From assembly GCF_000331245.1 (NCBI RefSeq), contig NZ_ANFZ01000011.1, forward strand, positions 1 to 64,000: a stretch of 64,000 nucleotides of DNA, in the 5' to 3' direction. The translations under genes were made by a program, and so were the position numbers. The stretch comes from Blastomonas sp. AAP53. Lineage in GTDB: Bacteria; Pseudomonadota; Alphaproteobacteria; Sphingomonadales; Sphingomonadaceae. Position 1 is the first letter of the stretch, and every line of letters begins with the position of its first letter. This document shows positions 1 through 64,000 of this stretch, in pieces. The notes below the pieces were generated by a model. The model was not told where the DNA came from and made no database searches. It saw only the letters and a program-made list of their open reading frames with translations.

Positions 1-1083
1 ATAACCGGCAGCCATAACCCCGCCAATTACAACGGCTTCAAGATGGTCTTTCAGGGCCGCCCTTTCTTCGGCGCGGATATCCGCAAGCTGGGCGAGATGG
101 CGGCGAGCGGAGACTGGGACAGCGGCACGGGCACGTCGCGCTCGGTCGATATCCTCGACCGGTATATCGACCGACTGGTCGAGGATTTCGGTGGCACGGC
201 CGCCCGTGTCGGCTGGGACTGCGGCAACGGCGCTGCGGGCCCTGCCGTCGAGAAGCTGATCAAGCGCCTTCCGGGCGAACACTTCACCCTGTTCACGGAC
301 GTCGACGGCAATTTTCCCAACCATCATCCTGACCCCACCGAGGAAAAGAATCTCGCGGACCTCAAGGCGCTTGTCGCCGAAAAGAAGCTCGATTTCGGAG
401 TGGCTTTCGATGGCGATGGCGACCGGATCGGCGCGATCGACGGCCAGGGCCGCGTGATCTGGGGCGATCAGCTCTTGAGCATTTACGCCGAAGTGGTTCT
501 GAAAGACCTTCCGGGCGCAACCATCATCGCCGATGTGAAGGCCAGCCAGGCTCTGTTCGATCGGGTCAGCGAACTGGGCGGCGTTCCGCTGATGTGGAAG
601 ACCGGGCACAGCCTGATCAAGTCGAAGATGAAGGAAACCGGCTGTCCGCTTGCAGGCGAGATGAGCGGCCATGTGTTCTTCAAGCACCGCTATTACGGGT
701 TCGACGATGCGCTGTACGCCGCTGTCCGGCTAATCGAGGCGCAGACCGTGCTGGGCAAGTCTGTGACCGACATGCGCGGCGACATGGCCCCGATGATCAA
801 CACTCCCGAAATGCGCTTCCAGGTCGACGAGACGCGCAAGTTCGCGGTGGTGGACGAGATCCTGGCACGGCTGTCGGCGAGCGGCGCGGACGTCAACGCC
901 ACCGATGGCGCGCGGGTCAATACCGCCGACGGCTGGTGGCTGCTGCGCGCCTCCAACACGCAGGACGTTCTGGTCGCCCGCGCTGAAGCGCGTGATGCCG
1001 AGGGTCTGCAACGGTTGATGGAACAGATCGACGCGCAGCTGGCCGCATCGGGCCTGATACGCGGCGAGCAGGCCGGCCACTGA
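1..1083 (+). CDS. manB: Phosphomannomutase/phosphoglucomutase, 5' end outside window
   Basis: Interconverts hexose-6-phosphate and hexose-1-phosphate, giving mannose-1-P for GDP-mannose and probably glucose-1-P as well. The frame is open from the first base, and the second visible residue starts TGSHNP, the phosphoserine active-site loop. Because that loop normally lies about 100 residues in, the N-terminal part is missing from the window. The metal-binding loop DGDGDR is at visible residues 137-142, the sugar-binding GEMSGH near 219-224 and the phosphate-binding RASNT near 316. It is followed after 11 bases by galE and heads a four-gene sugar-nucleotide cluster. Sphingomonad homologues are also called pgmG; substrate preference cannot be read from sequence. 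Confidence 0.93.
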
Positions 1084-1094
1084 GGCACGCGCCC

Positions 1095-2117
1095 ATGTCG
1101 GCCATCGCACAGTTTCGCACAACGCGCGGCATCCTGGTCACCGGGGGCGCTGGCTATATCGGCAGCCATGCCGTGCTGGCGCTCAAGGATGCCGGCTGGA
1201 AAGTCTGCGTGATCGACAATCTGGTCACCGGCTTTGCCTGGGCCGTGCCCGAGGACGTGCCCTTTTATCAGGGTGATATCGCCGATGGCGCGCTGGTCGC
1301 CCGGATCATCGCCGAGCAGGACATCGGCGCCATCCTGCATTTCGCAGGATCGGTGGTGGTGCCCGAATCGGTCAGCGATCCGCTCAAATATTACAGCAAC
1401 AACACCGCCAAGAGCCGCGCGCTGATCGAATCGGCGGTGACGGGCGGGGTGAAGCATTTCATCTTCTCGTCCACCGCAGCGACCTATGGCACGCCCAACG
1501 TGGAAGGTCCGATCCCCGAGACCACGCCGCAGGTGCCGATCAATCCTTATGGCACATCCAAGCTGATGACCGAGTGGATGCTGCGCGATGTCGCCTTTGC
1601 GCATGATTTCAACTATTGCGCGCTGCGCTATTTCAACGTCGCAGGCGCCGATCCGCAGGGGCGCACCGGCCAGTCGACCGCAGGCGCAACGCATCTGATC
1701 AAGGTTGCGGTCGAGGCGGCATTGGGCAAGCGCGAGAGCGTTGCGGTGTTTGGCACCGATTTCGACACGCCCGATGGCACCGGCGTGCGCGATTACATCC
1801 ATGTCAGCGATCTGGCGCACGCCCATGTGCTGGCGCTGGAGGCGCTGATCGACCAGCCCGACCAGTCGCATTTTCTCAACTGCGGCTATGGCCATGGCTA
1901 TTCGGTGATCGAGGTGCTCGATGCGGTCGACCGGGTCACCAACCGGACGATCACACGGGAGTTTTCCGGTCGCCGCGCCGGTGACCCCGCCTCGCTCACC
2001 GCAGATAGCAGGGCGATCCGCAGCCGTTTCGGCTGGACCCCGGCGCATGACGATCTCGACACCATCGTGAGCCATGCGCTGGCATGGGAACGTCATCTGG
2101 GCGAACGATCGGCATGA
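1095..2117 (+). CDS. galE: UDP-glucose 4-epimerase
   Basis: Cytosolic NAD-dependent epimerase of the extended SDR family that interconverts UDP-glucose and UDP-galactose. The N-terminal Rossmann motif GGAGYIGSH spans about residues 17-25. The catalytic set is Ser125/Ser126 in FIFSST and Tyr152/Lys156 in PYGTSK. The 340-residue length is normal for GalE. The next gene starts inside its stop codon (ATGA). With the flanking mannose genes it probably supplies precursors for exopolysaccharide or glycolipid. A UDP-glucuronate or other 4-epimerase specificity is possible, but GalE fits best. Confidence 0.93.
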   Translation: MSAIAQFRTTRGILVTGGAGYIGSHAVLALKDAGWKVCVIDNLVTGFAWAVPEDVPFYQGDIADGALVARIIAEQDIGAILHFAGSVVVPESVSDPLKYYSNNTAKSRALIESAVTGGVKHFIFSSTAATYGTPNVEGPIPETTPQVPINPYGTSKLMTEWMLRDVAFAHDFNYCALRYFNVAGADPQGRTGQSTAGATHLIKVAVEAALGKRESVAVFGTDFDTPDGTGVRDYIHVSDLAHAHVLALEALIDQPDQSHFLNCGYGHGYSVIEVLDAVDRVTNRTITREFSGRRAGDPASLTADSRAIRSRFGWTPAHDDLDTIVSHALAWERHLGERSA

Positions 2118-2953
2118 TTTCGCCCGCCACCGCCATCAAGCTGGCCACGCGGCACGTGGCCAAGCCCTGGGGCCGCACCAGCCTGCCCCAGCCCTTCGAC
2201 AAGCCCGGCAGCGAGCGTATCGGCGAAATTTGGTTCGAGCCGGACGCCGATCTGGTGCTGCCGCTAATGGTGAAATACATTTTCACCAGCGAGAAACTGT
2301 CGATCCAGGTCCATCCCGACGACGGCCAGGCGCGCGAACGCGGCAGCAGCAGCGGTAAGGAAGAATGCTGGCTGGTGCTGGATGCCGAACCCGGCGCGCG
2401 GCTGGGTATCGGCACGCAGCGCGCGCTGAGCGCGCCCGAACTGCGCGAAGCGGCGCTGCACGGCGAGATCGAGGCGCTGATGGACTGGAAGCCGGTCGCT
2501 CGCGGCGATTTCTATTACATCCCCGCAGGCACCGTCCACGCGATCGGTGCAGGAATCAGCCTGATCGAGGTCCAGCAGAACGCCGACATTACCTATCGTC
2601 TGTACGATTACGGCCGCCCGCGCGAGCTGCATCTCGACGATGGCGTCGCCGTTTCGAACGCTGTGCCTTATGCCGACGCGCTGCATCGCACGGTGGATTT
2701 TGCTGCCGACCAGATGCTGGTCGACGGGCCGCATTTTCGCCTGATGCTGACCGGGAACGCGACGGCCGATCTCGAGGGTTACGGCCCGGTGATGGTCGTG
2801 CCGGTCGAAGGCAGCGTGGAAGTGGCCGAGGCCGATGGCATGATCCGTGCCGAAGCCGGAGAGTGTCTCGCGGTGGCCCCCGGCGCGCAGCTCCACGCCA
2901 GCGCCGACGCCCGGCTGCTGCTGGCACGGGCGTGCAAGGGAGCAGACGCATGA
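2114..2953 (+). CDS. manA: Mannose-6-phosphate isomerase, class I
   Basis: Zinc enzyme converting fructose-6-P to mannose-6-P, feeding the mutase and guanylyltransferase beside it. Type I cupin metal ligands are visible: Gln65 and His67 in IQVHPDD, a Glu in GKEECW (about 83-84) and His142 in AGTVHAIG. The 279-residue protein is the short bacterial form. An in-frame start 30 bases upstream exists. The chosen ATG overlaps the galE stop by four bases, the same arrangement used by the next gene, which supports it. The protein ends at an ATGA overlap with manC. Confidence 0.92.
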   Translation: MISPATAIKLATRHVAKPWGRTSLPQPFDKPGSERIGEIWFEPDADLVLPLMVKYIFTSEKLSIQVHPDDGQARERGSSSGKEECWLVLDAEPGARLGIGTQRALSAPELREAALHGEIEALMDWKPVARGDFYYIPAGTVHAIGAGISLIEVQQNADITYRLYDYGRPRELHLDDGVAVSNAVPYADALHRTVDFAADQMLVDGPHFRLMLTGNATADLEGYGPVMVVPVEGSVEVAEADGMIRAEAGECLAVAPGAQLHASADARLLLARACKGADA

Positions 2954-4008
2954 GCAAGATCACGCCCGTCATCCTGTCCGGCGGATCGGGCACGCGGCTT
3001 TGGCCGCTGTCGACCGATGCCAGCCCCAAGCAGTTCCTGGCGCTCGCGTCCTGCGCCACCATGTTCGCCGATACGCTGGCACGAACCGCGGATGCCGACC
3101 GGTTCGGTCCGGCGCTGATCATCGGGGCTGAGCGGCACAGCGCGCTGATGGAGACCGAGCTGTCGCAGCCCGGCTTTGCCGATGCACGGATCATTCTGGA
3201 GCCCAGCGCGCGCAACACCGCGCCTGCCATCGCGCTCGCCGCACTGGCCGCAGGCAGCGGCGATGCGGTGATGCTGGTGATGCCCAGCGACCATGTGATC
3301 CTCGATCTGCCCGCCTTTCTCGCTGCGGTCGATACGGCGCTGCCGGCCGCGCTCGCGGGATGGCTGGTTACCTTCGGCATCGAGCCGACGGGGCCGGAAA
3401 CCGGCTTTGGCTATATCCGCATGGGCGATGTCCTTGGTGACGCGCCCGGCGTGCGGCAGGTGGAACGCTTCATCGAAAAGCCCCCCCGCGACAAGGCAGA
3501 GGCGATGCTCGCCGAGGGCAGCCATGCGTGGAACGCGGGCATCTTCCTGATGCGCGCCGACCGCTATCTGGCCGAGCTGGCGGAACACGCGCCCGAAATG
3601 GACCGCACCGCACGCGCCGCGCTCGACGGCGTGGACCTGTCCGACCGGTACATCCGCCCGCATGCCGATCGGTTTGCCGCCTGCCCTTCGGATTCGATCG
3701 ACTATGCCGTGATGGAGCGCGCAACGCAGGTTGCCATCGTGCCCGTCGCCTGTGGCTGGTCCGACGTCGGCAGCTGGGATGCGCTGGCCGAGATCGGCAC
3801 GCCCGATGACGCGGGCAACACGCTGTCGGGCGATGTCGTGGTGCTGGACACGCGCAACAGCCATATCCATGCCGATGGCATCACGGTGACCGCATCGGGC
3901 ATCGACGACCTGATCATCATCGCCAATGGCCGCCATGTGATGATCGTCCCCAAGGGCCGCTCGCAGGATGTGAAGGCGCTGGTCGCGGAGCTGAAGGCGC
4001 GCGACTAA
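2950..4008 (+). CDS. manC: Mannose-1-phosphate guanylyltransferase
   Basis: Makes GDP-mannose from mannose-1-P and GTP, the last step of this cluster. The nucleotidyltransferase signature SGGSGTRLWPLS is at about residues 8-19, followed by PKQFL. Further family motifs are FIEKPP, WNAGIFLM, SIDYAVMER and GWSDVGSWDAL. The 352 residues match the single-domain form, without the C-terminal isomerase domain of bifunctional ManC/AlgA, consistent with a separate manA upstream. The ATG overlaps the manA stop (ATGA). An open frame of the same phase runs upstream through manA but is only a shadow. Confidence 0.94.
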   Translation: MSKITPVILSGGSGTRLWPLSTDASPKQFLALASCATMFADTLARTADADRFGPALIIGAERHSALMETELSQPGFADARIILEPSARNTAPAIALAALAAGSGDAVMLVMPSDHVILDLPAFLAAVDTALPAALAGWLVTFGIEPTGPETGFGYIRMGDVLGDAPGVRQVERFIEKPPRDKAEAMLAEGSHAWNAGIFLMRADRYLAELAEHAPEMDRTARAALDGVDLSDRYIRPHADRFAACPSDSIDYAVMERATQVAIVPVACGWSDVGSWDALAEIGTPDDAGNTLSGDVVVLDTRNSHIHADGITVTASGIDDLIIIANGRHVMIVPKGRSQDVKALVAELKARD

Positions 4009-4039
4009 TTGGCGGCGTCGCAGCGCTGAAAGCGCTCGC

Positions 4040-4200
4040 TTACAGCCAGCCCTCACGACGCAGCACAGGCTGCATCGCGCGGTTCACCGGCGCGGTCTGG
4101 CCACCGGCGAGATGCAGCTCCATCCGCCAGAACTGCACCGCCACCACCACGATCTCCAGCCAGCGAAGCGCCTGCGATGACAGCTTCGATTTCGGGGCGC
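4040..4200 (-). pseudogene. Unidentified minus-strand coding remnant
   Basis: A minus-strand frame ending in TAA at 4040-4042 reads with protein-like composition for about 45 residues (…FWRMELHLAGG…VLRREGWL-stop). It has no plausible start and runs into the decayed carotenoid-oxygenase tail, so it looks like the 3' end of another lost gene. The family was not recognised. It could be fortuitous reading of non-coding DNA. Confidence 0.3.
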
Positions 4201-4378
4201 GTCAGCTGGTCGAGGAGTTCGTTCCTGCAGTACGCTATCTGATCGGCACCACGCTCGATCTCGATGCCCGCGCCACCGAACTGCATGTGTTCGATAGCCG
4301 TCGCATCGCCGATGGCCGGTGGTCAGCTGCCGCAGCTCCGTGCCACTGCCGCTCAGCTTTCACGGCAGCTGGGTCTAG
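4170..4378 (+). pseudogene. C-terminal remnant of a carotenoid oxygenase
   Basis: The plus strand encodes a recognisable carotenoid-cleavage-oxygenase C-terminus in two frames. The first part reads RQLVEEF…YLIGTTLDL…ATELHVFDSRRIADG (frame of base 4173). After an apparent one-base loss near 4312, a second frame reads VPLPLSFHGSWV followed by TAG at 4376-4378. The FHGSW ending carries one of the iron-ligand-region histidines of the family. The N-terminal three quarters of the enzyme and any start are absent, so this is a truncated, frameshifted relic. Assignment comes from recalled family patterns. Confidence 0.6.
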
Positions 4379-4413
4379 CGCGGCTTTCGCTTCAAGTCCG
4401 GACTGCCGAACGC

Positions 4414-4455
4414 AAAAACAACTGCGCCGATCGGGACCCCAAGGTCCGGATCGGC
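4414..4455 (-). terminator. Intrinsic terminator of the chemotaxis receptor gene
   Basis: Thirteen-base arms (GCCGATCGGGACC at 4426-4438 and its near-perfect complement at 4443-4455, one mismatch) form a hairpin with a CCAA loop. On the minus strand it is followed a few bases later by a five-T run. It lies about ten bases past the receptor stop codon. Confidence 0.75.
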
Positions 4456-4465
4456 GCGGCTGTGA

Positions 4466-6301
4466 TCAGAATTCGCTCCAGTCGTCCTCGTCGGCCTGCG
4501 GACTGAGCGCCAGGTTGCCGACTACCCTGGGTGCCGGGCGGGACTTGGCGACAGGGCGCGCGCTGCGCGATGGCGGGGCCGACCGGTTGATATGCGCCTG
4601 GCCCGATTTGAGCCGGAAGCGACCCACCAGCGAGGCCAGTTCGTCGGCCTCCGATGCCAGCGTGCGCGCGGCAGCCGTGGTCTGTTCGACCATCGCGGCA
4701 TTCTGCTGGGTCATCTTGTCCATGTCGTTGACCGAGGTGTTGACACTGCGCAGGTTGGCAGACTGGGTTTCGGCCCCGTCGGCGATTTCTGCGATCAGCG
4801 TGCTCACCTCGCCAATGCGGCCCATGATGCGATCGAACATCTTGCCGGTTTCGGCGACCAGTCCAACGCCTTCCTGCACCTGTTCGGACGATGCGTTGAT
4901 CAAGGCCTTGATGTCCTTGGCGGCATCGGCGGAACGCTGCGCCAGGCTGCGGACCTCGTTGGCGACCACGGCAAAGCCCTTGCCCGATTCGCCCGCGCGC
5001 GCCGCCTCGACACCTGCGTTGAGTGCCAGCAGGTTGGTCTGGAAGGCGATCGCGTCGATCACGTTGATGATCTGGCTGATCTCCTGCGAGCTCTTCTCGA
5101 TCGCATCCATCGCGTTGACCGCCATGCCGACCACCCGTCCGCCCTCGTTGGCATCCTTGTGCACGGTGTCGATCTCGCTGCGCGCATTCTTGGCGCCGTT
5201 GGCCGATTCGCCGACCATGCCGGTGACCTTGTTCATCGCGCTCGATGCACCTTCCAGGCTGGCTGCCTGCGCTTCGGTGCGGTTCGACAGATCTTCCGAC
5301 GCCGCGCGGATTTCCGACGAGCCGTTGTGCACGCTCTGGGCCGAAGCCGAGACACTCGACAGGCTGGTTTCCAGGCCTTCCACCGTGCGGTTGAAGGTGT
5401 GACGCAGCGCATCATATTCGGCCGCGAAAGGCTCGGCGATGGTGTAGGTCATGTCACCCGAAGCAAGGGCCTCAAGCCCCTTGCCCAAGGCTGCAACAAC
5501 ATTGGCCTGGTTCTGGTCGGATTTCGACTTGGCGACCGCGGCATCGCGGAACACGGTGACGGCGCGGGCCATATCGCCCAGTTCGTCTGCGCGGTCGACG
5601 TTGACGTCGATCTCGTTCTTGCCGGCAGCCAGGCTGTTCATCGCTGCCGTCAGGCGAGTGATGGGCAGCGCGATGCTGCGGCTCAGGGCGACGGCCAGAC
5701 CGATGGCGATGCCGATCAGGGCGATCCCGCCGATGACCAGCGCCAGGACAGCCGAGGTGATCGCCGATTCCTGCCGCGCCGAGTTGCTTTCGATGCCCTT
5801 GAGCTCGTCATCGCGAATGTCGCGCAGCGGCAGCACGGCATTGCTGACCAGAACCGCCTTGCCTGCATTCTGCACGGCGGCGACAGCGTCTTCACGGCGA
5901 CCCTTCTGGGTCCAGCCGATCAGCCGGTCGCCCCAGTTCTTGCGCCACGCCAGCGTTTCATCGCGCGATTCGTTGAGCAGCGACTTGTGCTTGGCGCTGG
6001 TCAGCAGCTTGTCCAGCTCCGAGGCCGCCGCATCATATTCGTCGCGGCCTTCGTAATAGGACTTCAGATAGCTGTCATCGCCGGTGACCAGATAGCCGCG
6101 GAACTGGCTGTTCTGGCGCAGCAGCGACGTTTCCAGCGTCTGGACCTTGCCATAGATGAGCTGGGAATAATTGTTCTCGTCCGTTGAAGACTGGATCATC
6201 CACAGGTTCACCGCAAACACGATCATCATGAGCGCGGCCGAGCTGCAGATCAGCAGGAAGGACAGGCTGAGCTTCCTTGGAATGTTCAATTTGGTCAGCA
6301 T
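4466..6301 (-). CDS. Methyl-accepting chemotaxis protein
   Basis: Inner-membrane chemoreceptor that signals through CheW/CheA. Order of parts in the 611 residues: TM1 about 11-33; a periplasmic helical sensor with the CHASE3-like RGYLVTGDDSYL; TM2 about 183-208; HAMP about 208-256; a long methylated coiled coil; and the conserved hairpin tip with FQTNLLALNAGVEAARAG. The C-terminus ends DWSEF, matching the aromatic-x-x-aromatic pentapeptide that tethers CheR/CheB in other receptors. The ATG is preceded by AAAGGG at good spacing; a TTG six bases upstream is less likely. No other che genes are in the window and the ligand is unknown. Confidence 0.94.
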   Translation of the reverse strand: MLTKLNIPRKLSLSFLLICSSAALMMIVFAVNLWMIQSSTDENNYSQLIYGKVQTLETSLLRQNSQFRGYLVTGDDSYLKSYYEGRDEYDAAASELDKLLTSAKHKSLLNESRDETLAWRKNWGDRLIGWTQKGRREDAVAAVQNAGKAVLVSNAVLPLRDIRDDELKGIESNSARQESAITSAVLALVIGGIALIGIAIGLAVALSRSIALPITRLTAAMNSLAAGKNEIDVNVDRADELGDMARAVTVFRDAAVAKSKSDQNQANVVAALGKGLEALASGDMTYTIAEPFAAEYDALRHTFNRTVEGLETSLSSVSASAQSVHNGSSEIRAASEDLSNRTEAQAASLEGASSAMNKVTGMVGESANGAKNARSEIDTVHKDANEGGRVVGMAVNAMDAIEKSSQEISQIINVIDAIAFQTNLLALNAGVEAARAGESGKGFAVVANEVRSLAQRSADAAKDIKALINASSEQVQEGVGLVAETGKMFDRIMGRIGEVSTLIAEIADGAETQSANLRSVNTSVNDMDKMTQQNAAMVEQTTAAARTLASEADELASLVGRFRLKSGQAHINRSAPPSRSARPVAKSRPAPRVVGNLALSPQADEDDWSEF

Positions 6302-6452
6302 GATCAACCCTTTGTGACTTTGATTTGTTGAGTGCTACCCGCGAGGGGGAGACAGAGTGAACCAGGTACAAGCGTGCGAGCGCACCCCCTGCCCGCAAGG
6401 CGAACCGGCTTTCGGCGACCACGCGCCGGCAAGCCCTGCGAGCACGGACGCA

Positions 6453-8939
6453 TCAGAAGAAGAACCGTGCGGAAGCAGAGACCGTGCGACCGTACATCGT
6501 CCGGCCCATGACCACGCCAGAGGCAGGGATCGCGCCTTCCGAAATGCTGGTGATGGCGCGTTCGTTCAGCAGGTTGCTGGCATTCACGCTCAGTTCGACC
6601 CGTTCCATCGGACGAAACTGGGCAAATGCCCCGACCGTCGTGAAGGCCGGCAGCCGCAGGACATTGACGTCCTGAGCAAAGCTGCCGGTGGTGCCGATGA
6701 TATTCGCCCCGATCGAGAACTGATCGCTGTCGAATTGCGGACGCAGACCCCAGAGCAGCTTGGGCTGCTGACGGGGAATGTTGCCGACCAATGCGGGGTT
6801 TTCAGCCGCATCGATCTCCGCTTCGGTATAGGTGGCATGCGCGGTCAGACTGAACGGACCGCGACGGATGCCGCCCTCGAACTCAAGGCCATAGGCCTTG
6901 TACGAGCGCGCCACGGTGGCCAGCTGGGTGAGCCCGGTCACGGGGTTTGTCGTGATCTGCGAGTTGGTCTCGTCGGTCAGCGCATAGAAGCCCGTGAGGT
7001 TCAGCACGATGCCGTCCTGACGGAACTTCAGACCCAGTTCCGCCTGACGCAGCGTGTCGTTGCCCGCCACGCTGTTGACCAGCGCGCCGGTGACGGTGCT
7101 GACCGCGGGCGTGAACAGGATCTTGTCCGCCCCGGCGCGTCCGCCCCGGCTGTACCGGGCAAAGACCGCGAACGGTTCCGACATGCGATAGTTCATGCTC
7201 AACGAGTACGACAGATAGTCGTGGTTGTAGTTGACCGGGAAGGACACGCCAACCGGGATGAAGGTGACGCGGCTCTCGGGCACCGAGAGCGCACCGTTGC
7301 CATTGATGTCAAACGGCTTGCTGCCTGAATCGTTGATGATGTTGCCGCGCACGCGCAGTTTGTCCCAGCGCATTGATCCGCCGATGGCGAACTTGCCCTT
7401 GGCGAAGTTGAACGAACCAAAAGGTGCGGTGACCTGATAGTTCAGATCGGTGTTCTTGGAGTTTCCAAAGCCCCCGGCGCTGCCATAGACCAGAACACCG
7501 CCCTGGGTGACGGGAATGCCCGTTGCCGTGGTCAGGTTGACCGGAACCGACTGGCCGCCGCCGATCGTATCCTGGAAAAAGGTCGTGAAGCCGATTTCCG
7601 ACACATATTCCTGGCTCGACCGGTACAGACCGGCCGTCGTGGTGAGATCACCGCCACCAACATTCCACACCCGGCTGAGGCGCAGGTCGTTGGTCATGTT
7701 GCTGACATCCGACGCATCGGAGTCCGCGATGAACGACAAGGTCAGCAGACCATTGCCGCTGGCATCGAACGGCTGGCCAGCGCGCGCGCCGGCCGCATAG
7801 GTGAGCCGCGCGCCGGGGCCGCCGAAGCGGGTCGCAAACGCTGCTGCGGGAGCTGCTGCCGAGGGGAACAGGATGACGTTGCGCATCGACTGGTCGGCGT
7901 AGCGGAAGCGGTTGGTGACCGACCATTCGCCCAAGCTGAACTGCGCATCGAAGCCCAGCGACTTGGCCTTGGCCCGCGTCCCTTCGCTCAGGTCGATTTC
8001 CGTGGGCGTACCCGACGCTCCCAGACGCAGCGATGCCGGCAGATTGGGCGACAGCGGCGACGAGGTACGGCTGTCGAGGCCGATGGGATCGGCAAAGGAC
8101 GGATCGCCGTTCGTGCCGGTCACCAGCAGCGGCGTGTTGATGAAGCCGGGCACCTTGTCATCGAGCAGCTTGCCGTAAACGCGGATGTAACCGCCATCGA
8201 ACTGCTTGGTGACGTTGAACTTCACCTGGCCGCCGCGCATCGAGTTCATGCCGGTTTCGCGCGGACCTTCGCCTTCGCGATAGAAACCGCCGACATGGAA
8301 GCGCCAGCCGTTGCCAAGCTTTGCACCATAGTCGAAATCGGTGCGGTAGCTTTCAAAGTCGACGCCGATGGTAGCCATCACCGATCCACCCTCGACCTCG
8401 CCGGTCTTGGAGATCAGGTTGATCACGCCGCCAGGCGCATTCGATGCAAAGGTCGACGCCGAGCCGCCGCGAATCGATTCGACCTGCGCGACGTTGAGGT
8501 CGGCGCGCACGAACGTGTCCGGGGTCAGCGTCAACAGATCGCCGAACTCCAGAACCGGCAGGCCGTCTTCCTGGATCTGGATGTACTTGCTGCCATCATT
8601 GACCAGAGGCAGGCCGCGAACCGTGTAGCTGTTGCCGACTTCACCGGTGCTGGCGTTGACGCGGATGCCCGGAATGTTGCGGAACAGCTCGGCCAGCGAA
8701 CGCGGCGCGATGCTGATGATGTCGTTTTCCTTGATCGCGCTGGTCGATGTCGCGCTGTTCAGGCGATCGCGGCCACGCGCCACGCCGGTGGTGACCATGT
8801 CGCCCTCGTCAACCGTGCGGCTGGCCTCCCATGCGGTCATCGGCTTGGCGTCCTGTGCCGCCACCGGCACCGCAAAGGTGCACACCGCAATTGCGGCAAC
8901 GGATACGCAAGTAGATACTCGACTCTTGAAGAAATTCAT
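6453..8939 (-). CDS. TonB-dependent outer-membrane receptor (copy 1)
   Basis: Outer-membrane gated transporter powered by TonB-ExbBD. A signal peptide (about residues 1-29, ending PVAAQ) is followed by a possible TonB-box region (DEGDMVTTGVARGRDRL) and a plug domain with ELFRNIPGIRV, YTVRGLPLV and FASNAPGGVINLISKTG. A 22-strand-type barrel ends ARFFF with the typical terminal Phe. The 828-residue length is standard. AGGGG lies seven bases before the ATG. There is no secretin/STN domain, so no FecA-type sigma signalling is expected. It is a close paralogue of the receptor upstream. The substrate (siderophore, oligosaccharide or other) is not predictable. Confidence 0.93.
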   Translation of the reverse strand: MNFFKSRVSTCVSVAAIAVCTFAVPVAAQDAKPMTAWEASRTVDEGDMVTTGVARGRDRLNSATSTSAIKENDIISIAPRSLAELFRNIPGIRVNASTGEVGNSYTVRGLPLVNDGSKYIQIQEDGLPVLEFGDLLTLTPDTFVRADLNVAQVESIRGGSASTFASNAPGGVINLISKTGEVEGGSVMATIGVDFESYRTDFDYGAKLGNGWRFHVGGFYREGEGPRETGMNSMRGGQVKFNVTKQFDGGYIRVYGKLLDDKVPGFINTPLLVTGTNGDPSFADPIGLDSRTSSPLSPNLPASLRLGASGTPTEIDLSEGTRAKAKSLGFDAQFSLGEWSVTNRFRYADQSMRNVILFPSAAAPAAAFATRFGGPGARLTYAAGARAGQPFDASGNGLLTLSFIADSDASDVSNMTNDLRLSRVWNVGGGDLTTTAGLYRSSQEYVSEIGFTTFFQDTIGGGQSVPVNLTTATGIPVTQGGVLVYGSAGGFGNSKNTDLNYQVTAPFGSFNFAKGKFAIGGSMRWDKLRVRGNIINDSGSKPFDINGNGALSVPESRVTFIPVGVSFPVNYNHDYLSYSLSMNYRMSEPFAVFARYSRGGRAGADKILFTPAVSTVTGALVNSVAGNDTLRQAELGLKFRQDGIVLNLTGFYALTDETNSQITTNPVTGLTQLATVARSYKAYGLEFEGGIRRGPFSLTAHATYTEAEIDAAENPALVGNIPRQQPKLLWGLRPQFDSDQFSIGANIIGTTGSFAQDVNVLRLPAFTTVGAFAQFRPMERVELSVNASNLLNERAITSISEGAIPASGVVMGRTMYGRTVSASARFFF

Positions 8940-8988
8940 GGATTGCCCCTGCTATAAAAGCTTACCTGCTGGGCCTATTTGATTCCGA

Positions 8989-9003
8989 TTAAAGCGTGGT
9001 TAA
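8989..9003. promoter_or_regulatory. TTAA-N7-TTAA site (CtrA-type) upstream of receptor copy 1
   Basis: TTAA-AGCGTGG-TTAA sits 50-64 bases before the receptor ATG. It is an exact match to the gapped site bound by the alphaproteobacterial response regulator CtrA. The second receptor has the same architecture with a related spacer. Binding itself is inference. Confidence 0.5.
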
Positions 9004-9109
9004 CGCCAATTATGGCCGAACTTAACTCTGTGTGGCGGGGCTGTTTTCGGCCTGGAGGCGAACCACGCCTTCACACGCCCGGTCGCCATCGCCCGCCTCC
9101 CCCACACGC

Positions 9110-9147
9110 AAAACCGCCCGGATCGCGCGTCTGGCGGCCCGGGCGGT
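9110..9147 (-). terminator. Intrinsic terminator of receptor copy 2
   Basis: Perfect nine-base arms (ACCGCCCGG at 9113-9121 and CCGGGCGGT at 9139-9147) are followed on the minus strand by TTTTGCG. The hairpin lies about 60 bases past the stop codon of the second receptor. Confidence 0.7.
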
Positions 9148-9207
9148 CGGATTGCGCGTGGCCGATGACAGCTGCCATCGGCCACGGTGTGTTCAAGTAC
9201 AGGCGGA

Positions 9208-11697
9208 TCAGAAGAAGAAGCGCGCCGATGCCGAGATGTTGCGGCCAAACAGCGGCCGCGCCATGACAACACCCGATGCCGGCAAGGCGCCTTCGGAGAT
9301 ACCGGTGATGGCACGCTCGTTGAGCACGTTGTTGGCATTGATGCTCAACTCGACCCGCTCCATCGGACGGACCTGCGCAAACAGACCGACGGTGGTGTAG
9401 CCCGGCATCCGCAGCTGGTTCACATCCTGGCTGAAGCTTTCGGTGACGCCGATGATGTTGGCACCCACGGTGAACGTGTCGGTGTCGAACTGCGGTGTCA
9501 GGCCGAACAGCAGCTTGGGCTGGTTGCGCGGAATGTTGCCTTCCAGCGCCGGGTTTTCCGCGCTGCGGATCTCGGCCTCGGTATAGGTGGCATGCGCCGT
9601 GACGCTGAACGGACCACGGCGGAAGCCGCCTTCGAACTCGAGCCCGTACGCTTCGTAAGCGCGAGTCACCGAGTTCAGCTCGAGCTGACCGGTCACCGGG
9701 TTGGTCAGGATCTGCGAGTTGGTGTCATCGGTCTTCGCGTGGAAACCGGTGAGGTTCAGCACCAGCCCATCCTTGCGATACTTCAGGCCGATCTCCGCCT
9801 GCCGCACGCTGTCATCGCCGGCACCGCTGTCGAGCAGCGCGCCGGTCGACCGGCTGAGTGCAGCAGTGAACAGGATCTTGTCCGCCGCGGCCCGGCCACC
9901 CAGGCTGTACCGCGCAAACGCCGCAAACGGCTCTGACACGCGGTAGTTCACGCTCACCGAGTAAGACAGATAGTCGTGGCTGTAGTTGACCGGCTGGGTC
10001 ACGCCGACCGGAACGAACGAAACGAGCGTTTCGGGTGCCGAGATCACGCCATCGCCATTCATGTCGAACCGCCGGACGGCGCCGTCGTTCATGATGTTGC
10101 CCTGCGCCCGGCTGTTGTCCCAGCGCACCGACCCGCCCAGTGCAATCTTGCCCTTGGCAAAGTTGACCGAGGCAAAAGGTGCGGTGGTGGTGTAGGTGAC
10201 ATCATTGTCCCTGATGTTGCCTGCAGCACCGGGGCCGCCAAAGTTGCGGTAGCCGCCTTCGGTCAACGGCACGCCAGCCAGGGTCGTCAGGTTGAGCGGC
10301 ACGGCCTGTCCACCGCCCACGACATCCTGGAAGAAGGTCGCAAAGCCGATTTCAGAAACGAAATTCTGGCTCGACCGGTACAGACCGGCGGTCGTCGTCA
10401 GGTTACCGCCGCCCACTTCCCAAACGCGGCTGACACGAAAATCATTGGTCATGTTGCTGACGTCCGGGGCGTCGTTGTCCGAATAGAAGGACAAGGCGAC
10501 CAGTCCGTTGCCACCGGCGGCATCGAATGCCTGGCCTGCGCGCGGCCCTGCCGCGTAACGGAAGGTCGCACCTGCACCGCCGAAGCGAGTCGCAAACTGA
10601 CCTGCTGGCGCAGCAGACGAAACCACCAGAGTGGTGTTGCGCGTCGACTGGTCCGCATAGCGGAAGCGGTTGGTGACCGACCATTCGCCGAGGCTGAACT
10701 GGGCGTCAAAGCCCAGCGACTTGGCCTGGACCTCTACACCGTCGTTGAAGTTGCGGCGACGCACCTGCCCGGATGAACCGAGGGTCAGAACGACAGGAAG
10801 ATTGGGCGAGAGCAACGAATCGGTCCGGCTGCTGACGCCGCGCGGATCGGCAAACGAGGGGTCATCATTGGTGCCGGTGATGAGCAGCGGCGTGCCGGTG
10901 AACGTCGGGACGCGGTCATCGAGCACCTTGGCGTAGACGCGGATATAGCCGCCATCGAACTGCTTGGTGACGTTCATCTTCACCTGGCCACCGCGCGATG
11001 CGTTGAAGCCGGTTTCCCGCACGCCTTCGCCTTCGCGATAGAAACCGCCGACGTGGAAGCGCCAGCCATCACCCAGACGGCCACCATAATCGAAATCGGT
11101 GCGATAGCTCTCGAAGTCGACACCGACGGTGGCCATGATCGACCCGCCTTCGACTTCACCGGTCTTGGAGATCAGGTTGATGACGCCGCCGGGCGCGTTC
11201 GAGGCAAAGGTCGACGCCGAGCCGCCACGAATGGATTCGACCTGACCGACGTTGAAGTCCGGGCGGACGAACAGATCGGGGGTCAGGCGCATCAGGTCCC
11301 CGAATTCCATGACGGGCAGACCGTCTTCCTGGATCTGGATGTACTTGCTGGCGCCGTTGACCATGGGCAAGCCGCGCACCGTGTAGTTGTTCTGCGCCTC
11401 ACCGGCACCTGCTTCGATACGGATGCCCGGAATGTTGCGGAACAGCTCGGCCACCGAACGCGGCGCAAGACGGATGATCTCGTTTTCCTTGATCGCGCTG
11501 GTCGAAGTTGCGCTGTTTAGCCGATCGCGGCCCCGCGCCACACCGGTGGTGACCATATCGCCTTCATCGACGGTCCGGCTCGCTTCCCATGCGGTCAGCG
11601 GCTCGGCCTCCTGCGCTGCGGCGGGTGCCGACAGCGCGCACACAGCAAGAACGACAACCGATGCACAGGTAAATTTCGTGGAATTCAAAGTAATCAT
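9208..11697 (-). CDS. TonB-dependent outer-membrane receptor (copy 2)
   Basis: Second outer-membrane receptor, 829 residues, in the same orientation as copy 1. Long stretches are identical or nearly so, including AWEASRTVDEGDMVTTGVAR, AELFRNIPGIR, the plug and much of the barrel. The loops around LGSSGQVRRRNFNDG and GRVERVELS-adjacent segments diverge. A signal peptide ends APAAAQ, and the last residues are ARFFF. The ATG chosen is preceded by GGGGGCGC; an in-frame TTG four codons upstream also exists. A terminator follows, so each copy may be a separate transcript. The pair probably arose by tandem duplication followed by loop divergence. Confidence 0.93.
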   Translation of the reverse strand: MITLNSTKFTCASVVVLAVCALSAPAAAQEAEPLTAWEASRTVDEGDMVTTGVARGRDRLNSATSTSAIKENEIIRLAPRSVAELFRNIPGIRIEAGAGEAQNNYTVRGLPMVNGASKYIQIQEDGLPVMEFGDLMRLTPDLFVRPDFNVGQVESIRGGSASTFASNAPGGVINLISKTGEVEGGSIMATVGVDFESYRTDFDYGGRLGDGWRFHVGGFYREGEGVRETGFNASRGGQVKMNVTKQFDGGYIRVYAKVLDDRVPTFTGTPLLITGTNDDPSFADPRGVSSRTDSLLSPNLPVVLTLGSSGQVRRRNFNDGVEVQAKSLGFDAQFSLGEWSVTNRFRYADQSTRNTTLVVSSAAPAGQFATRFGGAGATFRYAAGPRAGQAFDAAGGNGLVALSFYSDNDAPDVSNMTNDFRVSRVWEVGGGNLTTTAGLYRSSQNFVSEIGFATFFQDVVGGGQAVPLNLTTLAGVPLTEGGYRNFGGPGAAGNIRDNDVTYTTTAPFASVNFAKGKIALGGSVRWDNSRAQGNIMNDGAVRRFDMNGDGVISAPETLVSFVPVGVTQPVNYSHDYLSYSVSVNYRVSEPFAAFARYSLGGRAAADKILFTAALSRSTGALLDSGAGDDSVRQAEIGLKYRKDGLVLNLTGFHAKTDDTNSQILTNPVTGQLELNSVTRAYEAYGLEFEGGFRRGPFSVTAHATYTEAEIRSAENPALEGNIPRNQPKLLFGLTPQFDTDTFTVGANIIGVTESFSQDVNQLRMPGYTTVGLFAQVRPMERVELSINANNVLNERAITGISEGALPASGVVMARPLFGRNISASARFFF

Positions 11698-12284
11698 TTG
11701 CGCCCCCAATAAGCACTGCTTGGATGAGGAGGCGAACTAGGGTTCGTAAATTAACGCGAAGTTAAACACGAACAAGATGTCTGTAACTGTGACAAAACCT
11801 TTTGCCGATTGAGTCATCACGCCCAATAGATCAAGAAATAAAGCAGGTTTCTCAATGATCTGCAGGCCAGCTGCCGTTGCTTGCGACAATGGAACCCCGC
11901 CAAGCCGGATTTTGGCAAACGGTTGCATCTTGTTGAAAAACAATCGTTATACCGCGCTCTGCCGAAACAGCGATGCTTGACGCTTTTTTCGCCGCTGCCA
12001 TGTGAAAAATCACGAATCTGATCGCAGATCTACCCCTGAGGCTTGCCAGGACACCTGGGAGAATCGCCTTTGGAGTTGGTGGGCGGCAGGCGATTCGCCG
12101 CAATTGTCAGGAACGGCCGAAACAGGGCCCATCGCTCGGTCGCGATGCCGCCGGGATGCCTGCCGGTCAAAACCCTCAGATTTCGGGGGTCCTGGCGGTC
12201 GATGTTAACTTCTTGTTTACGCTGACTGCCTAATTTTTGGCCAAAGGTCGGGTGTCCTTGCCGACTTGTCCATTGGCGAGAACC
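11698..12284. other. Long intergenic region between divergent genes
   Basis: Relatively AT-rich DNA between the receptor (leftward) and the DUF2332 gene (rightward). It contains the TTAA-N7-TTAA site near the receptor and T-rich stretches near 11985 and 12232. The small open frames here look like chance: no ribosome-binding site and no recognisable protein motif. No RNA gene was recognised. Promoters for both flanking genes should lie here. Confidence 0.5.
11751..11765. promoter_or_regulatory. TTAA-N7-TTAA site (CtrA-type) upstream of receptor copy 2
   Basis: TTAA-CGCGAAG-TTAA sits 54-68 bases before the receptor ATG. Flanking GTTCGT and ACGAAC extend an imperfect dyad over about 31 bases. 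The spacer shares GCG and a final G with the site of copy 1. Confidence 0.5.
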
Positions 12285-13403
12285 ATGACTGCATTAGCGT
12301 TACAAGTAATACCCGAAATTCTTGATCCAGCGCGTGCGGATGCAAGTAAAGGCGCGGCTGCGCTGGTGATACCGCCCCAGGGCGATGGCCGCACCGAACT
12401 GACCCGCCAGGCCGACATCTGCCAGTCGCTGGGATCGGACTTTGTCGCGCAGGTTCTCAAGGCGGCGTCGCGACAGCTTCACCAGGCACCGATGACCGAG
12501 GCGGTGATCGCCAGCTGGCCGGGTGACCGCGCGGCAGCTGCCATCGCCATGCGGCTCAACGGCGCATTGCACGCCATCGCACGACGCGGAGCCGTCGCCG
12601 ACCTTTCGGCGCTCTATCGCGGTGAACATGCCGCGTTCGACCGGGCGATCGGCACCGCACTGCGCGCGTGCGATGCCTTCATCATCGAATGGCTGCGTGA
12701 CCCCACCCAGACCAACGAGGTTGGCCGTTCTGCCGCGCTGATGGCAGCGCTGATGGTTGCGGCAGATCGATTCGGCCTGCCCTTCGACCTCAACGAGCTG
12801 GGGACGAGCTGCGGCCTCAACCTCAACCTGGGGCGCTACAGCTTTGACCTGGGCGGCACCGCCGTCGGCGAATCCGGCTCGGCGCTCCACATCGCGCCGG
12901 AATGGCGCGGGCCCCAGCCCAAGGCCGCTCCAGTCGAGATCGCGTCGGCCTGTGGCGTCGATCGCCATCCGCTCGATGCCCGCAATACCGATTCGTGCGA
13001 GCGACTGCTGGCCTTTATCTGGGCCGATCAGCACAACCGGACCCGTCGCCTGGAACGGGCGCTCGAGATCGCGCGTGCCCATCCGCCGCGTATCGATGAA
13101 GGCGAAGCCATCGACTGGATTTCCGGCAAGCTCGCCACCCCGCAACAGGCCGGTGTGTGCCGCGTCGTGTTTCATTCGATGTTCCGGCAGTATCTGCCCG
13201 GTCCAGAGCAGGCGAGGCTCACCGAACTGATCGTGGAGGCTGCGGCCCACGCCACAGACGAACGGCCTTTGGCCTGGATCAGTCTGGAATGGACGCCCAA
13301 CCGCACCGAGGTGCAGCTGTCGCTAACCTGCTGGCCCGGAGGCCAGACCCAGGTACTGGCGACCTGCCATCCTTATGGGGAATGGATTGCCTGGAAAGGC
13401 TGA
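12285..13403 (+). CDS. DUF2332 family protein
   Basis: A 372-residue soluble protein of the uncharacterised DUF2332 family. The family hallmark is the central stretch with QTNEVGRSAALMAAL followed by LNELGTSCGLNLNLGRYSF, which resembles a nucleotide- or SAM-binding loop (E-L-G-x-S-x-G-L-N). No signal peptide or membrane segment is seen. The ATG is preceded by GGCGAG; an in-frame TTG 48 bases upstream has no ribosome-binding site. It stands alone between a long regulatory region and a convergent tRNA gene, so context gives no functional clue. Function is unknown. Confidence 0.8.
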   Translation: MTALALQVIPEILDPARADASKGAAALVIPPQGDGRTELTRQADICQSLGSDFVAQVLKAASRQLHQAPMTEAVIASWPGDRAAAAIAMRLNGALHAIARRGAVADLSALYRGEHAAFDRAIGTALRACDAFIIEWLRDPTQTNEVGRSAALMAALMVAADRFGLPFDLNELGTSCGLNLNLGRYSFDLGGTAVGESGSALHIAPEWRGPQPKAAPVEIASACGVDRHPLDARNTDSCERLLAFIWADQHNRTRRLERALEIARAHPPRIDEGEAIDWISGKLATPQQAGVCRVVFHSMFRQYLPGPEQARLTELIVEAAAHATDERPLAWISLEWTPNRTEVQLSLTCWPGGQTQVLATCHPYGEWIAWKG

Positions 13404-13404
13404 T

Positions 13405-13491
13405 TGGTGCGGTCAAGAAGACTCGAACTTCCACGGGCTTTCGCCCACAACGACCTCAACGTTGCGCGTCTACCAATTCCGCCATGACCGC
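13405..13491 (-). tRNA. tRNA-Leu (anticodon GAG)
   Basis: On the minus strand the sequence folds as an 87-base class II tRNA. The acceptor GCGGTCA pairs with TGACCGC, followed by A and an encoded CCA. The anticodon stem CAACG/CGTTG encloses loop TTGAGGT, and a long variable arm precedes GTTCGAGTC. The leucine identity follows from GAG and the large variable arm. It lies in the gap between two convergent protein genes. Confidence 0.97.
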
Positions 13492-13627
13492 ACAGTCCAG
13501 CAATTCGCGGGGCACTCAGTAAGGGGCTTTCGCCCCTCTGCCCGCGTGGCAGGCCGCGCCATTAGCAAAGCGGCAGGCCCATAGCAACAAGCGATTATCA
13601 GCTATATGGCAACGGCTGTCGGCGCGT

Positions 13628-14533
13628 TCAGCGACGCTTGGCCCAGGCGATCTCGGCCGAGGTGGCAGAACGGGGCACATCGACCATCGCCTGGCGGAAA
13701 TCCGCCTTCTGGCCCGGCTCCAGCCGGTCGACCGGCGGATTGATGATCCAGTTGAACACCACCCGATCCTGCGCATCGCGCAGCACCACCAGCATCGGCG
13801 GCACATCCTGCGCGCGCTGGCTCAGATTGCGGATCGTGCCCGACGCGCTGAAATATTCGGTGCCGTTGGGCAAGGTGCGCCGTTCCTGCTTGTCGGGCGG
13901 AAAGTCGATCTTCAGATCAGGCTCCACCTCGGCGAAGGGTAGGCTGTAGTCGGTGATGAACCCTGGCAGACCGAAGGTCTGGATGGCCACGGCAGCGCCC
14001 GATGCGATCAACGCAAATGCCACTGCGCCGATCATCCAGTATTTCGCCGGGTTGCGCCGCGGACGAAAGGGCGGTTCGTGGCCGAAGCTGCTGGGCCGGT
14101 CCGCCAGCGCATCATCGGCATAGCTCGCCACGATCGGGCGGTGGATCGGCGGCACGGGCCGGGGCAGCGGGGGCAGATCAGCCTGGGGCTCTGGGGATGC
14201 GGGCCGGGGCGCGGGCTGAGGCGCAGCATCTGCCGGCGGTGCCTGCTCGGTCGTCGGCACAGGCTCGGTTGGCGGCGGCGAAGCTGGCGGGGATGCGGGT
14301 GGCGCTGCTGGTGGAGGTGCTGGGGCATCGACTGGGGCCGCAGCGGGTGCCGGCGGCGGCGCGGCATCGGGGCTGGACACGGCTTCTGCTGGCGCAGTCT
14401 GCGGCGCAAGCTCTGGTCCATGCTGAAACCAGCTGTGCCCGCACTTGGCGCACCGTACCGACCGGCCATCGATGCCGATGGCAGAATCCGGAACCGCATA
14501 GCGGGTGTTGCACGCGGGGCACGCAATAATCAT
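13628..14533 (-). CDS. MJ0042-type zinc-ribbon, single-pass membrane protein
   Basis: A 301-residue protein of unknown role. The N-terminus carries a zinc ribbon, CPAC (5-8) and CAKC (28-31), with the family sequence TRYAVPDSAIG. A long proline/alanine-rich linker (about 40-135) follows, then one membrane helix about 165-190 (MIGAVAFALIASGAAVAI), then a C-terminal domain resembling DUF3426 with LPNGTEYFSASGTIRNLS. The ATG gives the typical MIIACPAC start; a GTG five codons upstream is the alternative. It is divergent from ftsE, a neighbourhood common in sphingomonads. The zinc ribbon suggests nucleic-acid or protein binding, but this is inference. Confidence 0.85.
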   Translation of the reverse strand: MIIACPACNTRYAVPDSAIGIDGRSVRCAKCGHSWFQHGPELAPQTAPAEAVSSPDAAPPPAPAAAPVDAPAPPPAAPPASPPASPPPTEPVPTTEQAPPADAAPQPAPRPASPEPQADLPPLPRPVPPIHRPIVASYADDALADRPSSFGHEPPFRPRRNPAKYWMIGAVAFALIASGAAVAIQTFGLPGFITDYSLPFAEVEPDLKIDFPPDKQERRTLPNGTEYFSASGTIRNLSQRAQDVPPMLVVLRDAQDRVVFNWIINPPVDRLEPGQKADFRQAMVDVPRSATSAEIAWAKRR

Positions 14534-14737
14534 GGCGTTTCTAACCACGCCGGACGAATCGCTGCAAGGGGCTTGCAGGTCCCGCCACGTTGCACTTGCC
14601 CTTTTTCCACCATTGATTGCACGCTATGGCATTTTTTCAACGGCTTGGGACATCAGGGGGCACCGCGCGGATGGCGAACGAGAGCGTGATACGCATTCCC
14701 ATTGCTTGGTCGGGCCACAGCGGGCTATCGCGATGCC

Positions 14738-15484
14738 ATGAGCGCCCCCAGCATGGATAGCATCGTCCAGTTCGAAAATGTCGGGCTGCGCTATGGCACC
14801 GGGCCAGAGGTGCTGTCGAATCTGTCGTTCACGCTGTTTTCCGGCCAGTTCTACTTCCTCACCGGTCCATCGGGGGCCGGAAAGTCATCGCTGCTCAAGC
14901 TGTTGTATCTGGCGCAACGCCCAAGCCGGGGCCTTGTCCGCCTGTTCGACAGCGATCTGATGACGCTCGGCCAGGATCGCCTGCCCGGGTTCCGCCGCCG
15001 CATCGGCGTGGTGTTTCAGGACTTCCGGCTGGTGCCGCACCTTTCCGCGTTCGACAACATCGCCCTTCCATTGCGGATTGCCGGGATGCGCGATGCCGAT
15101 ATCATCACCCCGGTGCGCGAGATCCTCGACTGGGTGGGGCTCACCGCGCGTGGCGATGCACTTCCCGCGACACTGTCGGGCGGTGAACAGCAGCGCGTTG
15201 CCATCGCGCGCGCGGTCATCACCCGGCCCGATATCCTGGTGGCAGACGAGCCCACCGGCAATGTCGATCCGGACATGGCAGTCAAGCTGCTGCGGCTCTT
15301 CGAGGCACTGAACCGGATGGGCACGACGATCATCGTCGCCACCCATGACGTGCACCTGATGACCCGGATCAAGCGCGCGCAGATGATGCGGCTGGAAGCG
15401 GGCCAGCTTTCCGACCCCACCGGCGCGCTGCGCTATCCCCCGCGTCCGGCAGACCTGACCGGCTGGGCGGGCGAGCAGAGCTGA
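14738..15484 (+). CDS. ftsE: Cell-division ATP-binding protein FtsE
   Basis: ATPase of the FtsEX complex, which controls peptidoglycan hydrolases at the septum. Visible parts: Walker A GPSGAGKSS (about residues 39-47), signature LSGGEQQRVAIARA, Walker B ILVADEPTG and the H-loop ATHD. The 248 residues are slightly longer than E. coli FtsE. The ATG follows GCGATGCC without a strong ribosome-binding site; a second Met five codons later and an upstream TTG are alternatives. Its stop shares a base with the ftsX ATG (TGATG), so the two are coupled. Confidence 0.95.
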   Translation: MSAPSMDSIVQFENVGLRYGTGPEVLSNLSFTLFSGQFYFLTGPSGAGKSSLLKLLYLAQRPSRGLVRLFDSDLMTLGQDRLPGFRRRIGVVFQDFRLVPHLSAFDNIALPLRIAGMRDADIITPVREILDWVGLTARGDALPATLSGGEQQRVAIARAVITRPDILVADEPTGNVDPDMAVKLLRLFEALNRMGTTIIVATHDVHLMTRIKRAQMMRLEAGQLSDPTGALRYPPRPADLTGWAGEQS

Positions 15485-16380
15485 TGCTGGGCCTGATCTT
15501 CCCCACCGGCCACGACCGCCGCTTGATTCCGCAGGCGCGGCTGACAGGACCCATGCCTTGGGTCATGGCCATCATGCTGTTCCTCACGATGCTGGCAACC
15601 GCCGCAGCGCTCGCGCTGGGCAGCGCCGGGCAACAGATCAACGCCGATCTCGCCGGACGGGCCACCGTGCAGATCGTCAACGCAGATGCCCAGGCACGCC
15701 AGACCCAGGCGGTGGCGGCAGAGGCCGTGCTGCGATCCGACCGGGCGGTGGCGGCGGTTACACAGGTGAGCGAAACCGAGGTCCGCGACCTGCTGGCCCC
15801 CTGGCTGGGCAGCGGCGCGGTGAGCGACGACATTCCCCTGCCCGCGCTGATCGATGTCGATTTCAGAACCAGGGCGGATGCCGCTGCGCTGGCGCGGCTG
15901 CGCGGTGCGCTGAGCCGCGCCGCACCCGATGCGCGGATCGATGCGCATGGCCAATGGCTGCGACCGGTGTTCGATCTGATCGCCACTTTGCGCTGGCTGG
16001 CGGTGGGGCTGGTCGCGCTGCTGGTGCTGGCCAGCATGGCATCGGTCATGCTGTCGGCGCGCAGCAGCTTTGCCGCGCATTCCGAAACGATCGACATCAT
16101 GCACCTGCTGGGCAGCACCCATGCGCAGATCGCACGATTGTTCCAGCGCCGGATTGCGCTCGACGCGGCACTCGGCGCGCTGTTCGGTTGCCTGCTTGCC
16201 GCGCCGGTGCTGTGGATGCTGGGTCAGGCGGCTGGGCGGCTCGATTCGGGGCTGGTGTCTGCCGGGTCTTTCGGGCTGGTCGACTGGCTGCTGCTTGCAA
16301 CCGTGCCGATTGCAGGTATTGCGCTGGCAGTGATTACCGCGCGCATCACCGTACTCAGCGCGCTCAGGAAGAAGCTGTGA
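15484..16380 (+). CDS. ftsX: Cell-division permease FtsX
   Basis: Membrane partner of FtsE, 298 residues. TM1 is about 21-45, followed by a periplasmic domain of about 120 residues. Three further helices are about 168-195 (LVALLVLASMASVML), 220-245 and 262-290. The cytoplasmic coupling segment HLLGSTHAQIARLFQRR between TM2 and TM3 is the FtsX hallmark. The gene overlaps ftsE by one base and the next gene by four (GTGA). It lies in an operon with a DUF218 protein and an acyltransferase, all envelope-related. Confidence 0.93.
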   Translation: MLGLIFPTGHDRRLIPQARLTGPMPWVMAIMLFLTMLATAAALALGSAGQQINADLAGRATVQIVNADAQARQTQAVAAEAVLRSDRAVAAVTQVSETEVRDLLAPWLGSGAVSDDIPLPALIDVDFRTRADAAALARLRGALSRAAPDARIDAHGQWLRPVFDLIATLRWLAVGLVALLVLASMASVMLSARSSFAAHSETIDIMHLLGSTHAQIARLFQRRIALDAALGALFGCLLAAPVLWMLGQAAGRLDSGLVSAGSFGLVDWLLLATVPIAGIALAVITARITVLSALRKKL

Positions 16381-16907
16381 TCGTCCGTTTTGTGTCATCG
16401 GTGCTGCTGGCCTGGATCCTGGGCTTTGCGTGGTTTGCCATCCTGCTGCCGCAGCCGCTGGGCGACCAGCAGACCGATGCGGTGGTGGTGCCCACCGGCG
16501 GGCCGCTGCGGATCGATCGCGGGCTTCAGGTGCTGCGCGAGCAATGGGCCGACCGGATGCTGATATCGGGTGTCGATCGCGATGTTCGCCCCGCAGAGCT
16601 GAGCGCGCAATATCCCGGATCGGTGGCACTGTTCGACTGCTGTGTCGACCTAGGCTTCCGGGCCTATGACACGCGCTCCAACGGACTGGAAACCGCACGC
16701 TGGGCCAAGCAGCGCAAGGTCGAATCGGTTCGGCTGGTCACGACCGACTGGCACATGCGCCGCGCCGAATACGAATTGCGCCGCTCGCTGCCCGAAGGGG
16801 TGCTCATCTATACCGACGCGGTGGTCAGCAAGCCCAGTCTGATGACGTTGTGGCGCGAGTATAACAAGCTGGTGCTGCGCTGGCTGGCGGGGCTGTTCGG
16901 GGTCTGA
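16377..16907 (+). CDS. YdcF/ElyC family (DUF218) protein
   Basis: A 176-residue protein with an N-terminal membrane anchor (SSVLLAWILGFAWFAILL, about 6-23) and a DUF218 domain. The domain shows DAVVVPTGG near 34, RMLISGV, the YDTRSNGLETA helix and LVTTDWHMRRA. ElyC/SanA relatives act in envelope polysaccharide or peptidoglycan maintenance, though biochemistry is poorly defined. The start is GTG, inside the ftsX stop (GTGA), in the frame of a longer spurious ORF. The stop overlaps plsC by one base. Confidence 0.85.
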   Translation: MIVRFVSSVLLAWILGFAWFAILLPQPLGDQQTDAVVVPTGGPLRIDRGLQVLREQWADRMLISGVDRDVRPAELSAQYPGSVALFDCCVDLGFRAYDTRSNGLETARWAKQRKVESVRLVTTDWHMRRAEYELRRSLPEGVLIYTDAVVSKPSLMTLWREYNKLVLRWLAGLFGV

Positions 16908-17638
16908 TGGTTCTCTTGCGCACATTGCTGGCGGTGTTCCGCTCGATCCTGTTCACGATCGCCTTTTACGGCGGATCGGTGCCGATCGTGATTGTCGCGT
17001 TCATCGTGCTGCCCTTCTCGCGCCACCGGCTCCAGGGCATGGCGCGCGGCTGGGGCATGTACCATTTCTGGTGTGCATGGCTGTTCCTGGGCATTCGCGT
17101 CCGCATCGAAGGGCCAAAGCCCCAGGGCCAGGTGCTCTATGCGATCAAGCACGAGAGCTTTTTCGAGACGATCGAACTGCTACGCATCTTCAACCGACCG
17201 GCGGTGGTCGCCAAGATCGAACTGTCGCGCATTCCGTTGTGGAGCCAGATCGCGCGCGCTTATGGAATGATCTTCATCGACCGGGCCGGTGGCGCGGCGG
17301 CACTGCGCGCCATGATGACCGAGGTGCGCCGCTTCGTCGCCGATGGCCGATCGATCGTCATCTATCCCGAGGGCACCAGCACCCCGCCGGGCGAACAGCC
17401 GCCGCTGCAGGCAGGATTTGCCGGGCTGTACAAACTGGCCAAACTGCCGGTGGTGCCGATCGCGCTCGACAGCGGGCACCTCTATCCCCGGCGCGGCTTC
17501 ATCAAACGGCCAGGCGTGGTCACCTACCGCTTTGGCGAGGTGATTCCCGCCGGGCTGCCGCGCGAGGAGATCGAGGCACGGGTGCACGCTGCCATCAACG
17601 TGCTGAACGACCCGGCGCGGCTCGAAAACCATACCTAA
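16907..17638 (+). CDS. plsC: 1-acyl-sn-glycerol-3-phosphate acyltransferase
   Basis: Membrane enzyme adding the second acyl chain in phosphatidate synthesis. A membrane segment spans about 8-40. Motif I reads KHESFFET (H-x4-E rather than the usual H-x4-D), then FIDRAGG (motif II) and YPEGTS (motif III). The length of 243 is normal. The ATG overlaps the upstream stop (TGATG), closing the ftsEX-ydcF-plsC operon. It converges with parB across 13 bases. The acidic residue of motif I is Glu here; several alphaproteobacterial homologues appear to share it, so loss of activity is not implied. Confidence 0.88.
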   Translation: MVLLRTLLAVFRSILFTIAFYGGSVPIVIVAFIVLPFSRHRLQGMARGWGMYHFWCAWLFLGIRVRIEGPKPQGQVLYAIKHESFFETIELLRIFNRPAVVAKIELSRIPLWSQIARAYGMIFIDRAGGAAALRAMMTEVRRFVADGRSIVIYPEGTSTPPGEQPPLQAGFAGLYKLAKLPVVPIALDSGHLYPRRGFIKRPGVVTYRFGEVIPAGLPREEIEARVHAAINVLNDPARLENHT

Positions 17639-17651
17639 CCGGTTGATTTAA

Positions 17652-18626
17652 TTATATAGATTCGCCCGAAAGGCGTTGGCAGATCAGGTCAAGCTGATCG
17701 AGATTCCCGTACCGCACCGTGACGCTGCCGCTGCGCTGGTTGGCGTCCGAGGATATCTTGACCTTGAGACCCAACAGGTCCTCCAGATGCCGCTCGACCG
17801 CTGCGATATCAGCGTTGCTGTTCGCATCACCACCGGTCTTGACGCGCGGCGGGCCATCCGACTTGCCCGTCGCCTCGCTGCGCGCGCGGCGGACCAGCTT
17901 TTCGACATCGCGTACCGAAAGCCCCCGATCGACCACCTCGGCCGCGATGCTCTCACAATCGGCGACGTTGATCAGCGCGCGGGCGTGCCCCATGCTGAGG
18001 CTGCGATCGGCGACCATCTTGAGGACCGTCTGCGGGAGCGCGAGCAACCGCATGAGATTGGCGATATGGCTGCGCGACTTGTCGACCATCCGTGCGACCT
18101 CGACCGGCGAATAGCCCTGGTCCCCCACCAGCCGCTGATAGGCTTCGGCCTCTTCCACCGGGTTGAGGTCTTCGCGCTGGATATTCTCGATCAGTGCGAG
18201 CGCAAAGGTGTCGGGATCGCTGAGTTCGCGGACGATGGCGGGAATTTCGTGCAGCCGGGCGCGCTGCGCCGCACGCCAGCGGCGTTCACCCGCCACCAGT
18301 TCATAGCCGCCGCCCTTGCGCGGGCGCACGATGACCGGCTGGATGACTCCACGCTGCGAGATCGACCGCGCCAGATCGTCGAGCGCTTCTTCATCGAAAT
18401 AGCGGCGCGGCTGACCGGGGTGCGGACGAATGTCGGCGAGCGGCAGCGATCGCAGACCTGTCGTCACCGGGCTGTCCTGCCCGTCGCTTCCGCCGTCGCG
18501 GCGGACGAGCGGCTCCTCGCGGCCCGCTTCGCCCAGCAGCGCGTTGAGCCCGCGGCCAAGCCCCGTCGGGCGCTTGCGGCCAATGGCCTTGGCCATGTCG
18601 GTCAGATCGCTCGGGTCCTGGGCCAT
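17652..18626 (-). CDS. parB: Chromosome-partitioning protein ParB
   Basis: CTP-dependent DNA clamp that loads at parS and guides origin segregation. The N-terminal KRPTGLGRGLNALLG is the ParA-interacting region. Next come the CTP-binding box GERRWRAAQ, ENIQREDLNPVEEA and a helix-turn-helix with VARMVDKSRSHIANLMRL that reads parS. The 324 residues end in a dimerisation domain (LEDLLGLKVKI…GSVTVRYGNLDQLD). The ATG shares a base with the parA stop. The three parS sites lie 0.9-3.7 kb upstream in the same gene cluster. Confidence 0.97.
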   Translation of the reverse strand: MAQDPSDLTDMAKAIGRKRPTGLGRGLNALLGEAGREEPLVRRDGGSDGQDSPVTTGLRSLPLADIRPHPGQPRRYFDEEALDDLARSISQRGVIQPVIVRPRKGGGYELVAGERRWRAAQRARLHEIPAIVRELSDPDTFALALIENIQREDLNPVEEAEAYQRLVGDQGYSPVEVARMVDKSRSHIANLMRLLALPQTVLKMVADRSLSMGHARALINVADCESIAAEVVDRGLSVRDVEKLVRRARSEATGKSDGPPRVKTGGDANSNADIAAVERHLEDLLGLKVKISSDANQRSGSVTVRYGNLDQLDLICQRLSGESI

Positions 18627-19411
18627 CAGGCGGCTTCCTCTTCCATACGGGGCATGCGGGAAATGAACTCGCGGGCCAGCGCGATATACGCTTCGGACCC
18701 GACGCAGCGATGATCGTAGATCAGCGCGGGCATGCCATGGCTGGGTGCTTCCGACAGCCGGACATTGCGCGGGATGACCGTATCAAACACCAGCTTGCCC
18801 AGCACCGCGCGAACATCGTCCGATACCTGATCGGTCAGCCGGTTACGCCGGTCGTACATGGTGAGCACCACACCGATGATCGACAGATCGGGATTGAAGC
18901 GTTGCTGCACGCGCTCGACCGTCTGCAGCAGCTGGCTCAGGCCTTCGAGCGCGAAGAACTCGCACTGCAGCGGCACCAGCACCTGATCGGTCGCGACCAA
19001 TGCGTTCAGCGTCAGCAACCCCAGCGACGGCGGGCAATCGATCAGGCACACCTGCCAGCGCCCCGGAGGTGCGCCATCCATCGGCGTCTTCAGCCGGTGG
19101 GTGCGGTGTTCCAGATCGACCATCTCGATCTCCGCGCCCGAGAGATCGACCGTCGCCGGGACGATATCGAGCCCCGGAATCTGCGTCGGCACGCAGCATT
19201 GCGCGAGCGAGCAATTGTCGGTGAGCAGATCGTAGCTCGAATATTCGCGGTCGTTGCGCGCAATCCCCAGCCCGGTCGAGGCGTTGCCTTGCGGATCGAG
19301 ATCGATAAGCAGCACCGACAGCCCCGTCGCCGCGAGCGCCGTTGCCAGGTTGATCGCGGTGGTGGTCTTGCCCACCCCACCCTTCTGATTCGCAATCGCG
19401 ATGCGGATCAT
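18626..19411 (-). CDS. parA: Chromosome-partitioning ATPase ParA
   Basis: Deviant Walker-type ATPase that forms a nucleoid gradient to pull ParB-parS complexes. The P-loop KGGVGKTT lies at residues 10-17 with the signature Lys. It also shows LIDLDPQGN, LIDCPPSLG and VPLQCEFFALEGLSQL. The 261 residues match the chromosomal ParA/Soj family. AGGAG lies seven bases before the ATG. The gene start overlaps the rsmG stop (ATGA) and its end overlaps parB, so rsmG-parA-parB form one transcript. Confidence 0.97.
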   Translation of the reverse strand: MIRIAIANQKGGVGKTTTAINLATALAATGLSVLLIDLDPQGNASTGLGIARNDREYSSYDLLTDNCSLAQCCVPTQIPGLDIVPATVDLSGAEIEMVDLEHRTHRLKTPMDGAPPGRWQVCLIDCPPSLGLLTLNALVATDQVLVPLQCEFFALEGLSQLLQTVERVQQRFNPDLSIIGVVLTMYDRRNRLTDQVSDDVRAVLGKLVFDTVIPRNVRLSEAPSHGMPALIYDHRCVGSEAYIALAREFISRMPRMEEEAA

Positions 19412-20106
19412 GATCTGCTCCTGTTCCGGCGCACTCGCCGATCACGTGCTGGTTGCGGAAGGATAGCGGGAGAGGCCCGCCCGGTGCCGACGAGGATGGC
19501 CGCGTCGGGATCGGTCAGGCTCTGTTCCACGTGAAACACATGCTGCCACGCGGACGACACGCTTTCCAGTTCCATCGCCGCATTTCGTCCCTTTGGCAGC
19601 AGCCAGCGCGTCTTTTCTGTGGAAAAGCGGGCAGCGCCCTCCAGCAATCGCGGCAAAGGCGCAAACGCGCGCGCAGAGATATAATCCGCAGGCTCAGCCT
19701 CCATCCGATCGAGTGCCATGCCCGCAACCATCACCCGGTCCGCCAGTCCCAGATGCTCGATCGCCCGTTCCAGATAATCGATTCGCAAGGCTCGCGATTC
19801 GACCAGCAACACCTTGCAGGGGGCCAGCAGCCCGATCACCAGCCCTGGAAAGCCTGCCCCGCTGCCCAGGTCGATCCAGAGCTCTTGCGGTTGCGGGTCG
19901 GCGAAGCGCAGCAACTGCGCGCTGTCGACGATATGCCGTTGCCACATCTGTGCCAGCGTCGCTGCCGAAACGAGATTCTGATGGCGCGCCTCGTCCGCGA
20001 CGAATGCCGCGAGCCGGTCGAGCGCCTCCATTGTTTCACGTGAAACACCGGGCTGTGCGGCCATCCAGTCGCGGGCGCTCACTTCGCTATCGATGATGTC
20101 CGGCAT
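19408..20106 (-). CDS. rsmG: 16S rRNA (guanine-N7) methyltransferase RsmG
   Basis: Methylates G527 of 16S rRNA. The SAM-binding loop is LGSGAGFPGLVI (about residues 78-89), followed by LLVESRALRIDYLERA. The 232-residue length is normal plus a basic tail. Two parS sites lie inside the coding sequence. The one at 20032-20047 is read as VSRET near the N-terminus, and the one at 19523-19538 as VFHVEQ near the C-terminus. The gene overlaps mnmG by one base and parA by four. Confidence 0.95.
   Translation of the reverse strand: MPDIIDSEVSARDWMAAQPGVSRETMEALDRLAAFVADEARHQNLVSAATLAQMWQRHIVDSAQLLRFADPQPQELWIDLGSGAGFPGLVIGLLAPCKVLLVESRALRIDYLERAIEHLGLADRVMVAGMALDRMEAEPADYISARAFAPLPRLLEGAARFSTEKTRWLLPKGRNAAMELESVSSAWQHVFHVEQSLTDPDAAILVGTGRASPAILPQPARDRRVRRNRSRS
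19523..19538. promoter_or_regulatory. parS: parS centromere site 1
   Basis: TGTTCCACGTGAAACA differs from the perfect palindrome TGTTTCACGTGAAACA at one base and equals the canonical Bacillus parS. It lies inside the 3' part of rsmG, 0.9 kb from parB. Confidence 0.9.
20032..20047. promoter_or_regulatory. parS: parS centromere site 2
   Basis: TGTTTCACGTGAAACA is a perfect 16-base palindrome matching the parS consensus exactly. It lies inside the 5' part of rsmG, where it encodes VSRET. Confidence 0.95.
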
Positions 20107-21956
20107 CAGGCGGCGCGCTTGCGGGCGTGGACCAGAATGGCGGCGAGCGCGGCGGGCGTCACACCGCGAACCCGCCCTGCCTCGGCCAGCGTTTCGGGCT
20201 GGGCGAGCGAGAGCCGCTCGACCATCTCGTTGGATAGCCCGGTAATCGCCCGATAGTCGATCCCGCCCCCCAGCCTGACACGCTCGTTGGCGCGCAGGTC
20301 ACGCAACTCCGCATCCTGCCGCGCCAGATAGGGCGCATACACTGCGTCCTCTTCGATCTCGGCGATCAGATCGTCGGCCAGACCGTCAAGGTCATCCCCC
20401 AGCAACGGCGACAGTGATGCCAGAGAAATCGCTGGAAACCGCAGCCAGTCATACAGGCTCTGGCGGCTGCCATCGGCCTTTACCGACAGCCCGAGCGCAG
20501 CCAGTTCGTTGCAGCTCGCCACGCGGCCAAGCGCGCCGCTCACCCGCGCCTTGTCGGCCTGACGCTGCTCGAACCATGCCCGGCGTTCCGCACCGACCGC
20601 GCCATTGGCAATTGCAATGCCCGTCAGCCGATCCGATGCGTTGTTCGCACGAAGCCGCAACCGATACTCGGCGCGCGCGGTGAGCATGCGATACGGCTCG
20701 GTCACGCCCTGCAGCACGAGGTCGTCGATCATCACCGCCAGATAGCTGCTCGCCCGGTCGGGCAGCGATATCTCGCGACCCAGCACCTCACCCGCCGCTG
20801 CCATGCCGGCGACCAGGCCTTGGGCGGCAGCCTCTTCATAGCCGGTGGTGCCATTGATCTGCCCAGCGCAATACAGGCCCGGTATCGCTCGCACCTCCAG
20901 CCGGTGATCGAGCGCACGCGGATCGATATGATCATATTCGACCGCATAGCCGGGCACGACGATCTCGGCGCGCTCAAGACCCGCCATCGACCGGACGAAC
21001 GCGAGCTGGACATCGGTGGGAAGCGAGGTCGAAATGCCATTCGGATAGACGAGCGGTGTATCCAGACCCTCGGGTTCGAGGAACACCTGATGCCCGTCGC
21101 GGTCCCCGAAGCGGTGGATCTTGTCCTCGATCGAGGGGCAGTAACGCGGCCCCTGCGCGCCGATGGCGCCGCTGAACAACGGTGAGCGATCGAGATTGGC
21201 GCGGATGATATCGTGCGTCGTCTGCGTCGTGCGGGTGATCGCACAAAAAACCTGCGGCACGCTGCGGCGCTTGCTCAATGGCGACATCGTCCAGGGTTCG
21301 TCATCGCTGGGCTGCTCGTCCAGCATTGCCCAATCGATCGTACGCCCGTCAATCCGTGGCGGTGTCCCCGTCTTGAGCCGCGCCATCGGCAGATCGGCCG
21401 CGCGCAGCTGTTGCGCCAGTCGGCTCGCGCCCGGTTCACCGATGCGGCCGCCCTCAAGCCGCTCTTCACCGCGAAATAATCTGCCACCCAGGAACGTGCC
21501 TGTCGCCAGGACCACCGCCCCTGCCCCGATCGCCCTGCCATCGGCCAGATCGACCCCAGCGACCTTGCCACCCGACAGACGCAGCGCGGCGACCTCGCCT
21601 TCGATGATCGACAGGTTGGGTTGGCTTGCAAGCATGGCCTGGATCGCAGCCTTGTACAGCGTGCGATCGGCCTGCACGCGCGGCCCCTGTACGGCACTGC
21701 CCTTCGAGCTGTTGAGCATCCGGTAGTGGATCGCCGCCGCATCGGCCGCGCGCGCGATCAGCCCGTCGAAGGCATCGACCTCGCGCACCAGATGGCCCTT
21801 GCCCAGACCGCCGATCGCGGGGTTGCACGACATCGCGCCGATCGCTTCGCGCGTGAAGCTGACCAAAGCGACGCGCGCGCCCATCCGCGCGGCCACGGCC
21901 GCTGCCTCGCATCCGGCATGACCGCCGCCGACAACCAGAACATCAAATTGCTGCAT
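20106..21956 (-). CDS. mnmG: tRNA uridine-5-carboxymethylaminomethyl modification enzyme MnmG
   Basis: FAD protein that with MnmE modifies U34 of several tRNAs. The FAD motif [10 protein letters not shown] is at residues 10-19. [15 protein letters not shown], the catalytic-region [10 protein letters not shown] and [11 protein letters not shown] are family signatures, and the C-terminal helical domain for MnmE contact is complete. The length is 616. The ATG giving [12 protein letters not shown] was chosen; another Met lies four codons upstream. The stop shares a base with rsmG, and mnmE lies 89 bases upstream on the same strand. Confidence 0.96.
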
Positions 21957-22045
21957 GCCAGCGCCCATAGCGCAATTGCCGGATTCGGTCGAGGGGTTGG
22001 TCGTTCCGCTTGGCCGCTTCGCCCGCGCAGCGCAGACGGGTGCCC

Positions 22046-23347
22046 CTATTTGCCGATGCAGAATGCACCGAAGAGGGAATCGAGCATGTCCTCGACATGC
22101 GTCCGGCCCAGAAGCCGATCCAGCGCTAGCCGAGCGAGCCGCAACGTTTCCGCGCGCAACAGCAGATCGTCAAGGGCGATGGCGGACTCCAGCGCAGCCG
22201 CACATTCCTCCAGCAGGCGATGCTGCCGCGCGTTCAGCGCGACCTCACCTGCCCCCGGCAGCAAGGTCTGTGCCGTCGCGACAAGATCACCGATCAGCGC
22301 TTCAAGCCCCTCGCCGGTATGGGCGGAGATCCGGTGCCGCGCCGACGTTTTTGTTTCACGTGAAACACCCGCCCGATCGATCTGCGGTTCGAGCTCCCAG
22401 ACCTGCGCATGCGCTGGCCCCTCGCCCTCTGCGCCAAGCCACAGAATGATGTCCGCCGCCGCCATAGCATCGCGCGCGCGACCGATCCCGATCGCCTCAA
22501 TGGCTTCGGCGCCCTCGTCGCGCAAACCGGCGGTGTCGGTCAGCACGAACGGAACCCCGCCCAGCGCCACCGGTGCCTCGATCACGTCGCGCGTTGTGCC
22601 GGCGATATCCGACACGATCGCCGCGTCGCGTTGCAGCAGCGCGTTGAGCAGCGTGGACTTGCCGCTATTGGGAGCTCCTGCCAGAACGACCCGAATGCCA
22701 TCGCGCAGCCGCTCGGCGCGAGGTCGTGAAAGCGCGGCGCGCAGATCGGCGACGAGCGCCACCAGCGCCTCACCCACCGGATCGGCTGCCCCTGCCCCGA
22801 CATCGTCCTCGTCCGAAAAATCGAGCTCGGCCTCGATCAGCGCCGACAGCCGCAGAACATCGTGCCGCCACCCCTCGACCTGGCGCGACAGATGGCCGCT
22901 CGCCATGCGGATCGCCGCAATGCGCTGCGCCTCGGTTTCGGCGAACAGCAGATCGGAAAGCCCTTCGGCTTCGGCGAGATCTATCCGTCCGTTCAGGAAT
23001 GCGCGGCGGGTGAATTCGCCAGGCTCGGCCAGTCGCAGACCGGGCAGCCCTGCCAGCGCCATCTCGACCGCACGAACCACGGCGCGGCCGCCATGCAGAT
23101 GCAGCTCGCCCAAGTCTTCGCCGGTGGCTGTGTTGGGACCTGGGAACCAGAGAACGACACCGCGGTCGAGCACATCGCCAGTTTCAGGGTGACGCAGGCT
23201 GCGCAAGGAGGCGCGGCGTGGCGCAGGCAAGGCGCCGCACAACGCTTGCAGCGCAGGGCCTGCCTGCCCTCCGCTGATCCGGATGATGGCCAAAGCGGCG
23301 GGCGGCGCGCCGCTCGACAGCGCGTAGATCGTTTCGCCCGCCTGCAT
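22046..23347 (-). CDS. mnmE: tRNA modification GTPase MnmE
   Basis: Partner of MnmG in U34 modification. Residues 1-120 form the folate-binding domain. The inserted G domain shows the P-loop GAPNSGKST, the switch region IAGTTRD and DTAGLRDE. The C-terminal FCIGK is the catalytic Cys motif. The length is 433. The G4 base-recognition motif is degenerate: where NKxD is expected the protein reads [11 protein letters not shown] parS site starts immediately after and is read as VSRET. Some alphaproteobacterial MnmE proteins also deviate here, so activity is likely retained. Confidence 0.95.
22352..22367. promoter_or_regulatory. parS: parS centromere site 3
   Basis: A second perfect copy of TGTTTCACGTGAAACA, inside mnmE next to the G4 loop and about 2.3 kb from site 2. 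Confidence 0.95.
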
Positions 23348-23361
23348 GGTTCAGGGAAGGA

Positions 23362-23616
23362 TCAGTCCGACGACTTGGGCTTGCCGCTGGCGCCCGAGGC
23401 CGCGGCATCCATGATCTGCTGGAAGAAGCGCAGCCCCATCTCGCCCATCGGCGCAATGTTCTTGGCAATGGTCTGCAGCTGGTCGACGTTGCTGGTGCCC
23501 TTCATCGCGTTCACGACACCATCGACATAGGTCTTGTTGACATCGGACACGTCGGGCAGCCCCATGAAACGACGCATTTCTTCGGGGGAGCAATCGACTT
23601 CGATATTCACTTTCAT
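23362..23616 (-). CDS. DUF6489 family protein
   Basis: An 84-residue soluble protein of unknown function widespread in sphingomonads. It starts MKVNIEVDCSPEEMRRFMGLPD and ends with a small polar tail. The segment PMGEMGLRFFQQIM is conserved. AAGGTGG precedes the ATG at good spacing; the longer upstream reading lacks one. It lies 14 bases upstream of mnmE on the same strand, so the two may be co-transcribed. The sequence has a phasin-like helical character, but no function is claimed. Confidence 0.8.
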   Translation of the reverse strand: MKVNIEVDCSPEEMRRFMGLPDVSDVNKTYVDGVVNAMKGTSNVDQLQTIAKNIAPMGEMGLRFFQQIMDAAASGASGKPKSSD

Positions 23617-23732
23617 GGCATTCCACCTTGTTGCAGCGCAAAGGCCCCCAAGCCCCAGTTTCACGCTTATCAGCCATGGCAAAGTGGGTATAAATGCGCC
23701 CCAAAGCAATCGATTTGATGATGGAGAGCAAA

Positions 23733-24443
23733 ATGGGATCGACACACAGCATCCAGACCTTCGACCAGAACGCCAGCTTCAACGCCTATGTGGCGCAACC
23801 GCAAGGCACGCCCAAGGCTGCGATCATCGTCATCCAGGAAATCTTCGGGGTCAACGAAGGCATCCGGAGCAAGTGCGATGGCTGGGCGCAGCAGGGCTAT
23901 CTGGCGGTCGCGCCCGACCTGTTCTGGCGGATCAAGCCGGGAATCGAACTCGACGCCGATGTCGAGGCCGAGCTGCAGGAAGCGTTCGGCTATTTCGGCC
24001 AGTATGATCCCAATGACGGCGTCAAGGACATCGAGGCCACCATCGGCGCGATCCGCGCAGGAGTGGGCGGGCTGGACGGTGTCGCCAAGGTGGGCGCGGT
24101 CGGATACTGCCTGGGTGGCAAGCTGGCCTATATGGTCGCAGCACGCACCGATGTGGATGCCAGCGTCGGCTATTATGGCGTGATGATCGACCAGATGCTC
24201 GATGAATCGCACGCCATCGCCAATCCGCTGATGCTGCATATCCCCACCGCCGACCATCTGGTGGGCCCCGAGGCGCAGGCTGCGGTCCACGCCGGGCTCG
24301 ACGATCACCCGCGCGTGACGCTGCACGATTATGACGGGCTCGATCATGGCTTTGCCGCCGAGATGGGCAATCGCCGCGACGACGCCGGCGCGCAGCTCGC
24401 CGATGGTCGCACCGCCGCCTTCTTTGCGGAGCATCTGGCATGA
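23733..24443 (+). CDS. Dienelactone hydrolase family protein
   Basis: Cytosolic alpha/beta hydrolase with a cysteine nucleophile, 236 residues. Visible catalytic features: the Glu in VIQEIFGVNEG, Cys in GAVGYCLGGK, an Asp in the PTADHLV segment and His in LDHGF. Family members open dienelactones in chlorocatechol degradation, but many act on unknown esters. GGAG lies seven bases before the ATG; several upstream in-frame Met codons have no such signal. The stop overlaps the next gene (ATGA). No other aromatic-degradation genes are nearby, so the physiological substrate is open. Confidence 0.9.
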   Translation: MGSTHSIQTFDQNASFNAYVAQPQGTPKAAIIVIQEIFGVNEGIRSKCDGWAQQGYLAVAPDLFWRIKPGIELDADVEAELQEAFGYFGQYDPNDGVKDIEATIGAIRAGVGGLDGVAKVGAVGYCLGGKLAYMVAARTDVDASVGYYGVMIDQMLDESHAIANPLMLHIPTADHLVGPEAQAAVHAGLDDHPRVTLHDYDGLDHGFAAEMGNRRDDAGAQLADGRTAAFFAEHLA

Positions 24444-24838
24444 GCGCGGCGCAGGCAGGCATTGCCGCCTGGCATGACTATATGCACGGCGGCTCGACCC
24501 CCGAAAAGCTGAGCGCGATGCTGGCAGATGATGCGGTGTTCCACTCTCCCGTCGTGCACACGCCGCAGGAAGGCAAGGCCAAGGTCTTCGCCTATCTCCA
24601 TGCCGCCGCTCACGTGCTGGGCAATGACAGCTTCCACTATGTCCGCGAGATCGTCGATGGCGATACTGCGGTCCTGGAGTTTGCGCTGGAGCTCGACGGC
24701 ATCCAGGTCAACGGTGTGGACATGATCCGCTGGAACGGTGCGGGCCAGATCGAGGACTTCAAGGTCATGGTCCGCCCGATGAAGGCGATGAACAAGGTGT
24801 GGGAAAAGATGGGCGAGATGCTGGCAAAGGCGGGCTAG
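24440..24838 (+). CDS. SnoaL/NTF2-like fold protein
   Basis: A 132-residue cytosolic protein of the NTF2-like/SnoaL superfamily. It shows an N-terminal helix, then LSAMLADDAVFHSPVVHTPQ, a helical KAKVFAYLHAA segment and strands with VLEFALELDG, ending in GQIEDFKVMVRP. Related proteins are isomerases, hydrolases or ligand-binding shells. The ATG overlaps the dienelactone hydrolase stop, so the two are translationally coupled and probably act on the same compound. The exact reaction is unknown. Confidence 0.82.
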   Translation: MSAAQAGIAAWHDYMHGGSTPEKLSAMLADDAVFHSPVVHTPQEGKAKVFAYLHAAAHVLGNDSFHYVREIVDGDTAVLEFALELDGIQVNGVDMIRWNGAGQIEDFKVMVRPMKAMNKVWEKMGEMLAKAG

Positions 24839-24866
24839 GCTGAACGCCCCACTGGCGACCGGACTT

Positions 24867-24883
24867 ATAACCCCAACGGTTAT
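24867..24883 (+). terminator. Weak intrinsic terminator
   Basis: ATAACC and GGTTAT enclose CCAAC and are followed by TTTCTTG on the plus strand, 29 bases past the SnoaL-like stop. The hairpin overlaps the end of the convergent cytochrome gene. Confidence 0.4.
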
Positions 24884-25251
24884 TTCTTGTTCAGGATATA
24901 GCCGATGATTGCGGTCCGCTCCCTTGCGTCCTTCAGCCCGAAAAAGCCCATCTGGTTGCCGGGCACCACCGCCTCCGGGTCGGTCAGGAAGCGATCGAGC
25001 AGTTCCGGAGTCCAGCGCTGATTGCGGGATGCGAAGGTCTTGAAGGCCTTCGAATAATCGAAATCCGGATCGGCAGCGATCGCGCGCCGATCCAGCGCGT
25101 GCAGACTGGGCCCGCTCAGTCCCTTGTCCCCCCTGGTCACCGAATGGCAGCTGTAGCAGCGCTGGAAGGCGCGTTCACCAGAAAGGTTCGCCGGCTGCGC
25201 GAGGGCGGGCACAGACCCCAGCAGCGCGATCGCGCACAGCCAGCGAATCAT
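24880..25251 (-). CDS. Class I c-type cytochrome
   Basis: Periplasmic monohaem electron carrier of 123 residues. A cleaved signal peptide (about 1-18, ending ALAQ) is followed by AFQRCYSCHSV, the covalent haem site CxxCH near residue 30. GNQMGFFGL supplies the distal Met ligand, and IIGYI forms the C-terminal helix. This resembles mitochondrial-type or c550/c552 cytochromes. The upstream open frame is a shadow of the propeller gene. The ATG overlaps the stop of that gene (ATGA), so they are co-translated. Confidence 0.92.
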   Translation of the reverse strand: MIRWLCAIALLGSVPALAQPANLSGERAFQRCYSCHSVTRGDKGLSGPSLHALDRRAIAADPDFDYSKAFKTFASRNQRWTPELLDRFLTDPEAVVPGNQMGFFGLKDARERTAIIGYILNKK

Positions 25252-26258
25252 CGGCCGTCCGTGCGGATGACCATCAGCCGTTCGGTGCCCGATTCGGGCA
25301 GGAACACCGCACCCTTGCGGCCGAGGATCTGGCGGACGTTCGCCCCCTCGCCGCTGCCCGGATAGCGCGCAGTGAACTTCTGCGTTTTCGGATCGAAGAC
25401 GCGGGTGGAATTGTCGCCGAAATCGCTGACCCACACATGATCGCGCTCGTCGACATAGACCGCATAGGCCTTGGGCGCGTCGCCTGGAAGCTTCCACGTT
25501 TTCCAGCTCCTGTTCGATGGCCGGTAGCGATAGAGCTCGCCACTGTTCCATCCGGTGATCCACAGATCACCCTTGCTGTCTGCCCAGACGCGGCGCAGGC
25601 CCGCGTTCGGTGTAGGCGGTTCGATGACGCTGATCTGGCCCCTGGCGCTATCGATCCGCGCGAGGTGGCTGCCGGCGAGCGAGACATACCACACGGTGCC
25701 GTCGGGTGCGGTAGCGATGCCATAGGGGCCGCGGCCCTTGGGATCCTTCCACACATCCAGCTTGCCGGTGGCAGCATCGATCCGGCCATAGATGCCGTTC
25801 TGACCGGTGAACCAGTGCACGCCCTGGCCATCGAACGCGCCGGTATTAAGGTTGGTGTAGCCGGTGCCTTCGGGCAGCTTCCACCGGTCGATCTTGCCGT
25901 TTGCGGGGTTGTAGCGGACAATCGCGTTCTGACCGCCATCGGTGATCCACGCCATGCCGTCAGGGCCCTGGATGACGCCATGCGGTGCCGATTCCGGCCC
26001 CAGCGGCACCTGCACCACCTTGCCGCTCACCGGATCGAGAATGCCGAGCGCACCCTGGCGCTGGGCAGTGTACCAGATCTTGCCATCGGGTGCGGGCGCA
26101 ACGTCATGCGGGCGCGAACCCTTGGGCAGTTCGAACAGCTGGATATTGCGGCCGATCTCGGCCGATGCGGCGATCTGGCCTCGCTCATCGGCCCAGAAGG
26201 CAGTGCTGGTGCTGGCGGCGAAAGTCAGGCCAAGGACAGTCAGGAACAGGCTTTTCAT
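25248..26258 (-). CDS. Periplasmic beta-propeller, Vgb/SMP-30-like
   Basis: A 336-residue secreted protein with a signal peptide (about 1-20) and repeated blades of the type PHDVAPAPDGKIWYTAQ, HGVIQGPDGMAWIT, YGIATAPDGTVWY and VWADSKGDLWIT. The family includes streptogramin B lyase and gluconolactonase-like proteins. The residues that make Vgb a lyase could not be identified here, so antibiotic resistance should not be inferred. GGGAGGA precedes the ATG. It is the first gene of a two-gene operon with a cytochrome c, suggesting a periplasmic redox or sensing role. Confidence 0.82.
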   Translation of the reverse strand: MKSLFLTVLGLTFAASTSTAFWADERGQIAASAEIGRNIQLFELPKGSRPHDVAPAPDGKIWYTAQRQGALGILDPVSGKVVQVPLGPESAPHGVIQGPDGMAWITDGGQNAIVRYNPANGKIDRWKLPEGTGYTNLNTGAFDGQGVHWFTGQNGIYGRIDAATGKLDVWKDPKGRGPYGIATAPDGTVWYVSLAGSHLARIDSARGQISVIEPPTPNAGLRRVWADSKGDLWITGWNSGELYRYRPSNRSWKTWKLPGDAPKAYAVYVDERDHVWVSDFGDNSTRVFDPKTQKFTARYPGSGEGANVRQILGRKGAVFLPESGTERLMVIRTDGR

Positions 26259-26334
26259 GCAAAAATCCTCCCATGCGATGGATCGATCCTAACAGGGATC
26301 GAACACCGGATGGGAGGAAATGTTGCAGTCGCGA

Positions 26335-27006
26335 TCAGCTGAAGAGGGTGGCGACCCCAACGCTGGGATCGACGAACCCGTCGTAGATCATCTTGCCCGC
26401 GACATAGAGGATCACGGCAAGGCCGACATAGGCGATCCAGCGATAGCGTTCGATATATTTGGCGATGAAGTTGGCCGCGATGCCCATCAGCGCAACCGAC
26501 AGGATCAGGCCGACGATCAGGATGCCGGGATGGTCGCGTGCTGCGCCAGCGACGGCGAGCACGTTGTCGAGGCTCATGCTGACATCGGCGACGGCCACTG
26601 CCCAGGCGGCAGCCGCAAAGCTCTTGGCCGGTTTGACACCGCTATGCTCATCGCCCTCGATCTCGGGCGAACCCCCCGAGGCGCCGGCAGGCTGCAGTTC
26701 GCGGTACATTTTCCACGAAACCCACAGCAGCAGGAGCCCACCAGCGAAAATCAGGCCAACGACCTGCATCAACTGGGTCACCACCAGCGCAAACGCGATG
26801 CGCAGGACCAGCGCCGCGATGATCCCGATCAGGATCACCTTGCGGCGCTGTTCGGCAGGCAGGCCTGCCGCCAGTGCACCGACGACAATGGCGTTGTCGC
26901 CTGCCAGCAGCACGTCGATCATCAGCACCTGGCCGAAAGCGGCAAGGGCAGCGGGAGAGCCGATATTCGAAAAATCGGCAACGATATGATTCCAAAGTTC
27001 CATCAT
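26335..27006 (-). CDS. TerC family integral membrane protein
   Basis: A 223-residue protein with about seven membrane helices. The two TerC hallmarks are VLLAGDNAIVVGAL in the N-terminal half and ADVSMSLDNVLAVAG in the C-terminal half; their Asp/Asn residues bind metal. Relatives of the YjbE/YkoY type export manganese or help metallate exoenzymes, some under a yybP-ykoY riboswitch. No such leader is visible in the 76 bases separating it from the next gene or upstream in the short gap to rho. A second Met follows the first, so the start is uncertain by one codon. Confidence 0.88.
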   Translation of the reverse strand: MMELWNHIVADFSNIGSPAALAAFGQVLMIDVLLAGDNAIVVGALAAGLPAEQRRKVILIGIIAALVLRIAFALVVTQLMQVVGLIFAGGLLLLWVSWKMYRELQPAGASGGSPEIEGDEHSGVKPAKSFAAAAWAVAVADVSMSLDNVLAVAGAARDHPGILIVGLILSVALMGIAANFIAKYIERYRWIAYVGLAVILYVAGKMIYDGFVDPSVGVATLFS

Positions 27007-27043
27007 GGCAGGTCGCAGGCCTTCAACAGAGTCTCTGGGAAAA

Positions 27044-28300
27044 TTACTGGTTCATCGAATCGAAGAAGTCTTCGTTGGTCTTCGAATCCTTCATCTTGTC
27101 GAGCAGGAACTCCATCGCATCGATGGTGCCCATCTGCATGAGGATGCGGCGCAGCACCCACATTTTCGAGAGGATATCCTTCTCCACCAGCAACTCTTCC
27201 TTGCGGGTGCCGGACTTTCCGACATCCAGTGCAGGGAAGATACGCTTGTCGGCGACCTTGCGATCCAGAACGATTTCCGAGTTGCCCGTGCCCTTGAACT
27301 CTTCGAAGATGACCTCGTCCATGCGGCTGCCGGTATCGATCAGCGCGGTGGCGATGATCGAGAGCGAACCGCCCTCCTCGATGTTGCGTGCTGCACCGAA
27401 GAAGCGCTTGGGACGCTGCAATGCGTTGGCATCGACGCCGCCGGTCAGCACCTTGCCCGATGACGGGACCACGGTGTTGTAGGCGCGGCCCAGACGCGTG
27501 ATGGAGTCGAGCAGGATGACGACATCCTTCTTGTGCTCGACCAGACGCTTGGCCTTTTCGATCACCATTTCGGCAACCTGGACGTGTCGCTGCGCGGGTT
27601 CGTCGAAGGTCGAGGAGATGACCTCGCCCTTCACGCTGCGCTGCATGTCGGTGACTTCCTCGGGGCGCTCGTCGATGAGCAGCACGATCAGGAAGACCTC
27701 CGGATGGTTGTCGGTGATCGCCTTGGCGATGTTCTGCAACAGCACCGTCTTACCCACGCGTGGCGGGGCAACGATTAGCGCGCGCTGGCCCTTGCCCTGC
27801 GGCGAGACGATGTCGATGACGCGGGCCGACTTGTCCTTGACCGTCGGATCGAGCGTGTCGAGCTTCAGCTTCTCGTCGGGATAGAGCGGGGTGAGGTTGT
27901 CGAAATTGACGCGGTGACGCACGACATCGGGATCGTCGAAGTTGACTGCGGTCAGCTTGGTCAGCGCGAAATAGCGCTCGCCATCGCGCGGCGCGCGGAT
28001 TTCGCCTTCCACCGTATCACCGGTGCGCAGGCCGAAGCGGCGCACCTGGTTGGGGCTGACATAGATGTCATCGGGTCCGGCGAGATAGTTCGCCTCCGGG
28101 CTGCGTAGGAAACCGAAGCCATCGGACAGCACCTCGATGGTGCCCAGACCCATGATCTGCTCGCCATCTTCGGCCAGTTCCTTGAGGATCGCGAACATCA
28201 GGTCCTGGCGGCGGAGCGTCGATGCGCTCTCGACGCCCAGCTCTTCAGCCATGGTGACGAGTTCAGCGGGGGTTTTCTGCTTGAGTTCTTTAAGGTGCAT
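27044..28300 (-). CDS. rho: Transcription termination factor Rho
   Basis: Hexameric RNA-dependent helicase that ends transcripts. The N-terminal helical domain begins [14 protein letters not shown]. The RNA-binding cold-shock-like domain contains [20 protein letters not shown]. The ATPase core has [12 protein letters not shown] (Walker A), [13 protein letters not shown] (Walker B) and the Q- and R-loop regions ending near [11 protein letters not shown]. The 418 residues match the family, with no insertion. The chosen ATG starts at the conserved MHLKELK; a longer open frame upstream is unsupported. Confidence 0.97.
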
Positions 28301-28514
28301 GAGGTGCAGGAATCCGTGAAGTGGTGCCGCAAAAATTGATGAGCGGCAGGTATGGGAAGATGTTCGAAAGCGCCCAACCGGTGATCCGGCCAATAAGTCA
28401 GTGGGTCGTCGAAAGGTCCCGGACGGGACGCAAGCGAAATAAGCGCCGCCTTGGGCAAAGTCAATCCGCGCTGCGACAGGGCGAGTGGGGGCTTCTAGCC
28501 GCTTGCCAACCTCG

Positions 28515-28533
28515 TCCGCTCAGGCTGAGCGGA
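28515..28533. repeat. Short perfect inverted repeat
   Basis: TCCGCTCA and TGAGCGGA flank GGC, inside a looser AACC/GGTT symmetry. No T-run follows on either strand, so it looks like a repeat-type palindrome (REP-like) in the 258-base rho/hemJ spacer rather than a terminator. Confidence 0.4.
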
Positions 28534-28558
28534 GGGGGTTAGGCTAAAAACGCCGCCG

Positions 28559-29023
28559 TCAGAAAGGTTTGACGATCACCAGGATCACGATGACCGCAGC
28601 GGCAATGCCGGGCACCTCGTTGATCAGCCGCAGCTGCTTGCCGGTCAGCTTGCGCTCGCCCTTGGCGAGCTTGCGCGCATAGCCGATCATCCAGCCATGA
28701 TAGCCGCTGAGCACCAGCACGAGCAGCAGCTTGGCATGGAACCAGCCCTGCTGGAACGCGCCGATCTGCACGGCGAGCACCAGCCCGAGCAGCCAGACGA
28801 CGATCAGCGAGGGGTTGAGGATGATATTTTTGAGCTTGGATTCGCGGTCGATCCAGCGGGTCGCCTCTTCGGAGCCATGTTCGGCCTCCTGATGATAGAC
28901 CAGGAACCGCGGCATCATGAAAAGGCCCGCCATCCAGAAGATGACGAAGATGAGGTGCGCCGCTTTGAGCCAGAGATAGAGCATTGAAAAGACGTAATCC
29001 GCTGTCAGGAGGAGCTCGTTCAT
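28559..29023 (-). CDS. hemJ: Protoporphyrinogen oxidase HemJ
   Basis: Inner-membrane haem-pathway enzyme oxidising protoporphyrinogen IX. The 154-residue UPF0093 protein has four or five helices and the conserved WLKAAHLIFVIFWMAGLFMMPR with the haem-ligand His. Later features are FHAKLLLVLVLSGYHGW and the PGIAAAVIVILVIVKPF end. It sits 57 bases past hemE on the same strand, which supports the role. A Met 13 codons in would also give a family-like start, but neither has a strong ribosome-binding site. Confidence 0.9.
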   Translation of the reverse strand: MNELLLTADYVFSMLYLWLKAAHLIFVIFWMAGLFMMPRFLVYHQEAEHGSEEATRWIDRESKLKNIILNPSLIVVWLLGLVLAVQIGAFQQGWFHAKLLLVLVLSGYHGWMIGYARKLAKGERKLTGKQLRLINEVPGIAAAVIVILVIVKPF

Positions 29024-29080
29024 GGTGCCATGCCGTGTGCGCGGACCGGTGTGACGCGGGCCGCTCGTGAGGCAGCGCGA

Positions 29081-30112
29081 TTATGCGCCCTGCTTCACCA
29101 GTGTAAGCAGTGCGTGAACATGTTCAATGGGCGTCTGCTGCAATATGCCATGGCCCAGGTTGAAAATGTGCGGCCGCCCCTCGAAGGTGCGGATGATGTG
29201 CCGGACCGCGCTTTCCATCTGCTCGCCGCCGGCCAGCAGCGCAAGCGGATCGAGATTGCCCTGCACCGGCAGATGCGCGGGGATGTTGGCCGCAGCCCAG
29301 ACCGGGTCGATCGTCTCGTCGAGCCCCAGCGCATCGACACCGGTCTCGCGCGCATAGGCGGCCAGCTTTTCGCCTGCGCCCTTGGGGAAACCGATGACCG
29401 GAATGCCGGGCCGTGCTTCATGGATGGCAGCGGCGATCCGCGCGTTGGGCGCGATGACCCAGCGTTCGAACTGTGCCGGCGACAGTGATCCGGCCCAGCT
29501 GTCGAAGATCTGTACCGCATCGACCCCGGCATCGATCTGACCGATGAGATAGGTGATGGTCAGATCGACGATGGCGTCGATCAACACCTGGAAAGCCTGC
29601 GGATCTCTATAGGCATAGGCACGGGTGGCGTGCTGGTCCTTGCTGCCCTCGCCGTTGACCATATAGGTCGCCACCGTCCAGGCAGACCCTGCAAAGCCCA
29701 AAAACGCCTTCTCAGGCGCAAGCTCGGCTTTGACCAGACGTACGGTCTCGTAGATCGCATCGAGGCGCTCATAGGCCGGGACAAGGCTCTCCAGCGCATG
29801 ATCGACCAGAGTGGGAGACAAATGCGGACCTTCGCCCACCAGAAACTGAAGGTTCTGCCCCATCGCATAAGGCACGATCAGAATGTCGGAAAACAGGATC
29901 GCGGCATCGAGATCGAACCGGCGCAGCGGCTGCAGCGTGATCTCGGCAGCCGAGGGACTGTCATACACCAGTTCCAGAAAGCCGCCCTTGTCTGCCCTGA
30001 GCGCGCGATACTCGGGCAGGTAGCGCCCGGCCTGTCGCATCATCCACATCGGTGGAACATCGTGCACCTTGCCTGCCAGGCAATCGAGCAATGGTGCGTT
30101 TCGCGTCGTCAT
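29081..30112 (-). CDS. hemE: Uroporphyrinogen decarboxylase
   Basis: Decarboxylates uroporphyrinogen III to coproporphyrinogen III in haem synthesis. The substrate-binding signature PPMWMMRQAGRYLPEYR is near residues 18-34, and the central GFAGSAWTVATYMVNG is the second signature. The 343 residues are normal. The ATG of MTTRNAPLLDCL fits family starts; an in-frame ATG seven codons upstream falls at the edge of the AT-rich origin tract. Together with the gene on its other side it brackets the replication origin, as in Caulobacter. Confidence 0.96.
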   Translation of the reverse strand: MTTRNAPLLDCLAGKVHDVPPMWMMRQAGRYLPEYRALRADKGGFLELVYDSPSAAEITLQPLRRFDLDAAILFSDILIVPYAMGQNLQFLVGEGPHLSPTLVDHALESLVPAYERLDAIYETVRLVKAELAPEKAFLGFAGSAWTVATYMVNGEGSKDQHATRAYAYRDPQAFQVLIDAIVDLTITYLIGQIDAGVDAVQIFDSWAGSLSPAQFERWVIAPNARIAAAIHEARPGIPVIGFPKGAGEKLAAYARETGVDALGLDETIDPVWAAANIPAHLPVQGNLDPLALLAGGEQMESAVRHIIRTFEGRPHIFNLGHGILQQTPIEHVHALLTLVKQGA

Positions 30113-30416
30113 CTCGGCTGTGTCCCCACCCATCTTTATTCTTTTAACCTTTATATAAGGAATCTGTTGAAGAAGGCCGCTGGATAACCGGCACGACCAT
30201 CTCTTGCCTTATGTATCGACAGATTGACAGTCGGCAAGTGACCTCACAGCCGCGAGTCGGCAAAATTATCCCGCCTTTCAACAGCCTGTGGGTAACCTTG
30301 TCCCGTGTGGATAAAGCCTGTGATGACTCTTCGGTCAGGGGGCATCGAATCCATCCCCGCTTTTGCCCACAACATCATGCCTTGATTTATCCCCGCTCTG
30401 CCCACAGACCAGAGCC
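30113..30416. other. oriC: Predicted chromosomal replication origin (oriC)
   Basis: A non-coding region between divergent hemE and the DUF299 regulator gene, the arrangement of Caulobacter crescentus oriC. It holds one exact DnaA box TGTGGATAA (30306-30314), a one-mismatch box TGTGGGTAA (30287-30295) and weaker ones. The weaker ones are TTATCCCGC at 30266, TTGCCCACA at 30363, TTATCCCCG at 30387 and CTGCCCACA at 30398. An AT-rich tract at about 30132-30166 could be the unwinding element. Gene direction reverses here, and parS sites lie 8-11 kb away. The dnaA gene itself is not in the window. Confidence 0.8.
30306..30314 (+). promoter_or_regulatory. Exact DnaA box
   Basis: TGTGGATAA is the complement of the consensus TTATCCACA. 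A one-mismatch box in the same orientation starts 19 bases upstream, at 30287. Confidence 0.8.
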
Positions 30417-31271
30417 ATGAGCCGCTTTCACCTCCATCTGCTGTCGGATTCCACCGGGGAGACGCTGGAAAACATCGCCAAGGCGGCACTGGCGCAGTTC
30501 GATGCGATCGAGATCATCAAGCATTTCTGGCCGATGGTCCGGTCCGAAACGCATCTCGACCGGATTCTGGACGAGGTCGCGGCCAATCCGGGGCTGGTGC
30601 TGTTCACTCTGGTCAATCCCGACATCCGCGCCAAGTTGGAACGGCGCTGCCGGGTGCTGGGCCTGCCGATGGTGCCCGCGCTCGATGCCGTCACCGATGC
30701 TTTGTCCAACTTGCTGGGCCAGGCAGCCAAGGCGCGCCCAGGTCGTCAGCATGTGCTCGATGCCGCCTATTTCGCGCGCGTCGAGGCGATCCAGTTCACG
30801 ATCGCGCATGATGACGGCCAGAACTGGGAAAACTGGGAGACGGCAGACATCGTGCTGGCGGGGGTCTCGCGATCGTCCAAGACCCCGACCTCGATCTATC
30901 TCGCCAACCGGGGCTATCGCACCGCGAACATCCCGATCGTCGTCGAATCTCCGCCGCCGCCGTGCCTGTTCACGCTGAAACATCCTCTGGTGGTCGGGCT
31001 GACGACCAATCCCGAACGGTTGATCGCGGTACGCCGCAACCGCCTGTTGTCCTTGAACCAGGCCCCCGAAACCGACTATGTCAATGACGAGAAGGTGAAG
31101 GCCGAGCTGGCTTTTGCGCGACGGATGTTTGCGGATAATGGTTGGCCGGTCATCGATGTGACCCGCAGGTCGATCGAGGAATCGGCGGCAGCGATCATCA
31201 ATCTGTTCAACGAGCGCGAAGCTGCACGCGAGAGCGGAAGACAGGCAGGGCTCTCGGCCGATGAAGTGTAA
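30417..31271 (+). CDS. Pyruvate dikinase / PEP synthase regulatory protein (DUF299)
   Basis: Bifunctional ADP-dependent kinase and phosphate-dependent phosphorylase that switches PEP synthase or pyruvate phosphate dikinase off and on. The 284 residues start MSRFHLHLLSDSTGETLE. The P-loop-like GVSRSSKTPTSIYLANRG lies near residue 155, followed by NIPIV. Neither target dikinase is in the window, so PEP synthase versus PPDK cannot be decided. The ATG follows the DnaA-box region directly, and the promoter must lie within the origin. Homologues occupy this origin-flanking place in Caulobacter. Confidence 0.93.
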   Translation: MSRFHLHLLSDSTGETLENIAKAALAQFDAIEIIKHFWPMVRSETHLDRILDEVAANPGLVLFTLVNPDIRAKLERRCRVLGLPMVPALDAVTDALSNLLGQAAKARPGRQHVLDAAYFARVEAIQFTIAHDDGQNWENWETADIVLAGVSRSSKTPTSIYLANRGYRTANIPIVVESPPPPCLFTLKHPLVVGLTTNPERLIAVRRNRLLSLNQAPETDYVNDEKVKAELAFARRMFADNGWPVIDVTRRSIEESAAAIINLFNEREAARESGRQAGLSADEV

Positions 31272-31283
31272 GGACACAATGAA

Positions 31284-31877
31284 ATGCTGATACTCGCATC
31301 GCAAAGCGCCTCGCGCCGAACCATGCTGGACAAGGCCGACGTTCCCTTTTCGGTGGTGGCAGCGCATGTCGATGAATCGGCGATCCGCGCTTCGCTGCAC
31401 GCCGATGGCACGTCGCCGCGCGATATCGCCGATGCGCTGGCCGAAGCCAAGGCGATGCGCGTGGGCACCAAGCGCACCGAGGCCATGGTGCTGGGCTCCG
31501 ACCAGATCCTGGAAACCGCATCGGGCGAGATGCTGAGCAAGCCGCAGACGCCCGAAGACGCGATCCGTCAGCTTGAAACACTGTCGGGCAAGCCGCACCG
31601 TTTGTGGAGCGCGGCGGTGATCGTCGAGGGCGGCCGGCCGATCTGGCGGCATGTCGACAAGGCGGTGATGCACGTGCGCCCGCTGGGCAGCGCCTTTGTG
31701 CGTGAGTATGTGGAAAAACACTGGGAAACCATTGGATACACGGTGGGCTGCTACGAGATCGAGGGCGCGGGAGCCCAGCTTTTCAGCCATATCGAGGGCA
31801 ATCACTTCACCGTGCTGGGCATGCCGCTGCTTCCATTGCTCGGGTTCCTGCGCGAACGCGAACTGATGCCGAGCTGA
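31284..31877 (+). CDS. maf: Maf family nucleotide pyrophosphatase
   Basis: House-cleaning hydrolase of non-canonical or modified nucleoside triphosphates. The 197 residues begin LILASQSASRRTMLDKA, the family N-terminus with the SxSxRR loop. MVLGSDQILE carries the catalytic Asp, and LSGKPHRLWSAAV and NHFTVLGMPLLPLL are further conserved pieces. AAGGA precedes the ATG. It follows the DUF299 gene by 12 bases and aroE by ten, all rightward from the origin. Confidence 0.93.
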   Translation: MLILASQSASRRTMLDKADVPFSVVAAHVDESAIRASLHADGTSPRDIADALAEAKAMRVGTKRTEAMVLGSDQILETASGEMLSKPQTPEDAIRQLETLSGKPHRLWSAAVIVEGGRPIWRHVDKAVMHVRPLGSAFVREYVEKHWETIGYTVGCYEIEGAGAQLFSHIEGNHFTVLGMPLLPLLGFLRERELMPS

Positions 31878-31887
31878 GCCTGATTTG

Positions 31888-32709
31888 ATGTCCAGCACAG
31901 CCCTGCCCTATGCCGAGGTAATCGGCGACCCGATCGCGCACAGCAAGTCGCCGCTGATCCATGGCTTCTGGCTGAAGGCGCTGGGGATGGAGGCGGAGTA
32001 TCGCGCCTGCCATGTCACGCCCGATGGCCTTGCGGATTATATCGCCGCGCGCCGTGACGATCCGCTCTGGCGCGGGTGCAATGTCACCATTCCGCACAAG
32101 CTGGCGGTGATGGAGCATGTCGGCGATCCGGGAGATGTGCGCGCCTCGATCGGTGCGATGAACACGATCGCGCGTGACGCGCAGGGCGCATTGTTCGGCA
32201 CCAACACCGATGCAGGCGGTTTCTATGCGCCCTTGGGGCAAAGCGATTTTGCCGGCGCGGATATCGCGGTGATCGGCGCAGGCGGGGCCGCACGCGCGGT
32301 GCTGTTCGCGCTGTCGCGGATGGATGTCGCCAGCGTCACCATCCATGCACGCAGTCCCTTGAAGGCGATGGGGCTGCTCGCGGCCTTCGGGCTCAAAGGC
32401 CAGGTGCGCGGCATGGCCGATGCGCTGGGCGAGGTCGATCTGCTGGTCAACACCAGTCCATTGGGGATGAAGGACTTCGATCCGCTCGAGATCGACCTGT
32501 CGCCGCTGCCGACAAGCGCTCTGGTCTATGACATCGTCTACAACCCGCTCGAAACCGGGCTGCTCAAGGCGGCGCGGGCGCGCGGGCTGGAAACGGTCGA
32601 CGGGCTGGAGATGCTGATCGGCCAGGCGGCTTTGGCGTTCGAGATCTTCTTCGATGCCGCCCCGCCGCGCGAGCGCGATGACGAACTGCGCGCGCTGCTG
32701 ACCGCATGA
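31888..32709 (+). CDS. aroE: Shikimate dehydrogenase
   Basis: NADPH-dependent step four of the shikimate pathway. Shikimate-binding HSKSPLIHGFW is at about residues 18-28. The catalytic Lys is in NVTIPHK, and Asp is in NTDAGGF. The dinucleotide fold has GAGGAARAV, and the C-terminus contains GLEMLIGQAALAFEIF. The length is 273. The ATG is preceded by an in-frame TTG that could also be used. It overlaps coaE by four bases. Confidence 0.95.
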   Translation: MSSTALPYAEVIGDPIAHSKSPLIHGFWLKALGMEAEYRACHVTPDGLADYIAARRDDPLWRGCNVTIPHKLAVMEHVGDPGDVRASIGAMNTIARDAQGALFGTNTDAGGFYAPLGQSDFAGADIAVIGAGGAARAVLFALSRMDVASVTIHARSPLKAMGLLAAFGLKGQVRGMADALGEVDLLVNTSPLGMKDFDPLEIDLSPLPTSALVYDIVYNPLETGLLKAARARGLETVDGLEMLIGQAALAFEIFFDAAPPRERDDELRALLTA

Positions 32710-33344
32710 CCGCGCACGTCAAGCGGCTGCCCCCCCATCACCGCCACCGCCCGATGGTGCTGGGGCTGACCGGATCGATCGGCATGGGCAAATCGGCGGT
32801 GGCCAGGATGCTGCGGGCCGAAGGTGTTCCGGTGTTCGATGCCGATGCCGAGGTGCACCTGTTGCAGGGACCGGGCGGGGCATTGCTGCCGAAGATCGAG
32901 GCGGAATTCCCTGGCACCACCGGACCGCAGGGCGTGGACCGGGCGAAGCTGGGTGCGGCGGTGTTCGGCAATCCGGCGGCGCTCAGGCGGCTCGAACATA
33001 TCGTGCATCCGGCGGTGGGCCGATCGCGCGCGGCGTTTGTCCGCGCCAATCGCGCACGGCGCATCATCGTGTTCGATATCCCGCTACTGTTCGAGAAAGG
33101 CGGCACGCAGAATGTCGATGGCATCATCGTCGTGTCTGCCGCCTTGTGGCAGCAGCGCAAGCGGGTGATGGCGCGGCCCGGGATGACAGCGGCGCGGTTG
33201 CGGCACATCCGTCACCTGCAGATGGCCGATCATCACAAGCGCGCCCATGCCGATTGGGTGATCCCCACCGGCGGGACCAAGCTGGCAACGCGGCAGGCGG
33301 TGCGAAAGCTGCTGGGGAATTTGCGCTCGTCTCTTGCGCGATGA
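32706..33344 (+). CDS. coaE: Dephospho-CoA kinase
   Basis: Last step of coenzyme A synthesis. The P-loop GLTGSIGMGKSAVA spans about residues 20-33, followed by VPVFDADAEVH. LEHIVHPAVG and the lid-region DIPLLFEKG are standard, and QMADHHKRAHADWVI is near the C-terminus. The ATG lies in the aroE stop (ATGA), giving a 16-residue basic N-terminal extension; a Met at residue 17 would give the minimal protein. The length is 212. Confidence 0.93.
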   Translation: MTAHVKRLPPHHRHRPMVLGLTGSIGMGKSAVARMLRAEGVPVFDADAEVHLLQGPGGALLPKIEAEFPGTTGPQGVDRAKLGAAVFGNPAALRRLEHIVHPAVGRSRAAFVRANRARRIIVFDIPLLFEKGGTQNVDGIIVVSAALWQQRKRVMARPGMTAARLRHIRHLQMADHHKRAHADWVIPTGGTKLATRQAVRKLLGNLRSSLAR

Positions 33345-33369
33345 TCAAATCGGTCCAATACTAGTTGGA

Positions 33370-34071
33370 ATGAGAGAGATCATTTTCGATACCGAAACCA
33401 CCGGCCTGTCCCCCGATGAAGGACACAGGATGGTGGAAATCGGGTGTATCGAGATGGTCGGACGAATGGCCACGGGCCGCACCTTCCACGCCTTTTTCAA
33501 CCCCGAAATGCCGATGCCGCCCGAGGCCGAGCGTGTCCACGGCCACAGCGATGCCTTTCTGGCCGACAAGCCGCTGTTTGCCGCCGGGGTCGATGATCTG
33601 CTCGAATTTCTGGGCGACGCCGTGCTGGTTGCGCACAATGCCGGTTTCGACATGCGCTTCCTGAATGCAGAGCTCGCGCGGGTCGACAGGCCTGCGATTC
33701 CCATGACGCGCGTGGTCGATACCGTGGCCATGGCGCGCACGCGCTTTCCCGGATCGCCCGCCAGCCTGGATGCGCTGTGCAAGCGGTTCGGGGTCGATCG
33801 CAGCCACCGCGTGCTGCACGGCGCGCTGCTCGATGCCGAATTGCTCGCGCAGGTCTATATCGAGCTGACCGGCGGACGGCAGATCGGGCTGGGGCTGGCC
33901 GACGATGCGGCGAGCGATGCCGCCCAGGCTTCAGGCCGCCCCCGGCTGATACCGCTGGTGCAGCGTCCGCGCCGCCAACCCCGGCAGTTTGCCGCCAGCG
34001 AAGCGGAACTTGCCACGCACCGCGAATTTCTGGGCAAGATCAAGCAGCCACTCTGGCTGTCCAAACGTTAG
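33370..34071 (+). CDS. dnaQ: DNA polymerase III epsilon subunit (proofreading exonuclease)
   Basis: 3'-5' exonuclease of the replicative polymerase. Exo I FDTETTGLSPDEG is at residues 6-18, Exo II includes VAHNAGFDMRFLN, and Exo III has HGALLDAELLAQVY. The C-terminal part after about residue 180 is the flexible tail that contacts the polymerase alpha subunit and ends QPLWLSKR. The length is 233. The ATG starting MREIIFDTETTG matches the family; an upstream in-frame start would overlap coaE. The maf-aroE-coaE-dnaQ order is typical of alphaproteobacteria. Confidence 0.95.
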   Translation: MREIIFDTETTGLSPDEGHRMVEIGCIEMVGRMATGRTFHAFFNPEMPMPPEAERVHGHSDAFLADKPLFAAGVDDLLEFLGDAVLVAHNAGFDMRFLNAELARVDRPAIPMTRVVDTVAMARTRFPGSPASLDALCKRFGVDRSHRVLHGALLDAELLAQVYIELTGGRQIGLGLADDAASDAAQASGRPRLIPLVQRPRRQPRQFAASEAELATHREFLGKIKQPLWLSKR

Positions 34072-34206
34072 CTCTTGATATCCCTAACTTCCACGAAAGG
34101 AGGTTCATTCACCCACGCTCACAACATCCCAGGCACCCCAGCCAGGGACATATTTGTCCGGCCTGTCGCGGGATTGCCGCGATCGGCCCTAGTCATGGAG
34201 AAGATC

Positions 34207-34770
34207 ATGGACATTCGTATTTCAGGTCATCAGGTCGATACGGGCGAGGCACTCAAGGTGCATGTTGCCGACCGGCTCAATGCGATTGTCGAAAAGTATT
34301 TTTCCAAGGCGATATCCAGTCAGGTCACTTTCGGGCGAGGGCCGCACGACCAGTTCCAGTGCGATATCGTGACCCATGTGATGCAGGGTCTGATCCTCAA
34401 GGGCCATGGCATGGCACCCGACGCGCATGTCGCGTTCGATGGTGCCGCTGAAAAGATCGACAAGCAGCTGCGCCGCTACATGGGCCGCCTGAAGGGTCGC
34501 CAGGAGCAGGTCCAGCACGCGCTGGCCGAGGAAGAGGCCGCCTATACGGTGTTCGACACCGGCAGCGAAGAAGAGGAAGTGATCGAGTTTCCGGTGGTGA
34601 TTGCCGAAACCCGGGTCGACGTGCCCGAGGCGACCGTATCGGATGCCGTGATGATGCTCGATCTGCGCAATACCAACGCGCTGTTCTTCAAGAATGCCGG
34701 CACCGGGCGGCACAACATGGTCTATCGCCGCCAGGATGGTTCGATCGGATGGGTTGAACCGAGCGCATAA
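34207..34770 (+). CDS. hpf: Long-form ribosome hibernation promoting factor
   Basis: Promotes 100S ribosome dimers in stationary phase. The N-terminal HPF/RaiA domain (about 1-100) starts MDIRISGHQVDTGEALKVHV. After an acidic linker the C-terminal dimerisation domain has MLDLRNTNALFFKNAG and MVYRRQDGSIGWVEP. At 187 residues it is the long form, which dimerises ribosomes alone. GGAG lies eight bases before the ATG. In many proteobacteria it follows rpoN, but here no rpoN lies between dnaQ and hpf. Confidence 0.94.
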   Translation: MDIRISGHQVDTGEALKVHVADRLNAIVEKYFSKAISSQVTFGRGPHDQFQCDIVTHVMQGLILKGHGMAPDAHVAFDGAAEKIDKQLRRYMGRLKGRQEQVQHALAEEEAAYTVFDTGSEEEEVIEFPVVIAETRVDVPEATVSDAVMMLDLRNTNALFFKNAGTGRHNMVYRRQDGSIGWVEPSA

Positions 34771-34976
34771 GCGACGGGAAAACTGCGGCACTGTGCGCCA
34801 CAGCATCGCGCGGCTTGGTTTTTTGCGTGATCTGGTGCATGGGCGCCGCAGCAACGCGTCGGCGGGAAGAGCAACAGCCCTTCCCGGCAGGACCGACGAC
34901 AATATGATGACCATTCGAGCGCGCCGTTTTCGCAACGATCGGCAGCGGCGCGACAGAATTGAGATTTTTGATTATC

Positions 34977-35438
34977 ATGGCATGGTTCGAACTCGACAAG
35001 CAGGCGGTGCTGACCTCGGCACGCGTCGCTGACAAGCACCAGGCACTGGAACTCGCCGCCGAACAGTTCGGCCATTGCTATGGTCTGGATGCAGACGAGG
35101 TGCTGGCATGTCTGCTCGAACGCGAGGAGCTGGGTTCGACCGGCTTCGGACGCCGCGTGGCAATCCCGCACGGCAAGCTTGAAGGGCTCGATCATTCGGT
35201 GGCGGTGCTGCTGCGACTGGGCAAGCCGATCGAGTTCGGATCGATCGACAATCTGCCGGTCGACCTCGTCATCGCCTTGCTCTCGCCATTGGCGACCGGT
35301 GCCATGCACCTGCAGGCGCTGGCACATATCTCGCGGCTCACGCGTGATGAAAAGACGCTCGCCAAGATCAAGGGGGCAGACGATCCCGACGCGATCTATG
35401 CGCTGGTGACCGCCGAGCTGGACCGTGACGCTGCCTGA
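34977..35438 (+). CDS. ptsN: PTS nitrogen-regulatory IIA component
   Basis: Terminal phosphocarrier of the nitrogen-related PTS, acting on potassium, stringent or nitrogen control. The phosphorylated His lies in RRVAIPHGKLEGLDHSVAV (near residue 65). The 153 residues fit EIIA-Ntr, including the C-terminal MHLQALAHISRLTRDE. The ribosome-binding site before the ATG is weak; an in-frame TTG six codons upstream exists. It follows hpf by 206 bases that hold no recognisable gene. The ptsP and ptsO partners are not in the window. Confidence 0.93.
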   Translation: MAWFELDKQAVLTSARVADKHQALELAAEQFGHCYGLDADEVLACLLEREELGSTGFGRRVAIPHGKLEGLDHSVAVLLRLGKPIEFGSIDNLPVDLVIALLSPLATGAMHLQALAHISRLTRDEKTLAKIKGADDPDAIYALVTAELDRDAA

Positions 35439-35907
35439 GCCGGGTACGGGGGAAGGCGCGCATTTTCGCGCGCTCGAACGGCTCTATGCCGCTGCGTCGA
35501 TCAACCGGCTGTTCCCGTCGCGGCTGACGATCACCGGCGCTGGCCGGGCGAGAATCGATTTCGACGTGACGCAGGAGCACTTCCACGCGGCGGGCGCAGC
35601 GCATGGCACATTGTATTTCAAGATGCTCGATGATGCGGCGTTCTATGCCTGCAATGCGCTGGTCACCGACCGGTTTTTGCTGACCACCGCCTTCAACCTG
35701 CATTTCACCGCACCGGTGCGTGAAGGTCCGGTCTATGCCGAAGGCCATTGGGTCAGCGGCAAGCGGCGGGTATTCGTGGGTGAATCGCGGCTGGTCGACA
35801 GCCATGGCGAAGAGATCGCGCGCGGCACCGGCACGTTCATGCGCTCGCATATCGGCCTGTCCGGGCTTGCAGGCTATGCTGGCCCTGCTGCGGACCGCAC
35901 CGGGTGA
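35425..35907 (+). CDS. PaaI-type hotdog thioesterase
   Basis: A 160-residue hotdog-fold protein likely hydrolysing acyl-CoA thioesters. The core includes HAAGAAHGTLYFKMLDDAAFYA, matching the PaaI/YiiD helix with a catalytic acidic residue. The strands TTAFNLHFTAPVREGPVYAEG and RGTGTFMRS complete the fold. GTG start, overlapping the end of ptsN by 14 bases. The stop overlaps the next gene (GTGA). Its substrate is unknown. Confidence 0.85.
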   Translation: MTLPEPGTGEGAHFRALERLYAAASINRLFPSRLTITGAGRARIDFDVTQEHFHAAGAAHGTLYFKMLDDAAFYACNALVTDRFLLTTAFNLHFTAPVREGPVYAEGHWVSGKRRVFVGESRLVDSHGEEIARGTGTFMRSHIGLSGLAGYAGPAADRTG

Positions 35908-36257
35908 TCGAGCCCCGGCTGACAGCGCACATCCGCATCGAGGTGCTCAAAAGACTGACAGCGGCCGCAGGGGGTTTCGCAACGGTGCTGGCCAGGGGCG
36001 ACCCGGTTTCGGGCATCATCCTGATCGCGCGCACGGTCCGCGGGCAGGACAATGCGTTGCTGGAAGGCATGTCCGCGTTCGATGGCAGCACCGACTGGCA
36101 GGAAATCTGGGCCGACGACGCGGCGACAGTCGCGCGCAAGGGAAGCCAGGCCGAATACATCGCGCGGCGGCGTGCAAACGATGGCGATTTGTGGGTCATC
36201 GAACTGGATGTCGCCAGCCGCGCACAGTTCGACGCGATAATCGGTGCGACGAGTTGA
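35904..36257 (+). CDS. DUF1491 family protein
   Basis: A 117-residue protein of unknown function conserved in alphaproteobacteria. It starts with the typical PRLTAHIRIEVLKR, has GDPVSGIILIARTV in the middle and ends DLWVIELDVASRAQFDAI. No signal peptide or membrane helix is seen. The GTG start lies in the thioesterase stop (GTGA), so the pair is coupled. DUF1491 genes often accompany cell-wall hydrolase genes, as here. Confidence 0.85.
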   Translation: MIEPRLTAHIRIEVLKRLTAAAGGFATVLARGDPVSGIILIARTVRGQDNALLEGMSAFDGSTDWQEIWADDAATVARKGSQAEYIARRRANDGDLWVIELDVASRAQFDAIIGATS

Positions 36258-36456
36258 CTCGAACGGCCCGCTGCTAGAGGGGCGCGTTCAGTTCAACGCG
36301 CAGGCGGCCACGCTGGTTCCAGCCCTTTTTTCAAAAGGCGACGAACCGAAGGCAAGCACGCAGACGGGGGGTAACCCGTCGGAACCGGTTGGCAGTTCCA
36401 GATCTGCCTCGTCCGCGTTCCGGCCATGGTGATCCACCGCACAGTCAAAGACTTTG

Positions 36457-37116
36457 ATGAGTAAGATCCTTAAGGCAGCCAGCATGGCCGCCGTGGCAAT
36501 CTATTCGGTTGCTACCCTGACTTTCACCGACGTTTCAGCCGCCTTTGCATCGCCGCTGATCGCCGACATGATCCAGCCGGTTCCCGTCCAGACCAGCGAA
36601 GAAGCGATTTCCAGCGCGCCCGAGGCCGCTGTCGAGACCTCCGCCCAGGCCGAAGCTGCCCCCCTTCAGATCGACACCCAGACCGCGCAGCCGCCGCTCA
36701 AGGCCGATAGCCTGGCGCAGTTGGTGTCGATGCACGAAACTCCCGCCAATCTTGACGAAGAGACCCGGTGCCTTGCCGGCGCGGTCTATTTCGAATCGAA
36801 GGGTGAAACGCTCAACGGCCAGCTCGCGGTCGCCAAGGTCGTGATCGCGCGGCGTGATTCGGGCCGCTTTGCCAGCAGCCTGTGCGGCGTCGTCTATCAG
36901 CCCAGCCAGTTCTCGTTTGTCCGTGGCGGACGGATGCCCACCATTCCCGCCACCAGCCAGGATTGGAAAGAGGCCGTCGCCATCGCGCAGATCGCGATGA
37001 AGGATGCCTGGGAAAGCCCCGTGGAAGGCGCACTGTTCTTTCACGCGCGCCATGTTTCGCCGGGCTGGCGCATGCAGCGCCTGGCCGCGGTTGACAATCA
37101 CATTTTCTATCGCTGA
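36457..37116 (+). CDS. Cell-wall hydrolase, SleB-like
   Basis: Exported 219-residue protein with an N-terminal signal/anchor (about 5-32) and an alanine/glutamine-rich linker to about residue 95. A hydrolase_2 (SleB-type) domain starts at RCLAGAVYFESKGE, where the Glu is the catalytic candidate. Further motifs are QLAVAKVVIARRDSG, YQPSQFSFV and GALFFHARHVSPGW. SleB relatives are lytic transglycosylases on peptidoglycan. The ATG is three bases after an in-frame TTG; neither has a good ribosome-binding site. Two tandem hairpins follow the gene. Confidence 0.88.
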   Translation: MSKILKAASMAAVAIYSVATLTFTDVSAAFASPLIADMIQPVPVQTSEEAISSAPEAAVETSAQAEAAPLQIDTQTAQPPLKADSLAQLVSMHETPANLDEETRCLAGAVYFESKGETLNGQLAVAKVVIARRDSGRFASSLCGVVYQPSQFSFVRGGRMPTIPATSQDWKEAVAIAQIAMKDAWESPVEGALFFHARHVSPGWRMQRLAAVDNHIFYR

Positions 37117-37166
37117 TCCGTCCGGGTCCGGTGCGCACACCGGGCCTGAACCGCCAGCTGCTGCAT

Positions 37167-37189
37167 AGTCCTTTGGGTCGCAAAGGACT
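37167..37189 (+). terminator. First of two tandem hairpins after the SleB-like gene
   Basis: AGTCCTTTG and CAAAGGACT are perfect nine-base arms around GGTCG. No T-run follows directly; it stacks three bases before the second hairpin. Confidence 0.45.
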
Positions 37190-37192
37190 GAG

Positions 37193-37215
37193 GCGGGCAC
37201 ACTTGGTGTGCCCGC
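37193..37215 (+). terminator. Intrinsic terminator of the SleB-like gene
   Basis: GCGGGCACAC and GTGTGCCCGC form a perfect ten-base stem with a TTG loop. It is followed by TTCGACCTTTT and, after another repeat of CGACC, TTTTT. The strong stem with a spaced T-rich tail suggests termination of the rightward operon. Confidence 0.65.
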
Positions 37216-37483
37216 TTCGACCTTTTGCCTCGACCTTTTTGCATGCGGCGCGCCTGCTGGCCTGACGATGTGCAAGGCGTGTCGTTCGTGTGGCGATCGG
37301 GTCGCCGGATCGAAGGGTTATCGCGGTCATGGAAGCGGTCGGCGCTTCCATGACCAGATGTGTGTCATCAGGCAGGAAATCGCGCCCGACTCGTGACAGC
37401 AAGGAACCGGCGTCCCTTGCAGGCCGCCGGTTCAGTCGATCTCATCATAATTTGACTAACCAGACGTTGGCAGAAGGGTAACC

Positions 37484-37873
37484 TCAGCTGCCGACGGCAA
37501 TGCGCTCGCCAGGCTTGAAGTTCTCGCCAGCTTCGGCGCGGGCGATCAGGGTGACCATGGCGCGGCTGCTGCTTGCCAGCGATTCGGTGATGCATTCGCG
37601 GTGCGCTGCACGTTCGCGCAGGGCAGGTCCGGTCGGTGCACCGCAGACCATCTTCGATGCGCTTTTCAGGCGCGCTTCCAGCGTGGCTGCGCCCTGAGCG
37701 GTGGTGAGGTCCAGATCGGTGAACGGCACTTCGACGGTGCGCACCATGCGGCCATCGGCGGTGTTGACCGAGGTGACCGGCTTGGCCTGAACCGAGGCGG
37801 AAAACAGGATGGCGGAAGCTGCAGCGGCAGCCAGGGTGCGGGAAACGGCGGAGCGGGTGGCGGTGGCGAACAT
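37484..37873 (-). CDS. UrcA family protein
   Basis: A 129-residue exported protein of the UrcA family, known from Caulobacter as a small envelope protein of unknown function. A signal peptide (about 1-30, ending VQA) is followed by VRTVEVPFTDLDLTTAQGAATLEARLKSA, the family core, with conserved Cys in KMVCG and RECI that probably form a disulfide. AAAGGA lies a little far upstream of the ATG, separated by a run of C. It is the only minus-strand gene between the hydrolase and thiS-thiG. Confidence 0.82.
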   Translation of the reverse strand: MFATATRSAVSRTLAAAAASAILFSASVQAKPVTSVNTADGRMVRTVEVPFTDLDLTTAQGAATLEARLKSASKMVCGAPTGPALRERAAHRECITESLASSSRAMVTLIARAEAGENFKPGERIAVGS

Positions 37874-38294
37874 GGGGGGGGGTCCTTTCGATGGGTTGCG
37901 AACTGAACGATCGACCGGCCCTGGCGGGTAAGGGCCCTTCAGGACCGGTCTTTCTGGTTCGCCGCCGATGTCCGGCCTGGGGAGCTAAGGAGCATCGGCG
38001 ACATCATCTGGATAGGACGCCACACCGCGCTGGTCGCGCCATGCTCGACCAGCCTCCGCAATGTGTCGGTCAACGACTACGCCTGTCGACGAACGACAGA
38101 GGCGCATCGACGAGTGCAACATGTGTAAAGTTTCTGTCACCGAATCGGCAACTTCCTGTCATGCTTTCCGTTACGGAACACGGCCACTGGCGAGATCCGG
38201 GCTACCCTTCGACCTGCGGCACCGCACCGGGTGCAGCCGTGTCCGGAGAGCCGCACCAGGCTTTGGCGCGGACGCCGGTTTCACGTGGAACCGG
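37874..38294. other. Intergenic region with a parS-like palindrome at its end
   Basis: No gene is supported in this 421-base stretch; it must carry the urcA promoter and the thiS-thiG 3' flank. It ends in the near-palindrome described separately, which abuts the thiS-thiG stop codon. Confidence 0.5.
38275..38294. repeat. Near-palindrome with a degenerate parS core
   Basis: A 20-base sequence, CCGGTT-TCACGTGG-AACCGG, symmetrical except for one base pair. Its core differs from the parS consensus at three of 16 positions. It directly follows the thiS-thiG stop and could be a transcript-end hairpin, but no T-run follows. Confidence 0.4.
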
Positions 38295-39311
38295 TCAGAT
38301 CAGTCCGGCAAGCGGGCTTGAAGGGTCGGCATATTTGCGCGTGCTCATGCGCCCGGCGAGATAGGCGTCGCGCCCCGCCTGCACCGCCAGCTTCATCGCG
38401 CGCGCCATGCGGATCGGATCCCTGGCCTCGGCGATGGCGGTGTTCATCAGCACGCCGTCGCAGCCCAGTTCCATTGCGATCGCGGCATCCGATGCGGTGC
38501 CCACGCCTGCATCGACCAGCACCGGCACCTTGGCGTTTTCGACGATCAGCCGGATGGTGACCCGGTTCTGGATGCCCAGACCCGATCCGATCGGCGCGCC
38601 CAGCGGCATGATCGCGACGGCCCCTGCGTCCTCCAGACGCTTGGCGCCGATGGGATCATCGACGCAATAGACCATCGGCTTGAAGCCTTCCTTCGCCAGG
38701 ATCTCGGTGGCACGCAGCGTCTCGTGCATGTCGGGGTAGAGCGTCTTTGCCTCGCCCAGCACCTCGAGCTTCACCAGCTCCCAGCCGCCGGCCTCGCGCG
38801 CCAGCCGCAGCGTGCGGATGGCCTCTTCCCCGGTAAAGCAGCCTGCGGTGTTGGGCAGGTAGGTCACCTTCTTGGGGTCGATGAAATCGGTCAGCATCGG
38901 TGCACTGGGATCGGACACATTGACCCGGCGGACCGCCACGGTGACAATCTCGGCACCCGACGCTTCGAGCGCTGCGGCGTTCTGGGCGAAGTCCTTGTAT
39001 TTGCCGGTGCCGACGATGAGCCGCGAGTGAAAGGTGTGGCCTGCCACGGTCCAGCTGTCGTCAGCCGGCGCATGATCGCCGCCGCCGACGAAATGGACGA
39101 TCTCCAGCGTGTCGCCATCGCTCACCATGACATCGGCCAGCGTCGATTTGGGTACGATTTCCAGATTGCGTTCCACGGCCACCTTGGCCGGATTGAGCCC
39201 CAGGGTCTCGACAACCGCAGCGATGCTGAGCCCGGCAGGCACGCGGCGCGGTTCGCCATTGATATGGATGCTGATCTGAGCGGTGATGCTGGGGGAGGAA
39301 ATGTTTGTCAT
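38295..39311 (-). CDS. thiG: ThiS-ThiG fusion: sulfur carrier plus thiazole synthase
   Basis: Makes the thiazole half of thiamine. Residues about 10-78 are a ThiS ubiquitin-like domain ([15 protein letters not shown] … [10 protein letters not shown]). From about residue 85 comes complete ThiG ([27 protein letters not shown] with the Schiff-base Lys, [27 protein letters not shown]). The total is 338 residues. In separate ThiS the C-terminal Gly-Gly becomes a thiocarboxylate; here it is internal, which is mechanistically odd unless it is cut or used differently. Similar fusions occur in related bacteria. No TPP riboswitch was recognised in the 66-base leader. Confidence 0.92.
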
Positions 39312-39377
39312 AGGCCGCGACTCTTGGCGCGGATGAAGGGGCAAGGGCAACCCCTTATGTTGCAATCCGGCTTCGGT

Positions 39378-39755
39378 TTAACGCTGCCTTGCAGCGCGGT
39401 AGTTGAGCAGATGCGCAATGCTGAGCGCAGCGACGCCCACCAGGGTGAGCGCATATTCATAGGCGCCGCCATGTGGTACTGTCATGGCGGCGAGCATCGA
39501 GCCGATGCCCACCACGCCGATCGCCAGCGGCAGACGCGCACCGTGCAGCCGGACGCCATGGCCCAGCGCCAGGGCCGCCATGATCGCAGCCAGCACGAAG
39601 CCGATTTCATGCACCCAGGGCGAGAGGAAAAGTCCGCCCAATGAGGCAAAGCCCGCCATCAGCCAGATGCCGGCAGCGCAATGGACCATGCACAGCGCCG
39701 ACAGGGCGATAGCGGCCGAATCGAGCTGGCCTGACCGGGTGATACGAGACAACAT
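39378..39755 (-). CDS. MerC domain membrane protein
   Basis: A 125-residue inner-membrane protein with four helices. The MerC feature is the Cys pair in SALCMVHCAAG (helix 1), with PHGG and His residues later. MerC carries mercury in mer operons, but stand-alone chromosomal MerC-domain proteins in this group are often linked to metal homeostasis. A perfect 13-base palindrome lies 15 bases before the ATG and probably controls it. There is no merR, merA or merT nearby, so mercury resistance is not implied. Confidence 0.83.
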   Translation of the reverse strand: MLSRITRSGQLDSAAIALSALCMVHCAAGIWLMAGFASLGGLFLSPWVHEIGFVLAAIMAALALGHGVRLHGARLPLAIGVVGIGSMLAAMTVPHGGAYEYALTLVGVAALSIAHLLNYRAARQR

Positions 39756-39769
39756 GCCGCCTACATAGG

Positions 39770-39782
39770 TGATATGATATCA
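39770..39782. promoter_or_regulatory. Perfect palindrome upstream of the MerC gene, likely operator
   Basis: TGATATGATATCA (TGATAT-G-ATATCA) is an exact 13-base dyad centred about 20 bases upstream of the MerC start. This AT-rich symmetry in a GC-rich context resembles operators of Fur/Zur-type metal regulators, but the regulator is not identified. Confidence 0.5.
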
Positions 39783-39871
39783 TTGCGCAATCCGCGATCC
39801 TGCCGGTCGTGCAGAAACATCGTTGAAGTCGATGCAAAAAACCCCTTGCAAGGCGGGGCCTGTCACCCGAA

Positions 39872-40951
39872 ATGCGGCAAGTCATGACCAGCATTTCGCA
39901 CCCTCCCCTGTCCACGGCACCTTCGCAGCATCGTGCCGCGCCGGATGCCATTGCGCACTGGCTGCTGGGCGTCGCGCTGCTGGTGTTCTGCATGGTGGTG
40001 GTCGGCGGGATCACCCGGCTAACCGAATCGGGCCTGTCGATCACCGAATGGAATGTCGTGGCCGGCACGCTGCCGCCGCTGTCCGAAGCGGCGTGGGTCG
40101 TGGAGTTCGAGAAGTACAAGCAGATCCCCGAATATACCGAGGTCAACGTCGGCATGACGCTGGCGGAGTTCAAGAACATCTTCTTCTGGGAATATGTCCA
40201 CCGGCTGCTCGGGCGGCTGGTGGGTGTGGCCTTTGCCCTGCCCTTTGCCTGGTTCGCGATCCGCCGTGCGATACCCAAAGGCTATGGCTGGCGCTTGACC
40301 GCCCTGTTCGCGCTGGGCGGACTGCAGGGCGCGATCGGCTGGTGGATGGTCGCATCGGGCCTGTCCGAGCGCACCGATGTCAGCCATTTCCGGCTGGCGG
40401 TCCACCTGCTCAACGCGCTGTTCATTATGGCCGGGCTGGTGTGGACCGCGCGCGACCTCAAGGCATTAGCGCGCAACCCTCAGGCGCGTCCGGCGCGGAT
40501 GACCGGCTTGGCCTTCGCGACAATCCTCGTGCTGTTCGTGCAGCTGCTGCTGGGGGCCTGGGTCGCCGGGCTGAACGCGGGCTATGCTGCCAAGAGCTGG
40601 CCGCTGATGAACGGATCGTTCTTTCCGGTCGATGTCGACTGGTCGCAGGGCGCGCTCCATGCGCTGACCTATGACCCGTTCCTGCTGCACTTCCTCCACC
40701 GCTGGTGGGCGTTCGTCGCCGTTGCCGCGCTGGTGGTGATGGCGCGCGCGGTGCGCAAGGTTGATCGGCGCGCTTCGCTGGCCATCCACAGCGCGTTCGG
40801 CGTTCAGGTGCTGCTGGGAATCGCCACGGTGATGACCAGCGTCGATCTGAACCTGGCGGTCCTGCACCAGGCGGTGGGGGCCATTCTGGTCGCGACCGTG
40901 GCCTGGGGCGCGCACCGGCTGGGCGAGACGCCGCCCCTGCGGTCTGCATGA
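39872..40951 (+). CDS. ctaA: Haem A synthase (COX15/CtaA)
   Basis: Inner-membrane monooxygenase converting haem O to haem A for cytochrome oxidase. The 359-residue type-2 (COX15-like) form has eight helices. Haem-ligand histidines are visible in FWEYVHRLLGR, FRLAVHLLNAL, LLHFLHRWWAF and AVLHQAVGA, and GGITRLTESGLSITEWNVV is the N-terminal signature. The first Met was taken; a Met four codons later is equally possible. It overlaps cutA by four bases. Other cytochrome oxidase assembly genes are outside the window. Confidence 0.95.
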   Translation: MRQVMTSISHPPLSTAPSQHRAAPDAIAHWLLGVALLVFCMVVVGGITRLTESGLSITEWNVVAGTLPPLSEAAWVVEFEKYKQIPEYTEVNVGMTLAEFKNIFFWEYVHRLLGRLVGVAFALPFAWFAIRRAIPKGYGWRLTALFALGGLQGAIGWWMVASGLSERTDVSHFRLAVHLLNALFIMAGLVWTARDLKALARNPQARPARMTGLAFATILVLFVQLLLGAWVAGLNAGYAAKSWPLMNGSFFPVDVDWSQGALHALTYDPFLLHFLHRWWAFVAVAALVVMARAVRKVDRRASLAIHSAFGVQVLLGIATVMTSVDLNLAVLHQAVGAILVATVAWGAHRLGETPPLRSA

Positions 40952-41298
40952 TCGTCGGGTCCGTCGGCGAGACCAGCGACATCCGCCTGGTCTACTGCCT
41001 GTTTTCCGATGAAGAGGAAGCGCGGACGATTGCCCGCACCATCGTTCGCGAACAGCTGGCGGCCTGCGCCAACGTGCTGTCGCCGTCGCTGTCGATCTAT
41101 CACTGGAACGATGAACTGGCCGAACAGCCCGAGGTACCGGTGCTGTTCAAGACTGCCCTTCCCCAGTGCAAGGCGCTGGTCGCGCGGATCGTTCATCTGC
41201 ACAGTTACGACGAGCCTGCGGTGCTGGTGCTCCCGGTCGAATATTGCCCGCCCAGCTTTCGCTCCTGGGTGCTCGGCCAGACTCTGGCGACCGACTGA
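40948..41298 (+). CDS. cutA: Divalent-cation tolerance protein CutA
   Basis: A 116-residue trimeric ferredoxin-like-fold protein linked to copper tolerance. Signatures: EEEARTIARTIVREQLAACANV near residue 22 and the C-terminal HLHSYDEPAVLVLPV. The IYHWNDEL strand is typical. Its precise cellular role remains debated. The ATG sits in the ctaA stop (ATGA), and the stop is shared with the next start (TGATG). With MerC upstream, the block has a metal flavour. Confidence 0.92.
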   Translation: MIVGSVGETSDIRLVYCLFSDEEEARTIARTIVREQLAACANVLSPSLSIYHWNDELAEQPEVPVLFKTALPQCKALVARIVHLHSYDEPAVLVLPVEYCPPSFRSWVLGQTLATD

Positions 41299-42101
41299 TG
41301 GCTTGGGCGGCGGCGTTGCTGCTGGCCACGCCCATCCTGCCTGCCGCCCCCTGCCCTGCCCCCGTCATCGCGTTTGCGCCGCCGCTTGATGTACCGATGA
41401 CCTTGCGCCGGCGGGTCGAGCGCGAGCTGGGCCATGGCGTGTTCGTGCAGGACACCACCTACAGACTCGAATTTGCACAGGCCGGGCGCGGCTATCGGAT
41501 GCGCTGGCAGCAGATGGACGAGCAGTCCGAAGGGCCCGCTGAGCTGCTGCGGCTGCTCGAACTGCAGGAGCGCAGCGTTTCTGCCGAGTCGATCGACGTG
41601 ACGCTGGATGCCCAGGGCCGGGTGCTGGGCATCAGCGAATCGGCCGATTCGTCCGCGCGGCTGGTGCAGGCGATCGACCGATTGCGCACCGATGCCGCGC
41701 TGGCCGCGCGCCCGGCACAGCAGCGCGCGCAAATCATGGCGCTGCTCGATCGTCTTTCGGACATGCCCGGCGAAGAGCGCCTGGCGCTGCAACGCCCCCG
41801 GCTGGAGCGGCCGGTGATGCTGGCCGGGCGGGGGTGCGGTGCGGGCGAGGTGCAGACCGGCGAGGGGGTGGCCTATCGAATCGTCGCGAACTCGGGAGAG
41901 GCGCTGAAGCTTGTATCGCACCACGAATCCGGGCGCGGATCCGGCCAGACGGTCACGGTGACCGATGTGGTGATGCTGTCCAGGGGCAGCGGACTGGTGC
42001 AGACATTCGACCGAACGACGGTGACCACCGTGGCCGGGACCGTGCGCAAATCGCGCGAAACGCACGTCCTGGAGCCCGGTCCGGACGGGGCGAAAAGGTG
42101 A
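41298..42101 (+). CDS. Hypothetical exported protein
   Basis: A 267-residue protein whose family was not recognised. It starts MAWAAALLLATPILPAAP, a plausible signal peptide, followed by a mixed beta-rich domain with YRLEFAQAGRGYRMRWQ and SIDVTLDAQGRVLGI. A helical middle follows (about 120-175), and the C-terminal strands contain VTVTDVVMLSRGSG. A single Cys lies in GRGCGAGE. The ATG overlaps the cutA stop by one base, so it is probably the third gene of ctaA-cutA-this gene. A periplasmic role is inferred only from the leader. Confidence 0.65.
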   Translation: MAWAAALLLATPILPAAPCPAPVIAFAPPLDVPMTLRRRVERELGHGVFVQDTTYRLEFAQAGRGYRMRWQQMDEQSEGPAELLRLLELQERSVSAESIDVTLDAQGRVLGISESADSSARLVQAIDRLRTDAALAARPAQQRAQIMALLDRLSDMPGEERLALQRPRLERPVMLAGRGCGAGEVQTGEGVAYRIVANSGEALKLVSHHESGRGSGQTVTVTDVVMLSRGSGLVQTFDRTTVTTVAGTVRKSRETHVLEPGPDGAKR

Positions 42102-42102
42102 T

Positions 42103-42116
42103 GGTATCATGATACC
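42103..42116. repeat. Perfect 14-base palindrome before rplM
   Basis: GGTATCATGATACC is exactly self-complementary and lies two bases past a stop codon and 24 bases before the candidate rplM promoter. It could be an operator or a small hairpin. Confidence 0.4.
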
Positions 42117-42139
42117 TCTCGCCAAAACCCCCAATTTGC

Positions 42140-42168
42140 TTGACTAAAACGCCCTCCATCGTCATTAG
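42140..42168 (+). promoter_or_regulatory. Candidate promoter of rplM-rpsI
   Basis: TTGACT, 17 bases, CATTAG, ending about 120 bases before rplM. The same TTGACT with ATTAGCC recurs before rplJ. Confidence 0.45.
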
Positions 42169-42291
42169 CCCGGCTTCGTTCAGGACCGCTGCGTGCGGCC
42201 TGTCGTATCAAGAAACGCTGTCAGCCGTTTGCAGGCCTGCCCCAGAAGGGTCTGGTCCTCAGGCGGGTGACGTTTTGGAAGGTTGAAGGCC

Positions 42292-42771
42292 ATGAAGGCT
42301 TTGCTCAAGACCACCAAGTCGATCAAGCCGGCTGACGTGGAAAAGAAATGGCATATTATCGATGCCGACGGACTGGTGGTTGGCCGCGTTGCGGTGATCA
42401 TCGCCAACATCCTGCGCGGCAAGAACAAGCCGAGCTACACCCCGCACGTCGATTGCGGTGACCATGTCATCGTCATCAACGCCGGCAAGGTGCAGCTGAC
42501 GGGCAACAAGCGCGACAAGAAGGTCTATTACAAGCACACCGGTTATATCGGTGGCATCAAGGAAGTGACCGCAGCCAAGGTGCTGGACGGCCGCTTCCCC
42601 GAGCGCGTGCTGGAAAAGGCTGTCGAGCGCATGGTTCCCCGTGGTCCGCTGGGTCGTCAGCAGATGCGCAACCTGCACCTCTTCACCGGAACCGAACACC
42701 CGCACGCAGGCCAGCAGCCTGAAGTGCTCGATGTTGCCTCGCTCAACCGCAAGAACAAGGTGGGTGCATAA
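42292..42771 (+). CDS. rplM: Ribosomal protein L13 (uL13)
   Basis: Large-subunit protein of 159 residues with [25 protein letters not shown] and the conserved [23 protein letters not shown] and [11 protein letters not shown]. The ATG follows GGTTGAAGGCC, a leader nearly identical to that of secE. The stop overlaps rpsI by one base, the universal rplM-rpsI pair. Confidence 0.98.
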
Positions 42772-43277
42772 TGTCTGATACCGTGCAATCCCTGTCCGAC
42801 CTCAAGGACATCGCCGCCGACATCGAAACCCCCGGCGCACCCGCCGTCAAGGTTTCGAACGCACCGCTGCGCGAGCAGGAACTGGACAAGCAGGGCCGTG
42901 CCTATGCCACCGGTCGCCGCAAGGACGCCGTGGCCCGCGTGTGGCTGAAGCCCGGCACCGGCAAGATCATCATCAACAAGCGCGACCAGGAAGTGTATTT
43001 CGCACGTCCCACGCTGCGTCTGGTGATCAACCAGGTGTTCGACATCACTGACCGCAAGGGCCAGTACGATGTCATCTGCACCGTCAAGGGTGGTGGCCTT
43101 TCGGGCCAGGCCGGCGCCGTCAAGCATGGCATCAGCCAGGCGCTGAGCAAGTACGAGCCCGCGCTGCGCGGCACTGTCAAGCAGGCAGGCTTCCTGACCC
43201 GCGACAGCCGCACGGTCGAGCGTAAGAAGTACGGCAAGGCCAAGGCGCGCAAGAGCTTCCAGTTCTCGAAGCGTTGA
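42771..43277 (+). CDS. rpsI: Ribosomal protein S9 (uS9)
   Basis: Small-subunit protein of 168 residues. It has an alphaproteobacterial N-terminal extension of about 40 residues before [39 protein letters not shown] follows, and the basic tail ends KSFQFSKR, which reaches the P-site tRNA. It shares a base with rplM. A stem with a T-rich tail follows. Confidence 0.98.
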
Positions 43278-43331
43278 TGCGTCTGCACAGAGCCGTTTGC
43301 CGGTTCCGTGCATTGCCGATCTACACGAAAA

Positions 43332-43403
43332 CGGGGTGATCGCCCCCTTTGGAAACCTCGCCTTTCGGCGGCTTCCATCGGGCAAGCGGTCACCCCGCTT
43401 TTC
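43332..43403 (+). terminator. Terminator of rplM-rpsI
   Basis: CGGGGTGATCGC (43332-43343) pairs with GCGGTCACCCCG (43386-43397), one wobble pair, enclosing a 42-base region with its own small hairpin. CTTTTCGTTTT follows directly. Confidence 0.6.
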
Positions 43404-43434
43404 GTTTTGGCGCAACTTCGCTGCACGCCAGCGC

Positions 43435-43463
43435 TTGCACAGCGCATCGCCAGCGGCTAAGGG
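43435..43463 (+). promoter_or_regulatory. Candidate promoter of tRNA-Trp
   Basis: TTGCAC, exactly 17 bases, TAAGGG, ending 16 bases before the mature tRNA. Spacing suits transcription starting just upstream of the tRNA. A similar TTGCCT-N17-TATGGG lies before secE. Confidence 0.4.
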
Positions 43464-43479
43464 CGTCGCCTGCCTGCGA

Positions 43480-43555
43480 AGGAGTGTAGCTCAGCTGGTA
43501 GAGCGTCGGTCTCCAAAACCGAATGCCGGGGGTTCGAATCCCTCCACTCCTGCCA
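43480..43555 (+). tRNA. tRNA-Trp (anticodon CCA)
   Basis: A 76-base cloverleaf. The acceptor AGGAGTG pairs with CACTCCT, followed by G and an encoded CCA. The D arm has AGCTCAGCTGGTAGAGC, the anticodon loop CTCCAAA gives CCA, and the T arm has GGTTCGAATCC. Its position before secE is the classic bacterial order. Confidence 0.98.
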
Positions 43556-43612
43556 GCGGCCCGAAAGTCCTCCCCGAACCGGGGAGACGCCCTCCCCCAA
43601 TGGTGAATCCCC

Positions 43613-43641
43613 TTGCCTCTGCGGTTTTCCAAGGCTATGGG
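43613..43641 (+). promoter_or_regulatory. Candidate promoter of secE-nusG
   Basis: TTGCCT, 17 bases, TATGGG, about 115 bases before the secE start. Read-through from tRNA-Trp is the alternative. Confidence 0.35.
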
Positions 43642-43754
43642 GCTGTCTTTCTCCGACAGGGTGCATATATCGTGTTTCAGCCAAGCAGGGCTGGCGGCGA
43701 TGTGCCTGCAACAGCAGTTGCGCCCGTCTATCGGAAACAGGAAAGTTGAAGGCC

Positions 43755-43961
43755 ATGGCCACCGAAGGAAAGAAGACCACTCCTGGTGAATTCGTGCGGC
43801 AGGTCCGTACCGAAGCATCCAAGGTCGTCTGGCCGACCCGTCAGGAAACCGTGACCACCTCGATCATGGTGTTCATCCTGATGACGATCCTGGCGATCTT
43901 CTTCCTGGCCGTCGATTCGGTCTTCGGTGGCATCGTCAAATGGCTGCTCACGCTGGCGTGA
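43755..43961 (+). CDS. secE: Preprotein translocase subunit SecE
   Basis: Single-pass 68-residue clamp of the SecYEG channel. An amphipathic FVRQVRTEASKVVWPTRQET is followed by one membrane helix (IMVFILMTILAIFFLAVDSVF, about 40-60). This is the short single-TM form usual outside enterobacteria. The ATG follows GTTGAAGGCC; an in-frame TTG three codons upstream is less likely. nusG follows by 45 bases. Confidence 0.96.
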   Translation: MATEGKKTTPGEFVRQVRTEASKVVWPTRQETVTTSIMVFILMTILAIFFLAVDSVFGGIVKWLLTLA

Positions 43962-44006
43962 TCGCGCCATGTGCTTGTTGGCCCCTGCTTGTTGAAAGAG
44001 AGTTGA

Positions 44007-44543
44007 ATGTCGCGCTGGTACATCATTCACGCTTATTCCGGCTTTGAAAACAAGGTCCGCGACGCGATTCTCGCCGATGCCGAGCGCATGGGCCTGTCGG
44101 CTCTGGTCGAGCAGGTCGAGGTGCCCACCGAAACCGTGACCGAAGTGCGTCGCGGCAAGAAGGTGCAGACCGAACGCAAGTTCTTCCCCGGCTATGTGCT
44201 GGCCAAGCTGGCGATGACCGACGATGTCTATCACGTCGTCAAGAACACGCCCAAGGTTACCGGCTTCCTGGGCCCCAACGGCAAGCCTCAGGCGATCAGC
44301 GATGCCGAGGCTGCGCGCATCCTCAACACCAAGGAAGAAGCCGCCAACGCGCCGCGCGCCCGCATCGACGTCGATTACGAAATCGGCGATTCGGTCAAGG
44401 TGCTCGAAGGCCCGTTCGCCAGCTTCAACGGCATCGTCGAGGAACTCGATTTCGACAAGGCCCGCGTCAAGGTCTCGGTCTCGATCTTCGGCCGCGCCAC
44501 GCCGGTCGATCTCGACTTCGAGCATGTCGAGCTGGCGAAGTAA
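44007..44543 (+). CDS. nusG: Transcription antitermination/termination factor NusG
   Basis: RNA-polymerase-bound elongation factor of 178 residues. The NGN domain starts RWYIIHAYSGFENKV and contains KFFPGYVLAKLAM and FLGPNGKPQAIS. The C-terminal KOW domain has GDSVKVLEGPFASFNGIVEE, which contacts Rho or S10. AGAGAG precedes the ATG. Rho is also encoded in this window. A palindromic repeat block separates it from rplK. Confidence 0.97.
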   Translation: MSRWYIIHAYSGFENKVRDAILADAERMGLSALVEQVEVPTETVTEVRRGKKVQTERKFFPGYVLAKLAMTDDVYHVVKNTPKVTGFLGPNGKPQAISDAEAARILNTKEEAANAPRARIDVDYEIGDSVKVLEGPFASFNGIVEELDFDKARVKVSVSIFGRATPVDLDFEHVELAK

Positions 44544-44545
44544 GA

Positions 44546-44704
44546 ATTTATCCTCTCCCTTTACGGGAGAGGGACAGCTTCGCGTAAGCGAAGCAGGGAG
44601 AGGGCCGGGAGCACAATTGGCGCCCGGACACGCCCTCTCCAACTCCGCCTAGGCAGCAAAGCTGCCAAGGCTCCATATCCTCTCCCGTAAAGGGAGAGGA
44701 TAAT
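44546..44704. repeat. Nested inverted-repeat element between nusG and rplK
   Basis: About 157 bases with inverted ends. The left arm at 44548-44574 and right arm at 44677-44703 are complementary over at least 25 bases around CTCTCCCTTTACGGGAGAG. Each arm is itself a hairpin (CCTCTCCC/GGGAGAGG). Inside are GCTTCGC/GCGAAGC, GGAGAGGGC/GCCCTCTCC and GGCAGC/GCTGCC, so nearly the whole element folds on either strand. It encodes nothing and looks like a miniature palindromic (MITE/REP-like) repeat. Confidence 0.75.
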
Positions 44705-44798
44705 CGTTGCGGGAGGCACATCTTCGGGTGCGCCGTCTGACCGCTTAATTTGAGGGGACAAGCATCCGCTGCCCCCGACAGAATGAAGGAGTGCCATC

Positions 44799-45230
44799 GT
44801 GGCAAAAAAGATTGAAGGCTATATCAAGCTGCAGGTGCCTGCGGGCTCTGCCAACCCCTCGCCGCCGATCGGCCCGGCTCTGGGTCAGCGCGGCGTGAAC
44901 ATCATGGAATTCTGCAAGCAGTTCAACGCTGCGACGCAGGAAATGGAAAAGGGCACGCCCCTTCCGACCGTGATCACCGTGTACGGCGACCGCAGCTTCA
45001 CGTTCGTGACCAAGACCCCGCCTGCCAGCTATCTGATCAAGAAGGCCGCCGGCCTGAAGAGCGGATCGAAACTGCCGGGCAAGGAAAGCGCCGGAACCAT
45101 CAAGCGTTCGCAGCTGGCGGAAATCGCCCAGACGAAGATGGCCGACCTCAATGCCAACGACATTGAAGCAGCAACGAAGATTATCGAAGGCTCGGCGACG
45201 TCGATGGGCCTTGAAGTGGTGGAGGGCTGA
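44799..45230 (+). CDS. rplK: Ribosomal protein L11 (uL11)
   Basis: A 143-residue protein of the GTPase-associated centre. [30 protein letters not shown] and the C-terminal rRNA-binding [19 protein letters not shown] are diagnostic. The start is GTG, with AAGGAG eight bases upstream, giving the usual [11 protein letters not shown]. rplA follows after five bases. Confidence 0.98.
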
Positions 45231-45235
45231 GTATC

Positions 45236-45934
45236 ATGGCAAAAGTGACCAAGAAGGCAAAGGCTCTCTCCGCCAAGCTCGACGCTGAAAAGCTGTACGG
45301 CGTGGATGAAGCCATCAAGACCATCAAGGAACTGGCAACGTCGAAGTTCGACGAAACCATCGAAGTCGCGCTGAACCTGGGCGTTGACCCGCGTCATGCC
45401 GACCAGATGGTCCGCGGCGTCGTGTCGCTGCCTTCGGGCACCGGCAAGGACGTTCGCGTCGCCGTGTTCGCACGCGGTGACAAGGCCGAAGCGGCCCTGG
45501 CTGCTGGTGCCGAGCGCGCGGGCGCCGAAGACCTGATGGAAGAGATCCAGAACGGCAAGATCGATTACGATCGCATCATCGCCACCCCCGACATGATGGG
45601 TGTGGTCGGCCGTCTGGGCAAGCTGCTGGGCCCCAAGGGCCTGATGCCGAACCCCAAGCTGGGCACCGTGACGCCGAACGTCGCTGAAGCGGTCAAGGCA
45701 GCCAAGGGCGGCCAGGTGGAATTCCGCGTCGAAAAGGCCGGCATCATCCACTCGGGCATCGGCAAGGCGAGCTTCACCGACGAGGCGCTGCGCGCCAATT
45801 TCGATGCGTTCGTCGATGCGATCATCCGTGCCAAGCCCTCGGGCTCCAAGGGCAAGTATCTGCGCAAGATCTCGGTCAGCTCGTCGATGGGCCCTGGCCT
45901 GAAGGTTGACGTGGCACAGGTCCACGCCGGCTGA
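45236..45934 (+). CDS. rplA: Ribosomal protein L1 (uL1)
   Basis: A 232-residue L1-stalk protein and likely translational repressor of its own operon. [17 protein letters not shown], the [28 protein letters not shown] core and [19 protein letters not shown] are diagnostic. GGAGGG precedes the ATG. A strong intrinsic terminator lies 33 bases past the stop, so rplK-rplA end separately from rplJ-rplL. Confidence 0.98.
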
Positions 45935-45966
45935 ACGACGTAACATAGTGCTGCTAAGCCCAATTC

Positions 45967-45996
45967 AGGGGCCGGGGGGAACCTCGGCCCCTTTTT
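45967..45996 (+). terminator. Intrinsic terminator of rplK-rplA
   Basis: AGGGGCCG and CGGCCCCT form the stem with a ten-base loop, followed by TTTTT. Confidence 0.85.
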
Positions 45997-46044
45997 GGTG
46001 TCTGGCTTGCACAGACCCGTTCCTCTCGCGCCGGAGCATCGTTC

Positions 46045-46851
46045 ATGACCCTCGATCTGCATATCACGCTGACCTACGACATGGCGGTGCCGACCGACAT
46101 CCTGCTGCAGGTGGAAGCAGCGGACATCCCCGAGCAGCGGATCGAATGGGCGCATATCGAAGCATCGCGGTGCGACCATTTCGTCCGCGTCGCAGCATTG
46201 GACGGCATCGGCGACCGCATCTGGCTGCGCACCAGCGGGCGGCTGAGCATCGATTATCGCGCGCGGATGACGGTGCTGCGTGATCTGGCCGATGTCGCGA
46301 CCCTGCCGCAGATGCCGCTGCACCTGCTGCCGGGCGAGACGGTGCAGTATCTGTTCGATTCACATTACTGCCCCGCCACCAAGTTTCATGCGTTCGTCGA
46401 TACCGAGTTCGGCGATCTGACCGGCGGTGCCCGCATCGCGGCGATGCGCGACTGGATCGCCGAGCATTTCATCTATCAGCCGGGAAGCTCCGACGGCACG
46501 ACCACCGCGCTCGACAGTTTCGTGATGCGCCAGGGCGTGTGCCGCGACTATGCGCATGTGATGATCGTGCTGGCGCGCGCCTGTTCGATCCCCGCGCGCT
46601 TTGCCAGCGTCTACGCGCCTGGCGTGTCGCCGCCCGATTTCCACGCGGTGGCAGAGGTGTTCCTCGCCGATCCTGCTGGAGAAGGCGGTGCGTGGCACCT
46701 GATCGACCCCACCGGCATGGCGAGTGCTGCCGACATGGTGAAGATCGGCGTCGGCCGCGACGCGCTCGACGTCGCGTTCCTCACCGCCTTCGGCACCGTC
46801 GAACTGGTCGAGCAGAGTGTGAGCGTGATCGAGGTTCCCGCCCCAGCTTGA
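46045..46851 (+). CDS. Transglutaminase-like cysteine protease family protein
   Basis: A 268-residue cytosolic protein. An N-terminal beta-rich domain (about 1-125) is followed by a transglutaminase core. The core has Cys in [19 protein letters not shown] (near 168), His in [10 protein letters not shown] and Asp in [10 protein letters not shown], giving a complete triad. Bacterial members are mostly peptidases or amidases of unknown target. It has its own upstream region after the rplA terminator and interrupts the usual rplA-rplJ order. No ribosome-linked role is known. The start has weak upstream signals. Confidence 0.88.
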
Positions 46852-46875
46852 CTCTGCGCACGCACCTGCTATTAG
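46848..46875 (+). promoter_or_regulatory. Candidate promoter of rplJ-rplL
   Basis: TTGACT, 16 bases, TATTAG, beginning at the stop of the transglutaminase gene. Shares TTGACT and ATTAGCC with the rplM candidate. Confidence 0.5.
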
Positions 46876-47182
46876 CCGCCGCTGACCGGAACGGCTGCAA
46901 GGCCTGTCCGATCGCCGTCCGAGACAGTTGGTGCGGGGAATTTGCCCTGCTTAATGTCCAGCCTAGACGGGGAACTGTTTTTCACTGACCCTGATTCGAT
47001 CAGGGCAGACGCTGCCATTTTAGCCCCCCTGCTCAGGCATGGGGCAACGGCTCGGCAAACACCCCCACGGACTGATCTGCAGTGCTTGACCCTGAAAGGG
47101 CAAGGGCGCTGCGCAATGAACCGGGCGCACCGGCGGGCCGCGCAAGCGGCGCTTCGATGCGCTCATGTGGAAGGAGACCAGC
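46852..47182 (+). other. rplJ leader region
   Basis: A 331-base untranslated stretch between the transglutaminase stop and rplJ. It contains the candidate promoter and a perfect hairpin CCCTGAT-TCG-ATCAGGG near 46990. Long rplJ leaders in other bacteria bind the L10-L12 complex for autoregulation, and this region is a good candidate, but the conserved fold was not verified. No small gene was recognised. Confidence 0.4.
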
Positions 47183-47698
47183 ATGGATCGTGCTGATAAA
47201 AAAGCCGCTGTTGCCTCGCTGAACGCAACCTTCGGTGAAGCCGGTGTGGTGGTGGTGACCCGTAATCTGGGTCTGACCGTTGCCAAGTCGACCGAGCTTC
47301 GCACGAAGATGCGCGCAGAAGGCGCCAGCTACAAAGTCACCAAGAATCGCCTGGCCAAGCTGGCTGCGGTGGGCACTCCCTACGAGGCCATCGCTGACCT
47401 GCTGACCGGTCCGATTGCCCTTGCTACCTCGTCCGATCCGGTCGCGGCAGCCAAGGTTGCGGTGAATTTCGCCAAGGACAATGAAAAGCTTGAGATTGTC
47501 GGCGGCGCAATGGGTGACGTTGTTCTGGATGCCGAAGGAATCAAGGCGCTCGCCTCGATGCCCTCGCTCGACGAACTGCGTGCCAAGATCATTGGTCTCG
47601 TCAATGCCCCGGCAACCAAGGTTGTCCAGGTCATTCAGGCTCCCGCCGGGCAGCTCGCCCGCGTGTTCGGCGCCTATGCGACCAAGGAAGACGCATAA
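47183..47698 (+). CDS. rplJ: Ribosomal protein L10 (uL10)
   Basis: A 171-residue base of the L12 stalk. MDRADKKAAVASLNATF, TKNRLAKLAA and LVNAPATKVVQVIQAPAGQLARVF are typical, with the C-terminal helix that binds L12 dimers. AAGGAG lies seven bases before the ATG; an upstream in-frame start was rejected for this reason. Confidence 0.98.
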   Translation: MDRADKKAAVASLNATFGEAGVVVVTRNLGLTVAKSTELRTKMRAEGASYKVTKNRLAKLAAVGTPYEAIADLLTGPIALATSSDPVAAAKVAVNFAKDNEKLEIVGGAMGDVVLDAEGIKALASMPSLDELRAKIIGLVNAPATKVVQVIQAPAGQLARVFGAYATKEDA

Positions 47699-47777
47699 GC
47701 TTTTCAAACCTTTGCCGCATCGCTGCCGGTTCGTGGCAGCCGCGGCGTGAATATGATTTAGAAACTGGAGACTTAAA

Positions 47778-48149
47778 ATGGCAGATATCGCAAACCTGGT
47801 CGAAGAACTCTCGAAGCTGACCGTTCTGGAAGCCGCTGAACTCTCGAAGGCCCTGGAAGAAGCATGGGGCGTTTCGGCCGCTGCTGCTGTGGCTGTTGCT
47901 GCACCTGCCGGTGCCGCTGCACCGGCTGCTGAAGAGCAGACTGAATTCGACGTCATCCTGACCGGCGACGGCGGCAAGAAGATCCAGGTCATCAAGGAAG
48001 TCCGCGCCATCACCTCGCTCGGCCTGACCGAAGCGAAGACCCTGGTGGAAAGCGCTCCCAAGGCGATCAAGGAAGGCGTCAGCAAGGCTGAAGCCGAAGA
48101 CATCAAGGCGAAGATCGAAGCAGCCGGCGGCACCGTCGAGCTCAAGTAA
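47778..48149 (+). CDS. rplL: Ribosomal protein L7/L12 (bL12)
   Basis: A 123-residue stalk protein. The N-terminal dimerisation domain ([21 protein letters not shown]) is followed by an alanine-rich hinge (about 38-53). The C-terminal factor-binding domain has [20 protein letters not shown] and [18 protein letters not shown] precedes the ATG. A strong terminator follows, and rpoB is not downstream, unlike the usual bacterial order. Confidence 0.98.
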
Positions 48150-48189
48150 TCTTGCCGCTCCCGCGCCCTCGTGGCGCGGGGATGGAAAA

Positions 48190-48223
48190 AAGGGCGGTCT
48201 GCTTCGCGCAGGCCGCCCTTTTT
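48190..48223 (+). terminator. Intrinsic terminator of rplJ-rplL
   Basis: AAGGGCGGTCTGC pairs with GCAGGCCGCCCTT across a five-base TTCGC loop and is followed by more T. The A-run before it would let it work on the minus strand too. Confidence 0.9.
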
Positions 48224-48317
48224 CGTGTCTGGTGGTGGGGGAGTTCACGTGAAGCCGCGAAGGCGCGAAGATTTTCGCTTTCCGGCAATAGCGCGCAGCT
48301 TGCACAAGCGGTGCACA

Positions 48318-48450
48318 ACGTCCCTCGACTTCGCTCGGGAACACGGGATGTGGGTACGGCCCCGCAGTGTGCTGTGCTCAGGTGGATACACCACGAAAAC
48401 CCGGGCCCGCATTCCCTTGGCCGCCTGTCCCGAGCGAAGTCGAGGGACGT
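48318..48450. repeat. Inverted repeat pair downstream of rplL and dapD
   Basis: The left arm at 48318-48343 and right arm at 48426-48450 are complementary over about 25 bases with one inserted base (core CCCTCGACTTCGCTCGGGA). They flank about 82 bases. CCCTTGGC and GCCAAGGG additionally bracket the right arm. The core resembles palindromic repeats common between sphingomonad genes. Confidence 0.7.
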
Positions 48451-48503
48451 TTAGCCAAGGGATTGGGATTACATTTTCTTCGCGTCTTTGCGTGAAACCA
48501 GAC

Positions 48504-49342
<839 letters not shown>

Positions 49343-49346
<4 letters not shown>

Positions 49347-50017
49347 CCTGCAGTCTCCTGTGTCAGCGCCGCGAGCCAGTCGCCCAGCGCGGTGATTTCA
49401 TGGTCGATAAAGCTGTGATCGGCATCGTGCGTGCCGCCGTCCGATCCGTTGTTCATCCACACCGTCGTCATGCCCAGCTGCTTGGCGGGCTTGAGGTTGC
49501 GCGCGAGATCGTCGACGAACAGGGCGGTGGCGGGATCGACGCCCAGGCTTTCCACCAGCCCCGCATAGGCCGCCGCGTGCGGCTTGGGCTGGTACTGCAT
49601 CGCATGGATGTCGTGAATCGCCTCGAACTGGTCGCCCAGCCCCAATTTGTCGAGCACCCGGCTGGCATAGGTCACATCGCCGTTGGTGAAGATCAGCTTG
49701 CGCCCCGGCAAGCGCGCCAGCCCGCTTGCGGTGACGGCGCAGGGCACGATGCGGCCCATGTCGATATCGTGGACGTAATCGAGGAAATGGTGCGGATCGA
49801 CGCCATGATCGAGCATCAGCCCCATCAGCGTGGTGCCGTGCTGATAGTAATAGGCTTTCTGGATTTCCCGCGCCTCGACCAGATCGACCTTCATCAGATC
49901 GGCGACATAGCTGCCCATGCGCTCGTCGATCAGCGCGAACAGGTCGGTTTCCGCCGGGTAGAGCGTGTTATCCAGATCGAAGATCCAGGTGCGGACGTGG
50001 TCGAAGGGCGGGCGCAT
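49343..50017 (-). CDS. HAD-family pyrimidine 5'-nucleotidase
   Basis: A 224-residue HAD hydrolase of the SDT1/Phm8-like type. Motif [11 protein letters not shown] is near residues 11-20, motif II is FTNGD, motif III Lys is in [12 protein letters not shown], and motif IV is [11 protein letters not shown]. Family members dephosphorylate pyrimidine nucleotides. The ATG chosen starts [11 protein letters not shown]; the longer open frame upstream is antisense to another gene. It is coupled to dapD by an ATGA overlap. Confidence 0.9.
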
Positions 50018-50030
50018 ATCGAACCTGCGC

Positions 50031-51176
50031 CTAGACGCGCAGCGGCGCGCGGGCAAGCTGCCATTCGGCCAGCACGCCTGCGTCTTCTTCGCCTGCAAGA
50101 CTCGCAGCGCTCTCGGCGGCGAACCGCGCCGGATCAAGCTGCGCCAGCGCCCACACCGCCGCGCCGCGCACCACGGGCTCTGCATCGTCCAGCAGCGCCG
50201 CCACCGGAGCGGTGAGGGCAGGGTCGCCGCTGTTTCCCGCCGCGATCAGAGCGTTGCGCACCATCCGTACCCGCCCGCTGCGCTTGATCGGCGATCCGGC
50301 AAAAACGCTGCGAAACTGCGCATCGTCGAGCGCGAGCAGATCAGCCAGCGACGGTGCGGCAAGCTCTGCGCGCGGCAGGAACGCCTGGTTGCGGTGCGCG
50401 CTGTCCGCAAACTTGTTCCAGGGGCAGACGGCCAGGCAATCGTCGCAGCCATAGACATGGTTGCCGATGCCGCGCCTGAGCTCTGCGGGGATAGGCCCTG
50501 CATGCTCGATCGTCAGGTACGAGATGCAGCGCCGCGCATCGAGCCTGTAGGGTGCGGGGAAGGCGTTGGTCGGGCACACATCCTGGCAGGCGGTGCACGA
50601 TCCGCAGCGGTCCTGCCCTGCGCCGCTCGGCTCGAGCTCCAGCGTCGTGTAGATCGCGCCCAGGAACAGCCAGCTGCCGTGGGTACGGCTGACGAGGTTG
50701 GTGTGCTTGCCCTGCCAGCCCAGGCCCGCGGCCATCGCCAGCGGCTTTTCCATCACCGGTGCGGTATCGACGAACACCTTGACCTGAATGTCATCGGCCT
50801 GATCGACGATCCAGCGGGCCAGCGCCTTGAGCGCGGTCTTGACCGTCTTGTGATAGTCGCCGCCCTGGGAATAGACCGATATCCGGCCCCGGTCGGGATG
50901 GTCGGCGAGCGCGAACGGATCGCGTGCAGGCGCATAGCTCATCCCCAGCATGATCACCGATCGCACCTCGCTCCACAGTACCTGCGGCTCGGCGCGCTGG
51001 TCGGCGCGCGCCTCCATCCACAGCATGTCGCCATGGCAGCCATCGGCCAGCCAGCGTTGCAGCCGGGCAGCGGTCTGCGGGCCCAGCGAAGCGGGCGCGA
51101 TGGCGCAATCGGCAAAGCCCAGCCGGGTCGCCTCGGTCGCGATCGCTGCTTCAAGGTTTCGCTTGCCGCTGGCCAT
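50031..51176 (-). CDS. queG: Epoxyqueuosine reductase QueG
   Basis: Cobalamin- and iron-sulfur-dependent last step of queuosine tRNA modification. The N-terminal cobalamin-binding domain has VKVFVDTAPVMEKPLA with the catalytic Asp and GLGWQGKHTNLVS. Two 4Fe-4S clusters follow in CGSCTACQDVCP and CDDCLAVCPWNK. A C-terminal HEAT-like segment (about 290-370) suits tRNA binding. The length is 381. It is transcribed divergently from the ABC transporter pair. Confidence 0.95.
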   Translation of the reverse strand: MASGKRNLEAAIATEATRLGFADCAIAPASLGPQTAARLQRWLADGCHGDMLWMEARADQRAEPQVLWSEVRSVIMLGMSYAPARDPFALADHPDRGRISVYSQGGDYHKTVKTALKALARWIVDQADDIQVKVFVDTAPVMEKPLAMAAGLGWQGKHTNLVSRTHGSWLFLGAIYTTLELEPSGAGQDRCGSCTACQDVCPTNAFPAPYRLDARRCISYLTIEHAGPIPAELRRGIGNHVYGCDDCLAVCPWNKFADSAHRNQAFLPRAELAAPSLADLLALDDAQFRSVFAGSPIKRSGRVRMVRNALIAAGNSGDPALTAPVAALLDDAEPVVRGAAVWALAQLDPARFAAESAASLAGEEDAGVLAEWQLARAPLRV

Positions 51177-51254
51177 CGTTCTCCGCTACCCGATTGTTCG
51201 ACCGCGACCAAGCTGGACGCCACTTTTCCTGCCCGATATGCCGAAGGACCGACC

Positions 51255-52196
51255 GTGACCGCCAACGCCATCGAAGCGCATGGGTTGGTGAAAATCTTCG
51301 GACGTCAGCGCGCGGTGGACGGGGTTGACCTCACCGTGCCTGCGGGCAGCATCTTCGGCATTCTCGGCCCCAACGGCGCAGGGAAAACCACCACCTTGCG
51401 GATGCTGCTCGGCATCGTCGATCCCGACGAGGGCACGCGCACTTTGCTGGGCACCGACCATCCGCTCGATGTGGCCAGGCGCGTGGGCTATCTGCCCGAG
51501 GAACGCGGGCTCTACCCCTCGATGAAAGCCTATGACGCGATCGCCTTCATGGGCGCGCTGCGCGGGCTGCCGCTCGCCGAAGGGCGCAAGCGGGGCAGGG
51601 CGATGCTCGAGGAGCATGGCCTGGGCAAGGCGGCGGACAAGGAGGTGCGCACATTGTCGAAGGGCATGGCGCAGACCGTCCAGCTGCTCGGCACCCTGGT
51701 GCACGATCCCGAACTGATCGTGCTCGACGAGCCGTTCTCCGGCCTCGACGCGCTCAACCAGGCCAAGCTCGAGCGGCTGATCCGCGCGCAGGCCGACCGG
51801 GGCGTCACCGTGATCTTTTCCACGCACGTCATCGCGCATGCCGAACGGCTGTGCGAGCGCATCGCGATCATCGCGAACGGCAAGGTGCCGTTCACCGGCT
51901 CGGTATCGGATGCGCGCGACCGGCTCCGCCCGCAGGTGCGGCTCGAGACGCGCGCGCTCGACGGACCGTGGCGCGCAGCGCTGCCCGCCGATGCCGCGCC
52001 CGAGGGGCATTTCTGGCACTTCACCCTGCCCGAGACCGGGGTCGAGCCGCTGTTGCGCGCATTGATCGAGGGTGAGGCGGGCATCCAGTCGCTGTCGATC
52101 GAACGCCCCGGGCTGCACGATGCCTTTGTCGCGATCGCAGGCGCGGATGCTGCGCGCCAGCTCGAAGCCGATCAGCAGGAGGCCGCCGATGCCTGA
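51255..52196 (+). CDS. ABC transporter ATP-binding protein (NatA/YhaQ type)
   Basis: A 313-residue ATPase of an ABC-2 exporter. Walker A GPNGAGKTTT is near residues 38-47, with Q-loop region LPEERGLYPSM, signature TLSKGMAQTVQLLG, Walker B LIVLDEPFSGLD and H-loop STHV. The C-terminal DUF4162-like extension (about 225-313) is typical of NatA/YhaQ. GTG start with AAGGA eight bases upstream; the long open frame before it is a shadow of queG. It overlaps its permease by eight bases. The substrate is unknown. Confidence 0.92.
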   Translation: MTANAIEAHGLVKIFGRQRAVDGVDLTVPAGSIFGILGPNGAGKTTTLRMLLGIVDPDEGTRTLLGTDHPLDVARRVGYLPEERGLYPSMKAYDAIAFMGALRGLPLAEGRKRGRAMLEEHGLGKAADKEVRTLSKGMAQTVQLLGTLVHDPELIVLDEPFSGLDALNQAKLERLIRAQADRGVTVIFSTHVIAHAERLCERIAIIANGKVPFTGSVSDARDRLRPQVRLETRALDGPWRAALPADAAPEGHFWHFTLPETGVEPLLRALIEGEAGIQSLSIERPGLHDAFVAIAGADAARQLEADQQEAADA

Positions 52197-53382
52197 GTTG
52201 TTGCGCGCCGCTTGGGTCATCGCCCGGCGCGATTTTGCCGCGATCATCTTTTCCAAGGCGTTCTTCTTCTTCCTGCTGGGACCCGTCTTTCCGCTGGCCA
52301 TCGGCATCGCGGCGGGGAGCATCGGCGGGCAGGTTGCCCGCGATATCGACCAGCCCAGCTTCGCCCTGGTGATGAGTGCAGGCGAAACCCAGGCCGTTCT
52401 CAAGGCACGCGCGGCGCTGGCGCAGCAGCTGGGCGAGAGCCGGGTGCCGATGCTGGCCGCGGTGGAAACCGACGATCCGCAAAGCGCGCTCGATTCGGGC
52501 AACGACAGCCGTTTCCTCGGCGTGCTCACCGGCAGCCTGGCCAAGCCGCAGCTGATCGGCACCGAATCCGAAATCATGCGGTGGAAGGGTCCGCTCGAAC
52601 TGCTGGTCGAACGCGCGCGGGCAGGGGGGGCAGCTGCGCCCGCTACGCTCGAGACGCGCACCGTGGCGCAGAGCGCCGGGTCGCAGGAGCAGGGGCGGCT
52701 GGTGACGGCGCAGGTCGGCCAGGCGCTGCTGGTGCTGCTCACCATGCTGCTGGCCGGCATGGTGCTCTCCAACCTCGTCGAGGAAAAGACGAACAAGATC
52801 ATCGAGATTCTCGCCGCTGCCGTGCCGATCGACGCGATCTTCCTGGGCAAATTGTTCGCGATGCTGGGCATGGCGCTGATCGGCATCGCCTGCTGGACCG
52901 CGCTGGCTTTGGGGGCGATCCTGATTGCTGCCAATGGCCTGCCGGCATTGCCCACGCCCGCCACTGGCTGGCCGCTGTTCCTGGCGCTGGGCGTTGGCTA
53001 TTTCGCGATGGCCTATCTGCTGCTCGGCTCGCTGTTCCTCGGCATCGGCGCGATGGCGAGCACGGTGCGCGAGGTGCAGACGCTGTCGATGCCCGCCACC
53101 ATGGGCCAGCTGCTGTTCTTCTTCCTCGCGTCCTATTCGGTGACGCGGCTGGGTGAACCGATCGAGCTGGTTGCGGTGGCGTTCCCGTTCAGCTCGCCCT
53201 TTGCGATGCTGGCGCGCGCCGCGCAGCAGGATGGCCTGTGGCAGCATCTGCTGGCCTTGGGCTGGCAGGCGTTCTGGGTGCTGCTGCTGATCCGCTTCGG
53301 CGCGAAGCTGTTCCGCCGCAATGTGCTGAAATCCGGCAGCGGCAAGCGCGGGCTGATCGCCGGGCTGTTCGCCAGGCCCTGA
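52189..53382 (+). CDS. ABC-2 type permease (NatB/YhaP type)
   Basis: A 397-residue membrane partner of the preceding ATPase. TM1 is about 20-45, then a large extracytoplasmic domain to about residue 175. Five helices follow in the C-terminal half, including VLLTMLLAGMVLSNLVEEKTNKIIEILAA, the ABC-2 signature loop. Homologues export sodium or peptides. The ATG overlaps the ATPase gene. The long minus-strand open frame across it is a codon-bias shadow. Confidence 0.9.
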   Translation: MPELLRAAWVIARRDFAAIIFSKAFFFFLLGPVFPLAIGIAAGSIGGQVARDIDQPSFALVMSAGETQAVLKARAALAQQLGESRVPMLAAVETDDPQSALDSGNDSRFLGVLTGSLAKPQLIGTESEIMRWKGPLELLVERARAGGAAAPATLETRTVAQSAGSQEQGRLVTAQVGQALLVLLTMLLAGMVLSNLVEEKTNKIIEILAAAVPIDAIFLGKLFAMLGMALIGIACWTALALGAILIAANGLPALPTPATGWPLFLALGVGYFAMAYLLLGSLFLGIGAMASTVREVQTLSMPATMGQLLFFFLASYSVTRLGEPIELVAVAFPFSSPFAMLARAAQQDGLWQHLLALGWQAFWVLLLIRFGAKLFRRNVLKSGSGKRGLIAGLFARP

Positions 53383-53387
53383 TACGC

Positions 53388-53415
53388 AAAAGGGCCGCGC
53401 ATCACTGCGCGACCC
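53388..53415 (-). terminator. Intrinsic terminator of the SDR gene
   Basis: GGGCCGCGCA (53392-53401) and TGCGCGACCC (53406-53415) pair with one wobble; on the minus strand TTTTGCG follows. Confidence 0.75.
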
Positions 53416-53441
53416 CCTGGCGATGCAGGCTGGACGCCAGC

Positions 53442-54164
53442 TCAATACATATGCTGGCCGCCGTTGATCGACAGCGTCGATCCGGTGACGAAGGCGGCTT
53501 CCTCGGCGGTGAGGAACACCACGCCGCGTGCGATTTCCTCGGCCTGGCCCAGCCGCCCGACCGGAATCTGCGCGACGATCTTGTCCATCACGTTCTGGGG
53601 AATGGTCGAGAGCATCTCGGTGGCGATATAGCCCGGCGCAATGGCGTTGGCGGTCACGCCATAGCGTGCGCCTTCCATCGCCAACGACTTGGTGAAGCCG
53701 TGGATGCCCGACTTGGCGGCGGCATAGTTGACCTGGCCGATCTGTCCGCCCTGGCCGTTGACCGATCCGATGTTGACGATGCGGCCCCAGCCACGCGTGC
53801 GCATGCCGGGGAAGCAGGCCTTGGCCATGTTGAAGCAGCCGGTCAGGTCGACGCGGATCACCTCGTCCCACTGTTCCCAGGTCATCTTCATCATCGTGGC
53901 ATCGCGGGTGATGCCGGCATTGTTGACCAGGATGTCGACCGGGCCGTGGTCGGCCTCGATCTTGGCGGTGGCATCCAGGCACTGCTGGTGATCGCCCACA
54001 TCCCATTTCTGCACGGCGATGCCGGTGCGGTCGGAAAAGGCGCGTGCAGCATCGTCATTGCCGCCATAGCTGGCGACGACGTGTGCACCGGCATCCTTGA
54101 GGGCAAGGCTGATTGCCTCGCCAATGCCGCGTGTTCCGCCAGTTACGATCGCGATTCGGGCCAT
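53442..54164 (-). CDS. phbB: Acetoacetyl-CoA reductase-type SDR
   Basis: A 240-residue NADPH-dependent reductase. It shows VTGGTRGIGEAIS (about 7-19), NNAGITRD, catalytic Ser in NIGSVNGQGGQIGQ with Tyr and Lys in VNYAAAKSG, and SINGGQHMY at the end, the PhaB signature. It makes 3-hydroxybutyryl-CoA for polyhydroxybutyrate. AGGAG lies seven bases before the ATG. phaA and phaC are not in the window, so a related 3-oxoacyl reductase role cannot be excluded. Confidence 0.9.
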   Translation of the reverse strand: MARIAIVTGGTRGIGEAISLALKDAGAHVVASYGGNDDAARAFSDRTGIAVQKWDVGDHQQCLDATAKIEADHGPVDILVNNAGITRDATMMKMTWEQWDEVIRVDLTGCFNMAKACFPGMRTRGWGRIVNIGSVNGQGGQIGQVNYAAAKSGIHGFTKSLAMEGARYGVTANAIAPGYIATEMLSTIPQNVMDKIVAQIPVGRLGQAEEIARGVVFLTAEEAAFVTGSTLSINGGQHMY

Positions 54165-54297
54165 CCATAGTCTCCTGTGTTGCCCATGAATCAGGGCTTT
54201 CACGGCCACACTAGGAAGGCGGCGCAATCAAGACAAGTTGACGCTTGCGAAAAGCGTGCGCGGTGCCGGTTTTGGCAAAGGACGGCGAGCGGGCACG

Positions 54298-54325
54298 AAA
54301 AAGGGCGGCACCATCGGTACCGCCC
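54298..54325 (-). terminator. Intrinsic terminator of degP
   Basis: GGGCGGCACC (54303-54312) pairs with GGTACCGCCC (54316-54325) with one mismatch. On the minus strand TTTTTCG follows, 27 bases past the protease stop. Confidence 0.8.
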
Positions 54326-54351
54326 CTGTTCGTTGTTGCTCGCAGCGGCGC

Positions 54352-55884
54352 TTACTTGGTGCGCAGGCGGACCGGCAGGAACTGCGGCTGGCCGGCACGA
54401 CGCTGGACGCGCAGCAGCACGGCCTCGCGGTTGGCAGCACGCGCCTCGGCGATCACCCGGTCGACATCCGCCGGGGTCACCACCGGGCGGTTGTTGATCG
54501 ACAGGATCACGTCACCGCGGCGGATCCCCTTGGTCGCCGAATCGCCCGACGGGTCGACCGCCGCGACAACCACGCCCTTCAGGTCGGCGGGCACGCCGAT
54601 CTGGCGCGCGATCTGCGGCGTCAGTTCGGTCACGGCCATGCCCAGCGCCTGGCGGGTCGCCTGCTCGCTGTCCTGCTCGTCTTGATCGGAGAAATCCTCG
54701 GCCGCTTCAGGATTGAAGGCCTGCGCGTTCAGTTCCTCTTCGCTCGGGCGCTTGCCCACCGTCGCGGTCACCGTCACCCGCTCGCCATTGCGGACCAGCA
54801 CGATCGGGATACGCTTGCCGGGCGCAGTATTGGCGACGATGAACGACAGAGTCTGTTCGGGCGTCACATCCTTGCCATCGACGCTGACGACGACATCGCC
54901 CGCCTTGATTCCGGCCTTTTCAGCCGCTTCGCCCGGCTCGACGCGCTGCACGAACTCGCCGCGCTTCTTGGGCAGGCCCAGAGAGGCTGCCAGATCGTCG
55001 GTCAGCGGGTTGATGCCGATGCCCAGATAGCCGCGCTCGATTGCTGCACCGCTGCGCAGCTTCTCGACGATCGGCGCTGCAACCTCTGCGGGGATCGCAA
55101 AGCCGATGCCGACGCTGCCGCCGGTGGGCGAGATGATGGCATTGTTGATGCCGATGACATTGCCGTTGAGGTCGAACATCGGGCCGCCCGAATTGCCCCG
55201 GTTGATCGCGGCATCGGTCTGTAGATAGCGGTCATACGCGCCGCCCTGGCCGGTGTTGCGATACACCGCCGAGATGATGCCCGAGGTCACCGTGCCGCCG
55301 AGGCCGAACGGGTTGCCGATCGCGAGAATCCAGTCGCCGACGCGCGCCTTGGTCGAATCGCCGAAGCGTACGAACGGGAACGGCTTGGTGCCCGAGATCT
55401 TGAGCACGGCAAGGTCGGACTGCGGATCGCGACCGATCAGCCGGGCAGGATATTCGGTGCCATCGGGCATGGTCACGGTGATCGATTCGACCGAGGCATT
55501 GCCCTCGGCGGCGATCACGTGGTTGTTGGTGACGACATAGCCATCGGCCGAGATGATGAAGCCCGATCCGAGCGACTGCGCCTCGCGGGTACCGCCGCCG
55601 CCGCCTTCGGGTGCACCGAACAGGCCGCCGAAAGGGGTTCCGGCAAACGGATTGTTGGGCACGCGCACCCGCTGGCGGGTGGAGATGTTGACGACCGCCG
55701 GTTGCAGCTGCTCGGTCAGGTCGGCAAAGCTCATCGGCGCGCCGGGGCGCGGCGCTGCGGCCATCATCGCGCTCTGGTCGTTCTGGGCAACCTGGGCGCC
55801 CAGCGGCTGGCCGGTGGCCAGCACCACGGCGCTGCCACCCAGCAAAAGGGCTGACGTCACTGCATAAGCGTATCGCACGTACAT
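54352..55884 (-). CDS. degP: Periplasmic serine protease DegP/HtrA
   Basis: Envelope quality-control protease and chaperone, 510 residues. A signal peptide (about 1-32) precedes the trypsin-like domain with His in VVTNNHVIAA, Asp in SDLAVLKI and Ser in NRGNSGGPMFD. Two PDZ domains follow, about 285-375 and 420-505. The linker is acidic (EAAEDFSDQDEQDSEQ). The ATG of MYVRYAYAV was chosen, with GAAGAGG just upstream; an earlier in-frame start is less likely. Upstream on the same strand lie hflK and hflC, making an envelope-proteolysis cluster. Confidence 0.94.
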   Translation of the reverse strand: MYVRYAYAVTSALLLGGSAVVLATGQPLGAQVAQNDQSAMMAAAPRPGAPMSFADLTEQLQPAVVNISTRQRVRVPNNPFAGTPFGGLFGAPEGGGGGTREAQSLGSGFIISADGYVVTNNHVIAAEGNASVESITVTMPDGTEYPARLIGRDPQSDLAVLKISGTKPFPFVRFGDSTKARVGDWILAIGNPFGLGGTVTSGIISAVYRNTGQGGAYDRYLQTDAAINRGNSGGPMFDLNGNVIGINNAIISPTGGSVGIGFAIPAEVAAPIVEKLRSGAAIERGYLGIGINPLTDDLAASLGLPKKRGEFVQRVEPGEAAEKAGIKAGDVVVSVDGKDVTPEQTLSFIVANTAPGKRIPIVLVRNGERVTVTATVGKRPSEEELNAQAFNPEAAEDFSDQDEQDSEQATRQALGMAVTELTPQIARQIGVPADLKGVVVAAVDPSGDSATKGIRRGDVILSINNRPVVTPADVDRVIAEARAANREAVLLRVQRRAGQPQFLPVRLRTK

Positions 55885-55995
55885 ATCCTCTTCATCTCTC
55901 AAGACGCGTCCACCAGACTGCCCCAGGCCGCCGCATCTACGGCGCAAACGATGGCAATCCCGGTTTGCAATCCACGCCTGAACGCAGATTGAATG

Positions 55996-56022
55996 GTGCG
56001 GCGCATGTTACCCGCGCCGCAC
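55996..56022 (-). terminator. Hairpin after hflC
   Basis: GTGCGGCGC and GCGCCGCAC are perfect nine-base arms around a nine-base loop, five bases past the hflC stop. No T-run follows, so termination efficiency is doubtful. Confidence 0.4.
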
Positions 56023-56026
56023 GGAT

Positions 56027-56878
56027 TCAGCGATTTCCCCGACCCTGGAATTCGCGCAGATACTCGTTGTTCGGCGACAGGATGATCGAGGTTTCGCCCG
56101 ATCCACCCAGGAACGTCCGTTCATAGCTCTGCATTGCACGGTAGAATTCGTAGAACGAGGCATCCTTGCCGAAGCTGTTCGCATAGGTCCGCGAAGCGGA
56201 TGCATCGGCCTCGGCGCGGATGATCTGCGCGTTCTTCTGGCCCTGCGCGGTGATGGTGCGCGCCTCCTGCTCGCGCGCGGTGCGCATCCGCTGGAACGCG
56301 CTCTGCAGCGGCGTGCCCTGCGGCAGGTCGGCGCGCTTGATCTGCACATCGACGATCTGCGCGCCATACTGGGCCGCGATCCGGTCAAGCCCTGCCTGGA
56401 TGCGGTCCATGATGCCGCCACGCTCGGGGCTCAGCAGGGCCGCGAACTGACGCTTGCCCAGCTCGTTGCGCAGCGCTGAACCCAGGATCGGGCGAAGCTC
56501 TGCCGCGACGCGTTCGACGCTGCCGGCGGACACGTACATCCGTTCGGGATCGACAATACGGAAGCGGGCATAGGCATCGACCTCGAGCCGCAGCTGGTCG
56601 GTGGAGAGCACCTGCTGCTGCTCCATCTCGACCGCGATCACGCGCTTGTCGATCCAGACGATCTGCTCGGCAAAGGGAATGCGCGCGATCAGGCCTGCGC
56701 CGGTCTGGCCGAACTCCTCATTCTCGCGATAGACGTTGAAGGTGCGCACCGGCTGGCCGAAGCGAACGATCACCGCCTGCTTGGTTTCGGGGACGACCGC
56801 GATCGAGCTGGCCAGCACGATCAGCAGCAGCGCGAGCAGGCCCAGCAGCAGCATGGGGCGTTGGATCATGCCGTTCAT
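56027..56878 (-). CDS. hflC: FtsH-modulating SPFH protein HflC
   Basis: A 283-residue membrane-anchored protein that with HflK cages FtsH protease. An N-terminal helix (about 9-28, LLLGLLALLLIVLASSIAVV) precedes the SPFH domain with TKQAVIVRFGQPV, IDKRVIAVEMEQQQVLSTDQ and DVQIKRADLP. A coiled segment AREQEARTITAQGQKNAQIIRAEAD ends with RFLGG-like ERTFLGGSG. The ATG shares a base with the hflK stop. Confidence 0.95.
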   Translation of the reverse strand: MNGMIQRPMLLLGLLALLLIVLASSIAVVPETKQAVIVRFGQPVRTFNVYRENEEFGQTGAGLIARIPFAEQIVWIDKRVIAVEMEQQQVLSTDQLRLEVDAYARFRIVDPERMYVSAGSVERVAAELRPILGSALRNELGKRQFAALLSPERGGIMDRIQAGLDRIAAQYGAQIVDVQIKRADLPQGTPLQSAFQRMRTAREQEARTITAQGQKNAQIIRAEADASASRTYANSFGKDASFYEFYRAMQSYERTFLGGSGETSIILSPNNEYLREFQGRGNR

Positions 56879-57975
56879 CAGCGTGCCTCCCCGCTGGTGG
56901 CCGGCGCGGCAGGCGCAGGCGTTGCCTCCACCCGCTTGCGCAGTTCCGGCAGCGGCAGATAGGGGACGACATTGCCCGGTTCGATGATCGTCTTGTCAAG
57001 CTTGGACAGCACGCGCTCCATGGTTTCGTAATACATGCGCCGACGGGTCACCTCGGGGGCCATGCGATATTCTTCGTAGACCTTGTCGAACGCGGCGGCC
57101 TCACCCTGCGCGGCAGCGGTCAGCTGCTGGGCATAGGCGCGCGCCTCGTTGAGGAAAGTCTGCGCTTCCTGCTGCGCGGCGGACACCGCCTTGAACGCCT
57201 CGTTCACCGCTTCGGGCGGGTCGGCCTTCTTGATCGCGACGCCCTGCACCTGGATGCCCGAACGATAGCTGTCGAGCAGCTCCTTCATCCGCTGTTCCAC
57301 CTTCTGCTCGACCTCGATACGGCCTGGACCGATCGCGTCGTCCAGCGTCACTTCGGCGACGCTGGCGCGCATCGCGGCTTCTGCCGCTTCGCGGATGGTG
57401 GCTTCAGGATCTGCCAGCTGGAACAGGTAAAGCGTCGGGTCCTTGATCGTCCAGCGCACCGAATAGGCCAGGTCGACAAGATTCTGGTCGCCGGTGAGGA
57501 TCAGGTTTTCCTGCGTGCCTGCGGTGGGAATATCGATGGTGCGGATGTTCTGGACATCGACCGCCTCGAACGATTCGAGCGGCGAGGGGAGGGTCAGCGC
57601 GATGCCGGGTTCCAGCGTTCGCGAATAGGAGCCCAGGAACGAGACGACGCCGCGTTCCTGCGGACCGACGCGATGAAAGCTTGTCAGTACCAGCCACAGT
57701 ACCAGGATCACGCCGATGGCGATCGGCAGATAGCTCTTGCCATTGGGCCGCCGGGGCAGGCCGCCGAAGCCGCCGCCACCAAAGCCGCCGCCGCCACCGC
57801 CGCGCCGCTTGAACAGCTCTTCGATGTTCGACGCCTTGCGGCCACCCGTCGGGCTGGAACCTGCAGGTTGCCAGGGATTGCGCGGGCCGCCCCCGCCATC
57901 GCTTCCATCGGAACCGGAATCGCCGGAGCCGCCCGAACCTCCCGATCCGTTGCCCCAGGGGCTGTTATTGGCCAT
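56878..57975 (-). CDS. hflK: FtsH-modulating SPFH protein HflK
   Basis: Partner of HflC, 366 residues. The glycine/serine-rich cytoplasmic N-terminus (MANNSPWGNGSGGSG … RRGGGGGGFGGGGFGG) is typical. One helix (about 83-101, YLPIAIGVILVLWLVLTSF) and an SPFH domain with GPQERGVVSFLG and LTGDQNLVDLAYSVRW follow. The coiled region includes AAQQEAQTFLNEARAYAQ. The Met of MANNSPWG was chosen by family pattern; an in-frame ATG 13 codons upstream is possible. The first gene of the hflK-hflC pair, divergent from mrp. Confidence 0.94.
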   Translation of the reverse strand: MANNSPWGNGSGGSGGSGDSGSDGSDGGGGPRNPWQPAGSSPTGGRKASNIEELFKRRGGGGGGFGGGGFGGLPRRPNGKSYLPIAIGVILVLWLVLTSFHRVGPQERGVVSFLGSYSRTLEPGIALTLPSPLESFEAVDVQNIRTIDIPTAGTQENLILTGDQNLVDLAYSVRWTIKDPTLYLFQLADPEATIREAAEAAMRASVAEVTLDDAIGPGRIEVEQKVEQRMKELLDSYRSGIQVQGVAIKKADPPEAVNEAFKAVSAAQQEAQTFLNEARAYAQQLTAAAQGEAAAFDKVYEEYRMAPEVTRRRMYYETMERVLSKLDKTIIEPGNVVPYLPLPELRKRVEATPAPAAPATSGEAR

Positions 57976-58175
57976 CGTCAATATGCGGGGAAACCAGCCG
58001 GTCAATCTTGTCATGCCTTCTTTATAGGGCGTGAATGCGCAAAAAACAGGGGTTACATGCGCATCTGTTTTGCGTGGGCGATCATTTCGTCTAGGCGAAG
58101 TACGAACTACGGGCCGGTGCACCGGGCAGCAAGGCTTGCCTGATGACGGCGCGCCGCATTATGCGCGAGGGAACT

Positions 58176-59156
58176 ATGGCAGAGCTGAACGACATTGCCG
58201 CTACAGCAGCGGCCGCCAGCGAGGGCAGGGCGAGCGCGGTCAAGCTGCGCGAGGGCGGCGTCGTATCGCTGGTGCTCGACGTGGCGGGGCTCGACAGCCT
58301 GGCCCGCGACCGGATGGAAATCGCGCTCAAGGGCACGCTTCTCAAGCTCGACGGGGTTACCAGGGTGCAGGTGGCGATGACCGCCGAGCGCCGCCCGCCC
58401 CGGCTGATCGCGGTCGGCTCGGGCAAGGGCGGGGTCGGCAAATCGACCTTCTCGGCCAATCTGGCGGTCGCGCTGCACCGCGCCGGGCGCAAGGTCGGGC
58501 TGGTCGATGCCGATATCTACGGGCCCTCGCAGCCGCGCCTGTTCGATTGCGAGGATGTGAAGCCCACCGCGCGCGACGAGAAGCTGGTCCCGGTGGCCAA
58601 TGATTATGGCGTGCCGTTGCTGTCGATGGGGCATATCGTGCCGCAGGGCCAGGCAATCGCGTGGCGCGGGCCGATGGCGGGCAAGGCGCTCGACCAATTG
58701 ATCAACGCGCATTGGGGCGATGTCACCGACATCATCGTCGATCTGCCGCCGGGCACCGGCGATGTGCAGCTCTCGATGCTGCAGAAGCACAAGCCGGCAG
58801 GCGCGGTGATCGTCTCCACGCCGCAGGATCTGGCACTGATGGATGCGGTGCGCGCGATCAGCCTGTTCGAACAGGGCAGTGTCCCGATCATCGGGCTGAT
58901 CGAGAACATGGCGGGCTATGTCTGCCCGCATTGCGGCGAACTCTCCGACCCGTTCGGCATCGGCGGTGCGGAAGCGGCGGCGAAATCGATGAACCTGCCG
59001 TTCCTGGGCCGCGTGCCGCTCGACATGGTGATCCGCCGGTCGAGCGATGCGGGCGTGCCGCCGGCCTCGGGCGAGGGGCTGATCTCCGACAGCTTTGCCG
59101 CCATCGCCGCGCGCATTTCCACCTGGATCGATCATCGGTTCGGGACGGCAGGCTAG
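58176..59156 (+). CDS. mrp: Mrp/NBP35 iron-sulfur cluster carrier ATPase
   Basis: P-loop ATPase that binds and delivers 4Fe-4S clusters, 326 residues. The N-terminal DUF59-like part is reduced. It shows GSGKGGVGKSTFSANLAVAL (about 86-105) with the deviant Lys, GLVDADIYGPSQPRL, VDLPPGTGD and the bridging cluster motif CPHCGE. GAGGGAACT directly precedes the chosen ATG; earlier Met codons lack this. It leads an operon with a molybdenum hydroxylase subunit two bases downstream and hemH, consistent with cofactor-linked functions. Confidence 0.94.
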   Translation: MAELNDIAATAAAASEGRASAVKLREGGVVSLVLDVAGLDSLARDRMEIALKGTLLKLDGVTRVQVAMTAERRPPRLIAVGSGKGGVGKSTFSANLAVALHRAGRKVGLVDADIYGPSQPRLFDCEDVKPTARDEKLVPVANDYGVPLLSMGHIVPQGQAIAWRGPMAGKALDQLINAHWGDVTDIIVDLPPGTGDVQLSMLQKHKPAGAVIVSTPQDLALMDAVRAISLFEQGSVPIIGLIENMAGYVCPHCGELSDPFGIGGAEAAAKSMNLPFLGRVPLDMVIRRSSDAGVPPASGEGLISDSFAAIAARISTWIDHRFGTAG

Positions 59157-59158
59157 GC

Positions 59159-61462
59159 ATGGTGCAGATCACGCGGCGCGGGCTGCTGGTCACGGCGGCC
59201 GCGGGTACCGGCCTGACGATCGCGTGGGCGCTATGGCCGCGCCAGTACGACAATCCGCCCGCGTTGGTCGATGACGAGGCCGTGTTCGGCGCGTATCTGC
59301 GCATCGCCGCCAACGGCACCGTGATCGTCAGCAACCCACATTGCGAGATGGGGCAGGGCGTGGGCACCGTGCTCGCGCAGATCGTCGCCGAAGAGCTGGG
59401 CGCGGACTGGCGCACCATCGCGCTGGAGCCTGCGCCGCCCGCTCCGGTGTTCGCCAACACAAGCCTTGCCAGTCAATGGGCGCCGCTGCTGCTGCCCCCG
59501 GTGCCCGCGCTGCGGCCTGACGAGAATGACATATTGGTGCGCCGCTGGGCGACGATGCGCGATTTCGTGGTGACGGCGGGCGATACCGAGGTCACCGCGT
59601 ACGAAGCCAGCTATCGCGCCGCTGCTGCGACCGCGCGCTCGCTGCTGTGCCAGGCAGCGGCAGACCGCTGGGGCGCGGCGGTCGAGGAAACCGATACGCG
59701 CGACGGCTTTGTCGTGTGGGGCAACGAGAGATTGCGCTTTGCCGAGCTTGCCGCCGAGGCGGTGGACTATCCGGTGCCCGATCCTGCGCCGTTGCGCACC
59801 ACCTTGCCGGGCAATGTCCGCGCCGAACCCATCGGCGATGCGCCACCGTTCGCGCGGCTCGATCTGCCCGGCAAGGTCGATGGCAGCGCAAGCTTTGCCG
59901 GTGACATTCGCCTGCCTGACATGGTCTATGCCGCGATCCGCCAGGGTCCGCTGGGCGCGGTGGCGCTGGTCAGCGTCGACCGCAAGCCCGCCGAGGGCAT
60001 CACCGGGCTGATCGACATCGTCAAGGGCAGTGACTGGGTGGCGGCGGTCGCGACCAGCTGGTGGGCGGCGGATACGGCCGTGCGTGCCTTGCGCCCGCGT
60101 TTTCGCCATATCGGCAAGCGGCGCAGTGGCGAGGAGGTGGCAGAGCAGCTCGACAAGGCGCTCGACGGGCCGGAGAAGGGCGGCGGGACCGGCTATCGCC
60201 TGATTGCGCGCGGCGCAGGGGATGCAGGCTTTGCCGGTGGCAAGGGGCTCGCGGCACGCTATGCCATCGCCGCCGCGCCGCATGCCACGCCCGAGACCGG
60301 TGCGGTGACCGCGCGCTTTGCCGACAACCGCCTCGAACTGTGGGTGGCCAGCCAGGCCCCGCAGGTCGCGCGTCGCCGCGCGGCTGCCGCGCTGGGCATC
60401 CCGGTCGCCAATGTGCAGATCTACCCGATGCCTGCCGGCGGATCGTTCGACCGGCGGCTCGATGACGACCTTGTCGCCGCCGCCGCAGTGATGGCGCGCG
60501 ATCTGCGCCGTCCGGTGCAGCTCATCCGATCGCGCCAGGAAGAGGCGGTGCGCGACCCCGTGCGCACGCCCGTCGCCGCGCGCGTCGCCGCGCTCACCGA
60601 TCAGCAGGCCAATATCTCTGCGCTATCGGTCAAGATCGCCTGCCCGCCCAGCGCGCGCGAATTTGCCCAGCGATTGTTCAATGATGTGCACGGGCCCGAT
60701 GCGATCGATGCGACCAGCGGCGAGGCGGACCTGATGGCGGTCGCAGGCGCGATGGTGCCTTACGATATCCCCAACCTGGCGATCGATCATTATCCGGTGC
60801 AAATCGACATCCCCACCGGGCGCTGGCGCGGCAATTCGGCGAGCTACGGCGTGTTCGTCACCGAATCGTTCATCGACGAGCTCGCAGGCCGCGCGCGGCG
60901 CGAACCTCTGTCGTACCGGGTGCAGATGCTGGGGCAGAACATCCGTCTCGCCAACTGCCTCACCCGCGTCGCTGGCCTTGCCGAATGGGACGGCGGGCTC
61001 GACAACAGCGGCCAGGGCGTCGCCTGCTGCAGCTGGAACGGGGCCCATATTGCGGTGATCGCCAGCGCCTCGCGCGCCAGCGACGGGGCCGGGGGCGGAG
61101 CGGCGCGGGGCGGCTTCCAGGTGGAGCGGCTTTCGGCGGTGGTCGATGCCGGACGCATCATCAATCACGACATAGCCTTGCAACAGATCGAGGGCGGCAT
61201 GATATTCGGCCTTGCCATGGCGATGGGCTGTGCCACCGGCTGGACCGGCGGCTATCCCGATGCCCGCACCTTGAGAGACCTTTCCCTGCCGCTACTGGCC
61301 GACATTCCGGAGATCCGTGTGGACTTTATCGAAAGCCAGGAGTCGCCCGCGGGGCTGGGCGAGATCGGCGTGCCCGCCGTCGCCCCTGCTATCGCCAATG
61401 CGCTCGCGTCCGCGACCGGCCTGCGCTTCCGCCAACTTCCGCTGCTCTCGGGTGGCCTGTGA
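59159..61462 (+). CDS. Molybdenum hydroxylase large subunit (IorB-like)
   Basis: Large subunit of a xanthine-dehydrogenase-family enzyme, closest in pattern to isoquinoline 1-oxidoreductase beta, 767 residues. The N-terminus is a twin-arginine signal (ITRRGLLVTAAAGTGL, about 4-19). Molybdopterin-binding pieces include NPHCEMGQGVGTVLAQIVAEELG, PAGGSFDRRLDDD and GRWRGNSASYG. The C-terminal ESPAGLGEIGVP carries the catalytic Glu. No [2Fe-2S] small subunit lies beside it, which is unusual. It follows mrp by two bases and overlaps hemH by four (GTGA). The substrate is unknown. Confidence 0.88.
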   Translation: MVQITRRGLLVTAAAGTGLTIAWALWPRQYDNPPALVDDEAVFGAYLRIAANGTVIVSNPHCEMGQGVGTVLAQIVAEELGADWRTIALEPAPPAPVFANTSLASQWAPLLLPPVPALRPDENDILVRRWATMRDFVVTAGDTEVTAYEASYRAAAATARSLLCQAAADRWGAAVEETDTRDGFVVWGNERLRFAELAAEAVDYPVPDPAPLRTTLPGNVRAEPIGDAPPFARLDLPGKVDGSASFAGDIRLPDMVYAAIRQGPLGAVALVSVDRKPAEGITGLIDIVKGSDWVAAVATSWWAADTAVRALRPRFRHIGKRRSGEEVAEQLDKALDGPEKGGGTGYRLIARGAGDAGFAGGKGLAARYAIAAAPHATPETGAVTARFADNRLELWVASQAPQVARRRAAAALGIPVANVQIYPMPAGGSFDRRLDDDLVAAAAVMARDLRRPVQLIRSRQEEAVRDPVRTPVAARVAALTDQQANISALSVKIACPPSAREFAQRLFNDVHGPDAIDATSGEADLMAVAGAMVPYDIPNLAIDHYPVQIDIPTGRWRGNSASYGVFVTESFIDELAGRARREPLSYRVQMLGQNIRLANCLTRVAGLAEWDGGLDNSGQGVACCSWNGAHIAVIASASRASDGAGGGAARGGFQVERLSAVVDAGRIINHDIALQQIEGGMIFGLAMAMGCATGWTGGYPDARTLRDLSLPLLADIPEIRVDFIESQESPAGLGEIGVPAVAPAIANALASATGLRFRQLPLLSGGL

Positions 61463-62487
61463 GCGAGATCGAGATATCGATGTCGGGCATGGCCCCGCCC
61501 GCCGACCACCCGCCCATTATCAAGCCGCGCATCGGCGTGCTGCTGATCAACTTAGGGACCCCGGCGGCGCCCACCACCAAGGCGGTGCGCGACTATCTGG
61601 GCGAGTTCCTCTCCGACAAGCGCGTGGTCGAAATCCCCGCGATCGTCTGGCAGCCGTTGCTGCGCGGGGTAATTCTCAACACCCGCCCGCAGAAGTCCGC
61701 TGCCGCCTATGCCGAGGTGTGGACCGACCAGGGCTCGCCGCTCGCGGTCTATTCGCGCAGGCAGGCCGAGGCGCTGAAAGTCCGGCTGGGCGATGCGGTG
61801 CTGACCGATTACGCGATGCGCTATGGCCAGCCGTCGATCGAATCGCGGATCAAGGCGATGAAGGACGCCGGATGCGACCGCATCCTGCTCGCGCCGCTCT
61901 ATCCGCAATATTCGGGCGCGACCACCGGCACCGCCAACGACAAGGCGTTCGAGGTGCTTCAGGCAATGCGCTGGCAGCCCGCGATCCGCACATTGCCCCC
62001 CTATCACGACGATCCCGCGCATATCGATGCGCTCAAGCGCAATGTCGAACATGCCATCGCCTCGCTCGATTTCGAGCCGGAGGAAATCGTCACCAGCTTC
62101 CACGGCATGCCGCTGCGCACGCTGCATCTGGGCGATCCCTATCACTGTCAGTGCCGCAAGACCGCGCGGCTGCTGTCCGAGGCGATGGGGCGCAACCTCG
62201 TCGTCTCGTTCCAGTCGCGCTTCGGCCGGGCCAAATGGCTCGAGCCTGCGACCGACGCGACGCTCGAAGCGCTGGGCAAGAAGGGCGTGAAGCGCATCGC
62301 CGTGATCGCGCCGGGCTTTTCGGTCGATTGCCTCGAAACGCTGGAAGAGCTGGCGATCCAGGGCCGCGAGCAGTTCGAGGAGGCCGGCGGCGAGAAGTTT
62401 GCCTATCTGCCCTGCCTGAACGCCAGCACCGAAGGCATGGACATGCTCGAGACGCTGATCCGCCGCGAACTGGGGGGATGGATATGA
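61459..62487 (+). CDS. hemH: Ferrochelatase
   Basis: Inserts iron into protoporphyrin IX, last step of haem synthesis. It shows GVLLINLGTPAAPTTKAVRDYL near residue 26, LAPLYPQYSGATTGT, and SFHGMPLRTLHLGDPYHCQC with the catalytic His. SFQSRFGRAKWLEPATDATL and a FSVDCLETLEE ending follow. The length is 342 with the GTG start inside the upstream stop; an ATG seven codons later is the alternative. Coupled to a hydrolase downstream (ATGA). With hemE and hemJ it is the third haem gene in the window. Confidence 0.95.
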   Translation: MSEIEISMSGMAPPADHPPIIKPRIGVLLINLGTPAAPTTKAVRDYLGEFLSDKRVVEIPAIVWQPLLRGVILNTRPQKSAAAYAEVWTDQGSPLAVYSRRQAEALKVRLGDAVLTDYAMRYGQPSIESRIKAMKDAGCDRILLAPLYPQYSGATTGTANDKAFEVLQAMRWQPAIRTLPPYHDDPAHIDALKRNVEHAIASLDFEPEEIVTSFHGMPLRTLHLGDPYHCQCRKTARLLSEAMGRNLVVSFQSRFGRAKWLEPATDATLEALGKKGVKRIAVIAPGFSVDCLETLEELAIQGREQFEEAGGEKFAYLPCLNASTEGMDMLETLIRRELGGWI

Positions 62488-63254
62488 GCGATCCTTCCAT
62501 CAGCTTTCTCGATCGCGCCGAGCGGCCGCGTCTCGTGTATCATCACCGCCGCGCCAGCGCCGAGCGCGCCGCTGCGCCGACGCTCGTCTTCCTGCCCGGC
62601 TATGCCAGCGACATGACCGGCACCAAGGCGCTGGCGCTCGATGCCTGGGCGCAGGGGCAGGGGCTGGCAATGCTGCGCTTCGATTATGCCGGATGTGGCG
62701 CGAGCAGCGGCACGTTCGAGGATCAGGCTTTGGCCGACTGGCTGGGCGATGTGCTGGCGCTGATCGACAGCGTGGTCAGCGGCCCGGTCGTGCTGATCGG
62801 ATCGTCGATGGGCGGCTGGCTGGCGTTGCTGGCGGCGCTGGCGCGGCCGCAGCGCGTGGTGGGGCTCGTCGGCATCGCTGCCGCGCCCGATTTCACGATG
62901 TGGGGCTTTTCCCAGGAAGAGAAGATGACCATCCTCACCGAAGGACGGCTCGAGCGGGCGAGCGAATACGGCCCCGAGCCGATGGTCACCACGCGCCGCT
63001 TCTGGCAATCGGGCGAGGGCAACCGCGTGCTGATCGGCGAGATCGCGTTCGATGGCCCGGTGCGGCTGATCCATGGCCAGGCCGATGCCGATGTGCCGTG
63101 GCAATATGCGCTGGAAACGCAAAAGCAGCTGCGCAGCAATGATGTGCAGTTGCTGCTGATCAAGGATGGCGACCACCGCCTGTCGCGCGATGCCGATATC
63201 GCGCTGCTGATCCAGACGGTGGGCAATCTGCTCGCGCAGATCGAACAGGGCTAG
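62484..63254 (+). CDS. Alpha/beta hydrolase
   Basis: A 256-residue serine hydrolase resembling ABHD10/YqiA-type esterases. The oxyanion region is FLPGYASDMTGTKA. The nucleophile elbow is GSSMGG, the Asp is in GQADADVPW and the His is in KDGDHRLS, so the triad is complete. Likely a cytosolic thioesterase or carboxylesterase; the substrate is unknown. The ATG overlaps the hemH stop. Its TAG shares the four bases CTAG with the stop of the convergent thioesterase gene. Confidence 0.88.
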   Translation: MSDPSISFLDRAERPRLVYHHRRASAERAAAPTLVFLPGYASDMTGTKALALDAWAQGQGLAMLRFDYAGCGASSGTFEDQALADWLGDVLALIDSVVSGPVVLIGSSMGGWLALLAALARPQRVVGLVGIAAAPDFTMWGFSQEEKMTILTEGRLERASEYGPEPMVTTRRFWQSGEGNRVLIGEIAFDGPVRLIHGQADADVPWQYALETQKQLRSNDVQLLLIKDGDHRLSRDADIALLIQTVGNLLAQIEQG

Positions 63255-63658
63255 ACCAGTTTCGCTTCGCGCACGATCGGGCGGGGGCGATGGTTCTCGT
63301 CCAGGGCGACGAAGGTGAACAGCCCGCTGGTGACGCGCACCTCTTCCGCATTGCGCCCGCGCGTGGCGATGACGTCGAGCCGGATCGCGATCGAGGTGCG
63401 GCCGACACGCTCGACCTCGCCATAGATCGAGATGATGTCGCGCAGCAGGATGGGCGCGAGGAACTGCATCGTCTCGATGGCGACCGTGGCGCACGGCCCC
63501 TGCACTTCGCGGCCGGCGATGATGCCGCCGGCGATATCCATCTGCGCGAGCACCCAGCCGCCGAAGATATGGCCGTTGGAATTGATGTCCGACGGCGCGG
63601 GCACGACGCGCAATATGGGTTCGCGGCCCGCAGCCAGCGTTCCGGTCAGTTCAGCCAT
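63251..63658 (-). CDS. Acyl-CoA thioesterase, YciA type
   Basis: A 135-residue hotdog protein hydrolysing acyl-CoAs. It shows PSDINSNGHIFGGWVLAQMDIAGG with the conserved Asn/His/Gly/Asp set, and TVAIETMQFLAPILLRD and TSIAIRLDVIATRG strands. The Met starting MAELTGTL is preceded on the minus strand by GGGGGGAC-like purines. It lies 14 bases from a small membrane protein gene upstream, so they may be co-transcribed. Confidence 0.92.
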   Translation of the reverse strand: MAELTGTLAAGREPILRVVPAPSDINSNGHIFGGWVLAQMDIAGGIIAGREVQGPCATVAIETMQFLAPILLRDIISIYGEVERVGRTSIAIRLDVIATRGRNAEEVRVTSGLFTFVALDENHRPRPIVREAKLV

Positions 63659-63672
63659 GGATCAGTCCCCCC

Positions 63673-63963
63673 TCAAGGCGCGTCGGGATCGAGCGCGTCG
63701 TCTATCGATTCGTCATGCCCGGTGCCGCTGGAGAGGAACACCAGCCCCATCAGTGCTGCAGTCAGCATCATGGTAAAGCCGACGCCCAGCGCTGCAGCGA
63801 TATACAGGTGGATCGACACGGTGCCGTGCAGCAGGAACAGGCCGACCAGGGTCAGCACCACCGCAAGACCGGTAACGCTCCCCATCCAGCCCATCACCCG
63901 CCAGTAGCGGCGCCAGGCAAAGCGGGCATAATCGGGATCATCGAGATTGGAAAAGCGTGGCAT
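63673..63963 (-). CDS. Small two-helix membrane protein, hypothetical
   Basis: A 96-residue protein with a charged N-terminus (MPRFSNLDDPDYARFAWRRYWRVM), two membrane helices (about 26-47 and 52-78) and a short acidic tail. The family was not recognised, though similar small proteins sit beside YciA-type thioesterases in related genomes by general pattern. The ATG was preferred to an in-frame TTG 36 bases upstream that would touch the window edge. No functional residues are evident. Confidence 0.7.
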   Translation of the reverse strand: MPRFSNLDDPDYARFAWRRYWRVMGWMGSVTGLAVVLTLVGLFLLHGTVSIHLYIAAALGVGFTMMLTAALMGLVFLSSGTGHDESIDDALDPDAP

Positions 63964-64000
63964 GATCGCGATATAGGGCTTGCGCGCTTTTCTTTCCAAG

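Follow-up and report, generated by a model that had tools for sequence, protein, structure and literature searches.

Where does the chromosome of Blastomonas sp. AAP53 begin to replicate? A first-pass annotation placed the origin in a short region next to hemE and called it an origin of the Caulobacter type. The window, that is, the whole stretch of 64,000 nucleotides analysed here, stands at the beginning of contig C11 (181,983 bases) in an assembly of 3.6 Mb and 28 contigs. The question is whether the region at 30113-30416 is really the place of initiation, and in what sense it resembles the origins already described.

The locus and its neighbourhood

The gap is 304 bp long and separates two divergent genes. 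On its left is hemE, for uroporphyrinogen decarboxylase (29081-30112, minus strand, starting at 30112; Pfam PF01208, URO-D), and on its right the gene of a pyruvate, water dikinase (PEP synthase) regulatory protein of the DUF299/COG1806 type (30417-31271, plus strand, starting at 30417; PF03618, Kinase-PPPase). The first-pass annotation had the coordinates of this non-coding gap right, and both proteins match the expected Pfam families. Among the matches listed, the nearest named relatives of the regulator protein are those of Blastomonas natatoria (96% identity), Sphingomonas ursincola (94%) and Blastomonas aquatica (93%). Gene order, box counts and an alignment within the genus were used to mark the intergenic region as a putative oriC. 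A known RNA gene in the gap was also considered and rejected; the single Rfam match, to a human lncRNA family, reached 22 of 55 bits, far under the gathering score.

The dnaA gene is located on a separate contig, C18, and not on C11; PMC8116508 reports that Sphingomonadales have not retained dnaA close to the origin. Two other features of the window are worth recording in their own right. Neighbouring and similar genes for TonB-dependent receptors of 828 and 833 aa lie at 6453-8939 and 9208-11709, both on the minus strand. Positions 1-4002 align in G101, a genome of the same genus in a single contig of 3.86 Mb, about 110 kb from the alignment of the remaining contig, which amounts to a rearrangement near the putative origin.

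DnaA boxes and their conservation

The gap has one exact DnaA box, TTATCCACA, at 30306-30314 on the minus strand, and a box with one mismatch, TTACCCACA, at 30287-30295 on the same strand, the two starts being 19 bases apart, as had been claimed. The "several degenerate boxes" of the first-pass annotation can be recovered as four with two mismatches each: TTATCCAGC (30179-30187, minus strand), GTATCGACA (30213-30221, plus strand), TTGCCCACA (30363-30371, plus strand) and TTATCCCCG (30387-30395, plus strand). A cluster of this kind is seldom produced by dinucleotide shuffling of the gap: at least two boxes at no more than one mismatch were found in 0.3% of 2000 shuffles, and at least six boxes at no more than two mismatches in 0.1% of 1000. 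The exact box taken singly is weak evidence, since the organism's own 3.6-Mb genome has six exact copies of TTATCCACA against ten of a reversed control pattern. Nor is it a conserved hallmark of the gap; it is exact in only two of the nine genus genomes, the other seven having TTGTCCACA. The evidential weight is carried by the box cluster and its conservation, not by the exact box alone.

The conservation can be seen directly within the genus, where the gap region is present in all nine genomes examined. Invariant columns make up 65% of the gap, compared with 69% of the hemE part and 74% of the regulator part of the alignment; the gap is kept nearly as strongly as coding DNA. The TTACCCACA box has no more than two mismatches in any of the nine genomes, GTATCGACA and TTGCCCACA are identical in all nine, and TTATCCCCG is identical in its first eight bases, while TTATCCAGC has three mismatches in the other eight genomes. 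The longest invariant block, of 23 bp, is at 30211-30233, and another, of 21 bp, at 30374-30394; together with the further blocks at 30165-30181 and 30361-30372, they contain weak DnaA boxes at best.

A wider scan of GTDB relatives points in the same direction. The best 80 of 534 relatives were kept, and box and motif counts were made over 80 gaps; one locus with a 967-bp gap (L011) was left out before the gene-order, box and motif counts. These 80 best-scoring relatives partly overlap the genus genomes (G001 and G007 are the same place, as are G002 and G163). The divergent hemE-regulator pair was found in 81 of 81 loci, namely the window and the best 80 of the 534 relatives. At no more than one mismatch, the 80 gaps hold 207 boxes compared with 5.4 in dinucleotide shuffles, and the box density is 7.8 per kb compared with 0.24 per kb in the flanks. 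At least one such box is present in 79 of the 80 gaps and at least two in 67; the gap of L041 has none at this threshold. In the majority sequence of the 80 gaps, two boxes face each other, CTTATCCACAG and CTGTGGATAA, and TGTGGACAA and TTTATCC.CA come after them. The window's counterpart of the first facing box is degenerate: CTTTCAACA, with three mismatches, at 30275-30283 on the plus strand, lies roughly where the majority sequence has TTATCCACA.

Two loci seen in the course of this work form a side observation. They are "plasmids" of 425 kb (L252, NZ_CP155751.1, deposited under Sphingomonas parapaucimobilis) and 404 kb (L253, NZ_CP076395.1, deposited under Sphingopyxis indica) containing the origin region between hemE and the regulator gene, along with rho, aroE, coaE and dnaQ, and are either mis-filed pieces of a chromosome or parts of a split one.

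The AT-rich tract and other motifs

The AT-rich tract that had been reported in the gap is real. This candidate DNA-unwinding element lies at 30132-30174, and no 40-mers in the window are richer in A and T than the two that begin there, at 30132 and 30135 (31 of 40 bases). The gap as a whole has an AT content of 48%, matched by 0.6% of the 304-mers in the window.

Four GANTC sites, the type recognized by CcrM, start at 30160, 30254, 30325 and 30347 (30160-30351 overall). Over the 80 gaps there are 308 GANTC sites compared with 96.7 expected from shuffles that keep base composition only, an excess that would fit CcrM-type methylation. A search of the gap for the CtrA site TTAA-N7-TTAA gave no exact match and one with a single mismatch, at 30144, the left TTAA half of which is present in two of the nine genus genomes; at strict consensus, the IHF site WATCAN5WTR was not found in the gap. 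In the 80 gaps, CtrA sites number 29 compared with 12.1 in base shuffles, and IHF sites 18 compared with 6.9. The base shuffles used for CtrA, IHF and GANTC preserve composition only and ignore the AT-rich patch, and the CtrA and IHF excess is therefore not relied on.

The partition locus and the possibility of an origin nearby

Profile matches identify a parB gene for the chromosome partition protein at 17652-18626 and a parA gene for the partition ATPase at 18626-19411, both on the minus strand. Three parS sites stand next to them: TGTTCCACGTGAAACA at 19523-19538, and TGTTTCACGTGAAACA at both 20032-20047 and 22352-22367. They are the only ones in the organism's own genome at no more than one mismatch to TGTTYCACGTGRAACA, adjoin parAB, and are 7.7-10.6 kb from the gap. 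PMC4468827 reports a parS within 8 kb of the Caulobacter origin, Cori, and parAB is near the origin in almost all the genomes analysed in PMC8116508. A fourth, weaker parS candidate at 38277 has three mismatches to the plain consensus. The genome has one strong ParB, beside the gap, and a second, weak ParB_N match at C8:97668.

In some bacteria the origin is sited by the parAB/rsmG/mnmG/mnmE genes. It could be argued, then, that the hemE gap is merely a DnaA-regulated double promoter, and that the true origin is kilobases away, for example near these genes at 17-24 kb. The position of parABS (17.6-22.4 kb) would suit such an arrangement, and so would the skew minima of the organism's own contig C11, which fall at 23.8 kb for cumulative GC and 27.2 kb for keto skew rather than at 30 kb, on a contig with only 30 kb to the left of the gap. 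On the other hand, the stretch from 17 to 24 kb has just one box at no more than one mismatch, at 19618, and the AT-rich tract, the box cluster and the cross-genus conservation are all in the hemE gap; a resolution of a few kilobases is beyond skew, in either direction. We consider this reading of the gap very unlikely.

GC skew in relatives

The first-pass annotation had named GC skew over the whole chromosome as one check of its proposal. Skew was sampled in stretches of the chromosomes of relatives and, for the organism's own genome of 28 contigs, on C11 and C8 only. The outcome is divided: the skew reverses around hemE in G101 and in G003, a more distant sphingomonad, and the best position is about 0.2 Mb away in G205, of the same genus, and in G004, a Sphingobium.

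The most informative chromosome is that of G101, with hemE at 2.992 Mb. In 20 spread stretches of 20 kb, one of them with 2,500 masked bases, the skew is positive in 9 of 10 to the right of hemE, and in the left half all 10 are negative. An origin score calculated from 24 stretches is 0.3151 at hemE compared with a maximum of 0.3154, and positions within 5% of the maximum cover 2.92-3.11 Mb; none of 5000 permutations gave a score as high as that at hemE, adjacent stretches not being independent. With 40 stretches hemE scores 0.390, and the highest value, 0.423, falls at 2.95 Mb. At finer scale the cumulative GC curve has its minimum at 2.915 Mb, which is 77 kb away from hemE, and the keto curve at 3.013 Mb, which is 21 kb away; two stretches immediately to the left of hemE, at 2.94-2.98 Mb, have positive skew. 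A reversal is likewise observed in G003, with hemE at 413 kb: to the left of 405 kb, four of five stretches are negative and one is zero; of the 12 between 405 and 2120 kb, 11 are positive, and past 2300 kb all three are negative.

The picture is less sharp in the other two. On contig C1 of G205 the best skew position is at 1.52 Mb and hemE at 1.323 Mb, about 0.2 Mb apart; the score at hemE is about half of the maximum (0.083 of 0.154), and the skew is negative in the stretches at 1.35 and 1.45 Mb. This offset reflects either a local inversion or noise. In G004, where the skew proved too noisy to be of use, the best position is at 2.71 Mb and hemE at 2.527 Mb, 0.18 Mb off, with scores of 0.142 of 0.164. 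In the organism's own genome, contig C8, which is left of the gap in the order of G101, has a skew of -0.018 in the G101 orientation; C8 need not adjoin C11 here, since C11 matches a different part of G101 over its first 4 kb.

That break in synteny with G101 at the left end of the contig, like the 0.2-Mb offset in G205, would be in line with a recent move of the origin in this species, with the hemE gap left behind as a relict. Such a move is highly improbable in our estimate: the weak boxes and invariant blocks of the gap are the same in the other eight genus genomes, and every parS found adjoins the gap, together with one strong ParB.

An inverted pair of exact boxes elsewhere in the genome

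Two of the six exact boxes in the genome form a facing pair, with 16 bp between them, at 155362-155395 of contig C4 (G000:C4:155362-155395); nowhere else in the genome are two exact boxes found close to each other. With a third box, TTATGCACA, at 155585, 198 bp on, they form an element at C4:155362-155593 (L086:5362-5593). It lies within the 1.1 kb that separate a DUF3429 gene, itself preceded by an argininosuccinate synthase gene, from a gene for a dicarboxylate symporter. Both exact boxes are found at the same spacing in all nine genus genomes and the third box in eight of the nine, while the flanking bases vary. In a sample of 199 family genomes, eight match the element: four of the genus, the organism itself included, and four others over 28 to 65 bases only. 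An Rfam search of the element gave no match. The pair gives a folding z of -3.1, which is expected because the pair is an inverted repeat; the sequence downstream gives -0.9 and the reverse strand of both 0.0.

With two exact boxes and TTATGCACA in a 1.1-kb intergenic stretch, and the pair kept in nine of nine genus genomes, this site might itself be taken for the origin. The skew in relatives (G001 and G101) led us to reject it. The 1.3-Mb contig C1 of G001 carries the pair at 784 kb and is negative in 16 of 18 stretches along its length; near-zero positives at 740 and 900 kb flank the pair, with no lasting reversal. In G101 the pair is about half-way along a replichore and scores 0.048 compared with 0.315 at hemE (24 stretches), or 0.099 compared with 0.390 (40 stretches). 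The search of the organism's own genome for parS at no more than one mismatch found none near the pair. An origin at this site is hardly credible.

There are elements in E. coli, datA and DARS, with which the pair might be compared. The origin of the genus would use mostly weak boxes, and the distant exact pair on C4 might act in a datA/DARS-like manner, controlling when initiation occurs by titrating DnaA or by recharging it; we offer this as a tentative and rather doubtful suggestion. Alternatively, the element could be a DnaA-controlled promoter.

The hemE gap as the probable replication origin

The oriC assignment made in the first-pass annotation is supported by the gene order, the DnaA-box cluster, the AT-rich tract, the nearby parABS and the skew of G101, and it is these five together that indicate the gap as oriC. 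Judged from the sequence, the probability that 30113-30416 is the chromosomal replication origin can be put at roughly 0.93.

DnaA binding, unwinding and initiation at the gap are what we infer from its anatomy. DnaA would bind a cluster of one strong and several weak boxes, with its core at about 30266-30314 and outer boxes at 30179-30221 and 30363-30395. The bound protein may then separate the strands of the AT-rich tract, which lies towards hemE, and this would permit helicase loading and the departure of two forks in a bidirectional manner; ParB at the parS sites 8-11 kb away would presumably separate the new origins.

With this assignment, chromosome maps in the genus gain a zero point, and a small fragment becomes available that can be tested. 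It is also worth pointing out that exact boxes of the E. coli type are a poor guide in this genus, in which the gap conserves mostly weak boxes and invariant blocks and an exact pair is found elsewhere.

Comparison with known origins

The Caulobacter origin has been located experimentally between the same two genes, and the same place is given for Rickettsia (PMC1914354). As Cori is described in PMC1914354 and PMC4468827, the gap shares with the Caulobacter crescentus origin the site between hemE and the COG1806/DUF299 gene, an AT-rich tract and several, mostly weak DnaA boxes; a parS nearby, within about 8 kb in Caulobacter, is a further likeness (PMC4468827). The two differ in their boxes and regulatory sites. 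The Cori boxes are described as moderate G-boxes and weak W-boxes, whereas the window's gap has one box that is exact as a sequence match. In Cori there are five sites for CtrA and one for IHF; the gap has no strict match to either and one CtrA-like site with one mismatch. The label "Caulobacter-type" thus holds for location and gene neighbourhood but not for regulation, strict CtrA and IHF sites not having been found in the gap. The literature is divided on CtrA: according to PMC4468827, CtrA sites are not seen in other alphaproteobacterial origins, possibly except Rickettsia, whereas some are noted in the Wolbachia, Ehrlichia and Anaplasma origins in PMC1914354.

A second close comparison is with the family. 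Among the literature matches listed, the genus name Blastomonas appears only in PMC4741004. The origin of Sphingopyxis granuli is located close to hemE in that report, which describes its boxes as conserved and notes a putative unwinding element, and DoriC predicts an origin close to hemE for most Sphingomonadaceae. The hemE-side location is already published there for the family, so the assignment made here is sound but expected. The gap differs from the Sphingomonadaceae origins in its central box, which is TTATCCACA in the majority sequence of the 80 gaps and degenerate in the window. What it shares with the oriC predicted by DoriC/Ori-Finder for Sphingopyxis and most Sphingomonadaceae (PMC4741004) is the site close to hemE and the conservation of gene order, as well as the presence of several DnaA boxes and of a putative unwinding element.
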